NCBI GenBank assembly: GCA_036002485.1
Contig: DASYTI010000041.1
Location: 1-46,933 of the forward strand
DNA length: 46,933 bases
From: Candidatus Methylomirabilota bacterium
GTDB lineage: Bacteria > Methylomirabilota > Methylomirabilia > Rokubacteriales > CSP1-6
Reading direction: 5' to 3'
The notes below the pieces were generated by a model that worked only from the letters and a program-made list of their open reading frames with translations, searched no databases and was not told the origin of the DNA. Positions 1 through 46,933 of this stretch are shown one piece after another; the stretch's first letter is position 1; each line of letters begins with the position of its first letter. The translations under genes and the position numbers were made by a program.

Positions 1-2
1 TC

Positions 3-515
3 GACATCCTCCTCAACAATGCCGGCACCTCGGCGGCGGCGGCCTTCGAGAAGGTGGACGACGAGACCTGGCAGGCCGACTGGGACCTCAAGGTCATGGG
101 CGCGGTGCGCATGTCTCGCCTCGTGATCCCCCACATGAAGAAGCGCGGGGGCGGGCGCATCGTCAATATCACCACGGTGGGCGGCAAGGCGCCGCAGCCC
201 CGGGCCCTGCCCACCTCGGTGACGCGCGCCGCGGGCCTCAACCTGACCAAGTCGCTCGCCAACGAGTACGCCGCCGACAATATCCGGGTCAACACGATCT
301 GCATCGGGCTGGTGCGCAGCGCCCAGATCGCCAAGCGGGCCAAGGGCGACCTCGAGGCCCACTACGCCGAGCTGGCCAAGCTGCGCGTGCCCCTCGGCCG
401 CGTGGCCCATGCCTCGGAGTTCGCGGACCTCTTCGCCTTCCTCGTCTCCGAGCGGGCGACGTACATCACGGGCGCCTCGGTGAACTTCGACGGCGGCAGC
501 GGCATGACCGTGTAG
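3..515 (+). CDS. SDR family oxidoreductase, 5'-truncated, catalytic Tyr/Lys replaced
   Basis: The gene enters from outside the window; the open frame is already running at base 3. It begins in the middle of a Rossmann fold with the DILLNNAG signature of classical short-chain dehydrogenases and keeps the structural Asn helix, the VNITT strand and the usual C-terminal end (TYITGASVNFDGGSGM). The nucleotide-binding TGxxxGxG motif lies upstream of the window. The active site is odd: where classical SDRs have YxxxK, this protein reads T-S-V-T-R (Thr codon 213-215, Arg codon 225-227), so both catalytic residues appear substituted. It is therefore a divergent SDR, possibly one that binds cofactor without normal hydride-transfer chemistry, or one using other residues. 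Its TAG stop (513-515) touches the palindromic repeat that follows. Confidence 0.85.
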   Translation, partial: DILLNNAGTSAAAAFEKVDDETWQADWDLKVMGAVRMSRLVIPHMKKRGGGRIVNITTVGGKAPQPRALPTSVTRAAGLNLTKSLANEYAADNIRVNTICIGLVRSAQIAKRAKGDLEAHYAELAKLRVPLGRVAHASEFADLFAFLVSERATYITGASVNFDGGSGMTV

Positions 516-637
516 GGCGGCTGAAAAAGGCCCATCTGCTTCGTTGGCGCCCTCGGTCGCACGCTCAACGTACAGGGAGTACGCCTCGCGTGCGACCTTC
601 GGGCGCCGCCTCGCATCTGGACCTTTTTGAGCCGCCC
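515..637. repeat. Palindromic repeat family A, copy 1
   Basis: This imperfect palindrome of about 123 bp lies between two convergent genes. The outer arms are GGGCGGCTGAAAAAGG and CCTTTTTGAGCCGCCC. The inner arms (GGCGCCCTCGGTCGCACG and CGTGCGACCTTCGGGCGCC) surround a core with CGCTCAACGTACA and GTACGCCTCG. The left end overlaps the last base of the SDR stop codon. Related copies are at 18198-18326 (inverted) and 20108-20176 (internally deleted). The A-run and T-run beside strong arms would let it terminate transcription from both sides. Confidence 0.85.
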
Positions 638-669
638 TCCTCTTTCAACAAGGCTTAAGGCGGGAAGGC

Positions 670-1209
670 CTAGGGCGGGGGTATCGGGAGGGGCGCTTGG
701 TTGCTTTGGATGTGGCCGCAGGCACGGCAGGTGCGGAGGTCCGCGCTGGCGTCGAAGGCTTCGATGGCGGCACGGAGATCGCGCTCGATGTCCATGGCGC
801 TCATGGTCAAGCGATGGAGCTCCCTGTCACAGCGCTCGCAGAACCAGAGCAGGGATTCCTCGTCCCGGGCGCCGCGCTTAATCTCGATGACCAGGCCCCA
901 CGTATCGGCGGGGCGATGGGGCGAATGGGGCGTGTGGGCGGGGACGAGCAGCATCTCGCCCTCCTGGATGACGGCGTGCTGGCGCCGGCCGCCCTCGTCG
1001 ATGTACTCGAGCGTCATGCCGCCTCTGAGCATGTAGAAGATCTCGTCGGAGGGATCATCGTGGAAGTCGCGCCGGCGGTTCGGCCCGCGGATGACCATGG
1101 CCGTGAACTGCGAGTCCTCCCAGATCACCTTGTTGCCCACGGGCGGCTCGAAGCTGGCGCGATTCTCCTCGATCCATCGCCACAGCCCCGTGCTGATCAG
1201 CGGCCGCAT
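670..1209 (-). CDS. nbaC: 3-hydroxyanthranilate 3,4-dioxygenase
   Basis: This 179-residue cupin opens the ring of 3-hydroxyanthranilate to 2-amino-3-carboxymuconate semialdehyde, a step of the kynurenine and 2-nitrobenzoate pathways. The family signature GPNRRRDFH is present. Expected Fe(II) ligands are His50, Glu56 and His95, with substrate-binding residues at Arg46/47, Arg99 and Glu109. The C-terminus carries the second, rubredoxin-like iron site of the bacterial enzymes: Cys124-x2-Cys127 and Cys161-x2-Cys164. Length matches bacterial NbaC. The start follows a clear AAAGGAG eight bases upstream. It is divergent from the SDR at 1305 with a 95-bp shared promoter region. No other kynurenine-pathway gene is adjacent; an ACMSD-like amidohydrolase lies 14 kb away. 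Confidence 0.9.
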   Translation of the reverse strand: MRPLISTGLWRWIEENRASFEPPVGNKVIWEDSQFTAMVIRGPNRRRDFHDDPSDEIFYMLRGGMTLEYIDEGGRRQHAVIQEGEMLLVPAHTPHSPHRPADTWGLVIEIKRGARDEESLLWFCERCDRELHRLTMSAMDIERDLRAAIEAFDASADLRTCRACGHIQSNQAPLPIPPP

Positions 1210-1304
1210 GGCCTGGTCTCCTTTCGAGCTGGATCGATGAACCCTCTGCGCCAGGGGAGCCGGCTTTCGTAGACTAACTCTGATCTGGAAATGGAGGCGG
1301 GAGT

Positions 1305-2087
1305 ATGCGCTTGCCGGAACGGGTGACGGCCATCACAGGGGGAGCGCTCGGTATCGGGCGCGCGACAGGGCTGGCCTTCGCGGCCGAGGGTGCTCTGGTG
1401 GCACTCGGCGATGTCGAGCTCGAGGCCGCCCAGGCCGTGGCCAAGGAAATCGGCGAGGGTGGCGGCAAGGCCATCGCGGTCCGGGTGGATGTCGGTGACG
1501 CCGGGCAGGTGCAGGCCTTCGTGGAGCGGGTGGTCGCGGAATTCGGACGGCTCGACGTGATGTTCGCCAATGCGGGAATCGCGCATTCCGCGCCGTTCCT
1601 CGAGCATCCCGAGGCTCAGTGGCATCGCGTGCTGCGCGTCAATCTGACCGGCGTCTTCCTGTGCTGCCAGGCCGCCGCGCGCCAGATGGTCAAGCAGGGC
1701 GGGGGACGGATCATCACCACCGCGTCGATCAATGGCTTTCGCGGGGTCGAGAACCTCGTCGGCTACAACGCCGCCAAGGCCGGCGTGGTCGAGCTGACGA
1801 AGACCATGGCGGTGGAGCTGGCCCAGCATTCCATCACGGTGAACGCGATCGCCCCCGCCCAGATCGACACGCGGCTCACCCGGAGCCTTCCCGAGGAGGC
1901 GCGGCGCCGGCGAGTGGAGCGCATTCCGCTGGGACGCTTCGGCGAGCCTGAGGACGTGGCGCGGGCCGCCCTTTTCCTCGCGTCCGACGACGCGCGCTAC
2001 ATCACCGGACACACCCTCGCGGTGGACGGCGGCTATTTGGCGGGAGGGCTCTGGTCCGGCCCGAAGGGAAGCCCGCCCAAAGTCTGA
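1305..2087 (+). CDS. SDR family oxidoreductase (3-oxoacyl-ACP reductase-like)
   Basis: This is a complete 260-residue classical SDR. The cofactor motif TGGALGIG is at residues 11-18, with an acidic Asp36 after the second strand that favours NAD(H) over NADP(H). NAG is at 89-91 and the catalytic tetrad is Asn113, Ser141, Tyr154 and Lys158. The C-terminal YITGHTLAVDGGY segment is typical of FabG-like proteins. The start is preceded by GGAGGCGGGAGT. Substrate cannot be read from the sequence; an alcohol/ketone oxidoreductase is the safe call. Its intact active site contrasts with the truncated SDR at the left edge. It converges on the LLM gene at 2277 across a repeat. Confidence 0.9.
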   Translation: MRLPERVTAITGGALGIGRATGLAFAAEGALVALGDVELEAAQAVAKEIGEGGGKAIAVRVDVGDAGQVQAFVERVVAEFGRLDVMFANAGIAHSAPFLEHPEAQWHRVLRVNLTGVFLCCQAAARQMVKQGGGRIITTASINGFRGVENLVGYNAAKAGVVELTKTMAVELAQHSITVNAIAPAQIDTRLTRSLPEEARRRRVERIPLGRFGEPEDVARAALFLASDDARYITGHTLAVDGGYLAGGLWSGPKGSPPKV

Positions 2088-2097
2088 AGGGGGCGGA

Positions 2098-2280
2098 GTC
2101 TGTCCTAGCAGTTCCCCAGCCCCGCGAGCGGGGATGTTCCGCTTCGAGCGCCGGCTTGCCGGCGCAGTTCTCAGATCGTTCGCCTCGGACGGCGGGGCCC
2201 CAGCCCCACGACGTCCTGCGGCTCGCACTGCGTCGGGGGAGGCTTCGGAAGGGGGCGGAGCCCCCCTCCGAGCTATCTAC
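2098..2280. repeat. Multi-hairpin repeat family B, copy 1
   Basis: This element of about 180 bp lies between convergent genes. It contains consecutive hairpins: GCGCCGGC/GCCGGCGC around 2150, a GGGGCCCCAGCCCC segment near 2203, and GGGGGCGGAGCCCCC near 2255. It ends in GAGCTATCTAC, and the reverse complement of its last bases gives the TAG stop of the minus-strand gene at 2277. Close copies are at 22937-23129 and 42522-42650. It probably also works as a bidirectional terminator. Confidence 0.85.
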
Positions 2281-3425
2281 CGGCGAAACGCCGGCATGAC
2301 CTCTCGAGCAAAGCGGGTGAGTTGCTCGATCATGACCTCTCTCGGCGTCCCGATGGCCCAGCCGATCATGACGTGGTCCAGCCCGGGGTACCGCTGCTCG
2401 ATCTCTTTCAGATAGGCGACGATGTCTCCGGGCGGCCCGCAGAGCCACGCGCGATTGCGCACGCCGTTCTCCAGAGTGGCCGCGGTCGCCGACTGCGGCT
2501 GGCGGGCGACCACGGCCTTCACGTGCTCTTCGCCGTAGCGCAGCATGCCCAGAGGGGCCATGACCTTCGCGTGCTCTTCGAAGTACGGCCGCGCCTTCTG
2601 CATCGCTCGATCCGCGGTCTCATCGATGCACATCCGGAAGCCGAAGATCAGGTCCTCTCCGAGCTCGAGCTCTCGTCCGTGGCGGCGAGCCGCCTCCTGG
2701 TAGTCGCGGAACCAGCGCTGGACGAGCTCCTCGGCGGTAGCCGAGACGATGCCCTTGATGCCGTGCCTGGCCATGAAGTCCAGGCCCCGTGCGCTGCCGC
2801 TCACGATGGGCTGCCAGATCTCGACGGGCTGACGCACGGGTCGGGGCACCAGCGTGATCTCTTTCAACGGGTACCCGCGATAGGGCACCTCGGGGGGAAT
2901 GGTGTATCGCTTGCCCTGGTGCGAGAAGGATTCCTCACGGAATGCCTTCAGGATGATCTCCATCTGCTCTTCGAAGAGCTCGCGGTTCGCCTCGGCGTCC
3001 AGCATCGGGTTGCCGAAGCTCTCCACTTCGCGGGTGTGGTAGCCGCGTCCGACTCCGAAGACGACCCGGCCCTTGGTCAGGATATCCGCGGTGGCGTAGT
3101 CTTCGGCGAGCCGGAGGGGATGCCAGGTGGGCACGACGTTGAAGGCGCAGCCGATCTTGATGCGCTCGGTGCGATGGGCGAGGTCCACGGCCAGCATCGG
3201 AATATTGGGGATGCACTCGTACCCTTCGTGCTGGAAGTGGTGCTCGGCCAGCCACAGGGTCTCGTAGCCCAGCGTGTCGGCGGCGCGGGCCAGGGCGATG
3301 GTGGTGTCGAACGCCTCGATGAGCCGGTCATTGGAATACCGCCGGTCATCGGCGGGCGTACCGGACAGGCCGCAGTGCTCGAGCTCGATATGACCGACGT
3401 AGAGCGTCGAGAACCGCGTGATCAT
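2277..3425 (-). CDS. LLM class flavin-dependent oxidoreductase
   Basis: This luciferase-like monooxygenase of 382 residues has a TIM-barrel fold using FMN or F420. Visible family features are the N-terminal TLYVGHIELEHCG strand, the LWLAEHHF motif, RIKIGCAFNVVPTWHPLRLAED and VFGVGRGYH, followed by the C-terminal PGLDHVMIGWAIGTPREVM segment. A frame extends 28 codons upstream to 3509, but that part (MLCQRCRRRQ...) looks non-coding and would overlap the divergent gene, so the ATG at 3425 is preferred. No strong Shine-Dalgarno is visible. Substrate is unknown; members oxidise aldehydes, alkanesulfonates, nitrilotriacetate or similar compounds. Confidence 0.88.
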   Translation of the reverse strand: MITRFSTLYVGHIELEHCGLSGTPADDRRYSNDRLIEAFDTTIALARAADTLGYETLWLAEHHFQHEGYECIPNIPMLAVDLAHRTERIKIGCAFNVVPTWHPLRLAEDYATADILTKGRVVFGVGRGYHTREVESFGNPMLDAEANRELFEEQMEIILKAFREESFSHQGKRYTIPPEVPYRGYPLKEITLVPRPVRQPVEIWQPIVSGSARGLDFMARHGIKGIVSATAEELVQRWFRDYQEAARRHGRELELGEDLIFGFRMCIDETADRAMQKARPYFEEHAKVMAPLGMLRYGEEHVKAVVARQPQSATAATLENGVRNRAWLCGPPGDIVAYLKEIEQRYPGLDHVMIGWAIGTPREVMIEQLTRFAREVMPAFRR

Positions 3426-3507
3426 CGCGGAGGAAGAATACGGGCCCCGACACGACTTGGCAAGAGGAGCGATTCCTTTCTGGCGGCGCCGGCAGCGCTG
3501 GCATAGC

Positions 3508-4851
3508 ATGTCACTGATGCCGGCGCGCCGAAGGCTTCGGGACTGGTTGTCGCGAGATCACCTGTACATCTCCGCGCCCGCGCTCGTTTTCGTGATCGCG
3601 GCATTTGTGGTGGCCTGGTCCTTCATGAAGCCGGCTCCGCCGCGGCGCCTGGTCATGGCCACGGGACCGCCGGACGGCGTGTACTACCAGGTGGGACTCC
3701 GGTTCGGCAAATTGCTCGCGCACGAGGGGATCGCCCTCGACGTGCGGTCCACTTCGGGTTCGGTCGAGAACGTGCGCCTTCTTGAGGATTCCGACCGCGG
3801 TGTCGATGTCGCCTTCGTTCAGGGTGGCGTGTTGACGGCGGGGCCGTCATCTGACGTGCTCGCCCTCGGCAGCCTCTATCTCGAGCCCGTCTGGGTGTTC
3901 ACGCGCGCCACGATCCAAGGCCATGATCTCAACGGGCTGAATGGTAAGCGCCTGGCCATCGGGCCGGAGGGGAGCGGCACACGCGCCCTCGCCGAGCTTC
4001 TTCTCGGAGCCAACCGGGTCACGTCGGCCTCCGCACAGCTCCTGCCCCTCACCGGGCTCGACGCCGTCAGGGCCCTCGAGCGCGGAACAGCCCACGCGAT
4101 GTTTCTGGTCGCCGGGCCGGAGGCGCGCGCCGTCCGGGAGGCTATTCGCGGCCGGGGCGTCACTCTGGTCAGTTTCTCCAGAGCGGATGCGTATACGCGA
4201 TTGTTCCCATTTCTCAGGAAGGTCATCCTCCCCGAGGGGGCGTTGGATCTGGCCGCGGATCTGCCCGCCAAGGATACGGTGCTGATGGCGGCGGCGGTCA
4301 ACCTCGTGATCCGACGTGACCTTCATCCCGCCTTGAGCAATCTCCTCTTGATCACGGCGAGCACCGTCCACAGCCCGGGCGGCCTCTTTGAGCAGCCCCG
4401 ACAGTTTCCCTCGCCGGATGGCGTGGACGTGCCTCTGAGTGACGAGGCCCGGCACTACTACCAGGCCGGTCCGCCGTTCCTGATCCGCTACCTGCCCTTC
4501 TGGGCGGCCACCCTGGTCGATCGGTTGAAGATCATGCTGGTTCCTCTGATTGCCGTCCTGTTTCCGCTCATCAAAATTGCCCCATCCGTGTACCAATGGC
4601 GAGTTCGGTCAAAAATCTATCGCTGGTACGACGATCTCGATGCCGTCGATCTCCTTTTGCGCGAAAAGCATTCGCCCGGCCAGAAGGCGACGCTTCGGCA
4701 GGAGATGGACCGCATCGAACGTGAAGTGCGACAGGTGGAGGTGCCGGCATCGTACCGAGAGGAGCACTATCACCTGCGGCTGCATCTTGAGTATCTTCGC
4801 GCGAAGGTCGCGGCCGCCGAAGGCGATCCGCGGTCGACCGGCGATATCTGA
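3508..4851 (+). CDS. TAXI family TRAP-transporter solute-binding protein, membrane-anchored
   Basis: This 447-residue protein has one N-terminal membrane segment (about residues 22-40), a periplasmic TAXI domain starting at MATGPPDGVYYQVG and including STSGSVENVRLLED and DVAFVQGG, a second membrane segment near 335-360, and a short cytoplasmic tail (RSKIYRWYDDL). TAXI proteins normally bring ligands to a fused TRAP permease, but no permease gene is adjacent. The domain with a cytoplasmic tail therefore may be a sensor or an orphan binding protein. The start at 3508 was chosen over 3418 because the earlier 30 residues look non-coding. It heads a plus-strand block with the MBL/receiver gene and the hybrid kinase. 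Confidence 0.85.
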   Translation: MSLMPARRRLRDWLSRDHLYISAPALVFVIAAFVVAWSFMKPAPPRRLVMATGPPDGVYYQVGLRFGKLLAHEGIALDVRSTSGSVENVRLLEDSDRGVDVAFVQGGVLTAGPSSDVLALGSLYLEPVWVFTRATIQGHDLNGLNGKRLAIGPEGSGTRALAELLLGANRVTSASAQLLPLTGLDAVRALERGTAHAMFLVAGPEARAVREAIRGRGVTLVSFSRADAYTRLFPFLRKVILPEGALDLAADLPAKDTVLMAAAVNLVIRRDLHPALSNLLLITASTVHSPGGLFEQPRQFPSPDGVDVPLSDEARHYYQAGPPFLIRYLPFWAATLVDRLKIMLVPLIAVLFPLIKIAPSVYQWRVRSKIYRWYDDLDAVDLLLREKHSPGQKATLRQEMDRIEREVRQVEVPASYREEHYHLRLHLEYLRAKVAAAEGDPRSTGDI

Positions 4852-4941
4852 AGCGCGCGCACGGTTCCCGGCAGGTGTAGCCTTGCTCTCGCCGGAAGGG
4901 TGCGCTACGGTGTCGACGCGAAAGGCAGTCCAGGGGGCGGG

Positions 4942-6291
4942 ATGCTGATCCGATTCTGGGGCACCCGGGGATCGCTGGCCAAGCCGGGACCGACTACGCT
5001 CCGCTACGGTGGCAACACGTCGTGCGTGGAAGTGCGCACGGCGGAGGGGACGCTCATCGTTCTGGATTGCGGCACCGGGGCCCACGGGCTGGGGCAGTCG
5101 CTGGAATCCGGCGGGTCACCGCAGCGCGGACATCTCCTCATCACGCACACGCACTGGGATCACATCCAGGGGTTTCCCTTCTTCGCGCCCCTCTTCGGCC
5201 CTCGCAACGAATGGGACATCTATGCTCCGGGCGGCCTCGGACAGGAGCTGGAACGAACCCTGGCCGGACAGATGGAGTACACCTACTTTCCCGTCACCCT
5301 GAAGCAGCTCGGCGCCACCGTCCGCTATCACGACCTCGTCGAGGGCAGCTTCGCGCTCGGCGGGGTGCGGGTAGTCGCCAAGTATCTCAATCATCCCGCC
5401 CTCGCCTTGGGATATCGTCTCGAAGTCGGCTCGGTGGCGGTCGTCTATTCGGTCGATCACGAGCCCCACGCGCCCCACGTCGTCGACGCGGCCACTCGGG
5501 CCCTCGCGGGGGTTGGCGTTCCCCCCGTGCATGCCGAGGATCGCCGTCACGTCGAGTTCCTGGCCGGCGCGGATCTCGTCATCCACGACGCTCAGTACAG
5601 CCTTGATGAGTATCCACAGAAGACGGGTTGGGGTCACTCGCCCGCCGAGTGGGCGGTGGACTATGCCCTGGCCGCCGGCGCCAAGCGCCTGGCCCTCACT
5701 CACCACGATCCCCTGCGGGACGACCAGGCCGTGGATCGACTGGTGGAGCTCTGCCGACGGCGGTCGACGGCGGCGGGAAATGGGCTCGAAGTATTTGGCG
5801 CCGCCGAGGGCCAGGTGCTGGAGCTTGCCGAGCGAGAGGGTGCCGAAGCTCAACCCGCGAGCCCGGAGGCGAGCGCAACTCCGGGAGCAGGACCGGCGAC
5901 CATCCTCGTGGCCGATGACGATCCGACCATCGTGAGGCTCTTGACCCTCAGCCTGGAGCCGAGCGGCTTCCGCGTGCTCACCGCGAGCGATGGCGAGACG
6001 GCCTTGCGTCTGGCCCGCGCCGAGCGCCCGGCCCTCCTGCTCCTGGACTGGCAGATGCCGGGATTGAGCGGCGTGGAGGTGACACGCATGCTCCGAAAGG
6101 ACGCAGACCCGCACCTTCGCGGATTGCCCGTCGTGCTGATCACTGCGCAAGCGGGTGTGGAGAACACATCGGTAGGCTTCGCGGCAGGGGTGACCGACTA
6201 TCTGACGAAGCCGTTCCGACCCGCGCACGTGCGGGCGCGAGTACACGCGTGGCTCCTGCGGCGCGGCGTGGACTCCGGCGGCGGCGCATGA
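4942..6291 (+). CDS. Metallo-beta-lactamase fold hydrolase fused to a receiver domain
   Basis: This 449-residue two-domain protein begins with an MBL fold of the PhnP / cyclic-phosphodiesterase type (MLIRFWGTRGS, YGGNTSCVEV). The metal motif HTHWDH is at residues 69-74, further metal positions are VDHEPH and LVIHDAQY, and LTHHDP comes later. After an Ala/Pro-rich linker (about 305-325) comes a CheY-like receiver with the ADDDP acidic cluster, phospho-acceptor Asp369 (LLLLDWQMPG), a conserved Thr and the Lys of TKPF. Phosphorylation would then control a hydrolase, perhaps of a cyclic nucleotide or RNA end. The start ATG follows AGGGGGCGGG. The hybrid kinase begins 13 bases downstream and is the likely phosphodonor. 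Confidence 0.88.
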   Translation: MLIRFWGTRGSLAKPGPTTLRYGGNTSCVEVRTAEGTLIVLDCGTGAHGLGQSLESGGSPQRGHLLITHTHWDHIQGFPFFAPLFGPRNEWDIYAPGGLGQELERTLAGQMEYTYFPVTLKQLGATVRYHDLVEGSFALGGVRVVAKYLNHPALALGYRLEVGSVAVVYSVDHEPHAPHVVDAATRALAGVGVPPVHAEDRRHVEFLAGADLVIHDAQYSLDEYPQKTGWGHSPAEWAVDYALAAGAKRLALTHHDPLRDDQAVDRLVELCRRRSTAAGNGLEVFGAAEGQVLELAEREGAEAQPASPEASATPGAGPATILVADDDPTIVRLLTLSLEPSGFRVLTASDGETALRLARAERPALLLLDWQMPGLSGVEVTRMLRKDADPHLRGLPVVLITAQAGVENTSVGFAAGVTDYLTKPFRPAHVRARVHAWLLRRGVDSGGGA

Positions 6292-6304
6292 GCGAAGCTA
6301 GCGA

Positions 6305-9300
6305 ATGACCACGGCACGGCTCGCGGAGACGAACCTCGACCCCCAGTGGGTCGCTTCCTCGAAGACCGTGTCGCGAGTGATGAGCCTGTTCGTATTGGCG
6401 GTCGGCGGCCTCGTCCTCATCGGATGGCAGCTCGACATCGCCGCGCTCACGAGCGGTCTTCGCAAACATGTCGCCATGAACCCCCTGACCGCTCTCGGTT
6501 TCATCGCGGGCACCGGCTCGCTGTGGCTGCTGCAGGCGCCCTCTGCCACGACGGCCCGCCGCGCGGCGCAGCTAGGGGCCGGCTTCGTCATCGTCATCGG
6601 CGGGACCACCCTGATCGGGTACGTGATCGGCGATAACCTCGGGCTCGACCAGGTCATGTATCGAGAGAAGCTCGGTACCAACCGAATCGCGCCTAACACC
6701 GGGCTGAACTTCCTGCTCATTGGTGCGACGTTGCTGCTGCTCGACTGGGAACCTCGGCCCGGGTACCGTCCGGCCCAACTCCTCGTCCTCGTCCCCACTA
6801 CCGTCGCCCTGACGTCGGTGGTGGGATATGCCTACGACGTCGGCGAGCTCTACGGTGTCGCTAACTACATTCCCATGGCCCTCCCGACCGCGATCGCCTT
6901 CCTTGCTCTCGGTCTGGGCATTGTCTGCGCGCGACCGGACCGAGGGTTCGTGTCGGTCATGGCCAGCGTCCACGCGGGCGGTGTCCTGGCCCGCCGCCTG
7001 CTCCCCGCTGCGATCCTCATCCCGATCTTGCTGGGCTGGCTCCGACTGCTGGGCCAGCGGGCCGGGCTCTTCGGCTCCGAGCTTGGCCTGGCCATGGCGG
7101 TGGTGGCCAACATCGTCATCTTCGCGGCGCTGATCACGATCACTTCCGCATCACTGGATCGAGCAGACCGCCGGCGCAAGGTCGGCGAGCGCCGGCTGGC
7201 CACCCAGTACGCGACGACCCACATCTTGATCGAGTCAAGGACCGTCGAGGAGGCGATGCCCCGGATTCTTCAGGAGGTGTGCGAAAGCCTGGACTGGGTG
7301 GTGGGCGCTCGCTGGGCCGTTGATCCGGACGCGAAGGTGCTTCGCTGCGCCGAGATGTGGACGGCTCCGACCTGGAAGCTCCAGGAGCTCACGGAAATGA
7401 ACCACCGCATCACGTTTCCGCCCGGCGTCGGGTTGCCCGGCCGCGTGTGGAGCGGAGTCAGAGCCGCCTGGATCTCCGATGTCGTCCAGGACCCCAATTT
7501 CCCCCGCGCCGGCTCTGCCGCCAAGGACGGGCTCCACGGAGCCTTTGGTTTCCCCATCGTGGGCTCGAGCGGGTTCCTGGGGGTGATGGAATTCTTCAGT
7601 CCCGAGATCCGGAAGCCCGACGAGGACGTGCTCAAGATGTTCGAGGCGGTGGGCGGGCAGGTCGGCCAGTTCATCGAGCGAAAGCGGGCGGAGTCCGACC
7701 TCGAGCACGCCAAGGAGGTGGCCGAGGCGGCGACCCAGGCCAAGTCGGAGTTCCTCGCCAACATGAGTCACGAGATCCGGACGCCCATGAACGCGATCAT
7801 TGGCATGTCGACTCTGCTGATGGACACGCGACTCGACGACCAGCAGCGCGAGATCGCGGAGACGATTCGGACGAGCGGCGACCACCTGTTGACCCTCATC
7901 AACGACATCCTTGACTTCTCGAAGATCGAGTCAGGAAAGCTCGAGCTCGATCAGGCGCCCCTGGACCTGGCCGGGTGCATCGAGGAATCCATCCAGCTCG
8001 TGGCGTCGAACGCAGCGGAAAAGAGCCTGGAGCTCACCTACCTCGTCGAGAGCACAGTACCGCCGACCCTCGTCGGAGATGTCGGACGCCTGCGGCAGAT
8101 CCTGGTGAACCTCCTGAGCAACGCGGTCAAGTTCACCCAGGCGGGAGAGATCGTGGTCACGGTGTCGGCGGCCCCGCGGGACGGGTCTCGGCACGAGGTG
8201 CATTTCACCGTGCGCGACTCGGGCATCGGAATTCCTTCGGACCTGTTCGGTCGTCTCTTCAAGTCGTTCAGTCAGGTCGATGCGTCTACCACGCGTCGTT
8301 ACGGGGGCACGGGTCTCGGGCTCGCCATCTGCCAGCGCCTGTGCGAGCTGATGGGCGGCCGCATCTGGGCGGAGAGCGAGGTCGGCAAGGGTTCGACGTT
8401 TCATTTCACCATCGTGGCCGAGGCGGTCCCGGCCCCCGCGGCACGGCCGGGCGGGCATCGCGAGCTGGAGGGAAAGCGAGTACTGATCGTCGATGACAAT
8501 CGCTCGAACCGTCGCATGTTGAAGCTGCAGACGGAGCGATGGGGGTTGCTGGCCCGGGAGACCGGATCGCCGCACGAGGGGCTCGAGTGGATCCGACGCG
8601 GAGATCCCTACGACGTGGTCCTCCTGGACTACCAGATGCCCGACATGGATGGCCTCGCCCTCGCCCGGGAGATCCGCCGTCACCGCGGTCCTGAGTCGCT
8701 CGCCCTCGTCCTGCTGTCTTCCATGGGCCAGGCCCTTCCCGCGGCCCATCGGGAGGTCGGCTTTGCCGCCGTGCTGTCGAAGCCTCTGAAGCTCTCGCTC
8801 CTCTACGACCGGCTCCTCGAGATCTTCGGAGAAGCTCCCGACGCTGCGCGGGCCGCGACCGGGGAGCCATCGCCGGAGTCGGTGACGCCCGCGGGCCCGT
8901 TGCGGATCCTCGTGGCCGAGGACAATGCCGTCAACCAGAAGGTCGCCCTGCGCTTGCTCGAGCGACTCGGGTACCAGGCCGATATGGCGGCCAATGGGCA
9001 CGAAGCGCTGGACCACCTCGACCGCGCGCCGTACGACGTGGTTCTCATGGACGTGCAGATGCCCGGGATGGATGGCCTCGAGGCGAGCCGGGCCATCTGC
9101 GCACGCTGGCCTCCCCGCGAGCGCCCCCGCATCATCGCCATGACGGCGGAGGCGATGGAGGGCGATCGCGAACGGTGTCTGGCCGCGGGCATGGACGACT
9201 ACGTCGTCAAGCCGGTGCGTCTCGATGAGCTGGCGCGAGCGCTCAGCCGGTGCCGACCGTTGACCACCGAGCGGATGGCCGAGCGGGCGTCCGTTGGCGA

Positions 9301-9661
9301 CGGGACCACCACTCGAGATGCCCTCGATCGGCGGGTGCTCGATCAACTACGCGAGGATCTGGGCGATGCCGCCGCCTTGCGGGAGGTCGTCTCGACGTTC
9401 CTGGATCGCAGCCCGTCGGTGCTCCTCGCCTTGCGAGAGGCCGCGGCGCGAGGGGACGTGGCGGCGGTGTCGGCGAGCGCCCATGCCCTGAAGGGCACTA
9501 GCGCAACCCTCGGAGCCTTCGCCCTCTCTTCGCTGTGTGCCGAGCTCGAACGTCTGGCGCGAGCGGGAAGCATGTCGGACGTCGTGACCCAGGTGCCCGC
9601 GATCGAGGCGGAGTATGGCTCGGTCGATCGCGCGCTGCGGGCGGAGGCGGGTCGTGAGTGA
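6305..9661 (+). CDS. Hybrid sensor histidine kinase (8 TM, GAF, HisKA, HATPase, REC, REC, HPt)
   Basis: This 1118-residue tripartite kinase has about eight hydrophobic segments between residues 24 and 285 and a GAF domain at about 300-460 ([12 protein letters not shown]). The HisKA dimerisation domain has [10 protein letters not shown] with phospho-His489. The ATPase has intact N (NLLSNAVKF), G1 (DSGIGIP) and G2 (GTGLGL) boxes. Two receivers follow, with phospho-acceptors Asp775 and Asp916, and a C-terminal HPt domain with His1060 (AHALKGTS). The layout resembles BarA/ArcB-type phosphorelays, whose HPt passes phosphate to a separate response regulator; the receiver on the MBL protein encoded just upstream is the obvious candidate. 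The membrane part is not a MASE domain I recognise, so the input signal is unknown. Confidence 0.93.
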
Positions 9662-9866
9662 GTCCGAGCGGCCAACGCAGTTCGGACGGACCCAGGCGCC
9701 GGACGAGGCGTGGCTGGCCAAGCAGCCCTCGGAACTGATTCTGGACCCCGATCTTCCCATCATCGCCCAGTGGAATGCCTTCAAGCGCATCGCCTCCGGC
9801 GCCTCCGCCGACGAGAAGCGGGCATTGTTCAACGGGACGGCGCGGCGGGTCTATCGGCTGGACTGA
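9654..9866 (+). pseudogene. Amidohydrolase remnant with the catalytic domain deleted in frame
   Basis: This 70-codon frame starts at a GTG that overlaps the kinase stop (GTGAGTGA, 9654-9661). Its first half, FGRTQAPDEAWLAKQPSE and DPDLPII, matches the N-terminus I know from a family of amidohydrolases of about 350 residues, where LPII is normally followed by D-x-H-H-H-L-W, the metal motif. Its second half, WNAFKRIASGAS and GTARRVYRLD, matches the C-terminus of the same family. The two ends are joined directly near base 9765, so roughly 280 residues with all metal ligands are missing while the frame stays open. It is best called a deletion pseudogene; a functional micro-protein is less likely. 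The family match is from memory. Confidence 0.7.
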
Positions 9867-10387
9867 CGGCCCGGCTCGCGGAGGTAGGGCGGCTCCCAGT
9901 CCGCAGGGTCGGGGAATCGCGCGGGTCCCAAGGGTCCGGTGACATCGAAAACCTCGACGAGCAATTGCGGAACCATGGGGATGCAGTGCAGATCGGCATT
10001 CTGCCGGTCCGGCCTCGCGGGCAGCTCCTCCAGGGAGTTGGAGAGGATGATCTCGATGCCGATATCCCCGGGCCGATCGATCAGGATGTCCCCGGCCCGC
10101 ACCTGATCCAGATTCACGACCTCGCTGGCCTCTACCTGGTAGAGCACCAGGTGGGTGAGAACAAGGGACACCTCGCCCGTGTATCCGGTCAGCGGGCGCC
10201 GCCGGCCGCGGGTCCGTTGACCGCCGGAATGATCGAAGCACACCCCGTCCTCATGGTAGGAGAGGTGCTGCCCGGCGCCGGCTTTCGGCATGGTGCCTAC
10301 CACGAACAGACCGTTGGGAGTTCGCGCGAGGCGGTAGAGAGTGACCACACCGCCATTGGGAAGGGCCAGATAGACTCGTCGTCTCAT
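9851..10387 (-). CDS. Hypothetical protein, 178 residues
   Basis: I do not recognise a family. The protein is soluble, without signal peptide or membrane segment. It begins MRRRVYLALPNGG and contains PNGLFVVGTMPKAGAG, HLSYHEDGVCFDHSG and a hydrophobic stretch (TGEVSLVLTHLVLYQV). Codon use is like its neighbours, which supports a real gene. It lies 33 bases downstream of the zinc peptide on the same strand, so the two are probably co-transcribed. Its 3' end overlaps the converging amidohydrolase remnant by 16 bases. Confidence 0.65.
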   Translation of the reverse strand: MRRRVYLALPNGGVVTLYRLARTPNGLFVVGTMPKAGAGQHLSYHEDGVCFDHSGGQRTRGRRRPLTGYTGEVSLVLTHLVLYQVEASEVVNLDQVRAGDILIDRPGDIGIEIILSNSLEELPARPDRQNADLHCIPMVPQLLVEVFDVTGPLGPARFPDPADWEPPYLREPGRQSSR

Positions 10388-10420
10388 TCGGTCAGCCGGT
10401 GGCCTCCACGCGGGCGGCCA

Positions 10421-10573
10421 CTATCGGTCGCGGGAGCTGCTCCTTCGGTATGCGGGCCGCCCGTGCTCTCTGGCGCAGTCCAGGTGAACACGCTCCCCCG
10501 CGGAATTGGCCGTCCACTTCTGCTCATCGAGGACCCACTCCTGACATACCGGGCAGATGGAAACTTTCAGCAT
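10421..10573 (-). CDS. Small zinc-ribbon-like peptide, 50 residues
   Basis: This short protein starts MLKVSICPVCQEWVLDEQ and contains a Cys7-x2-Cys10 pair and a later HLDC pair, a likely four-ligand zinc site, followed by a basic tail (RPAYRRSSSRDR). An ATG further upstream is in frame but runs through a repeat; the chosen ATG has GAGGAG at proper spacing. Its leader carries the same 60-bp repeat that precedes the rhodanese gene. Function is unknown; a small redox or nucleic-acid-binding zinc protein is possible. Confidence 0.6.
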   Translation of the reverse strand: MLKVSICPVCQEWVLDEQKWTANSAGERVHLDCAREHGRPAYRRSSSRDR

Positions 10574-10587
10574 CGCGGTCTCCTCAG

Positions 10588-10649
10588 TTCGAGCCCTCGT
10601 CTCGGGGCGCTCGTGCCTGCGGCAGCTCGGCCGCCCCTCATCTCGAAAA
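10588..10649. repeat. 60-bp leader repeat family E, copy 1
   Basis: This element begins 15 bases upstream of the zinc-peptide start codon. It is nearly identical to 11171-11230. It has nested inverted arms, TTCGAG/CTCGAA and GGGGCG/CGCCCC, and would form a hairpin in the 5' leader of the minus-strand transcript. Confidence 0.8.
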
Positions 10650-10670
10650 CCTTCGGGGCGGGCTCCGCCG

Positions 10671-10696
10671 CCGATTACCCTCACCCCGGTAATCGG
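10671..10696. terminator. Inverted repeat, possible weak terminator after the rhodanese gene
   Basis: CCGATTACC (10671-10679) and GGTAATCGG (10688-10696) form a perfect 9-bp stem with an 8-base loop. It lies 70 bases downstream of the rhodanese stop. No immediate T-run follows, so it may instead be an operator or a pause site. Confidence 0.45.
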
Positions 10697-10765
10697 CCTT
10701 CCCGAGGCCAAAGAGGACCCCTCCCGCCGAGTCTTGCGAGGCAGGGATGACTCCTGCGGGGAGGG

Positions 10766-11167
10766 CTAGCTCTTCTTCGGGCGGTCCGCGACGGGATGGC
10801 CCGCCTTCTTCCACGCGGCAAAGCCGCCGTCCATCTCGCACACGGGCTCGAGCCCCATTTGCTGGGCAACGTCGGCCGCCAGGGCCGATCGCCAGGCGCC
10901 GTTGCAGAAGAAGACGAACTCTTTTCCGGAGGCAAAGACCTCCTTGTGGTAGGGGCTCTCCGGATCGATCCAGAACTCGAGCATGCCGCGGGGGCAATGG
11001 AAGGCGCCGGGGATGATGCCCTCCCGCTCGAGCTCGCGGACGTCGCGCAGGTCGACAAAGACCACGTCGTCGCGGCCGTAGCGGGCGCGGGCCTCGTCCA
11101 GGCCGATGGTCCGAATCCGCGATTTCGCTTCGTCGACCATCTGGCGGAACCCTTTACGCAGCTTCAT
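10766..11167 (-). CDS. Rhodanese-like domain protein
   Basis: This 133-residue single-domain sulfurtransferase has VVFVDLRDVREL (CH2A-like motif), GAFHCPRGMLEFW, and the active-site loop starting at Cys88 (FFCNGAWRS), where the persulfide would form. MDGGFAAWKKAGHPV closes the fold. The extra C-terminal residues are lysine-rich. No signal peptide is visible, so it is cytoplasmic. The start codon follows directly after the 60-bp leader repeat, whose GAGGG may serve as its ribosome-binding site. It is upstream of the zinc peptide on the same strand. Confidence 0.88.
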   Translation of the reverse strand: MKLRKGFRQMVDEAKSRIRTIGLDEARARYGRDDVVFVDLRDVRELEREGIIPGAFHCPRGMLEFWIDPESPYHKEVFASGKEFVFFCNGAWRSALAADVAQQMGLEPVCEMDGGFAAWKKAGHPVADRPKKS

Positions 11168-11170
11168 CGG

Positions 11171-11230
11171 TCGAGCCCTCGTCTCGGGGCGCTCGTGCCT
11201 GCGGCAACTCGGCCGCCCCTCATCTCGAAA
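11171..11230. repeat. 60-bp leader repeat family E, copy 2
   Basis: This direct copy of 10588-10649 has about one mismatch (CAACTCGG versus CAGCTCGG) apart from its ends. It ends three bases before the rhodanese start codon. Read on the minus strand, its end GACGAGGGCTCGA supplies the only purine-rich ribosome-binding candidate for that gene. Confidence 0.8.
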
Positions 11231-11413
11231 GCCGGCCTCAGTCTACCCCTCCGGGGTGGTCAGGTCTCACAATGTGACACGGGTGCCCAGGAAGGCCACC
11301 AGTGACGATTTTCGGAACGAGAATGCCCGGGGAAGCGTCCGCAAGCCCTTGGGTTTTCGAGGTTTCAGGAATGGCCTGGCCCTTGAATACAGTTGTCTGG
11401 GAGAACCTGGCCA

Positions 11414-11821
11414 ATGTCCTCCGAGCATGCGTCCGCCGCCCAGATCCGTCGTCACCGTATCCTGGTCGTTGATGACGAGCCTCTGGTGACGCTGCTCATT
11501 GCCGAGGCTTTGGCCCTGGAAGGCCACGAGGTCGATACCGCCAAGAATGGTCGGGAGGCGCTGGAAAAGGTCTCCGCTTGCGCCTACGAGGCCATCCTGA
11601 GCGACCTTAGGATGCCCGAGCTCGACGGCGTGGGACTCTATCGGGAGCTCGACCAGCGGAACCCGGGTCTGCTCCGTCGGATCGCCTTCGTGAGTGGGAC
11701 GACCGAGCCCGTCGAGTACGCGAGCTTTCTCAAAAAGACCGGCGTCCCCGTCCTGCGCAAGCCCTTTGCCATCGACGATCTCCAGCGCCTCGTCCAGCGC
11801 TTGCTCCAGGACAATCCATGA
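11414..11821 (+). CDS. Single-domain response regulator (CheY-like receiver)
   Basis: This 135-residue receiver has no output domain. The acidic pair is Asp20/Asp21 (ILVVDDEP), the phospho-acceptor is Asp64 (LSDLRMPELDG), Ser94 is the switch Ser/Thr position and Lys116 is in LRKPF. The ATG at 11414 was preferred over the upstream TTG at 11393 because MSSEHAS leads directly into the fold. Its stop overlaps the next gene's start, so it is translationally coupled to the peroxiredoxin, which in turn overlaps a kinase gene. The 180 bases upstream hold no recognisable gene and probably contain the promoter. Confidence 0.9.
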   Translation: MSSEHASAAQIRRHRILVVDDEPLVTLLIAEALALEGHEVDTAKNGREALEKVSACAYEAILSDLRMPELDGVGLYRELDQRNPGLLRRIAFVSGTTEPVEYASFLKKTGVPVLRKPFAIDDLQRLVQRLLQDNP

Positions 11822-12447
11822 TGTCTGCGGCTCTCCAGACCGCGGCAGGCGAAAGGGCGCCGCAGTTCACGCTGCCCTCGGTCCAGGGAGGCACGGTCGA
11901 TCTCGCCGCCTATCGCGGGCGTCGAAACGTGGTCATCTGGTTCTCGCGGGGCTTCACCTGCCCCTTCTGCCGGAGCTACATGCAAGGGATCATCCAGGGA
12001 TACGAGACTCTGCGCGCCGCGGAGACCGAAGTGATCCAGGTGGCGCCTAACCTTCTCGAGAGCGCGCGGAGATTCTTCGGGCTGGCCGGGGTCCCCTATC
12101 CATTCGTCTGCGATCCCGACAAGCGGCTCTACGCGATCTACGGATTGGGGGACCGGGGAGCGCTGGAGGCCACGCGCACGGCGGTGGTGAGCTTCGCCCG
12201 CGCCTTCACCACCGGAGACGGCGAGGCCCAGATTCGCGGCGCCTGGCTCGACGTGATGAACCGCAACTTCGTGCGTCGCCTCCACCATCACGCGACCACG
12301 GCACTGGAGCAGGGCATCTTCCTCATCGACAAGCAGGGCAGGATCCGCCACCGCACGCTCGTCGGGCCCATCGACCCGGTGCCGGACGGCCTGGAGCTGG
12401 CGGCCCTTACCCGAGTCCACTGCGCGGACGAGCTCCCGGCAACGTGA
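11818..12447 (+). CDS. AhpC/TSA-family peroxiredoxin-like protein
   Basis: This thioredoxin-fold protein of 209 residues starts with the typical GERAPQFTLPSVQGG segment, then WFSRGFTCPFC with a CxxC pair at Cys48 and Cys51. DKRLYAIYGL and IFLIDKQGRIRHR are characteristic of the peroxiredoxin/AhpC-like family. It likely reduces peroxides or acts as a thiol oxidoreductase. The remarkable point is its place: ATGA overlaps link it to a receiver upstream and to a GAF-PAS kinase downstream, so it may be a redox sensor or effector of that two-component system. ATG at 11818 or 11821 could be the start. Confidence 0.85.
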   Translation: MMSAALQTAAGERAPQFTLPSVQGGTVDLAAYRGRRNVVIWFSRGFTCPFCRSYMQGIIQGYETLRAAETEVIQVAPNLLESARRFFGLAGVPYPFVCDPDKRLYAIYGLGDRGALEATRTAVVSFARAFTTGDGEAQIRGAWLDVMNRNFVRRLHHHATTALEQGIFLIDKQGRIRHRTLVGPIDPVPDGLELAALTRVHCADELPAT

Positions 12448-14006
12448 GCATCTCCAAGCGCCTCACGCGGCTGTGCGAGATCCTCGTCGCGCTTTCCGCG
12501 TCTCCCATCCCTAGTCATCTCTTCCAGACCCTCGCCGATCAGGCGGGCGAAGCCCTCGCGTGCGACTACCTCGCCCTTTGCCTCACGGACACCGATGGCA
12601 AGGGGTACCTCGTCCACTCGCTCGTCGGCGGGGCGTCGGGGGCGTCCCCCGTCGGGCCGTTCCCGCTCGACGAGGGTCTGCCCGGGCTCGCCATACGGTC
12701 GGGTCGAGTGATCCTGAGCGGCGACCTCGGCGCCGAGCTGGATCACATGACCGAGCTCGAGCGAGGCTGGGTCGAACTCGGCCTCCGTGCGGTGCTGATC
12801 GCGCCGGTACGGCGGGGCGGAGACGTGCTGGGGGCGCTGTGCTTTGCCGCCCGCGGGCCCGCCACCTATACGCCCGACGACATTCAGATGGCCTCGCTCA
12901 TGGCCGCCGGCCTCTCCGCCGCGCTGGAGACATCGCGCGCCTATCAGGCCCTGGCCGATGAGCGGAGCACGCTGGCCGCGGTGGTCGGCAGCATGCAGGA
13001 CGCCGTGGTCATGGCCAACCAGGACGGCATCGTGCTCCTCGCCAATCCCGCCGTCAGATCGATGTTGCAGCTCGAGCCCGAGGCCATCACCGGCCTCCCG
13101 CTGCCTGACGCGCTGACCAAGGAGCCGCTCCGTGCGCTGCTGGAGGCGGGCCGCCCGGGGACGGGCGAGGTGGCCCTGCCCGACGGCCGCACGGCCCAGG
13201 CGAGCGTGGTGCCCGTGAGCACGCCCTATGGCGAGATGGTGGGGCTCGCGGCCATCCTGCGGGACATCACCCTGCTCAAAGAGCTCGAGAACCTGAAGGA
13301 CGAAATCGTGCGGTCGGTGTCTCATGACTTGAAGAACCCGCTGACCGTAATCTACGCGACCGCCCAGCTCCTGCTCCGGGCGGGGCCTGCCGATCCGCGC
13401 TTTGCCACGTGGTGCGAGCGCATCATGAAGACGTCCGACTACATGACGGAGCTGATCACCGACTTGCTCGACCTCGGCAAGATCGAGGCCGGCCTCGATC
13501 GCCCCACGGAGGAGGTGGACCTCAACCCCCTCGTGGCCGACGTGGTGGCTACCTTGCAGCCGCAGGCCGAGGCCGAGGACATCGCGATCACCGTCGAGAT
13601 GCCTTCGCAGGTTCCCGTGTCCGCGAACCCCAGTCGGATCAAGCAGGCTCTGCTCAATCTCGTCGGCAATGCGCTGAAGTACTCACGGCCCGGCAGCTCG
13701 GTAGCGATTGCCGTCTCCATGAGCGACTCCTCTCACTCCGCGGGCGCGTCTGTCCCGGCGGTGGTCGTCACTTTGACGGACACGGGCATCGGCATTCCCG
13801 CCGCGGACCTGCCCCATGTCTTCGACAAGTTCTATCGAGTGAAGAGCCAGGCCACCAGCGAGATCCCGGGGACCGGGCTCGGTCTCGCCATCACGAAGAG
13901 TATCATCGAGGCCCACGGCGGCCGCATCTGGGCCGAGAGCCAGGAAGGCAAGGGCAGCACCTTCGCCTTCTGCTTGCCGGCGGGCGGGAGTCTCGAGCCT
14001 AGCTGA
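12444..14006 (+). CDS. GAF-PAS sensor histidine kinase
   Basis: This 520-residue cytoplasmic kinase starts at GTG inside the peroxiredoxin stop (GTGA). It has a GAF domain at about 20-165 (EGLPGLAIRSGR, ELGLRAVLIAPV) and a PAS domain at about 175-280 (SMQDAVVMANQDGIVLLANPA). HisKA follows with SVSHDLKNPL and phospho-His294, then an ATPase domain with N box NLVGNALKYS, G1 DTGIGIP and G2 GTGLGL. No membrane segment is evident, so it senses an intracellular signal. The receiver two genes upstream is the likely partner. The 3' end overlaps the converging LLM gene by eight bases. Confidence 0.92.
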   Translation: MSISKRLTRLCEILVALSASPIPSHLFQTLADQAGEALACDYLALCLTDTDGKGYLVHSLVGGASGASPVGPFPLDEGLPGLAIRSGRVILSGDLGAELDHMTELERGWVELGLRAVLIAPVRRGGDVLGALCFAARGPATYTPDDIQMASLMAAGLSAALETSRAYQALADERSTLAAVVGSMQDAVVMANQDGIVLLANPAVRSMLQLEPEAITGLPLPDALTKEPLRALLEAGRPGTGEVALPDGRTAQASVVPVSTPYGEMVGLAAILRDITLLKELENLKDEIVRSVSHDLKNPLTVIYATAQLLLRAGPADPRFATWCERIMKTSDYMTELITDLLDLGKIEAGLDRPTEEVDLNPLVADVVATLQPQAEAEDIAITVEMPSQVPVSANPSRIKQALLNLVGNALKYSRPGSSVAIAVSMSDSSHSAGASVPAVVVTLTDTGIGIPAADLPHVFDKFYRVKSQATSEIPGTGLGLAITKSIIEAHGGRIWAESQEGKGSTFAFCLPAGGSLEPS

Positions 14007-15051
14007 CGAAGCGGGCCATGATCTGCTCGCCGAGGATGCGCATGTAGTGCGCCTGGCGGTCCATGCTGTCCGCGCGCAGGCCGACCCAGATCTTGCGGGC
14101 GCCCGCCTGGGCGATCTGCTCGATGCGGGCGATCCAGTCGTGGGCGTTGCCGGCGAGGGCGAAGCGCTCGAGGGCGTACTGGGTCAGCCCGAGCTGGTCC
14201 ATCCACTTGGGATTCCGGCCTTCCTGGAGCACGTGGTCATAGAGCTCGTAGCCGTCGACATAGGTCTGGATCTTGGACTTCAAGTCCTCCGGGACGTGCT
14301 TGTCCTCGAGGCCGAAGCGCATCGAGTGGTTCAGGATGGACGACACCGAGGCCTTCACGTTCTGGACGGCCTTCTCGCGGTCCTCGTCGAGCGATGTCCG
14401 CGTGGTGAACCAGATGTCGACGTCGGACGGGTCGCGACCCGCCTCGCGGGCCCCCGCGTGGATCCGGGCGATGGTGCCCTGGATGACTTCGGGGAGCAGG
14501 CCGGTGCCGGCGATGACACCGTCACCGATCCGCCCGCCCAGGTGGAGCATCTTCGGCCCCTCGGCGCAGATCGAGATGGGAATGCGCGGGCGGACCACCG
14601 TGGACGCCCAGCGGACTCGCTGCGGGCGGCCCTGATACGCGCCCTCGCCCCTGGCGATGAGGTCGCGCACGCAGCGCACGTAGTCCTCGATGCGCGCGCG
14701 GGAGGCGACGCGGTAGCCGATGTTGAGCACGCCGCTGTCACCGCTGGCGATGTCCATGAAGGCGCGGCCACCCGTCAGGCTGTCGATGGAAGCCAGGAAG
14801 GAGGCCATGACCTGCGGCTCGCGGGTGAGGGGATTCGTGGGACGGAGTCCCACGCGGGCCCGCGAGGAGGCGAGAGCGAGCAGGGTGGCCCTGACATAGG
14901 CGTCGCCCCCGATGAACGCGGTGTCGTAGGTCCCGAGGGCCTCGGCCCCGTAGTCGTCGGCCATCTTGGCCAGATCCATGAACCGCTGCTTGTCCTTCTC
15001 GGGCAGGAGTGGAGTGCCCGGGCTCAGGCTGATACCGAACGAGACTTTCAC
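13999..15051 (-). CDS. LLM class flavin/F420-dependent oxidoreductase
   Basis: This 350-residue TIM-barrel oxidoreductase resembles F420-dependent methylene-tetrahydromethanopterin reductase-type LLM proteins. Visible motifs include FGISLSPGTP, ARVGLRPTNPLTREP, SLTGGRAFMDIASGD and RIGDGVIAGTGLLPE. The start is a GTG at 15051 preceded by CGGGAG; an open frame continues upstream, but that part is an antisense shadow of the amidohydrolase gene. It is the last gene of the run LLM, TauD, amidohydrolase, LLM (18055 to 13999). Confidence 0.88.
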   Translation of the reverse strand: MKVSFGISLSPGTPLLPEKDKQRFMDLAKMADDYGAEALGTYDTAFIGGDAYVRATLLALASSRARVGLRPTNPLTREPQVMASFLASIDSLTGGRAFMDIASGDSGVLNIGYRVASRARIEDYVRCVRDLIARGEGAYQGRPQRVRWASTVVRPRIPISICAEGPKMLHLGGRIGDGVIAGTGLLPEVIQGTIARIHAGAREAGRDPSDVDIWFTTRTSLDEDREKAVQNVKASVSSILNHSMRFGLEDKHVPEDLKSKIQTYVDGYELYDHVLQEGRNPKWMDQLGLTQYALERFALAGNAHDWIARIEQIAQAGARKIWVGLRADSMDRQAHYMRILGEQIMARFVS

Positions 15052-15107
15052 GCGGATTGTTCTCCCGTGTTCCGAGAGCGACGGCGGCTTCAGGTGACGG
15101 GGCTGAC

Positions 15108-16106
15108 CTACTTCAAGCCGAGCAGGGCTTCGAGATTGCGCCAGAGGATTCGCTCTTTCTCGTCCTGGCTGAGGCTCTTGAGCCCCTGTACCCAGGCCAC
15201 GGGCGAGGGATGCCACGAAACGAACGGCCAGTCGCTGCCCAGCACCACGCGGTCGGCGCCCACCTGATCGAGCAGGAACCGGAGAGCCTCTTCGCTGCCC
15301 GTCACGGAGTCGTAATAGAGGCGGCGCTGATACGTGCTGGGCGGCTGCGGGATGCGTCGAGCCTCCGGACGGCTTTGCCACCCGCGATCGAGCCGGCCCA
15401 TGGCGAAGCACGCGGGGCCGCCGCCGTGGGCGATGCACACCCGGAGATCCGGACACGCCTCCAGCACGCCGCCGGAGATCAGGATGGCCACGACGATGGC
15501 GTCGTCGAGGATGACGCCGAGGCTGTTGAAGAGCCCGTCGCGGGGGGTGCGCTGCATCAGGAAGTTGTGCTGCGGCTGCGGATGGAAGAAGAGGACGGCG
15601 CCCATGGCCTCGGCGGCCTTGAAGAGCGGCAGGAACTTCGGTTCGTCCCATTGCTCGCCGTTCACGTTCGTGTCGAGCTCGGCGCCCTTGAGGCCGAGCA
15701 CGGTGACGGCACGCTCCAGCTCGTCGATGGCCGCCTTGACGTCCTGCACGGGCAGGGTGGCGAGGCCCGCGAAGCGCTGGGGCGACTGGCGGGTCAGGCC
15801 CGCGATTTCGTCGTTGACCTCGCGGGCGAGCTGGCGGCCCTGCGCGGGCTCGAGGTGGTAGCCGAAGAACGGGGTGTGGATCGAGACCACCTGCACGTCT
15901 ACCCCCTGCGCGTCCATGTCGTTCAATCGCTCTTCGATGGTGAAGCGCACCTTGGGCGAGCTGAAGCCGGTGCGCTTGCCATTGCCCACCATGACGCCGA
16001 GGCCTTCGCCGGGCTCGTGCCGGTAGCCGTACCATTCCTTCCCGGCCTCGGCGGCCCGCCACAGCGACGGCGGGACGAGATGGGCGTGAATGTCGATGGC
16101 GCGCAT
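15108..16106 (-). CDS. ACMSD-like amidohydrolase / decarboxylase
   Basis: This 332-residue amidohydrolase belongs to the 2-amino-3-carboxymuconate-6-semialdehyde decarboxylase-like family. The metal set expected for that family is present: His7 and His9 (IDIHAH), His175 (LFFHPQ), His227 (CIAHGGG) and Asp292 (LGSDWPF). Family members decarboxylate or hydrolyse aromatic ring-cleavage products and hydroxybenzoates. Real ACMSD activity is possible, because the enzyme that makes its substrate (3-hydroxyanthranilate dioxygenase) is encoded at 670-1209, but the two genes are in different operons. It begins one base after the TauD stop, so translation is coupled. Confidence 0.88.
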   Translation of the reverse strand: MRAIDIHAHLVPPSLWRAAEAGKEWYGYRHEPGEGLGVMVGNGKRTGFSSPKVRFTIEERLNDMDAQGVDVQVVSIHTPFFGYHLEPAQGRQLAREVNDEIAGLTRQSPQRFAGLATLPVQDVKAAIDELERAVTVLGLKGAELDTNVNGEQWDEPKFLPLFKAAEAMGAVLFFHPQPQHNFLMQRTPRDGLFNSLGVILDDAIVVAILISGGVLEACPDLRVCIAHGGGPACFAMGRLDRGWQSRPEARRIPQPPSTYQRRLYYDSVTGSEEALRFLLDQVGADRVVLGSDWPFVSWHPSPVAWVQGLKSLSQDEKERILWRNLEALLGLK

Positions 16107-16107
16107 G

Positions 16108-16962
16108 CTAGGCGGACGCGCGCGGGCCCGCGGCGGAGCGCTCCTTGATCGAGACGCGCCAGTGGATGCGGTCTTCCTCGGGCGGGTAGTCGCCCGCGGC
16201 TTTGTGGTACGAGCATCGGTTGTCCCAGATGACGATGTCGCCCTTGCGCCACTTGTGGCGGTACTCGCCGCCGGGCTGGATCATGTAGCCGGTCAGCTCA
16301 TCGATCAACTCGTCGCTCTCCCGCGCGTCGACGCCCTCGATGCGCAGGATCTTGCCGGGATCGAAGTAGAGGCTCTTGCGCCCCGTCTCGGGATGGGTGC
16401 GGATGATCGGGTGGAAGACGGGCGTCCAGTCGCGGTCCTCCTCGTTGAGGAGGGCCGTGGCCTTGCGGCGGCCACCGTAGGTGAAGGCTCCCTTCCGTCC
16501 TTCGAGGCGCTGCTTGAGCCGGGGCGGCAGCGCCTCGTAGGCCGCGTACATGCTGGCGAAGAACGTGTCGCCCCCCGTGGTCGGCACGGCGAGGGCATAG
16601 AGCTGGGTCGCCTTGAACGGTTCTTGATCGTAGGCGCCGTCGGTGTGCCATCCCTCCGCGCCCCGTCGATAGATCGCCTGGTCGAGCTGGCCGTCCGGGC
16701 CGAACTTGTTCACGCCCAGCAGGGTGATCTCGGGGAAGTCCGGATGGCGCGTCATCTTCGACGGATGGGGGTGCACGATCCCGAAGCGGCGGCTGTAGCG
16801 CAGGAAGTCTTCGATCTGGAGCTCCTGGCCCGGCACCACGAGGACGTTGGCATCGAGCCACGCCCGGTAGATCGCCGCGAAGCCCCCGTCGTCGAGCGTC
16901 TTGACGTCGACCCCATGGATCTCGGCGCCTATCTGCGGGCCCAGCCGACGAACCTCGATCAT
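16108..16962 (-). CDS. TauD/TfdA family Fe(II)/2-oxoglutarate dioxygenase
   Basis: This 284-residue dioxygenase uses 2-oxoglutarate and O2 to hydroxylate a substrate. The iron triad is His106, Asp108 (HTDGAY) and His253 (CSYHKAAGDYP); the 2-oxoglutarate carboxylate would be held by Arg269 (HWRVSI). Motifs IGAEIHGVD and VVPGQELQIEDFLRYSRRFG are typical. Relatives release sulfite from taurine or cleave aryloxyacetates such as 2,4-D. Here it sits between two LLM monooxygenases and an amidohydrolase, suggesting stepwise breakdown of a substituted aromatic or organosulfur compound. Confidence 0.92.
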   Translation of the reverse strand: MIEVRRLGPQIGAEIHGVDVKTLDDGGFAAIYRAWLDANVLVVPGQELQIEDFLRYSRRFGIVHPHPSKMTRHPDFPEITLLGVNKFGPDGQLDQAIYRRGAEGWHTDGAYDQEPFKATQLYALAVPTTGGDTFFASMYAAYEALPPRLKQRLEGRKGAFTYGGRRKATALLNEEDRDWTPVFHPIIRTHPETGRKSLYFDPGKILRIEGVDARESDELIDELTGYMIQPGGEYRHKWRKGDIVIWDNRCSYHKAAGDYPPEEDRIHWRVSIKERSAAGPRASA

Positions 16963-17008
16963 CGCTACGTCCTCCCTCTTGGTGGAACGAGCCCATGGTG
17001 GACCCGAC

Positions 17009-18055
17009 TCACTTGAACGCGGGCATCACCTCGTGCGTCAGGATCTGGAGGCTTCGCGTTTCCAGCTCCGGGGGAATGCGGCCGCCCGGATTCAGCTCGG
17101 CCACGATACCGTCCAGCCCGAGCTCTTCTCGCAGCTCGGCCAGACGATCGATCACGCCAGCGGCGGTCCCGAACACCACTTTTTTCGCGAGGATGTCGTC
17201 ATACGAGAGGTTGGCCATACGCTCGGCCTGAAATCGCCGCCGGTCGGCGGGACCAGCCCCAGCCCGACCCACCGCCGAGCGGGCGAGTTCGGTCTGGCGG
17301 GCGAAGAAGGCGGCGAGGCTCTCGCGAGGCTCCTCCCGAGCTCCCTCGGCGGTGGTGGAGACGTAGACGGGGATGCGCAGATAAACGCTGGGTTCACCGG
17401 GATGGTCCGCCTCGCGCCAAGCTTGCCGGTACGGCGCGAGCTGCGCCTGCAGATCGGGGATCTCCGTGGCGCGGAGCCCGATGAAGATGGGCAAGCCCAG
17501 CCGGCCGGCCGCGGGAAACGTCTCTTCGCTGGTGGCGGCCATGCGAATGGGCGGATGCGGCACCTGATACGGACGAGGGGCCACAGTGGCGTTCTGCACG
17601 CGATAGAACTCGCCCTCGTAGCTGAAGGGCTCTCCCTTCCAGGCCTGCCGGATGATCTCGAGCCCTTCGCGGAAGCGGGCCTGGCTCTCGCCATAGGGCA
17701 CGCCGTAGGTGTCATACGAGCGCACGACGCCGCTCCGGCCAATCCCGAACTCGAAGCGGCCCTCGCTGATATGGTCGATGGTCGCGACCTCTTCGGCGAT
17801 GCGCAGCGGATGGTTCAAGGGAAGGACCTGGACGGCCGTGCCCACCCGGACTCGGCGCGTGCGCGTGGCGATGGAGCTGGCCACCTGAAGCGAGGCGGAG
17901 ATCACCGAGCGAGCAGGGGTGAAATGGATCTCCCCGAGCCAGACGCAGTCGATGCCCCAGGCCTCGGCCCGGTCGGCCTGCTCGAAGATGTCCCGGAACG
18001 ACTCGACTTGATTCGCCCCGTAACGAATTTCCTCGACGAAGATCCCGAAGTGCAC
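17009..18055 (-). CDS. LLM class flavin-dependent oxidoreductase (alkanal-monooxygenase-like)
   Basis: This 348-residue luciferase-like protein has DCVWLGEIHF, VLPLNHPLRIAEEVATIDH, RFEFGIGRS, the FYRVQNATVAPRPYQ loop and a C-terminal TAAGVIDRLAEL. This is the bacterial-luciferase branch using FMNH2, different from the F420-like copy at 13999. It is the first gene of a four-gene minus-strand operon; TauD follows after 46 bases. Being paired with TauD, it might desulfonate or oxidise an alkyl side chain. Substrate is inferred from context only. Confidence 0.88.
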   Translation of the reverse strand: MHFGIFVEEIRYGANQVESFRDIFEQADRAEAWGIDCVWLGEIHFTPARSVISASLQVASSIATRTRRVRVGTAVQVLPLNHPLRIAEEVATIDHISEGRFEFGIGRSGVVRSYDTYGVPYGESQARFREGLEIIRQAWKGEPFSYEGEFYRVQNATVAPRPYQVPHPPIRMAATSEETFPAAGRLGLPIFIGLRATEIPDLQAQLAPYRQAWREADHPGEPSVYLRIPVYVSTTAEGAREEPRESLAAFFARQTELARSAVGRAGAGPADRRRFQAERMANLSYDDILAKKVVFGTAAGVIDRLAELREELGLDGIVAELNPGGRIPPELETRSLQILTHEVMPAFK

Positions 18056-18197
18056 GCCTCGATACTCGCCCGCGGGTGAGACGCAGTCAAGGGGTAGGCA
18101 GGAGCGTGAGCTCGAACTCAGCTACGAACTGTAAGAATCTCCTACACTCTGGCCGCCGCGTGACTCAACGAGCCTCCAAAGGAGTGCTCAAGAACTC

Positions 18198-18326
18198 GCA
18201 GGCGGCTCAAAAAGGTCCAGATGCGAGGCGGCGACTGCGGCGGCACCCCGAGGCGTACTTGCTGTACGTTGAGCGGGTGCCGCCGCAGTCGCCAACGAAG
18301 CAGATGGGCCTTTTTCAGCCGCCTGC
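18198..18326. repeat. Palindromic repeat family A, copy 2 (inverted)
   Basis: This is a long inverted repeat: outer arms GCAGGCGGCTCAAAAAGG and CCTTTTTCAGCCGCCTGC, inner perfect 17-bp arms GGCGACTGCGGCGGCAC and GTGCCGCCGCAGTCGCC, and a loop with GAGGCGTAC and GTACGTTGAGCG. It is family A in the opposite orientation to the copy at 515. It ends seven bases before the stop codon of the minus-strand gene at 18334. The rest of the gap 18056-18333 shows nothing else recognisable. Confidence 0.88.
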
Positions 18327-18333
18327 CCGCCTG

Positions 18334-18588
18334 CTAGAGGTCTTGGGCCAGGCGCTTGATCTCCCGGCGGAGATAGTCCCACTGGCCGACGAGAGCTCGA
18401 ACTACTTCGGGTGCGCTCCCGGCACGGAGGCGCTTGATTTCGCCCGTCAGAATGTTCCGGTAGCGGGTGGTCTTGCTCAGAATCGCGTACAGCCGCTTGT
18501 CTCGCTCCTCGAGGGTGGCGAGGAGGTCGATGTCGAGCTCGTCTATGGTGCGGCGGTGCGTTGTCGTCACTGATGCGGCGCGTTTCAT
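18334..18588 (-). CDS. Small charged helical protein, 84 residues
   Basis: I recognise no family. The protein is highly charged (MKRAASVTTTHRRTIDELDIDLLATLEERDKR is the N-terminal third, split here as MKRAASVTTTHR and RTIDELDIDLL) and is predicted by eye to be two amphipathic helices with heptad-like spacing. A double AAGGAGGAGG precedes the ATG, a strong reason to accept the start. It stands alone between an A-type repeat and the divergent FAD oxidoreductase gene, with a 202-bp shared upstream region. A small coiled-coil regulator or antitoxin-like partner is possible but unsupported. Confidence 0.6.
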   Translation of the reverse strand: MKRAASVTTTHRRTIDELDIDLLATLEERDKRLYAILSKTTRYRNILTGEIKRLRAGSAPEVVRALVGQWDYLRREIKRLAQDL

Positions 18589-18790
18589 GGCTTTAGTGCC
18601 TCCTCCTTCAATTCTTCCGACACTTCCTCATGGAGACAGTTCAGGAAGCATCATCCATACCGCGGGCACGAATGCTTGAATGATCGATGATTGCAAGCCG
18701 CCGCCGCCCACCGGTCCCGCAGATCGTAAAATTCGGCTACGCTCCGACTCTACCGAGCTGGGGTAACATGCCCGGCATGCGGGCGACGCG

Positions 18791-19990
18791 GTGAGCCAGA
18801 CGGCTGACGTGGTGGTGGTGGGCGGGGGCGTGAACGGCGCCAGCATCGCCTATGCGCTGGCCGCGCGGGGCGTGAAAGTCGTGCTGGTCGAGAAGGGCGC
18901 TCTGGCCAGCGGCGCCTCGGGACGATCGAGCGCGCTTGTTCGCATGCACTACACGAACGAATGGGACGCCCGGCTGGCCTGGGCCAGCTTCCCCGTGTTC
19001 AAGCACTGGACCGAGCTCATGGGTGGCCCCCCGGTCTTCACCCATACCGGCTTCGTGAATGTCGTGGCGCCGCGGTACGCGGACAACCTGCGGCTCAACG
19101 TCGAGATGCTCCAGGGCCTGGGAGTCAATACGACCGCCCTCACGGGCCAAGAGCTGAAGGAGCTCCAGCCCTTCGCCCATGTCGACGATGTCGGCGCGGC
19201 CGCCTATGAGCCGGAGAGCGGCTATGCGAATCCCGCGGAGACCGTCGAGGGTTTCCGCCGGCGGGCCACAGAGCTCGGCGCGCGCATTCTCCCGTGGACG
19301 GCGGTGACGCGCGTGGTCTGCGAGGAGAGCCGGGTGACCGGGGTCGAGACCTCGGCCGGACGCATCGACGCGGGCAGCGTGATCGTTGCGGCCGGCGCGT
19401 GGTCGACGCGGCTGTGTCAGGAGTTCGGCCTGGCCCTTCCCGCGCGGCCCAAGGCCATTGACACGGTCGCCGTGACGCGACCCCCCGAGCTTCGCGACCC
19501 GCACATGATCTTCATCGACAATGTCCAGGGAAACTACTTTCGCCCGGAGGCGGGCGGGCTGACCCTCGTGGGTGTCCCGTGTCAGGAGTGGGACATCGAG
19601 CCGGACACCCTGGGAACCGGCCTGCCTCCGCAGGCGTCCGATCTCGGCGCCCGGCTTCTCATGCATCGCATTCCGTCGATGGAGCGCGCGACCTTGGCCC
19701 GCGGATACCGGGCCTTCGATGGGTACAGCGCGGATCGCCACGCGATCCTGGGACGAGTGAACGGACTTGACGGTCTGCTGCTCGCCACCGCCTTCAGCGG
19801 CTCCGGGTTCAAGATCGCGCCCGCCGTCGGCATGTGCATGGCAGAGCTCGTCACCGAGGGGTGCGCCAAGACCGTCGACATCGAGCCGTTCAGCCTCCGC
19901 CGCTTCGCCGAAGGCCGGACGGTCGAGGGGCCCTATCCCTATGCCGTGCGGCCCGACTACATCGATCCCCAGACGACAGCCGGCGTCTAG
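18791..19990 (+). CDS. FAD-dependent oxidoreductase of the DAO / sarcosine oxidase beta type
   Basis: This 399-residue flavoprotein has the dinucleotide-binding motif GGGVNG at residues 11-16 after VVVV. It then has LVEKGALASGASGRSSALVR, the FAD-contact segment of sarcosine oxidase/DadA-like enzymes, IVAAGAWSTRL and the C-terminal LLATAFSGSGFKIAPAVG motif. It would oxidise a secondary or tertiary amine such as sarcosine, dimethylglycine or an N-alkyl amino acid, giving an imine. The start is a GTG. Its TAG stop is part of the inverted repeat that begins at 19987. Confidence 0.9.
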   Translation: MSQTADVVVVGGGVNGASIAYALAARGVKVVLVEKGALASGASGRSSALVRMHYTNEWDARLAWASFPVFKHWTELMGGPPVFTHTGFVNVVAPRYADNLRLNVEMLQGLGVNTTALTGQELKELQPFAHVDDVGAAAYEPESGYANPAETVEGFRRRATELGARILPWTAVTRVVCEESRVTGVETSAGRIDAGSVIVAAGAWSTRLCQEFGLALPARPKAIDTVAVTRPPELRDPHMIFIDNVQGNYFRPEAGGLTLVGVPCQEWDIEPDTLGTGLPPQASDLGARLLMHRIPSMERATLARGYRAFDGYSADRHAILGRVNGLDGLLLATAFSGSGFKIAPAVGMCMAELVTEGCAKTVDIEPFSLRRFAEGRTVEGPYPYAVRPDYIDPQTTAGV

Positions 19991-20089
19991 TGCACTGTCC
20001 TGTAAGTTCGGGACCCACGTTTGGCACCGAAGTTACGAGGGAGAAGTTGTCCCATGGCTGGGTCTCGAATCTCCGGGACACTGCACTAG
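19987..20089. repeat. Inverted-repeat-bounded 103-bp element
   Basis: The ends are CTAGTGCACTGTCCT (19987-20001) and GGGACACTGCACTAG (20075-20089), matching at 13 of 15 positions as inverted repeats. The left end contains the stop codon of the FAD oxidoreductase. No coding potential is seen inside. It resembles a small non-autonomous element (MITE-like) and lies between convergent genes. Confidence 0.7.
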
Positions 20090-20107
20090 CAGGCTGCTGA
20101 AGAACCC

Positions 20108-20176
20108 GCAGGTTGCTCAAAAAACCCAGCAGCCGAGGGCGCCAACGAATCAGATGGGCCTTTTTCAGTAACCTGC
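20108..20176. repeat. Palindromic repeat family A, copy 3 (internally deleted)
   Basis: The outer arms GCAGGTTGCTCAAAAA and TTTTTCAGTAACCTGC are retained, as is the GCGCCAACGAATCAGATGGG segment, but the central GTAC-containing core of copies 1 and 2 is missing. It ends ten bases before the stop codon of the J-protein gene and could terminate both converging transcripts. Confidence 0.75.
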
Positions 20177-20185
20177 CAGGGGCTC

Positions 20186-20542
20186 CTACGCGCCGGAATG
20201 CGAGCGCATGGCCCACGTGTAGGCCGCGTTCAGGTCTTCGATCTTCCGTGCCGCCAGTGACCTGAGCTCGGGCCCCAGCCCCTCGGTCCGGTCCGGGTGG
20301 TATTGCTGCACCTTGGACCGGTACGCGGAGTAGATGGCCTCGAAGGGTGCGTCCGGGCTGACTCCGAGGATCTCGTGGCAGTGCGCCCGGACCCATTCGT
20401 GGTGGGGACCGTCGAAGCCGGTCGCGTCTTCTCCAGTCACGACATCGCGACTCCGGGATCCCCGCCGGCCCAGCCACCGCGAGATGATTCCGTACCCGAG
20501 CAGGAGGCCGAAGACGATCGTGAGCAGCTCGGCCGCGCTCAT
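20186..20542 (-). CDS. Membrane-anchored J-domain (DnaJ-like) protein
   Basis: This 118-residue protein has an N-terminal hydrophobic segment (about residues 4-20), a short basic linker and a C-terminal J domain with the obligatory HPD at 82-84 (QQYHPDR). ILGVSPDAPFEAIYSAYR comes before it. J domains stimulate the ATPase of DnaK/Hsp70, here at the inner face of the membrane. It is the last gene of a four-gene minus-strand unit; its start overlaps the previous stop by four bases (ATGA), so its partner is probably the membrane protein encoded there. Confidence 0.85.
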   Translation of the reverse strand: MSAAELLTIVFGLLLGYGIISRWLGRRGSRSRDVVTGEDATGFDGPHHEWVRAHCHEILGVSPDAPFEAIYSAYRSKVQQYHPDRTEGLGPELRSLAARKIEDLNAAYTWAMRSHSGA

Positions 20543-21279
20543 TGCGCGGCTTTCACGGTGGCGAGATAGGAGCGGAGCTGCTCCTGCTCGGGCCCGTCCG
20601 GGCTCGTCTCATCGATCAGGTCCTCGGTCTGGCTCTCGAGGCGTGAGAGGAATCGCTCCTTGACGTCGGAGGCCGCGGTGGCGAAGAGCACCTGGGCTCC
20701 GTCGGCCTCGATGGGCTGAGGGGTGGTGATCTTGCGGACGAGGTTGGGGAGGAAGGCCGGACAGACAAGGAGGTCGAGGCTCAGCCAGGCCGCCCGCGCA
20801 GTGGTGAGGCGCAGACGTCGACGCTGACACCAGAGCACGACGATGGCGGTGAGGGTGGTCGGATACACACCGATGGCCGTGTAGACCACCGCGGCATTGG
20901 GGCCCATGGAGAGAGTGAGGGCGGGGGCGAGGACGAAGAGCAGCAGGAAGGCCCAGGTGGCAAGCACTCGCACGACCAGGAGCGAGCCTCTGAGCTCTTC
21001 CACGGCCTCCAGGGCCGCCTGGAGCGCGGCGGAGTCGACCCAGCGCCGGCCCCAGGGAGCGATGAAGGCGCCGCGATACGGGAAGACGAGTGGGCTGAAG
21101 GCGAGCACCCGTCCGGCAATGGTGAAGGGGCTCTCGCTGAAGACGGTGGCGAAGCGGCGGCGTCCCGCCTCCACGAGGAGGAGATGACGCGGCGACAGCA
21201 GGATCGCCGAATCCCAGACGTACAGGAGCAGAGCGACGATCCAGATGACGTAGTCGGAGCTCCGCACCTGGTCCAGCAC
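20539..21279 (-). CDS. Multi-pass membrane protein of unknown function
   Basis: This 246-residue protein has hydrophobic segments near residues 9-30, 53-68, 100-128 and 130-150 and a mostly soluble C-terminus from about 190. I recognise no domain. Features are WIVALLLYVWDSAILLSP at the N-terminus and an acidic C-terminal tail (EDLIDETSPDGPEQEQ). It is encoded between DUF2167 (6-base gap) and the J protein (4-base overlap), so the three are likely made together. Confidence 0.75.
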   Translation of the reverse strand: MLDQVRSSDYVIWIVALLLYVWDSAILLSPRHLLLVEAGRRRFATVFSESPFTIAGRVLAFSPLVFPYRGAFIAPWGRRWVDSAALQAALEAVEELRGSLLVVRVLATWAFLLLFVLAPALTLSMGPNAAVVYTAIGVYPTTLTAIVVLWCQRRRLRLTTARAAWLSLDLLVCPAFLPNLVRKITTPQPIEADGAQVLFATAASDVKERFLSRLESQTEDLIDETSPDGPEQEQLRSYLATVKAAQ

Positions 21280-21285
21280 GGCGGA

Positions 21286-22146
21286 CTACCCCCGGCGAAA
21301 GAGCTTGCGGAGAAAGGCGAGGATCGTTCCGCCCGCGGCGACCGCGCCGAAGATCAGGAACTTGCCGAGCGCCTTGCCCGCCCCGGTCTTCATGGCCACC
21401 GCGGCCGCGCCACCGAGGACCAAGGCCCCCAGCCCGAATTGCGCGACCCGATCGCCCGACCTGAACTCCGCGTAGCGCTCGCCCGGCACGAAGTCGTAGG
21501 CGATGAGCGATGTCTTAAACACGGCGGTGTTCTGATTGAGGCTCTCGGGGTCGGAGACGAGGGTCACGTGCATGACCCCTCGGCGGCTGAGAATACGCGT
21601 GGTGTAGTTGACGACGGTACGGCCGCTCCCCGTGCGGAGCCGCACACCCCACTCCAACCGCTTGGTGTTGAGATCGTAGTGGGGCGCCACCGTCCAGCCT
21701 TCTGTATAGATCGGGGGCATGCCCAGGCGCTCGCGCTCCTTGTTGCCCGGGCCGTCGCTTTCCTTGAGCGACTTGAGGAGGGCATCCGGATCCAGCTTCT
21801 CGTCGTCCTTGACGTATCCGGTGTCCTCGAAGTAGAAGACGGCGAACCACGAGAAGTCCTGCGCCGACAGCGTGAAGTGATTGTCGCGCGGCGGATTCCG
21901 GTTCAGCTCGAGAAACCGGCGCGTGTTGGGGCCATCGAGGAAAGCCTGGCCCTCCGGGACCTTGATGGTGGCCAGGCTGCCCACGCGTCCCTCCGTCGGT
22001 CCGCGTTGCCAGGCGAGGGCGAGGATGTCGCGGGCCAGCTGCTCCTGGCTCGGGGGCTGCTGAGACAGGACCGGCGTGGCCATGATGAGCACGGCGAGCA
22101 CGGCGGTGGCGGCGAAGACACGGCGAACGAGACGATGGCGAGTCAT
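21286..22146 (-). CDS. DUF2167 domain protein, secreted and membrane-anchored
   Basis: This 286-residue protein has an N-terminal signal peptide (cleavage likely after VLS or SQQ near residue 29). The extracytoplasmic DUF2167 domain is recognised by WFAVFYFEDTGYVKDDEK, DPDALLKSLKE, GWTVAPHYD and RYAEFRSGDRVA, followed by C-terminal membrane segments (about 235-275). Function of the family is not established. It is the second gene of a minus-strand unit, 58 bases after the Pro-rich membrane protein. Confidence 0.85.
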   Translation of the reverse strand: MTRHRLVRRVFAATAVLAVLIMATPVLSQQPPSQEQLARDILALAWQRGPTEGRVGSLATIKVPEGQAFLDGPNTRRFLELNRNPPRDNHFTLSAQDFSWFAVFYFEDTGYVKDDEKLDPDALLKSLKESDGPGNKERERLGMPPIYTEGWTVAPHYDLNTKRLEWGVRLRTGSGRTVVNYTTRILSRRGVMHVTLVSDPESLNQNTAVFKTSLIAYDFVPGERYAEFRSGDRVAQFGLGALVLGGAAAVAMKTGAGKALGKFLIFGAVAAGGTILAFLRKLFRRG

Positions 22147-22204
22147 GGAAGCTCCCTTCCGCTCGAGCCGCGCTCGAGCACAGCGACGTGGGGAAGCGCG
22201 GTGC

Positions 22205-22825
22205 TCAGCTCGCTCGCGCCGCGAGGTGACGCGCGGCCTGAAAGCCCTTGAGAATCATGATCACCACGAAGACGTGGAAGCCCAGGCCCAGCCAGTCGTG
22301 GGCGAGAACGGAGATGAGACCGTCGAGCCCATAGAGACTGACGCCCAGGAGGAAGGCCCAGGCATGTCCGCGAACCGCGCGGGTGCCGAGCAGCACGAAG
22401 CCGCCGATCAGGGGCCCGTCGAAGAGAAGCGCGGCCGTCCAGCCGCGGCCCGCCCGAGCGGCCAGCGCGTCGACGATCTGGGTCATGCCAAGCCCGATGA
22501 TGAATCGCCAGTCCTGCCCGGCGAAGGCCAGGACCGAGTTGACGAGCGACAGCGAAGCGATCCAGTAGAACCAGAACGCGCCTCGCCGGCTCTGCGCCTC
22601 GAGCTGCTGCTGCTCGGTGCTCGCGGGCGCGGCCGCCACGGTCGTCGCGGGGGAGGCTGGTGATGCGGGCGGCGCAGGAGGAACGCTGGTGACGAGTCGA
22701 ACGGCGGGCGCGGACGCGCCCATGCTCGTGGCTCGAGGCGCAGCCGGAGGCCCGCCGGGAGCGGGCCGCTTGAAAGGGCTCGGTCCGTCTATCCGCGGGC
22801 CTATGGGGGCTTCAAGTGGCTCCAT
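22205..22825 (-). CDS. Membrane protein with a Pro/Ala-rich N-terminal tail
   Basis: This 206-residue protein has a low-complexity proline/alanine-rich cytoplasmic tail of about 75 residues and then four or five membrane segments (WFYWIASLSLVNSVLAFAGQ onward). I recognise no family with confidence. The last helices contain VFVVIMILKGFQAARHL. It is the first gene of the operon ending with the J protein. A GGAGG lies seven bases before the ATG, and two inverted repeats lie directly upstream. Confidence 0.75.
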   Translation of the reverse strand: MEPLEAPIGPRIDGPSPFKRPAPGGPPAAPRATSMGASAPAVRLVTSVPPAPPASPASPATTVAAAPASTEQQQLEAQSRRGAFWFYWIASLSLVNSVLAFAGQDWRFIIGLGMTQIVDALAARAGRGWTAALLFDGPLIGGFVLLGTRAVRGHAWAFLLGVSLYGLDGLISVLAHDWLGLGFHVFVVIMILKGFQAARHLAARAS

Positions 22826-22837
22826 GTGCGCACCTCC

Positions 22838-22886
22838 GTCACCGCCGGTGACAATCCTGTGCAGTCCGGGGGTCTTTCAGACCCGG
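22838..22886 (-). promoter_or_regulatory. Two stem-loops in the leader of the membrane-protein operon
   Basis: GTCACCGCCGGTGAC (22838-22852) is a perfect 6-bp-arm palindrome just upstream of the Shine-Dalgarno of the gene starting at 22825. CCGGGGGTCTTTCAGACCCGG (split here: arms CCGGG-GTCT and AGACCCGG, 22866-22886) is a second hairpin with a short loop. They could be an operator or a structured leader. I could not match them to a known riboswitch. Confidence 0.4.
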
Positions 22887-22936
22887 TTCTGGGCGTCCTA
22901 GCGGTAAGAGGCAAACCATGTGCCATGGGCAGCCGC

Positions 22937-23129
22937 CTAGATGTCTATCCGAGTAATTCCCATGCCCTCGCGAGCAGGAATGTTCCGCTTCGAGCGCCGG
23001 CTTCGCCGGCGCAGTTCTCAGATTGCTCGCCTCGGACGGTGGGGCCCCAGCCCCACGACGTCCTGCGGCTCGCACGGCGTCGGGGGGAGGCTTCGGAAGG
23101 GGGGCGGAGCCCCCCTCCGAGCTACCTAG
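22937..23129. repeat. Multi-hairpin repeat family B, copy 2
   Basis: This copy of about 190 bp runs from CTAGATGTCTATCCGAGTAA to GAGCTACCTAG. It contains the same hairpins as the copy at 2098: GCGCCGGC/GCCGGCGC, GTGGGGC/GCCCCAC and GGGGGC/GCCCCC. CCTAGAT occurs at both ends (22936-22942 and 23125-23131) and may be a target duplication. The right end contains the TAG stop of the permease gene at 23126. Confidence 0.85.
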
Positions 23130-23986
23130 ATCCCGCGCTCGAGACGCGGATCGAGCAGATCGCGGAGCCAGTCCCCCACGAGGTTGATGCCAAGGACGAC
23201 CACGAGGATGGCCAGTCCCGGGAAGAGGGCGAGCCACCAGCCCGTGGTGAGGTAGTTGCGCCCCTCGTCCAGCATGGCCCCCCAGCTCGGCGCCGGTGGC
23301 GGCAGGCCGAGGCCGAGAAAGCTCAACGATGCCTCGGCGATGATCACGCGCGCGATGGAGAAGGTCGCCACGACCACGATGGGCGCCCAGACATTCGGAA
23401 GGATGTGACGGAAGATCAGGTATCGGTCCGCCGCCCCCAGGGCACGGGCGGCCTCCACGAAGCCGCGCTCCTTGAGCGAGAGCGTCTCGCCGCGCACGAT
23501 GCGCGCATAGGTGATCCACCCGCTGACGCCGAGCACGAGGATCAGGTTGGCCAGGCTGGCCCCGAGCACGGCGAGGAGGGCGATGCCGAGCAAGAGCACG
23601 GGAAAGGCCAGCTGGATGTCGCCGAGCCGCATGAAGAGGTCGTCGGACCACCCACCGCGGTAGCCGGTCCAGAGCCCGATCGGCACGCCCAGGATCGCCC
23701 CGATCATCACCGCGGTGAGCCCGATCCAGAGCGAGACGCGCGCGCCATAGAGGAGCCGGCTCAGGACGTCGCGGCCCAGGGTATCGGTCCCGAGCGGATG
23801 CGCGCGGTCCCCACCCTCGAGCCACATGGGAGGCGACAAGCGTCCGAGCAGATCGTTCGTCACGGGATCCGCCGGCGACAGGACGGGCGCCATGACGGCA
23901 GCGATCAAGGCCGCGGCCAGCGCGAGCAGGCCGAGGATGGCCGCGCCGTCACGACCCAGCCGCCGCGCGGCGCCCGCGCGCGGCAT
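23126..23986 (-). CDS. Peptide-type ABC transporter permease (DppC/OppC-like)
   Basis: This 286-residue inner-membrane permease has HPLGTDTLGRDVLSRLLYGA, the signature of DppC-type subunits, the EAA loop (FVEAARALGA...RHILPN) that contacts the ATPase, and LSFLGLGLPPPAPSWGAML. About six membrane segments are visible. Its ATG overlaps the stop of the DppB-like gene (TGATG). The open frame extends far upstream in the same register, but that is an antisense shadow. No ATPase gene is found in this operon. Confidence 0.9.
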   Translation of the reverse strand: MPRAGAARRLGRDGAAILGLLALAAALIAAVMAPVLSPADPVTNDLLGRLSPPMWLEGGDRAHPLGTDTLGRDVLSRLLYGARVSLWIGLTAVMIGAILGVPIGLWTGYRGGWSDDLFMRLGDIQLAFPVLLLGIALLAVLGASLANLILVLGVSGWITYARIVRGETLSLKERGFVEAARALGAADRYLIFRHILPNVWAPIVVVATFSIARVIIAEASLSFLGLGLPPPAPSWGAMLDEGRNYLTTGWWLALFPGLAILVVVLGINLVGDWLRDLLDPRLERGI

Positions 23987-24909
23987 CAGGAAAGCCGGAC
24001 CCGCGGATCGACCACCGCGTAGAGGAGGTCCACGGCAAGGTTGACGAGCACGAAGATCAGGGCGAAGACGAAGACGCCGGCCTGGATGACGGGAAAGTCG
24101 CGGCCCGGTATAGCCTGGACGATGAGGCGCCCGAGCCCCGGCCACGAGAAGACGGTCTCGATCACGATGGCGCCGCTGAGCATGAAGCCCACGGACAGAC
24201 CCGTGACGGTCAGGAACGGGATGGCCGTGTTCCAGATCGCGTGTCGATAGAGGATGAGGCGCTCCGGCAGTCCCTTGGCGCGCGCGGTGCGGATGTAGTC
24301 CTGGGGCAGGACATCCAGCAGCCCGGCGCGGAGAAGACGCACATTCTGGGCGAGGGGGGCCGCGGCCAGCGTCACCGCGGGCAGGATCAGGTGTCGCCAC
24401 GTTCCCGCGCCGTACGCGGGCAAGAGCCCGTTCAGCTGGACGGCGAAGAGAAGGATGAGCACGAGCCCGAGCCAGAAGCTCGGCATGGACTGGAGAAACA
24501 GCGAAGCGAGGCGACTGAGATGGTCGGGCGCTCGATTCTGATGGGTGGCGGCCACGATGCCGAGCGGGATGGCGAGCAGCGTGGAGAGCATGGTGGCCGC
24601 CACGGCCAGCTCGACGGTGGCCGGCCAGAGATGCTCGAGCACGAGCGGCATGGCCGGGCGCCGCTGCTGGATCGACTGCCCGAAATCCCCCCGCAGCATG
24701 GCGACGAGGAAGTCCAGGTACTGGACATGCCACGGGCGGTCGAGCCCCAGAAGGTGACGGGTATGAGCGATCTCCGCCTGGGTGGCCGAAGGATCGACGA
24801 GGAGCGCGGTGGGATCGCCGGTGAGGCGGACGAGAAAGAACACCGCGGTCACCACACCCCAGACGACGAAGAGGGTGTGGAGCAGCCGACGCAGGAGAAA
24901 GCGCGGCAT
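23986..24909 (-). CDS. Peptide-type ABC transporter permease (DppB/OppB-like)
   Basis: This 307-residue permease starts MPRFLLRRLLHTLFVVWGV and has the usual LGLDRPWHVQYLDFL, the EAA loop (YIRTARAKGLPERLILYRHA) and the ETVFSWPGLGRL motif of DppB subunits, with six membrane segments. It would pair with the DppC-like product to form the channel. It follows the binding-protein gene after nine bases in the same transcription unit. Confidence 0.92.
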   Translation of the reverse strand: MPRFLLRRLLHTLFVVWGVVTAVFFLVRLTGDPTALLVDPSATQAEIAHTRHLLGLDRPWHVQYLDFLVAMLRGDFGQSIQQRRPAMPLVLEHLWPATVELAVAATMLSTLLAIPLGIVAATHQNRAPDHLSRLASLFLQSMPSFWLGLVLILLFAVQLNGLLPAYGAGTWRHLILPAVTLAAAPLAQNVRLLRAGLLDVLPQDYIRTARAKGLPERLILYRHAIWNTAIPFLTVTGLSVGFMLSGAIVIETVFSWPGLGRLIVQAIPGRDFPVIQAGVFVFALIFVLVNLAVDLLYAVVDPRVRLS

Positions 24910-24918
24910 CCCGGCCCG

Positions 24919-26547
24919 CTACTTCGTCAGGGTCACTCCGCGGAAGTCCATGTTGAGCTCGGTCAGGGGCGTGAAGTTGACGACCCGAGGGCTGTGGGCA
25001 TAGATCTTGATTTCCTGGTAGAGCGCCACGACGGGGGCCCAATCGCGGACGCTGCGCTGGAGATCGGCAAGGAGGGTGAGGCGCTTGCGTGGGTCGAGCT
25101 CCCGCCGGGTGGCCTTGTAGAGATCGAGGAGCTCCGGCGGATACGGCGCCCAGTTGATCAGTGAGAGCGCCGTCCAGTCCCGCAGGTAGTCGTCAGCGTC
25201 CAGGTTGTTGCTGGTCCGGCAGCCCGTGAACCCACCGTCATGGGGCAGGGTACCCTTAGTCAGCGTCTGCAGCAGCGTGGCGAAGTCGATGGGCTTGATG
25301 GTGACCTGGACCCCGAGGCCCTTCAGCATCTCGGCCACGGCCAGCGTCACCTCGTCGAAGGCCTGCCCGTAGTGCTTGCTCGGGAAAAGGAGCTGGAGGG
25401 CCAGGGGCGTGCCGTCCTTCTCGAGGACGCCCCGTCCGCCGCGATCCCGCCAGCCCGACTCCGACAGCATGGCCTTGGCCCGCGCGATGTCGTAGGCGTA
25501 TGGCTCTTGCGCCGCGTATCCTTGGGAGACGCTGGAGACGGGTGAGGCATTGGCCAGGGCATAGCCATGGAAGACCTTCTTGATGATGGCATCGCGATTG
25601 ACGGCGAGATTGAAAGCCATGCGGACGCGCGCGTCCGTGAAGAGCCCATCCCGGCCGCCGGAGTCGAAGGCATCCTTGGTCCGCCCGTTGAGGTACAGGC
25701 GGCAGTGGAGCTTCTGCGGGCTGCTGACGATCTTCACGGTGGGATCACGCGCCAGCACGGTGGCGTCGAGCGGGAGCACCGCGTCCACGAGACCGACCTG
25801 GCCCGCCCGCAGGGCGGCGACCCTCGCCCCCGCTTCCGGGATGACCTGGAGTCGCAGGCGGGCGAACTGCGGCGGGACGCCCCAGTAGGCGGAGTTTCGC
25901 TCGAGCCGCATGGAGTCCTTGCGCTTCCACTCCACCAGCTTCCAGGGTCCCGTCCCCACCGCGCGGTCGTTGAGCGCGTCGACCCCGTTCTTGATCGTGT
26001 AGTCCTTGGGGACGAGCGGCTCCCGGCCGATGAAATCCCAGAGGTTGGGGGAGGGATCGCTCGTGTGAATCCGTACCGTGAGGTCGTTGACCTTTTCCCA
26101 TCGCGTCACGAACGGGAAGGCCTTCTCGAAGGAGGTGGCGGCGGCCACGTCCTTGACGCCCCAGCGATCCAGATTGCGCCGAAACATGCGGTCGAGGTTG
26201 AAGAGCACGGTGTCGGCGTTGAAAGGCTCGCCATTGTGGAAGGTGACGCCCGGGCGCAGGGTGAACTCCCAGGCCAACGGGCTCACGGCCTTCCAGGACA
26301 GGGCCAGGCCTGGCCCCGGCTTGCCGCGGACGTCGACATCCACGAGGCTCTCGTAGACCTGTCGGATGTACGTGGAGCGAATGGAGCCCATGCCGATGCG
26401 CGGGTCCATGTTCGTGGTGTCGTCGGGGAGCGCGACGATGAGCTCGCCCTCCGCATCGGCGGCGGGGTGCGCGGGGCTGGCCCCCAGCAGGATGGCCAGA
26501 GTGAGGAGGGTCAGGGATCGGACTCCGCTTCGCGTCCTCTGCATCAT
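24919..26547 (-). CDS. Extracellular solute-binding protein, family 5 (peptide/nickel type)
   Basis: This 542-residue lobed binding protein has a secretion signal (RSLTLLTLAILLGASPAHPA) and the family-5 signatures NMDPRIGMGS, YESLVDVD, FTLRPGVTFHNGEPF and RVRMAFNLAVNRDAI. Two adjacent ATGs are possible (26547, 26544), preceded by GAGAGG. It is first in the operon with the two permeases. Ligand could be a peptide, nickel complex, opine or glutathione-like compound; the sequence does not tell. Confidence 0.9.
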   Translation of the reverse strand: MMQRTRSGVRSLTLLTLAILLGASPAHPAADAEGELIVALPDDTTNMDPRIGMGSIRSTYIRQVYESLVDVDVRGKPGPGLALSWKAVSPLAWEFTLRPGVTFHNGEPFNADTVLFNLDRMFRRNLDRWGVKDVAAATSFEKAFPFVTRWEKVNDLTVRIHTSDPSPNLWDFIGREPLVPKDYTIKNGVDALNDRAVGTGPWKLVEWKRKDSMRLERNSAYWGVPPQFARLRLQVIPEAGARVAALRAGQVGLVDAVLPLDATVLARDPTVKIVSSPQKLHCRLYLNGRTKDAFDSGGRDGLFTDARVRMAFNLAVNRDAIIKKVFHGYALANASPVSSVSQGYAAQEPYAYDIARAKAMLSESGWRDRGGRGVLEKDGTPLALQLLFPSKHYGQAFDEVTLAVAEMLKGLGVQVTIKPIDFATLLQTLTKGTLPHDGGFTGCRTSNNLDADDYLRDWTALSLINWAPYPPELLDLYKATRRELDPRKRLTLLADLQRSVRDWAPVVALYQEIKIYAHSPRVVNFTPLTELNMDFRGVTLTK

Positions 26548-26678
26548 CGCGTCTGTCCTCTCGTTGGGGCCTGCCACGGTGGTGAGCCGAGCCGTTCGAG
26601 CCGGATGGGGCTCCCACTACACACCAACCCGAGCGCCCCTGTCAACGCGGGTCCTGGGCCAATTTGCTTCGCCACATT

Positions 26679-26838
26679 TACTCAGCTCTCGCCTCGCGGC
26701 GGAGCCGCTCAGCTCGAAATGCCACGCTCTCGGTCGCCAGCGACGCTCAACGTACATACAGGTACGCTAGGCAAAGCTGGCTCCCCCGGGCGTGGCCCTT
26801 CGAGCTGAGGGGTGCAACCCCGAGGCGAGGGCTGAGTA
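26679..26838. repeat. Long palindromic repeat family F
   Basis: This imperfect palindrome of 160 bp has outer arms TACTCAGCTCTCGCCTCG and CGAGGCGAGGGCTGAGTA. A second pair, CAGCTCGAAATGCCACGC and GCGTGGCCCTTCGAGCTG, surrounds a core with CGCTCAACGTAC and GGTACGCT that is shared with family A. It fills the middle of the 371-bp gap between divergent genes; no gene is seen in that gap. A half copy lies at 37815-37860. Confidence 0.85.
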
Positions 26839-26918
26839 GACACGCCTCGCAACTTGACCCAGGACCAAGCTTGACTTCAGTCTGCCCGTGTTCTAGAACC
26901 CACTCAGGGGGAAACGTC

Positions 26919-28388
26919 ATGGCCTACTCCACGGATTCGAAGTCAGCGGCGGTCCGCAAGCGGCTCGATCATCCGGTCATCGATGGTGACGGCCACTGGC
27001 TCGAGCCCATTCCCATCTTTCTCGACTACCTCCGTGACGTGGGAGGCGCCTCCGCCGTCGAGAAGTTTCTGAAGAAGGCCAAGGACACGAGCTGGTACGA
27101 GATGACCCTGGCCGAGCGGATGGACAAGCGGCCGCATCGGCCCACGTGGTGGGGCGAGCCCGGCAATACCCTCGATCGCGCCACCGCCATGGTGCCCAGC
27201 CTCTTCCACGAGCGCCTCGACGACTTCGGGATCGATTTCGCGCTGGTCTATACCTCCCTGGGCTTGTTCTTCGTCTCCAATCCCGACGAGGAGCTGCGCC
27301 GCTCCGTGGCCCGCGCGGTCAACCGGATGAACGCCGAGATGTTCCGGCCCTATGCGAAGCGGATGACGCCGGCCGCGGTCGTCCCCGTACATACGCCCCA
27401 GGAGGCCATCGAGGAGGCGACCTACGCTGTCCGCGAGCTCGGGCTCAAGGTCATCATGATCGCCAACCATGTGCGCCGTCCCGTCCCGGCCGCCGGCCGC
27501 GAGGTGGCCGATCCCACGGCCCATGCGCGCCAGTACATCGACTCGCTCGGCCTCGAGAGCCCCTATGACTATGATCCGTTCTGGAAGACCTGCGTGGACC
27601 TGAAGGTGGCCGTGACGGGCCATTCGGGGAGCATGGGCTGGAACGGCCGCGAGTCGATCCACAACTTTACCTACAACCACATCGGGCACTTCGCCAATGC
27701 CAGCCACGCCTTCGCCAAGGCGCTCCTCCTCGGCGGCGTCACCCAGCGCTTCCCCCAGCTCCGCTTCGCTTTCCTCGAGGGCGGGGTGGGCTGGGCCTGC
27801 AACCTGCTCACGGACCTGGTGGGGCACTGGGAAAAGCGGCGCCGGGAGGCCGTGGAGAGCCAGGTGCGGCCGACCAACCTCGACGTGCGGATGCTGAAGG
27901 ATCTCTTCGCGCGCTTTGGCGGCCGAGTCTACGAGGAGAAGATGGACGAGCTCCTGGGCTGTCTCAGCCTCGTGGAGGCGTTCAAGACGCCGGAGGAGCT
28001 GACGGAGCGCGCCTACAAGGAGCAGATCGACGACTTCGCGTCCTTCCCCGTCGCCTCGGCGCAGGAGCTGCGCCAGCACGTCTCGGAGCGCTTCTACTTC
28101 GGCTGCGAGGCCGACGACGTGACGACGGCCTGGGCCTTCGACCGGCACGGCAATCACCGGCTCCGGCCGATCTTCAGCTCGGATGTGGGGCACTTCGACG
28201 TGGTGGACATGACCGAGGTGCTGGAGGAGGCCTACGAGCTGGTCGAGCACGGCCTCATCACCGAGCAGAACCTGCGCGAGTTCGTGTTCTCGAACCCCGC
28301 GCGGCTCCACACGGCCATGAATCCGGACTTCTTCAAGGGCACGGTGGTCGAGGACGCCGTCAGGAAGGAAGTCGGCTCGCCCTCCTAG
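26919..28388 (+). CDS. Amidohydrolase-superfamily metal-dependent hydrolase
   Basis: This 489-residue protein belongs to the amidohydrolase-2-like group. The N-terminal metal motif is VIDGDGHWLEP rather than D-x-H-x-H, a variant with Asp replacing the first His. Later histidines expected to bind metal are in VTGHSGS, YNHIGHF and SSDVGHFD. The start ATG follows AGGGGGAAACGTC; longer frames upstream run through the palindrome at 26679. Members degrade aromatic acids or cyclic compounds by hydrolysis or decarboxylation. It is divergent from the peptide-type transporter operon, so uptake and processing may be linked. Confidence 0.85.
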   Translation: MAYSTDSKSAAVRKRLDHPVIDGDGHWLEPIPIFLDYLRDVGGASAVEKFLKKAKDTSWYEMTLAERMDKRPHRPTWWGEPGNTLDRATAMVPSLFHERLDDFGIDFALVYTSLGLFFVSNPDEELRRSVARAVNRMNAEMFRPYAKRMTPAAVVPVHTPQEAIEEATYAVRELGLKVIMIANHVRRPVPAAGREVADPTAHARQYIDSLGLESPYDYDPFWKTCVDLKVAVTGHSGSMGWNGRESIHNFTYNHIGHFANASHAFAKALLLGGVTQRFPQLRFAFLEGGVGWACNLLTDLVGHWEKRRREAVESQVRPTNLDVRMLKDLFARFGGRVYEEKMDELLGCLSLVEAFKTPEELTERAYKEQIDDFASFPVASAQELRQHVSERFYFGCEADDVTTAWAFDRHGNHRLRPIFSSDVGHFDVVDMTEVLEEAYELVEHGLITEQNLREFVFSNPARLHTAMNPDFFKGTVVEDAVRKEVGSPS

Positions 28389-28571
28389 GTAGGACTGATC
28401 CGCCCGCAGAAGGCCCGAGCTGGGCGCCCTCTTTCCGTCCAGCTGAGCCCGAACGATCTTCGGACCAGCATGTCTCGGCCCGCCACCCGCATCATTGATT
28501 TCAGTGAATTCCGCCATCGCGTGGCCGTCGAATAGCGCGAGGGTCTAATCTGAAGGTGAGGTCCGCCAAGG

Positions 28572-29333
28572 ATGACAAAGGTGATCGGCGACCCGAAACG
28601 CTCCGGCCGGGCCGCGCTGGGTCTGACGGCGATGCTGGGCCTGCTTGCCCTGGCTGCCGCGCTCGTGTCGCTGGGCTGCGCTTCAAAGGAGCGAGTAGCA
28701 GAGATCCAGCCAATCGGTCGCGAAGCGCCTCCTGCCCAGGTCTCCCCGGTGGCACCGGGCGAGACGGTTTCACCGGAGGCCAAGACCACGGAGGCGCCCA
28801 TCGCATCGGCACCGGCGGAGCAGCCTCCAGGAAAGGACAATGGCGGCAGCCCGGCGAAGCAAGAGACGGCACCACCCGTGGCCACCGCGCCGAGTCGGCC
28901 CGAGGCGACGCCTCCGGATGTCAAGGCTCCGAAGGATGTCACGCCTCCGAAAGCTCCGGCCCCTCCCGCGCCCAGCGAGCCCCCTCGAGCGAAGAAAAGT
29001 CCCGAGCCGAGCCCGAGCAAGCCGGCCGCGACGCCCACGCTGGATCTGAAGTCACTCGAGAAGCGACTCCGGGAGACGAAGGCGATCGGAATCTTCACCA
29101 AGCTCTCCCTCAAGAATCAGGTCGATGATCTGCTGGACCAGTTCCGAGCGTTTCACCAGGGCAAGGGTGGAACCAAGCTCGCGGAGCTCCGGCAATCGTA
29201 CGACCTGCTCATGATGAAGGTGCTCTCTCTGCTGCAGGACAGCGATGCGCCACTGGCTCGAGACATCGTGACGTCGCGCGAGACGATCTGGAGTCTGCTC
29301 GCCGATCCCGCCAAGTTCGCGACGCTTTCATGA
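28572..29333 (+). CDS. Lipoprotein with a Pro-rich linker and a helical C-terminal domain
   Basis: This 253-residue protein has a long basic N-region, a hydrophobic segment and a lipobox ending at Cys36 (LVSLGC), consistent with a lipid-anchored periplasmic protein. Residues 45-150 are very rich in Pro, Ala, Lys and Thr and look disordered. The C-terminal about 95 residues (LDLKSLEKRLRETKAIGIF onward) are helical. I recognise no family for this domain. Co-directional with the next two genes, 18 bases before the secreted peptide, and probably part of one cell-envelope unit. Confidence 0.75.
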   Translation: MTKVIGDPKRSGRAALGLTAMLGLLALAAALVSLGCASKERVAEIQPIGREAPPAQVSPVAPGETVSPEAKTTEAPIASAPAEQPPGKDNGGSPAKQETAPPVATAPSRPEATPPDVKAPKDVTPPKAPAPPAPSEPPRAKKSPEPSPSKPAATPTLDLKSLEKRLRETKAIGIFTKLSLKNQVDDLLDQFRAFHQGKGGTKLAELRQSYDLLMMKVLSLLQDSDAPLARDIVTSRETIWSLLADPAKFATLS

Positions 29334-29351
29334 AGGAAGAGGAGTCACACT

Positions 29352-29606
29352 ATGACCACGCGTGCGAAGGGATGGGTCCTGGCCGGTGTCGCGGCGACGC
29401 TCATGGCCGGCCCGGCGGTGGCGCAGGAGAGCGCGGCCGTCCTCAAGGATCTTACTGCGGTAATTGCGCTCCAGGGCATGTCGTGCGGACAGGTCGTGGG
29501 GGCGACCAAGCAAGGCGAGAATGACTACATCGCCTCCTGTCAGGACGGCAACCGCTATCGCGTCTTCACGAACGCTCAGGGGCGCGTCGTCGTCCAGAAG
29601 CAGTAA
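29352..29606 (+). CDS. Small secreted protein with two cysteines, 84 residues
   Basis: A clear signal peptide with a likely cut after PAVA (residue 24) leaves about 60 residues. The mature part holds Cys45 and Cys63, which could form one disulfide, and ends NRYRVFTNAQGRVVVQKQ. The shape is reminiscent of small periplasmic PepSY-like or inhibitor modules, but I cannot assign a family. GGAAGAGGAG precedes the start. It lies between a lipoprotein gene and a membrane-protein gene. Confidence 0.7.
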   Translation: MTTRAKGWVLAGVAATLMAGPAVAQESAAVLKDLTAVIALQGMSCGQVVGATKQGENDYIASCQDGNRYRVFTNAQGRVVVQKQ

Positions 29607-29667
29607 GAACGCCCGCGCATGAATCCCTCGCTGGTGAGCCGGGAGGGATCACCCGTATAATCGGCTC

Positions 29668-30339
29668 ATGATTTTCCTGCCCGCGGCCGTTCCCCTGCTC
29701 GTCCTGCTTCTGGTGGTGCTCCTGGTCGTCCTGGTGGTGCTGGTGGAGCTGCGGGTGCTGTCCTATGCGTACCAGAAGATCGGGATCCGTCCGCGCTACG
29801 TGTTCCTGATCATGCTGCTGACCCTGGTGGGGAGTGGGGTGAACATTCCCCTCTACCAGATACCGGCCGGCCGGACGGTGGCCCCGCAAACGACGCGCCT
29901 CTACGGGATTCCGTACCCGGCACGCGAGGCGAGGCACGCGGGCGTGACCGTGGTGGCCATCAATGTGGGGGGCGCGCTGATCCCGGCCCTCCTTTCCATT
30001 TACCTTTTTCTCCGGCTGCGCCTGCGGGGACGCATGATCATCGGAACCGCGGTGGTCGCGGTGGTTGTCCACCAGCTGGCCCATGTGGTCCCCGGCGTCG
30101 GCATCGCGGTGCCCATACTGGTCCCGCCGGTGCTGGCGGCGGGGGTTGCCCTCATCCTGGCCTACCATCGCGCGCCGCCCGTGGCCTACGTGTCGGGCAC
30201 CATGGGCACTCTCATCGGCGCCGACTTGCTCAATCTCGGGAAGGTGGCGCACATGGGCGCCCCCATGGTGTCCATTGGCGGAGCCGGGACCTTCGATGGC
30301 GTGTTTCTGACGGGAATTCTGGCCGGGCTGCTCGCCTGA
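29668..30339 (+). CDS. DUF1614 family membrane protein
   Basis: This 223-residue protein consists mainly of hydrophobic helices: VPLLVLLLVVLLVVLVVLVE, YVFLIMLLTLVGSGVNIPL, INVGGALIPALLSIYLFL and further C-terminal segments. The family features NIPLYQIP, INVGGALIP and GTMGTLIGADLLNL are present, with the C-terminal GGAGTFDGVFLTGILA typical of DUF1614. Function of the family is unknown. It ends before a hairpin at 30362. Confidence 0.85.
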   Translation: MIFLPAAVPLLVLLLVVLLVVLVVLVELRVLSYAYQKIGIRPRYVFLIMLLTLVGSGVNIPLYQIPAGRTVAPQTTRLYGIPYPAREARHAGVTVVAINVGGALIPALLSIYLFLRLRLRGRMIIGTAVVAVVVHQLAHVVPGVGIAVPILVPPVLAAGVALILAYHRAPPVAYVSGTMGTLIGADLLNLGKVAHMGAPMVSIGGAGTFDGVFLTGILAGLLA

Positions 30340-30361
30340 CCCGAGCCTCGTCCCCTCCGTA

Positions 30362-30413
30362 GCGCGTTTCTCGCTTCGCTAGGCTTCCGCCTTCGACAAG
30401 GTGAGAAACGCGC
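30362..30413. terminator. Hairpin between converging transcripts
   Basis: The arms GCGCGTTTCTCGC (30362-30374) and GTGAGAAACGCGC (30401-30413) match at 12 of 13 positions. The hairpin lies 23 bases after the DUF1614 stop and between convergent transcription units, so a bidirectional terminator is the likely role. Confidence 0.55.
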
Positions 30414-30528
30414 GCACCACGTGCCAGGGCTGGCTCCAGGTGCTCGCCTCAGCGGCGAACGCGCCGAGACCGAGGCCCGCGCCGGCGAGCAATGAACGCC
30501 CGGACATGCCACGCGAATCTGGCATCAT
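30379..30528 (-). CDS. Possible small membrane or exported peptide, 49 residues
   Basis: This short frame starts MMPDSRGMSGRSLLAGAGLG and has a hydrophobic segment like an export signal. A GGGAG lies just before the ATG pair. It follows the degenerate hybrid kinase by 22 bases on the same strand. Its end runs into the hairpin at 30362, and no homology is recognised, so it may be spurious. Confidence 0.3.
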   Translation of the reverse strand: MMPDSRGMSGRSLLAGAGLGLGAFAAEASTWSQPWHVVRAFLTLSKAEA

Positions 30529-30550
30529 CCATCTCCCTGTCCAGCCGTTG

Positions 30551-31807
30551 TCATGTCCCGTCCCCGTCAGGAGCGGGAGACCGCTTCCGAGACACGGCAG
30601 AATCCACGATCGCCTGGACCTGATCGAGCGCGAAGGGCTTGCGCAAGACGACATCCACGCCCCTCGCCTGCGCGTCGGCCGGGCGCATGCGGTGGAAGTA
30701 CCCGGTCATCAGGGCCACCGTGGTGTCTGGGCACCGGCGCTTGAGCTGCTCCGCCACCTCGAGACCGGAGACGCCCGGCAGGGACAGGTCGACCATGGCG
30801 AGGTCAAACGTCCAGGTCCCGAGCTCGGCGAGCCCGGAGTTGCCATCCGCGCGCGCCACCACGGAGTGACCGTGCCGGGTCAGGAGATCGCGGAGCACCT
30901 CGCGCACCTCCTCGGCGTCGGCGATGAGCAGGATCTGCGCTCCGGACGTGGAGGGTCGTGCGGCGGCGACCGGCGCGGTGACGTTCGGCTCCGGGGCGCG
31001 CTCCATCGACGCGGGGGCCAGGGGCAGCCAGATGGTGAACGTGCTGCCCTTGCCCGTCTCGCTCTCGACGCTGAGCTCGCCCCCGTGTCGGTCCACGATG
31101 GCGTAGGCCCCGCTCAGGCCGAAATCCGGTCCCTTCTCGCCCTTGGTCGTGAAGAAGGGATCGAAGATGCGCTGGCGGACCTCCTCCGACATGCCCGCGC
31201 CCGTGTCCGCGACGTGGCAGGCCACGCGCTCACCCTCCGTGCTCGTGCGGAAGGTGAGGGTTCCGCCGTCGGGCATGGCGTCGAGGGCATTGTCGGCGAT
31301 CGTGGTCAGGACATGGCGGAGCTCCGCCGCGTCACCCGCGACGAGGGGGAGCGGAGCCGTCTCCGCGTGGACCTCGCCGGAGATGTTGCGCGCGGCGAGC
31401 CGCTCGCTCCAGCGGGAGCGGGCCGAGGTCACGATCTCGGACACCAGCTGGTTGAGGTCCACGGGCTCGAAGGGGCGGGCCGGGCGCCGGCGGCTGAAGT
31501 CCTGGAGCCGGCGGACGGTCGAGGCGCCTTCGAGCACGACTTGCTCGATCATCCGGAGCGAGCGGTGCACCAGGGGGTCCTGGACATTGGCGAGGAGGAT
31601 CTGGGCCCGGGCAAGGAGGCCGGAGAGCGTGTCGTTGAAATCGTGCGCCAGCTCGCCGGCCATCTCGCGGAACGCGCTCACGCGCTCCTGCTGCACGGTC
31701 CGCCGATGAGCGGCCACCAGCTCGTCGAGCCGGGCGCGGATCTCGTGGAGGGCCGCCCCTCGGACGTCCAGGTCACGCGGATCCATCGAGCCAGCTTCTT
31801 GTGTCAT
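30551..31807 (-). CDS. Hybrid histidine kinase with degenerate ATP-lid and receiver residues
   Basis: This 418-residue soluble kinase has no input domain beyond about 40 residues. The HisKA H-box is GELAHDFND with His55. The ATPase domain has N box DNALDAM and G1 DTGAGM, but the G2 box reads GPDFGLS where GTGLGLS is usual, so a lid glycine is replaced by Asp. A C-terminal receiver has phospho-acceptor MVDLSLPG and Lys in LRKPF, while its acidic pocket reads IADAEE with one Asp lost. It may have weak kinase activity or act as a scaffold. It follows the coiled-coil gene by 15 bases. Confidence 0.85.
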   Translation of the reverse strand: MTQEAGSMDPRDLDVRGAALHEIRARLDELVAAHRRTVQQERVSAFREMAGELAHDFNDTLSGLLARAQILLANVQDPLVHRSLRMIEQVVLEGASTVRRLQDFSRRRPARPFEPVDLNQLVSEIVTSARSRWSERLAARNISGEVHAETAPLPLVAGDAAELRHVLTTIADNALDAMPDGGTLTFRTSTEGERVACHVADTGAGMSEEVRQRIFDPFFTTKGEKGPDFGLSGAYAIVDRHGGELSVESETGKGSTFTIWLPLAPASMERAPEPNVTAPVAAARPSTSGAQILLIADAEEVREVLRDLLTRHGHSVVARADGNSGLAELGTWTFDLAMVDLSLPGVSGLEVAEQLKRRCPDTTVALMTGYFHRMRPADAQARGVDVVLRKPFALDQVQAIVDSAVSRKRSPAPDGDGT

Positions 31808-31822
31808 GCGCGGTCCGCCTGA

Positions 31823-32341
31823 TCAGCGGTTTGGCGTCCTCGCCTCATGATCGAACGGGCTCGCACTGGGAGGCCCCTGGATCTTGTGGGCGACCTCATT
31901 GACGAGATCCTTCACCTCACCCAGGAGCTTCGCGGCTGCCTCTCCGGCCTCGGCGCGCTCCGTCCGCAGGCGGTGGTTCTCCGCGCGGACCATGATGACC
32001 TCCTCGCGGACCTCGTCACGCTGGCGCTCCGCCGCGCTGGCCTGCATGCTGGTGCGGTCCACCTCGGCGCGCAGCATGGCCACTTCCTGACGGAGCTCGT
32101 CACGCTGGCGCTCCGCCGAGCTCGCGAGCATGCCGATACGCTCCACGTCGGTGCGGAGCTTGGCCACCTCCTCGCACAGGTTGGCATACTCGCGCTGGGC
32201 GGATTCGGCGAGAGCGCGATGTCGGGCACTTTCCTCGCCCAGGGTCGTGATCGCCTTGATCACGTTCAGCATCTCGTCGACCCATTTGGTCAGGGAACCG
32301 GAGATCTCGGAGCTGCTGGGGGGCGGGGCCGGGTTGTCCAT
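31823..32341 (-). CDS. Coiled-coil protein with an internal 28-residue duplication
   Basis: This 172-residue soluble protein has a Pro/Ser-rich start (MDNPAPPPSSSE), a short helix (GSLTKWVDEMLNVIKAI) and then a long heptad-repeat coiled coil. Two tandem units of 28 residues are visible, the first with VERIGMLASSAERQRDELRQ and the second with VDRTSMQASAAERQRDEVRE, and the DNA shows matching duplicated stretches. The start follows GAGAGGAGAG. It is co-transcribed with the degenerate hybrid kinase and may be its dimerisation or localisation partner. No known family is recognised. Confidence 0.75.
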   Translation of the reverse strand: MDNPAPPPSSSEISGSLTKWVDEMLNVIKAITTLGEESARHRALAESAQREYANLCEEVAKLRTDVERIGMLASSAERQRDELRQEVAMLRAEVDRTSMQASAAERQRDEVREEVIMVRAENHRLRTERAEAGEAAAKLLGEVKDLVNEVAHKIQGPPSASPFDHEARTPNR

Positions 32342-32590
32342 GCGATGCTCTCCTCTCGTCTCGCTACGTGCGAGTCCTGCCTGCCTTCCCGGAGGCGGGT
32401 TCTCCGCGGAGCGCGCCCCGGGCCCGTTTGCCGGGATGTGTATTCTACCGCAAAGGGTCTGAAAATCACGAGGCGGCCGGCAACTACCCGAGAGCGTGGG
32501 GCCGGGGTACCGTGGTATGATCCGCGACGTGCAGAGGGAAGGGCTCGAGCCGATCGAGGCCTTCGCAGGCAAGCCGATGGTGGAGGGGTG

Positions 32591-33142
32591 ATGATGACGA
32601 CACAGGCGGCCGTCTCGTTCAGCCATTTCGGAATCCACGTGACCGATCTGGCCCGCATGGAAGACTTCTACACGCGCGTGCTCGGCCTTCTCGTGAGCGA
32701 CCGCGGGAATCTGCCGAACGGACCCACGCTCCTTTTCCTGTCCCGCGACCCCGACGAGCACCATCAGCTCGTGCTGGTCACCGGCCGGCCTCCCGGCCTC
32801 GACTACAATGTGGTGAACCAGATCTCCTTCAAGCTGCCCACCCTGGCCGATCTCCAGGGCATGCACGCTCGGGTGCGCGAGGAAGGGATCAAGGAGTTCC
32901 GGATCGTCACCCACGGCAATGCCTGGTCGGTCTACTTTGCCGACCCGGAGGGCAATCGGGTCGAGCTCTTCGTCGACACGCCCTGGCACACGCCCCAGCC
33001 CTTTGCCGAGCCGTTCGACATCGAGGCGCCCGTCGAGACGATCATGAGACAGACCGAGAACATCTGCCGGAGCCGCCCGGGGTTCGTCTCGCGCGGGGAC
33101 TGGCGGAAGAGCCAAGTGGCGAGGATGGACGCAGCCGGGTAG
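32591..33142 (+). CDS. VOC family protein (extradiol-dioxygenase-like)
   Basis: This 183-residue vicinal-oxygen-chelate protein has two beta-alpha-beta modules. Likely metal positions are His16 (HFGIHVTDL) and Glu125 (GNRVELF). At the second-module position, where extradiol dioxygenases have His, the sequence reads NQISFKL; His57 or His58 (DEHHQLVL) might substitute. The longer upstream frame was rejected because it is an antisense shadow of the coiled-coil gene; ATG at 32591 follows GGAGGGG. It stands 30 bases before a second VOC gene. Confidence 0.85.
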   Translation: MMTTQAAVSFSHFGIHVTDLARMEDFYTRVLGLLVSDRGNLPNGPTLLFLSRDPDEHHQLVLVTGRPPGLDYNVVNQISFKLPTLADLQGMHARVREEGIKEFRIVTHGNAWSVYFADPEGNRVELFVDTPWHTPQPFAEPFDIEAPVETIMRQTENICRSRPGFVSRGDWRKSQVARMDAAG

Positions 33143-33172
33143 CGGGAAACTCAATCCCACAGGAGAGATCTC

Positions 33173-33604
33173 ATGGCCAAGATCAAGCACATCGCGCTGT
33201 CGACCCAGGACGTGGACAAGACCGCCAAGTTCTACATCGACGTGTTCGGGATGAAGGAGATCGGCAAGATCGACAGCCCCAACGCCCGCGGCTACTATCT
33301 CAGCGACGGCGACCTCAATCTGGCCATCCTGAATTTCAAGAATGACGCGGTGGCCGGAGTGGAGCGCGGCAAGGGCTTCAGCGGCATCCATCACATCGGC
33401 TTCCAGGTCGAAAGCCTCGAGGCCATCGCCGAGCGGCTGGCCGCGGCGGGCTCGGAGCCGCGCCATGACGTCAACGAGGCCCTCGGTGTCGGGTATGGGA
33501 AGGACAAGCACGGCAACGTCGAGGTGAAGTACAACGGCCCCGACGGCGTCATGGTCGACGTCTCGGAGACGGGCTGGGTGGGTACCTCCGGATTCAGCGT
33601 CTAG
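33173..33604 (+). CDS. VOC family protein (glyoxalase/bleomycin-resistance type)
   Basis: This 143-residue single VOC domain contains HIALSTQDVDKTAKFY with His6, HHIGFQVESLEAIAERL with His74 and a C-terminal DGVMVDVSE. It likely works as a dimer. The ATG follows AGGAGAG. The pairing of two VOC genes and a following amidohydrolase suggests steps in degrading an aromatic or cyclic compound, but the substrate is unknown. Confidence 0.87.
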   Translation: MAKIKHIALSTQDVDKTAKFYIDVFGMKEIGKIDSPNARGYYLSDGDLNLAILNFKNDAVAGVERGKGFSGIHHIGFQVESLEAIAERLAAAGSEPRHDVNEALGVGYGKDKHGNVEVKYNGPDGVMVDVSETGWVGTSGFSV

Positions 33605-33618
33605 CGCGTCGTTCTCAT

Positions 33619-33658
33619 CCCTCTCCCCCACCGGGGGAGAGGGCAGGGTGAGGGGGCG
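33619..33658. repeat. Palindromic repeat family C, copy 1
   Basis: CCCTCTCCCCC and GGGGGAGAGGG form an 11-bp stem with a tiny loop, followed by CAGGGTGAGGGGGCG. It lies 14 bases after the VOC stop. Similar units occur at 35247, 37862 and 44950. It probably acts as an attenuator or terminator. Confidence 0.85.
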
Positions 33659-33737
33659 CCCGATGGCCGTGCCGCCTCCTCCGCCCTCGACAGGATTGTG
33701 AAGAACTGCGGCTATCCAAGGCCTACCTGACTCGCCG

Positions 33738-35228
33738 ATGAGAACCCTCGTCCGCGGCGGGTGGGTGGTTGGCTTCTCTGGCCACACCCACACGCTCACC
33801 CCTGATGGCGTAGTCGTGTACGAGAACGACCGCGTCCTGCATGTCGGCCGCCGCTTCGACGGCGCCGTCGACACCGAGATCGACGCCCGCGACCGACTGG
33901 TGTCGCCCGGCTTCATCGACACGCACGTGCACTCCGGGCATCGCGCCTCGCACCGGCTCATCACCGACACGGGGCGGCCCGACTTCTACGGCCAGCCCTT
34001 CCTGGAGATCACCGTGCCGCGCGAGGGCACGCGGGTGGGGGGCGATCCCCGCTACGCGCGGCCCACGGACACCGACGCGGACGCGGGCAATCGATTGCTC
34101 GCCACCTTCACGGTGGCCGAGATGCTGCGCAACGGCATCACCACCTTCATGGAGTTCGGCAGCCAGCTCCGGGTGCAGGAGGCGCTCCTCAGCGAGGTGG
34201 ATCGGCTCGGCATTCGCGGATATCTCGGCGCGGGCTATGACTCCGGCCGCTGGGTCGGCGACGAGCACGGCCGACTCAAGCGCGCGCTGAACGAGGCCGC
34301 CGGTCAGAAAGAGTTCGAGAGCGCGCTCGCCTTCATCAAGCGCGTCGACGGCGCCGCAGGCGGTCGCGTCCGTGGGCTCCTGGCCCCGCGGGAGGTGGAG
34401 ACGTGCAGCCTCGATCTCCTGCGCGCCACCCGCAAGGCGGCCGACGAGCTCGGGATGCCCATCGTCACCCACGCCGCCTACAACGTCATCGAGTTCTACG
34501 AGACCCTGCGCGAGCACCGCATGACCCCGGTGGAGCTGATGGAGAGCGTGGGGTTGCTCGGGCGCGACCTCACCGTGGGCCACGGCAACCTGGTGGCGGA
34601 GAACGCGCTGCTGAACTACTCGGGCGGGCGAGACCTCGAGCTGATGGGCCGGTACGGCGTGACGGTGTCGCACTGCCCCGTGAATATCGCACGCCGCGCG
34701 CGGTATCTGGACTCCTGGCCGAAGTACCGGGCGGCCGGCATCAATCTGGCGCTGGGGAGCGACACGTACCCGCGGGATCTCATCATGCAGATGCGCGTCG
34801 CCTCCTATGTCGGCAAGGTGGTGAGCCACAACCTCTTCGCGGCCTCCGCCGCCGATGTGTTCGAGGCGGCCACGCTCGGGGGCGCGCGCGCGGTTGGCCG
34901 CGACGATCTCGGCCGGTTGGCGCCCGGCGCCAAGGCCGACATCGTGATCATCGACCTCGAGACCCGCGACAGCCTGCGCTTCGGTCCCGTGCGCGATCCG
35001 ATCAAGGCGCTGGTCGAGTGTGGCATCGGGGACGACGTGGTGACCGTGATCGTCGATGGCGTCGTTCGCATGCGCGATCGCGTCATTCCCGGCGTGGATC
35101 TCGCCGCGCTCCGTAGTCAGGCGCAGCAGGCGGGGGAGGCGGTGTGGTCGCGCGTGCAGGAATGGGATCCGCTCGGGCGCACGGCCGAGCAGATCAGCCC
35201 CTGGTCCTTCCCCCTCGCTACCGAGTGA
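33738..35228 (+). CDS. Amidohydrolase of the cytosine-deaminase / TRZ-ATZ type
   Basis: This 496-residue hydrolase has the N-terminal beta-sandwich (TLVRGGWVVGFSG) and metal motif FIDTHVHSGH with His63 and His65. Later metal ligands are in MPIVTHAAYN, LTVGHGNLV and LGSDTYP, and the C-terminal LAPGAKADIVIIDL closes the sandwich. Family members deaminate or dechlorinate N-heterocycles (atrazine, guanine, cytosine, methylthioadenosine). The ATG lies close after the C-type repeat. Substrate unknown. Confidence 0.9.
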   Translation: MRTLVRGGWVVGFSGHTHTLTPDGVVVYENDRVLHVGRRFDGAVDTEIDARDRLVSPGFIDTHVHSGHRASHRLITDTGRPDFYGQPFLEITVPREGTRVGGDPRYARPTDTDADAGNRLLATFTVAEMLRNGITTFMEFGSQLRVQEALLSEVDRLGIRGYLGAGYDSGRWVGDEHGRLKRALNEAAGQKEFESALAFIKRVDGAAGGRVRGLLAPREVETCSLDLLRATRKAADELGMPIVTHAAYNVIEFYETLREHRMTPVELMESVGLLGRDLTVGHGNLVAENALLNYSGGRDLELMGRYGVTVSHCPVNIARRARYLDSWPKYRAAGINLALGSDTYPRDLIMQMRVASYVGKVVSHNLFAASAADVFEAATLGGARAVGRDDLGRLAPGAKADIVIIDLETRDSLRFGPVRDPIKALVECGIGDDVVTVIVDGVVRMRDRVIPGVDLAALRSQAQQAGEAVWSRVQEWDPLGRTAEQISPWSFPLATE

Positions 35229-35246
35229 TTCGCGCTCATCGAACCG

Positions 35247-35350
35247 CCCCCTCACCCTACCCTCTCCCCCGATGGGGGAGAGGGATTCAAGGAAGCCCTA
35301 GAATAAAATCCCTCTCCCCCGCCGCGGGGGAGAGGGGTAGGGTGAGGGGA
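35247..35350. repeat. Palindromic repeat family C, copy 2 (paired inverted units)
   Basis: Two units face each other: CCCTCTCCCCC-GATG-GGGGGAGAGGG and CCCTCTCCCCC-GCC-GCGGGGGAGAGGGG, with outer ends CCCCCTCACCCTA and TAGGGTGAGGGG. The whole is a composite palindrome between the convergent amidohydrolase and DinB genes. It ends four bases before the DinB stop. Confidence 0.88.
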
Positions 35351-35354
35351 ATCC

Positions 35355-35867
35355 TTACGCGGTGAGCTGGCCCGAGGAGATGATCTGGTAGCTGGCCATG
35401 CCGGTATCGGGCGGCGAGCCGCTGATCATGGTCACCATGGTCGCGATCTCGCTCCGATGATGCGTGGCGTGGTTGGCCACGTGAATGAGAAGCGGCGCGA
35501 GGGGAACCCGAAAGGCTTTCCCCTCGGCGTTCTTGTACTCGACGACTCGCTCCAGCTCAGCGGGCGTCAGCGACTCCAGGAAGCCCTTCTGCTCGTTCTC
35601 GAAGGGGGCCCAGAGGGAACGGACGGCGGCCAGGGTGGGCAGCTCACTACCGGCCAGCGGAGCGGGCGAGCTGCCTTTCCAGCGGTTCAGCCACAGCCGG
35701 TCGGCTCCGTAGATGTGGCCGAACATCCGGGCGATGGTGGGATGGCTGAACTGTTTACCGACATCGCGGCTTGCGATCTCGTCGCCGAGCCCCGCCACGA
35801 AGTCGAAGAGCCGGTGATTGGCCCACCGGTGATACCCATAGAGCTCCTGCACCCACGGGATGGCCAT
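35355..35867 (-). CDS. DinB family metalloprotein
   Basis: This 170-residue four-helix-bundle protein has the three-His metal site of DinB/YfiT-like proteins: His51 (MFGHIYGADRLWL), His133 and His137 (HVANHATHHRSEI). YGYHRWANHRLFDFV is the usual first helix. Members include thiol-dependent S-transferases using bacillithiol or mycothiol and proteins of unknown function. It lies 18 bases after the M24 gene on the same strand, hence likely co-transcribed with the DddP-like protein. Confidence 0.9.
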   Translation of the reverse strand: MAIPWVQELYGYHRWANHRLFDFVAGLGDEIASRDVGKQFSHPTIARMFGHIYGADRLWLNRWKGSSPAPLAGSELPTLAAVRSLWAPFENEQKGFLESLTPAELERVVEYKNAEGKAFRVPLAPLLIHVANHATHHRSEIATMVTMISGSPPDTGMASYQIISSGQLTA

Positions 35868-35885
35868 GGCCGTTCTCCCTTTCCA

Positions 35886-37103
35886 CTAAAGTAGCTTCGC
35901 GTCGTAGGGATACGCGCAGATCAGCTTGGGCCCGTCTTTCGTCACGAGCACCTGGTCCTCGAGCTTGACGCCGAAGGGCGCGCCGACCTTGCCCGCATAG
36001 CACTCGAGGCACAGCACCATGTTCTCCTTGAACTCGCGCTGGGGCATGATTCGCCGCGGCCCCCTCGTGTCGTCAGGGTAGGGAATGCCGGGGCCTTCAT
36101 CCTCGAGCCCCGCCTGGTGCACCATGGTCGGATAGCGCTGGGCCGCGTACGCCTCCGGCAGGCGAGGCGCCTTGCCCGCGAACTCCTTGAAGGTGATCCC
36201 CGGCCTGACGAGCTCGTGCATGCCCATGACGCAATCGTAGGCGACGCGATACGCCTCCTTCTGCTCGGGCGTGGGATGGTCGCCACACAGAAAGGTCCGC
36301 GAGACGTCGATGATGTAGCCTTCGTAGCCGTGGGCATCGGTGTCCACGCCGACCAGGTCACCCGGTTGCACCGTCTTGTCGGTGGCCTCGGTCAGCCATG
36401 GATTGGTATTGGTGCCCGAGGAGACGAGCCGCGTGAAGAGGCCTTCGCCGTGGCGGCGGAGGAGGGCATCGCTCAGAACCGCGAGCAGCTCGTACTCGCG
36501 GATGCCGGGACGAATGGCTGCCTCGAACTCGGCCAGGACGGCGTCGCCGATCCCGCCGTTGATCGCGAAGAGCTGGACTTCCTCCGGCGTCTTGACCTCG
36601 CGCGCATCGACGCTCGCCGGGAGCACCTCGACGATGGGTATCTTCTCGTCCTGGAGGGCGAGGAAGCCGGTGGTGTCGAGTCTGTCGACGGCGAGGCGCT
36701 CGTGCTCGAGGCCGAACTCGGCGAGGGTAGCGCGAATCGAGCGCGCCCACTCGCGGGCCTTGTCGCGCGCGGCGAGCCCGCCGTACTGCCACGTGTAGGC
36801 CGGGCGCACGTCGGCCACGACCTTCTGGGAGACGTGGACCGAGCCCTTGTACTCGAAGAGAATGGGCGCGCCCTCGGCCGGGACGATGCAGTAGCGCGCG
36901 AAGGTGCCGGCCGTCCACACCCCCATGACGTCCGCCCCCGTCGCGTAGCGGATGTTCGCCGTGGTATAGAGAAGCGCGACGGGCAGATCGTGCCGCTTCA
37001 TCATCGTCTGCAGGCGCGCGAGCCTGCCCGCGCGGAGCTTGGGGAAGTCGATCTCGCTGCGGTTCGGCATCGTGAGCTCAGGGGCGCGGGAGTGATCGAG
37101 CAT
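35886..37103 (-). CDS. M24 metallopeptidase-family protein, DddP (DMSP lyase)-like
   Basis: This 405-residue creatinase/aminopeptidase-fold protein has an N-terminal domain with NIRYATGADVMGVW and a C-terminal pita-bread domain. Metal ligands are Asp254, Asp256 and Asp266 (VDTDAHGYEGYIID), His329 (MVHQAGLEDE), Glu367 (VLCLECYAG) and Glu382 (VKLEDQVLVT). This set, with two Asp in DTD, matches the spacing I recall for DddP (Asp295, Asp297, Asp307, His371, Glu406, Glu421). Asp335 is six residues after the His, like the DddP catalytic Asp377. Xaa-Pro peptidases lack this exact pattern. DddP splits dimethylsulfoniopropionate into dimethyl sulfide and acrylate. A shorter start at 37070 is possible. 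Function remains inferred. Confidence 0.75.
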   Translation of the reverse strand: MLDHSRAPELTMPNRSEIDFPKLRAGRLARLQTMMKRHDLPVALLYTTANIRYATGADVMGVWTAGTFARYCIVPAEGAPILFEYKGSVHVSQKVVADVRPAYTWQYGGLAARDKAREWARSIRATLAEFGLEHERLAVDRLDTTGFLALQDEKIPIVEVLPASVDAREVKTPEEVQLFAINGGIGDAVLAEFEAAIRPGIREYELLAVLSDALLRRHGEGLFTRLVSSGTNTNPWLTEATDKTVQPGDLVGVDTDAHGYEGYIIDVSRTFLCGDHPTPEQKEAYRVAYDCVMGMHELVRPGITFKEFAGKAPRLPEAYAAQRYPTMVHQAGLEDEGPGIPYPDDTRGPRRIMPQREFKENMVLCLECYAGKVGAPFGVKLEDQVLVTKDGPKLICAYPYDAKLL

Positions 37104-37788
37104 GGGCCAGAGCATAGCGCATTCTGATCGGCCTGAGAGAGGGGCCATCCTGCGTCGATTCCTGATCGCCCTGGAGAGCGCGCTGGCCGCCTCGGCCGCC
37201 GGTGACCAGAGCACCGCGGCGCCGCTCGGCGAGTTCGCCCGCCTCACGCGCTCGATCGACGCGACGAGCCGCTGGCCGGGCCGCAACGTCTCGCTGGAGC
37301 GTCTCCCCGTCTGCCGGTTCTGGGAGAGTGCCCTGGAGGCGGGAGTGGGCGGTCCCGCGGAGCCACTCATCTCGGCTCTTCGGGAGCTCGGGCCGTCGCT
37401 ATCGTGGGCGCAGAACCCGAACTACCGGCGCCACCCTCCCGGTCCGACGTTTCTCGACAACTACGGCTACGCCGTCATCGTCGGACCCGCCGACGGACCG
37501 CCGGCCATCGCGGTCGATCCGCGCCTGGCCCTCGGCGTGCTTCTCCTCGGGCCGGGGACCCATTACCCGCGGCACGAGCATCCGGCGATCGAGATCTACT
37601 TCACGCTCACCTCGGAAGGGGAGTGGTGGAAGGGAGCCGGGCCGTGGCGCCGAGAGCCGCTGGCCACGGCCATCTATCACGCGCCGAACGTGCCTCACGC
37701 GACGCGCGCCGGCAGCTCGCCGCTCCTCGCGCTTTATCTGTGGAGCGGCAACCTCGCGACTCACGCGAAACTGACTCCTGCTGACTGA
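37102..37788 (+). CDS. DddQ/DddL-type DMSP lyase family cupin
   Basis: This 228-residue protein has a helical N-terminal half and a C-terminal cupin. The metal-site stretch THYPRHEHPAIEIYF gives His160, Glu164 and Tyr166, with His199 in NVPHATR. This matches, as I recall it, the ligand spacing in DddQ (His125, Glu129, Tyr131, His163), where Tyr131 is the catalytic base. Tyr155 and His158 correspond to DddQ Tyr120 and His123. The end LLALYLWSGNL is also family-like. The ATG follows GGGAG and shares a CATG with the divergent M24 gene. Activity on DMSP, or on another propionate-type compound, is inferred; the family (PF16867, from memory) has many untested members. Confidence 0.75.
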   Translation: MGQSIAHSDRPERGAILRRFLIALESALAASAAGDQSTAAPLGEFARLTRSIDATSRWPGRNVSLERLPVCRFWESALEAGVGGPAEPLISALRELGPSLSWAQNPNYRRHPPGPTFLDNYGYAVIVGPADGPPAIAVDPRLALGVLLLGPGTHYPRHEHPAIEIYFTLTSEGEWWKGAGPWRREPLATAIYHAPNVPHATRAGSSPLLALYLWSGNLATHAKLTPAD

Positions 37789-37814
37789 GGCTCCGCCGCC
37801 GCGCTGCCCCCTCG

Positions 37815-37860
37815 TTCAACTCAGCCCTCGCCTCAGGGCTTCGCCCTTCAGCTCGAACCG
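37815..37860. repeat. Half copy of palindromic repeat family F
   Basis: CAACTCAGCCCTCGCCTC and TTCAGCTCGAACCGCGG match the left part of the palindrome at 26679-26838. It is truncated and joins directly to the C-type repeat, suggesting insertion or deletion between repeats. Confidence 0.6.
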
Positions 37861-37861
37861 C

Positions 37862-37974
37862 GGCCCTCTCCCCCGATGGGGGAGAGGGATAGGAACAAGA
37901 GCTCACAGGAAGGGAGAATGATTCTCCTCTGTATCCCTCTCCCCCGTGAGGGGGAGAGGGCAGGGTGAGGGGGC
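37862..37974. repeat. Palindromic repeat family C, copy 3 (two units)
   Basis: Units CCCTCTCCCCC-GATG-GGGGGAGAGGG and CCCTCTCCCCC-GTGA-GGGGGAGAGGG are separated by about 50 bp, and GCAGGGTGAGGGGGCG closes the element three bases before the TTG start of the permease at 37978. It may attenuate transcription between the cupin and the transporter genes. Confidence 0.85.
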
Positions 37975-37977
37975 GCG

Positions 37978-38955
37978 TTGACGGCGCCAGCGGACAGGGG
38001 TAGGGTGGCCTCCACCGTGGCGCGATTCGTGCTCAAGCACCTGGCTTTTCTGCTCCTCACGCTCCTCGTGGTGTCCTTCCTCGTCTTCACCCTCAACGAG
38101 TTTTCCCCGGGCGACGTGGCTCGGAAGATCCTGGGCGCCTACGCGACCCAGGAGCAGGTGGAGATCCTCACCAAGGAGATGGGCCTCGATCGCCCGGTCC
38201 TGGTTCGTTACGTCGAGTTCCTCGGCAAGCTCGCCTCGGGTGATCTCGGGAACTCGACCCGCTTCAAGGTGCCGGTCAAGGACATCATCTGGAGCCGGCT
38301 GGCCAATACCGCCTTTCTCGCCGCGCTCGCCTTCGCCTGCATCGTGCCCCTGTCGATGCTCCTCGGCATCGCGGCTGGGATGCGCGAATCCTCGCCCCTC
38401 GACCGCGCCATCCTGATCTTCAGCACCGTGGTCGCCTCGGTCCCGGAGTTCGCCCTCGGCGTCTTTCTCGCCAGCGTCTTCGTCGCCGCGCTGGGCTGGC
38501 TTCCCGGCACGGCCACGCTGGTGGCGGGCGGCGGTTGGTCCGTTGCCTCGCAGCTCGTGCTGCCCGTCGCCGTGATCGTGCTCTTCGACGCCGGCTACGT
38601 CGTCAGCATGATCCGCGCGTCGATGATCGAGGTGATGCAACGCCCCTACATCCGCACCGCCGTGCTGAAGGGCATGAGCTTCCGCCGGGTGGTCGTCCGC
38701 CATGCCCTCCGCAACGCGATGATCAATCCCGTCACCGTGATCCTCCTGCAGATCAACTATCTGATCTCGGGCGTCGTCGTGGTCGAGACGGTCTTCGCAT
38801 ACCCGGGCTTCGGCCGCATGATGCTCGAGGCCGCGCTCTTCAAGGACATCGCACTCGTCGAGGTCGGCGCGCTGGTGGCCGTCGGGGTCGCGGTCATGAC
38901 GCAGATCCTCGGCGATCTGGCCTACATGCTGCTGGATCCGCGCATCCGGGCCTGA
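37978..38955 (+). CDS. Peptide-type ABC transporter permease (DppB-like)
   Basis: This 325-residue permease has a TTG start by context (a GTG at 38005 is an alternative). It contains LGLDRPVLVRYVEFLGKL-like text (MGLDRPVLVRYVEF), GDLGNSTR, an EAA loop (YIRTAVLKGMSFRRVVVRHA) and VETVFAYPGFGRM. Six membrane segments are visible. The DppC-like gene follows after nine bases. The substrate is unknown; no binding-protein gene is in this cluster. Confidence 0.9.
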   Translation: MTAPADRGRVASTVARFVLKHLAFLLLTLLVVSFLVFTLNEFSPGDVARKILGAYATQEQVEILTKEMGLDRPVLVRYVEFLGKLASGDLGNSTRFKVPVKDIIWSRLANTAFLAALAFACIVPLSMLLGIAAGMRESSPLDRAILIFSTVVASVPEFALGVFLASVFVAALGWLPGTATLVAGGGWSVASQLVLPVAVIVLFDAGYVVSMIRASMIEVMQRPYIRTAVLKGMSFRRVVVRHALRNAMINPVTVILLQINYLISGVVVVETVFAYPGFGRMMLEAALFKDIALVEVGALVAVGVAVMTQILGDLAYMLLDPRIRA

Positions 38956-38964
38956 GGCGCGCGC

Positions 38965-39853
38965 GTGTCCGTTCCCACCACCGTCGAAGGTCTTCCCGCG
39001 GTTCCTGCGCAGGTGCCGCTCGGCTTCACGCGGACCTGGGCGCGCCGTCTCGGGCGTCTCCGCGAGTCGAGGCCCGCCCTGATCGGCGTGGGCATCATCG
39101 CCTTCTGGGTGATGGCGGCGGTGCTGGCCCCGGCCATCGCCCCGTATCCGCCCAATGCCAACAACATGGCCGCGCTCGCGCACCCCACCCCGTCGGTCGC
39201 TCACTGGCTCGGCACCGATCACCTCGGGCGGGATCTCCTCTCGCGCATCCTGTGGGGCGCGCGGACGGTGCTGACGGTGGCGCCGCTCGCCGTGCTGGGC
39301 GCGGCGATCCTGGGCTCGCTCCTCGGGCTGATGGCCGGCTACTACCGCGGCGTCATCGATCTCGTGATCATCCGCGCGTGCGACATCGTGCTGTCGTTCC
39401 CCGTGATCATCCTCTACATGATCATCCTGGCCCACTTCGGCTCCTCGGCCCTGAACATCATCGGCGTGCTCACCCTGACCAAGGCCCCCATCATCGCGCG
39501 CATCGTGCGAGGCCTCACCATCGAGCTGCGGGAGCGGGAGTATGTGGCCGCCGCGAAGATGCGCGGCGAGTCGCCGCTCTACATCATGCTCGTGGAGATC
39601 CTGCCCAACGCGCGCGGGCCCCTGATCGTCGACATGTGCCTGCGCACCGGCTACAACGTCGTGATCATCGGGGCGCTGGGATTCCTGGGCATCGGCCTGC
39701 CCCCGCCCGATCCCGACTGGGGCGGCATGGTCAAGGACACCTACGGCATGATGTCGGTCTGGCCGCACATGGCGCTCTTCCCCTGCGCGGCCATCTCCTC
39801 GCTCGTGATCGGCTTCAACCTCCTGGCCGTCGGTCTCCGCGAGATCGGCCTCC

Positions 39854-39861
<8 letters not shown>
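38965..39861 (+). CDS. Peptide-type ABC transporter permease (DppC-like)
   Basis: This 298-residue permease has a GTG start. It has the DppC signature HWLGTDHLGRDLLSRILWGA, an EAA loop (YVAAAKMRGESPLYIMLVEI) and GFLGIGLPPPDPDWGGM. It lies between the DppB-like gene and the fused ATPase, whose GTG start overlaps its stop by eight bases, so translation is coupled. Confidence 0.92.
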
Positions 39862-41891
<2,030 letters not shown>

Positions 41892-41902
<11 letters not shown>

Positions 41903-42494
41903 TGAAGTGGGCCTCGGTGGTCCGCCCCGTCCGGCCGTTGATGGGCAGGATGTCCTGCGGACAGGCGGAGAACGCGACGACCAGATCGATCTCCGCGCGA
42001 AAGACCGCGTAGCTCCCCGGCGTGGAGACGGGCTCTCCCCACGCGAGGGTCCCGTCGGCCGTCCAGGGAATGTTCATGAACAGGTTGAGCGGCGACGGCG
42101 TCGCGGGGACCGTGATGCCGAGGCCCGCGAGTCCCGCGTGCAGATTGTCCCGGCAGTTGTCGTGATGGCCTTCGACCCCGAGCAGGCGGTAGCGCGGAAC
42201 GTCGCAGGCCGCCATGAGCGTGTCGTGGGCGCCCCCCGAGGTATCCTCGACCAGCGTCAGGATCGGACGCCGCTGGTTCGTGAGGAACGTGTCGCCCACG
42301 GCGGCCCGCAGCTTCATGAACCACGCGCGGCTGGCCTCCATCGACATCCACTCCGTGACGTCGCGCGCGCTGAACGCCCACGTGTCGACCACCTGCGTGC
42401 CGTGGGTATTGATGATCTTGACGCGCTGGCCGGCGGCCATCCGCGCGGCCGCGCCGCGCCGGGCGGGGATCGTGAGGAGCTGCGTGGTCGCCAT
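41892..42494 (-). CDS. DUF1989 protein (urea-carboxylase-associated / carboxyguanidine deiminase-like), short subunit
   Basis: This 200-residue protein contains DUF1989 features: VDTWAFSARD, the motif His90-Asp91 with Cys97 (AHDTLMAACD), a second Cys114 (HHDNCRDNL) and LNLFMNIPW. DUF1989 pairs are encoded with urea or guanidine carboxylase; CgdA and CgdB, two such proteins, form carboxyguanidine deiminase. Here the partner is the gene at 42651. AAGGAGGAAGG precedes the ATG. No carboxylase gene lies in the window. Confidence 0.82.
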
Positions 42495-42521
42495 CGGTCC
42501 TTCCTCCTTGCTCGCTCGCGG

Positions 42522-42650
42522 CTAGGTAGCTCGGAGGAGGGCTCCGCCCCCCTTCCGAAGCCTCCCCCCGAACCGGTTGCGCCGGCGAAGCCGGCGCTCG
42601 AAGCGGAACATTCCTGCTCGCGAGAATCTGGCGATTACTCGGACAGACTC
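42522..42650. repeat. Multi-hairpin repeat family B, copy 3 (shortened, inverted)
   Basis: This is the reverse-orientation copy, from CTAGGTAGCTCGGAGG to ATTACTCGGACAGACTCC. It has lost the central GTGGGGC hairpin seen in copies 1 and 2 but keeps GCGCCGGCGAAGCCGGCGC and the GGGCTCCGCCCC arm. It lies between the two DUF1989 genes and ends next to the stop of the upstream one at 42651. Confidence 0.85.
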
Positions 42651-43472
42651 CTACCCGTGGCGGAGGCCGTGGTCTCCGCGATAGTCCGAGACCGCGGGAG
42701 AGCGCCAGCCCGCGAGCAGCGCCAGGTCCGGCCGCCAGATCTCCACGCCGAGCGGGCGGCAGGTGCGGAGCGGATCGCCCGCCTCTTCCCCCCACATCTG
42801 CACGGAGAGATCGCCGTGGGGACAGGTCGAGATCGCGCAGAGCACGTCGATCTCGGCGAAGAACTCGATGAAGTCCCCCTTCTTGGCCGGGCTCGCCTTG
42901 ACGAAGTAGCGGTCGTCCGCGGTCAGGCCCGTGACCTGGAAGATGTTCAGGACGTCGTGGACGTCGAGCTCGGTCAGGCGGTACGGGGCCACCGCGCGCA
43001 CGAGGTTGGAATGGCAGCAGAGGTCGAAGTCCTCGCCGTTGAGCATCTTGTGGACGTAGGGATCACAGCGCGTGCCGAGCAGGTCGTGGCACCCCGCCCC
43101 GTCCTCGTCGCGACCGTAGCGGATCGTGTCGTTGGTGATGGTCAGCATCGGCCGGAGATACGGCAGGCAGGACCACAGCCGGTCGTGGGTGGTGACGTGC
43201 GCGCGGTGGAGCTGCTTGGTCCGCGCCGCCCAGAAGCGCTCGCGCGGGTTGGCGAGGTTCCACGCGTTGAAATCGGCGACCTGCGGACCCTCCACCGCCA
43301 CGATACGGAAGATTTGACCCGCCCGCACCGGCCAGGCCCGGCCCGAGCGCATGGGGACGATGAATTGCTCGACGGGCGTCCGTGCTGACCCCGCCAGGCG
43401 GTCATAGAACTGGCGATCGACCTCGATCGGCGAGCCCGGCTTCGGTTCGTAGATGACCCGCGGTGGCGCCAT
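42651..43472 (-). CDS. DUF1989 protein (urea-carboxylase-associated / carboxyguanidine deiminase-like), long subunit
   Basis: This 273-residue DUF1989 protein has an N-terminal extension and the core motifs VADFNAWNL, His129-Asp130 with Cys136 (CHDLLGTRCDPYV), Cys153 (LCCHSNL) and LNIFQVTGL. Its length and motif order fit the larger subunit of the two-gene DUF1989 pairs. The ATG at 43472 has GGAGGGG upstream, so the longer frame to 43703 is rejected. It is transcribed away from the solute-binding gene at 43627, sharing a 154-bp promoter region. Confidence 0.82.
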   Translation of the reverse strand: MAPPRVIYEPKPGSPIEVDRQFYDRLAGSARTPVEQFIVPMRSGRAWPVRAGQIFRIVAVEGPQVADFNAWNLANPRERFWAARTKQLHRAHVTTHDRLWSCLPYLRPMLTITNDTIRYGRDEDGAGCHDLLGTRCDPYVHKMLNGEDFDLCCHSNLVRAVAPYRLTELDVHDVLNIFQVTGLTADDRYFVKASPAKKGDFIEFFAEIDVLCAISTCPHGDLSVQMWGEEAGDPLRTCRPLGVEIWRPDLALLAGWRSPAVSDYRGDHGLRHG

Positions 43473-43530
43473 GCGATCCCCTCCAGTTGACGCCCCCCAG
43501 GATAGCCCAGGAGGCCTTGCAAGAAACCCC

Positions 43531-43559
43531 TTGACAGGATGCCCCCGAGTCTCCAGCAT
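43531..43559 (+). promoter_or_regulatory. Possible sigma70-type promoter of the binding-protein gene
   Basis: TTGACA (43531-43536) is a perfect -35 hexamer; CAGCAT (43554-43559) stands 17 bases later as a weak -10. It points toward the gene at 43627. The divergent gene starts at 43472. Confidence 0.4.
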
Positions 43560-43626
43560 CCGGCCAAGCTCGGGGCTGATCCGCAGCAACTGCTCACGCC
43601 GCACTTTCACGCGGAAGGGGGACGTC

Positions 43627-44898
43627 ATGTGCAGGTGGAGATGGCTGGGAATATTCTGGGGCGCCGCGCTCGCCGTAGTGGCCACGATTCCGATGGACGC
43701 CACCGCTCAGCAGTGTCCGAAGGGCAAGCTTCGCATCTACACCTCGTGGCCGATGCAGGGGGCGATGATCCCCGAGGGCACGGGCATGAAGAACGGCGTC
43801 GATCTGGCGGTGTCCGAGGCCGGCGGCGCCGTCGCCGGCTACTGTCTCGAAATCATCAATCTCGACGACGCCTCCCCGCAGACGGGCAAGTGGGACGGCG
43901 CGGTCGAGGCGGAGAACGCGAACAAGGCGGTGGCCGACCCGCTCGCCATCATCTACATCGGGACCTACAATTCCGGCGCGGCCAAGGTCTCGATCCCCAT
44001 CAACAACCGCGCCCACATGGCCCAGATCACCCCGGCCAACACTTATCCGGGGCTGACCAAGAAGCAGGGCGCCGCGCCGGGTGAGCCCGAGATCTATCGA
44101 CCGATGGGGTTTGTCAACTACTTCCGCCCGGTGCCGGCCGACGACATCCAGGGCGCGGTCGGCGCCAAGTGGGCGAAGCGCCTCGGCGCCAAGAAGGTGT
44201 ACGTCCTCAACGATCAGGAGCTGTACGGCAAGGGGATCGCCGACGTCTTCGAGGCCACCGCCAAGAAGATCGGGCTCGCCATCGTGGCCAACGAGGGCAT
44301 CGACTGGAAGCAGCCCGACCAGAAGCCCGTCCTGACCAAGGTGCGCGCCTCCGGCGCCGACCTCGTCTACATGGGCGGCGTCATCGAGACGGGTGCGCAG
44401 GTCATCATCCGCCAGATGAAGGAAGTTGGGCTGGTGGCGCCCCGGGTGCGGTTCATGGGGCCGGACGGCCTCCTCGAGGAAGAGCTGCTCAAGGGCGCGA
44501 CCTGCGAGGTGGCCATGGCCACCGAGATGCGGGTGACCTTCGCCGGTCTTCCCTTCGAGAAGATGAAGGGGATCGGGGCCAAGACCTACGAGGAGTACAA
44601 GAAGCGGTTCGGGAAGGAGCCCACCGCCTACGCTCTCTACGCCGCGGAGGCGGGCCGGGTCGCCATCGACGGGATCAAGCGCGCGGCCTCGGCGATCGAG
44701 CGCGCCAAGGACATCACCGAGAAGCGGGAGGCGGTGCGCAAGGCGATCTCGACCACCAAGAACTTCGACGGGATCAACGGGAAGTGGAGCTTCGACGCCA
44801 ACGGTGACGTCGACTACGACACGATGTCCGGCTTCAAGGTGGTGAAGGCCGACACCCCGATCGGCTGCAAGTTCCAGTTCGAGTCCATCCTCGAGTAG
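43627..44898 (+). CDS. Branched-chain amino acid-type ABC transporter solute-binding protein
   Basis: This 423-residue periplasmic protein has a signal peptide ending near ATAQQ (residue 28). It has a type-I periplasmic-binding fold: LRIYTSWPMQGAMIPEGTGM, the IIYIGTYNSGAAKVSIPI ligand region, KVYVLNDQELYGKGIADVF and ADLVYMGGVIETGAQ. These belong to the LivK/UrtA family that binds amino acids, amides, urea or similar small polar solutes. The ATG follows GGAAGGGGG. With livH and livM downstream and DUF1989 divergent, a nitrogen-rich ligand is plausible. Confidence 0.9.
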   Translation: MCRWRWLGIFWGAALAVVATIPMDATAQQCPKGKLRIYTSWPMQGAMIPEGTGMKNGVDLAVSEAGGAVAGYCLEIINLDDASPQTGKWDGAVEAENANKAVADPLAIIYIGTYNSGAAKVSIPINNRAHMAQITPANTYPGLTKKQGAAPGEPEIYRPMGFVNYFRPVPADDIQGAVGAKWAKRLGAKKVYVLNDQELYGKGIADVFEATAKKIGLAIVANEGIDWKQPDQKPVLTKVRASGADLVYMGGVIETGAQVIIRQMKEVGLVAPRVRFMGPDGLLEEELLKGATCEVAMATEMRVTFAGLPFEKMKGIGAKTYEEYKKRFGKEPTAYALYAAEAGRVAIDGIKRAASAIERAKDITEKREAVRKAISTTKNFDGINGKWSFDANGDVDYDTMSGFKVVKADTPIGCKFQFESILE

Positions 44899-44932
44899 GG
44901 TCCGGGGAGCTTTGGGAGGAGCGTTAGCCGAG

Positions 44933-45097
44933 ACTATTCATCAACGTGGCTCCGTCTGCCCCCTCACCCTCCCCTCTCCCCCGATGGGGGAGAGGGATTG
45001 GAGTCTGGCGGACTCTTTTCGGATCCCTCGCCCCCGGAGGGGGAGAGGGGCAGGGTGAGGGGGGGCATATGATGACGAACACGCGTTCATGAATAGT
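44933..45097. repeat. Nested element: C-type repeats inside outer inverted repeats
   Basis: The outer arms ACTATTCATCAACG (44933-44946) and CGTTCATGAATAGT (45084-45097) match at 13 of 14 positions. Inside are two family C units, CCCTCTCCCCC-GATG-GGGGGAGAGGG and CCTCGCCCCC-GGAGGGGGAGAGGGG, with CCCCCTCACCC and GGGTGAGGGGG ends. It occupies most of the livK-livH gap. Confidence 0.8.
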
Positions 45098-45134
45098 TCA
45101 GGCTAGCGCTCTTCCCCGAGCCGAGCCGACTCAC

Positions 45135-46073
45135 TTGAACTGGCACGAGGTCCTGATCCAGCAGACGATCAACGGGGTCACCCGCGGGGCCGTCTTCGCC
45201 CTCATCGCCCTCGGCTACACGATGGTCTACGGGATCATCGGCCTGATCAACTTCGCCCACGGCGATGTCTTCATGCTGGGCCTCTTCATCTCGCTCAGCT
45301 ACTTCACCTTGCTCGGCATCGCCACCACGCTGCACGGCTGGCACCTGGTCGCCGTCCTGCCTCTCGTCTTCCTCCTCACCATGCTGACCACGGGGGCGAT
45401 CAACGTTGCTATTGACCGCGTGGCCTACCGTCCCCTCCGCCACGCGTTTCGGCTCGCGCCGCTGATCACCGCGATCGGCGTCTCGTTCATGCTCGAGAAC
45501 CTCGCCCTGATCTGGAAGGGCCCCGCCCCGATCGCCTACCCCGATCTGTTCCCGTCCGTGGACATTCTCCGGGAGTGGGTCGGCATGGAGTCGCTGCTGT
45601 TCATCACGACCAAGGACGTCCTGGTGCTGGCCACCACCATTCCCCTCATGGTCGCGCTCCAGTACTTCGTGACCCGGACACGGTGGGGCAAAGCGATGCG
45701 GGCGACCGCGCAGGACAAGGAGACCGCGCTGTCCATGGGGATCGACGTCGAGAAGACGATCATCCTGACCTTCTTCATCGGGGGCGCCCTGGCGGGAGCA
45801 GCCGGCCTCATCCAGGGCCTCTACTACAACATCGGGATGTGGTGGATGGGCTACCAGGCCGGCCTCCGCGCCTTCACGGCGGCGGTGCTGGGCGGCATCG
45901 GGAGCATGCCCGGGGCGGCCCTCGGCGGCCTGCTCATCGGCTTCCTCTCCGCGTGGAGCGACCAGTACATCTCGGCGCGCTGGACGAACGCGATCGTGTT
46001 CTCGATCCTGATCCTGGTCCTGGTCTTCCGACCGCAGGGACTCCTCGGCGAGCGCTCTCCGGACAAGGCATGA
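45135..46073 (+). CDS. livH: Branched-chain amino acid-type ABC permease LivH
   Basis: This 312-residue permease starts at TTG 45135. It has GLINFAHGDVFMLG, the LivH signature, DRVAYRPLR and the coupling loop with GKAMRATAQDKETA and MGIDVEK. It then has FTAAVLGGIGSMPGAALGG and the C-terminal LVFRPQGLLGE. Eight or so membrane segments are seen. Its gap from the binding-protein gene holds a nested repeat, so it may have its own promoter or be attenuated. Confidence 0.92.
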   Translation: MNWHEVLIQQTINGVTRGAVFALIALGYTMVYGIIGLINFAHGDVFMLGLFISLSYFTLLGIATTLHGWHLVAVLPLVFLLTMLTTGAINVAIDRVAYRPLRHAFRLAPLITAIGVSFMLENLALIWKGPAPIAYPDLFPSVDILREWVGMESLLFITTKDVLVLATTIPLMVALQYFVTRTRWGKAMRATAQDKETALSMGIDVEKTIILTFFIGGALAGAAGLIQGLYYNIGMWWMGYQAGLRAFTAAVLGGIGSMPGAALGGLLIGFLSAWSDQYISARWTNAIVFSILILVLVFRPQGLLGERSPDKA

Positions 46074-46107
46074 GAAACAGAGACCAATGGTTGTCCCGTC
46101 CGCCCGC

Positions 46108-46270
46108 ATGAGTGATGCGGTGGGGGGGTCTGGGGGAGGAGCGGCGCCGCCCCCCCCAGATCCGGATCGATCGTGATGCGATCGCGGTCAGCGGCGCACG
46201 TATGAGCAATGCGGTGGGGGGGTCTGGGGGAGGAGCGGCGCCGCTCCCCCCCAGATCCGGAACGATCGAC
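46108..46270. repeat. Tandem 94-bp duplication at the livM start, each with a strong hairpin
   Basis: Two similar blocks start with ATG at 46108 and 46202, exactly 94 bases apart. Each contains GCGGTGGGGGGGTCTGGGGG, then GGAGCGGCGCCGC and a C-run ending CCCAGATCCGGA. In copy 2, TCTGGGGG...GCGGC pairs with GCCGC...CCCCAGA as a near-perfect palindrome. The first ATG frame hits TGA after 22 codons; the second is open into livM. Confidence 0.85.
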
Positions 46271-46933
46271 TCTCGCCTGCGCCCATTTCCCGCGGCCCTC
46301 CTCCTCACCGGCCTCATGGTCTACCCGTTCCTGGACCACTTGCTGCATGCGCAGACCGTCCACGCCGTGACCGACGCCATGATCTATGTCCTCCTCGCGC
46401 TGGGACTGAACATCGTCGTCGGCTACGCGGGGCTCCTCGACCTGGGCTACGCGGCCTTCTTCGCCATCGGGGCCTATACCATGGGCCTGCTCAATTCCCC
46501 CGTGCTCGGCTCGCCGCTGTACGGACATGCCTGGAGCTTCTGGGTGGTGATCTGGATCTCGGCCCTCGTGTCGGCGGGCCTGGGCGTCGTGATCGGCGCT
46601 CCAACTCTCCGGGTCCGAGGTGACTATCTCGCCATCATCACGCTCGCCTTCGGGGAGATCATCCCCGTGGCCATCCGGAATCTCGGGGACATCACGATCG
46701 ACGTGGGCGGCTGGCGCCCGGTCGAGCGGCTCAACCTGACCGGCGGCGAGAACGGCGTGAACCCCGTCGGGCGGCCGTACCTGCCCGGCGTACCGTTCGA
46801 GACCGATCCCGTGCCCTGGTACTTCCTGATCCTCGTCATCGGCGCCCTCTCGCTCTGGGCGATGAGCCGGCTCCAGGACTCGCGCCTCGGCCGTGCGTGG
46901 ATGGCGATCCGCGAGGACGAGACGGCCGCCGAC
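46202..46933 (+). CDS. livM: Branched-chain amino acid-type ABC permease LivM, 3'-truncated by the window
   Basis: The open frame from ATG 46202 runs to the window end (244 codons). The first about 25 residues (MSNAVGGSGGGAAPLPPRSG) are encoded by the tandem repeat and are probably not part of the mature family fold; ATG at 46316 (MVYPFLDHLL) is an alternative start inside the first helix. Then the LivM signature appears: LGLNIVVGYAGLLDLG, FFAIGAYTMG and RVRGDYLAIITLAFGEI. LivM pairs with LivH in the membrane. The missing C-terminus lies beyond the window; ATPase genes (livG, livF) would be expected next. Confidence 0.9.
   Translation, partial: MSNAVGGSGGGAAPLPPRSGTIDSRLRPFPAALLLTGLMVYPFLDHLLHAQTVHAVTDAMIYVLLALGLNIVVGYAGLLDLGYAAFFAIGAYTMGLLNSPVLGSPLYGHAWSFWVVIWISALVSAGLGVVIGAPTLRVRGDYLAIITLAFGEIIPVAIRNLGDITIDVGGWRPVERLNLTGGENGVNPVGRPYLPGVPFETDPVPWYFLILVIGALSLWAMSRLQDSRLGRAWMAIREDETAAD

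Follow-up and report, generated by a model that had tools for sequence, protein, structure and literature searches.

Described DMSP lyases and the gene pair in the window

The DddP and DddQ families contain the enzymes that free dimethyl sulfide (DMS), the gas of the sea smell, from an algal compound, dimethylsulfoniopropionate (DMSP). The roles of the DddP residues are documented (PMC4108388, PMC5395565), and an origin by recruitment out of other pathways has been proposed for DMSP lyases, whose Km values are millimolar (PMC5395565). Demethylation of betaines is served by BHMT-type and GbcAB enzymes (PMC12478193). Sinorhizobium meliloti and Ensifer carry a cupin annotated as "dimethylsulfoniopropionate lyase" that is linked to an Opp-type transporter; no established function for it was found in the literature, and no description of an M24-cupin pair was among the results listed by a search mainly outside subscription journals. 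A 2018 paper in Biochemistry reportedly dealt with DMSP lyase-like cupins of unknown function.

In the window, which is the whole 46,933-nucleotide stretch analyzed, genes for an M24-fold metalloenzyme and a cupin diverge from a short gap, and genes for an Opp-type transporter follow the cupin gene (Table 1). The host metagenome-assembled genome (MAG) clusters with Candidatus Rokubacteria MAGs, from a soil phylum. The initial annotation had proposed that two folds known to contain DMSP lyases are encoded back to back here, and profile searches bore this out, with E values of 4.9e-66 for the M24 protein against the DddP model and 5.5e-32 for the cupin against the Pfam DMSP lyase family. These E values and a head-to-head arrangement kept in nine genomes of four genera show that the pairing is no accident.

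Table 1. Coordinates of the gene pair, the adjoining transporter genes, and other genes of the window mentioned in the text
Feature	Coordinates	Strand	Remarks
M24-fold DddP-like metalloenzyme	35886..37070	minus	394 aa from MPNRSE; open frame 35886-37370 = 494 aa
Gap between divergent M24 and cupin start codons	37071..37101	none	31 bp
DMSP lyase-like cupin (PF16867)	37102..37788	plus	228 aa
OppB-type ABC permease	37978..38955	plus	start codon uncertain
OppC-type ABC permease	38965..39861	plus	
Fused OppD-OppF ABC ATPase	39854..41902	plus	two ATP-binding domains
DAO flavoprotein	18791-19990		
Second Opp-type importer	22205-26577		includes SBP_bac_5 gene, 24919-26577
First DUF1989 gene	41892-42494		
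Second DUF1989 gene	42651-43703		

Residues and family placement of the M24 protein

The closest solved structures to the M24 protein are two DddP proteins, from Ruegeria lacuscaerulensis (4rzy) and Roseobacter denitrificans (4b28), and its best NCBIfam match is the DddP model NF043017. Alignment to 4rzy predicts a complete set of six di-metal ligands (Asp243, Asp245, Asp255, His318, Glu356, and Glu371 in the 394-residue numbering) and a candidate base, Asp324, at the position of DddP Asp377. The initial annotation had claimed DddP-type spacing for Asp254, Asp256, Asp266, His329, Glu367, Glu382, and Asp335; the spacing holds, and each number is 11 too high because the start was taken at MLDHSRAPELT instead of MPNRSE. 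Two residues that it had missed, Trp52 and Tyr313, are equivalent to DddP Trp95 and Tyr366 and are candidates for contact with an onium group. All nine residues of the DddP-type set (W, D, D, D, Y, H, D, E, and E) are kept in 12 of 12 full-length Rokubacteria M24 proteins, whereas the Xaa-Pro dipeptidase compared lacks the equivalents of Asp297, Tyr366, and Asp377. Identity as an Xaa-Pro peptidase (M24B) is not supported, given the presence of these three equivalents and the peptidase models, which score the protein at 59 bits or less compared with 223 bits for DddP. A creatinase-like function, prompted by the sarcosine-oxidase-like neighbors found in relatives and by the two DUF1989 genes, was weakened by the retention of all metal ligands, since creatinase is not known to use them.

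The 223 bits lie far under the equivalog cutoff of 600 bits for NF043017, on which a Paracoccus yeei DddP scores 850 bits, and none of 95 genomes of the phylum held a protein over this cutoff; membership in DddP proper was not borne out. The Rokubacteria proteins make up a separate clade of the M24 tree, which is sister to a clade containing bona fide DddP together with rhizobial and other proteobacterial proteins, and the Xaa-Pro dipeptidase and other M24 proteins branch outside. DddP is nested in this sister clade with GbcA-linked and Ensifer M24 proteins (support of 95/92 and 96/93). Forcing the Rokubacteria proteins and DddP alone together was worse by 19.9 log-likelihood units (p-AU 0.063), so that this grouping is disfavored but not rejected. 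Because several branches are long, the tree placement is a lead rather than proof. A structure prediction from five close sequences gave a mean pLDDT of 34. The residues and matches support assignment of the M24 protein to a broad DddP-like family with a complete catalytic set; its soil phylum and the betaine-type neighbors of its relatives further distinguish it from DddP.

Residues, fold, and tree of the cupin

The cupin matches Pfam family PF16867 with 111 bits over residues 59 to 210, above the gathering score of 27 bits. Its metal and catalytic set (Tyr155, His158, His160, Glu164, Tyr166, and His199) is complete and aligns to three solved DddQ chains, with every residue number exactly as the initial annotation had given it for the DddQ spacing. 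The pattern Tyr-x2-His-x-His-x3-Glu-x-Tyr ... His is shared with DddQ and DddY (4la2, 4b29, 5cu1, and 5xkx), as is the arrangement of N-terminal helices and cupin fold in an AlphaFold model of modest confidence (mean pLDDT, 57.5). The top seven structural matches of this model are DddQ and DddY proteins, matched along its full length (172 to 212 residues; Z scores, 11.4 to 12.4), and the next match has a Z score of 8.4 over 91 residues only. In contrast to this likeness, identity in the structural alignments is 14 to 21%, and the window cupin is linked to an Opp importer. In a tree whose references were DddQ only, the cupin falls, with weak resolution, in the same large clade as the three DddQ chains but in a distinct subclade. 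Membership in a broad DddQ-like family with a complete catalytic set is supported by these comparisons.

Conservation and gene context within the phylum

Conservation was surveyed in 95 genomes of the phylum. An M24 orthologue occurs in 13 of them, exactly the 13 that match the DddP model at 1e-40, and the divergent M24-cupin pair is kept in nine, from four genera, with one copy cut by a contig end and start codons about 31 to 37 bp apart in most relatives. Every genome with the cupin also has the M24 gene (9/9; hypergeometric probability of 6e-10, which ignores shared ancestry). No cupin adjoins the M24 gene of the thirteenth carrier, G026. Three M24 genomes have lost the cupin but retain the other module genes, and the cupin is therefore not essential to the pathway; this suggests an accessory or partly redundant enzyme. 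Only remnants of the two ends of the cupin remain between the M24 gene and the BHMT-like gene in these genomes, which belong to three genera (L067, 2779-2887; L068, 9808-9985; L070, 9289-9373), and judging from these remnants the losses are internal deletions.

Wherever the contig reaches far enough, relatives also have OppB, OppC, and fused OppDF genes after the pair, and the peptide-type transporter noted in the initial annotation is thus real and conserved. The DinB gene that it had listed as a companion is common to the window and its nearest relative, G004, only; DinB, amidohydrolase, VOC, and DUF1989 genes were excluded from the module because only the nearest relative has them. The two DUF1989 genes, of the urea-amidolyase-associated/TMAO-demethylase N-domain family, adjoin a gene for a Peripla_BP_6 binding protein.

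The conserved order in relatives is M24, cupin, BHMT-like, OppB, OppC, OppDF, SoxB-like, SoxA-like, and DAO, with the BHMT-like gene immediately before OppB in nine relatives and, 3' of OppDF, two sarcosine-oxidase-like subunits (SoxB-like and SoxA-like) and a further DAO oxidoreductase. BHMT-like and SoxB-like orthologues are found in the same ten genomes, all of them M24 positive (2.8e-11 for the BHMT-like gene within M24 genomes, again ignoring shared ancestry). Such co-occurrence counts are not independent because all of the close orthologues lie in one phylum. The BHMT-like protein belongs to PF02574, has BHMT1 as its best solved match (4e-57), and retains the zinc cysteines in an alignment in which Trp44 is replaced by Tyr and Tyr160 by Thr. 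These two positions, which we take to be betaine contacts in BHMT, differ, and the methyl donor may for that reason not be glycine betaine.

The window genome has only the M24-cupin-Opp half of this module, and its copy lacks the genes that are most telling as context. No substrate-binding protein (SBP), BHMT-like, or SoxB-like orthologues of the module were found in its MAG, which is 95.7% complete. In the nearest relative, a block of SBP, BHMT, SoxB, and SoxA genes lies on a contig separate from the pair. The absence of this block from the window MAG may reflect either a missing contig or a true loss. About 10 to 18 kb upstream of the pair, the window encodes another Opp-type importer, which has a separate SBP_bac_5 protein, and a DAO flavoprotein that is 37% identical to the third DAO of the module.

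Opp systems most often import peptides or nickel, and M24-fold proteins are mainly hydrolases. The M24 protein might on these grounds hydrolyze Opp-imported N-methylated peptides, amides, or esters, with the freed N-methyl amino acids handled by the BHMT-like and sarcosine-oxidase-like branch and with the cupin step unrelated. We consider this unlikely, given that the M24 protein keeps the residues missing from the dipeptidase compared and scores so much lower with peptidase models, and it would not account for the repeated association of the M24 protein with a cupin from a lyase family.

The initial annotation had read the locus as a terrestrial lyase system for DMSP or an analogue. Its complete catalytic sets, the cupin fold, and the link of the pair to a transporter stand, and a related onium substrate for the two enzymes is plausible; DddP-proper membership and DMSP as the substrate are not supported. 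A locus in which both proteins split DMSP (or DMSOP) into DMS and acrylate would fit the complete residue sets and the DddQ/DddY-like predicted model of the cupin, and BHMT-type enzymes can in principle accept methyl groups from dimethylsulfonium donors. The distance of the M24 protein from DddP, in both profile score and tree, makes this distinctly improbable, as do neighboring genes that process N-methyl groups. Cleavage of DMSP calls on an acryloyl-CoA reductase, AcuI, that detoxifies acrylate, and no AcuI/YhdH protein over its cutoff was found in the 95 genomes.

Counterparts outside the phylum

In S. meliloti, Ensifer adhaerens, and S. sojae, the cupin lies at an Opp operon. The cupins of S. 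meliloti and Ensifer are about 41% identical to the window cupin and share with it the order cupin, OppB, OppC, and OppDF, preceded by an SBP gene in E. adhaerens and, on pSymA, in S. meliloti. E. adhaerens also has an M24 gene, convergent and at the opposite end from that in the window, so that cupin and M24 flank the Opp operon. Unlike in the Rokubacteria module, no BHMT-like or sarcosine-oxidase-like genes were seen at the S. meliloti/Ensifer cupin locus. The S. meliloti M24 gene is elsewhere on pSymA, where its neighbors are an MttB-family gene, a glycine betaine ABC system, and a gene with a sarcosine-oxidase/GcvT-like product. Close to the operon with Opp and cupin genes, S. meliloti and S. 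sojae encode a histidine ammonia-lyase-like protein whose N terminus resembles a signal peptide (L062, 3599-5239; L104, 3569-5209).

Rhizobial clusters for betaine N-demethylation also encode PF16867-type cupins, along with a DddP-like M24 protein that keeps every residue of the DddP-type set. The Rhizobium M24 gene comes immediately after a GbcA-like gene (415 bits) and a GbcB-like gene (about 320 bits), both below the respective cutoffs of 670 and 500 bits, and the Rhizobium johnstonii cluster further includes two PF16867-type cupins, ETF, an NADH:flavin oxidoreductase, and formaldehyde genes. A GbcA-like gene is near the M24 gene in Paraburkholderia as well. These rhizobial clusters would demethylate by a Rieske oxygenase, whereas the Rokubacteria module would use BHMT- and sarcosine-oxidase-type enzymes, and their cupins form a subclade separate from the window cupin. 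The second cupin of the Rhizobium clusters, annotated as DMSP lyase family (L078, 10281-10982; L082, 10305-11003; L099, 13247-13942), lies close to an intact copy and retains almost none of the metal ligands, with F, H, Q, R, F, and F at the six positions; it is possibly a noncatalytic partner.

The equivalent of Asp377 is kept in the Rhizobium M24 proteins but absent from those of S. meliloti, Paracoccus, and Ensifer. Because the M24 proteins by MttB or the Ensifer Opp operon are without some DddP residues, betaine context and DddP chemistry may not coincide. Judged by gene content, these loci have in common that they would import and demethylate quaternary ammonium compounds. The M24 protein and cupin of the window could instead have no common substrate and adjoin each other only through shared ancestry within the Rokubacteria, in line with close orthologues that all fall in one phylum. 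The renewed sharing of loci by M24 proteins and PF16867-type cupins in E. adhaerens and R. johnstonii, along with the 9/9 co-occurrence (ancestry ignored), makes this very unlikely.

A proposed module for betaine uptake and catabolism

We favor the explanation, with a probability of roughly 0.55, that the locus belongs to a module that takes up and catabolizes a quaternary onium compound, with an N-methylated betaine as the likeliest candidate. Such betaines are indicated by the BHMT-like, sarcosine-oxidase-like, GbcAB-like, MttB, and glycine betaine ABC transporter genes near the relatives and counterparts, and the neighbors together with the lack of an over-cutoff AcuI in the phylum favor an N-methyl over an S-methyl substrate. 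The substrate of both enzymes would probably be a betaine from plants or soil and not marine DMSP. As deduced from neighbors and residues, the Opp-type ABC transporter would import the onium compound, and the M24 protein and cupin would act as metal lyases that hold the substrate carboxylate on the metal. A proton would be abstracted by an Asp (M24) or a Tyr (cupin) and the onium group ejected or otherwise cleaved, by analogy with the action of DddP and DddQ on DMSP. The BHMT-like enzyme of relatives would then move remaining methyl groups to homocysteine, and their sarcosine-oxidase-like flavoproteins would oxidize remaining methyl groups.

Soil bacteria in which both folds occur together with genes for taking up and demethylating betaines offer a concrete candidate, open to experiment, for a reaction related or ancestral to DMSP cleavage, and they caution against tallying soil homologues labeled "DMSP lyase" as DMS producers. 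A more specific form of the betaine explanation, which is tentative and on balance doubtful, is that the M24 protein and cupin are C-N lyases that release a tertiary amine by elimination from a betaine of plant or soil origin and that marine DddP, perhaps also DddQ, derived from such enzymes. In the clade that contains DddP, there are already several M24 proteins whose genes lie in betaine clusters. The bona fide DddP of P. yeei (850 bits; L098, 7836-9185) is encoded on a plasmid of human skin origin, where it adjoins mandelate-racemase-like and hydantoinase genes.
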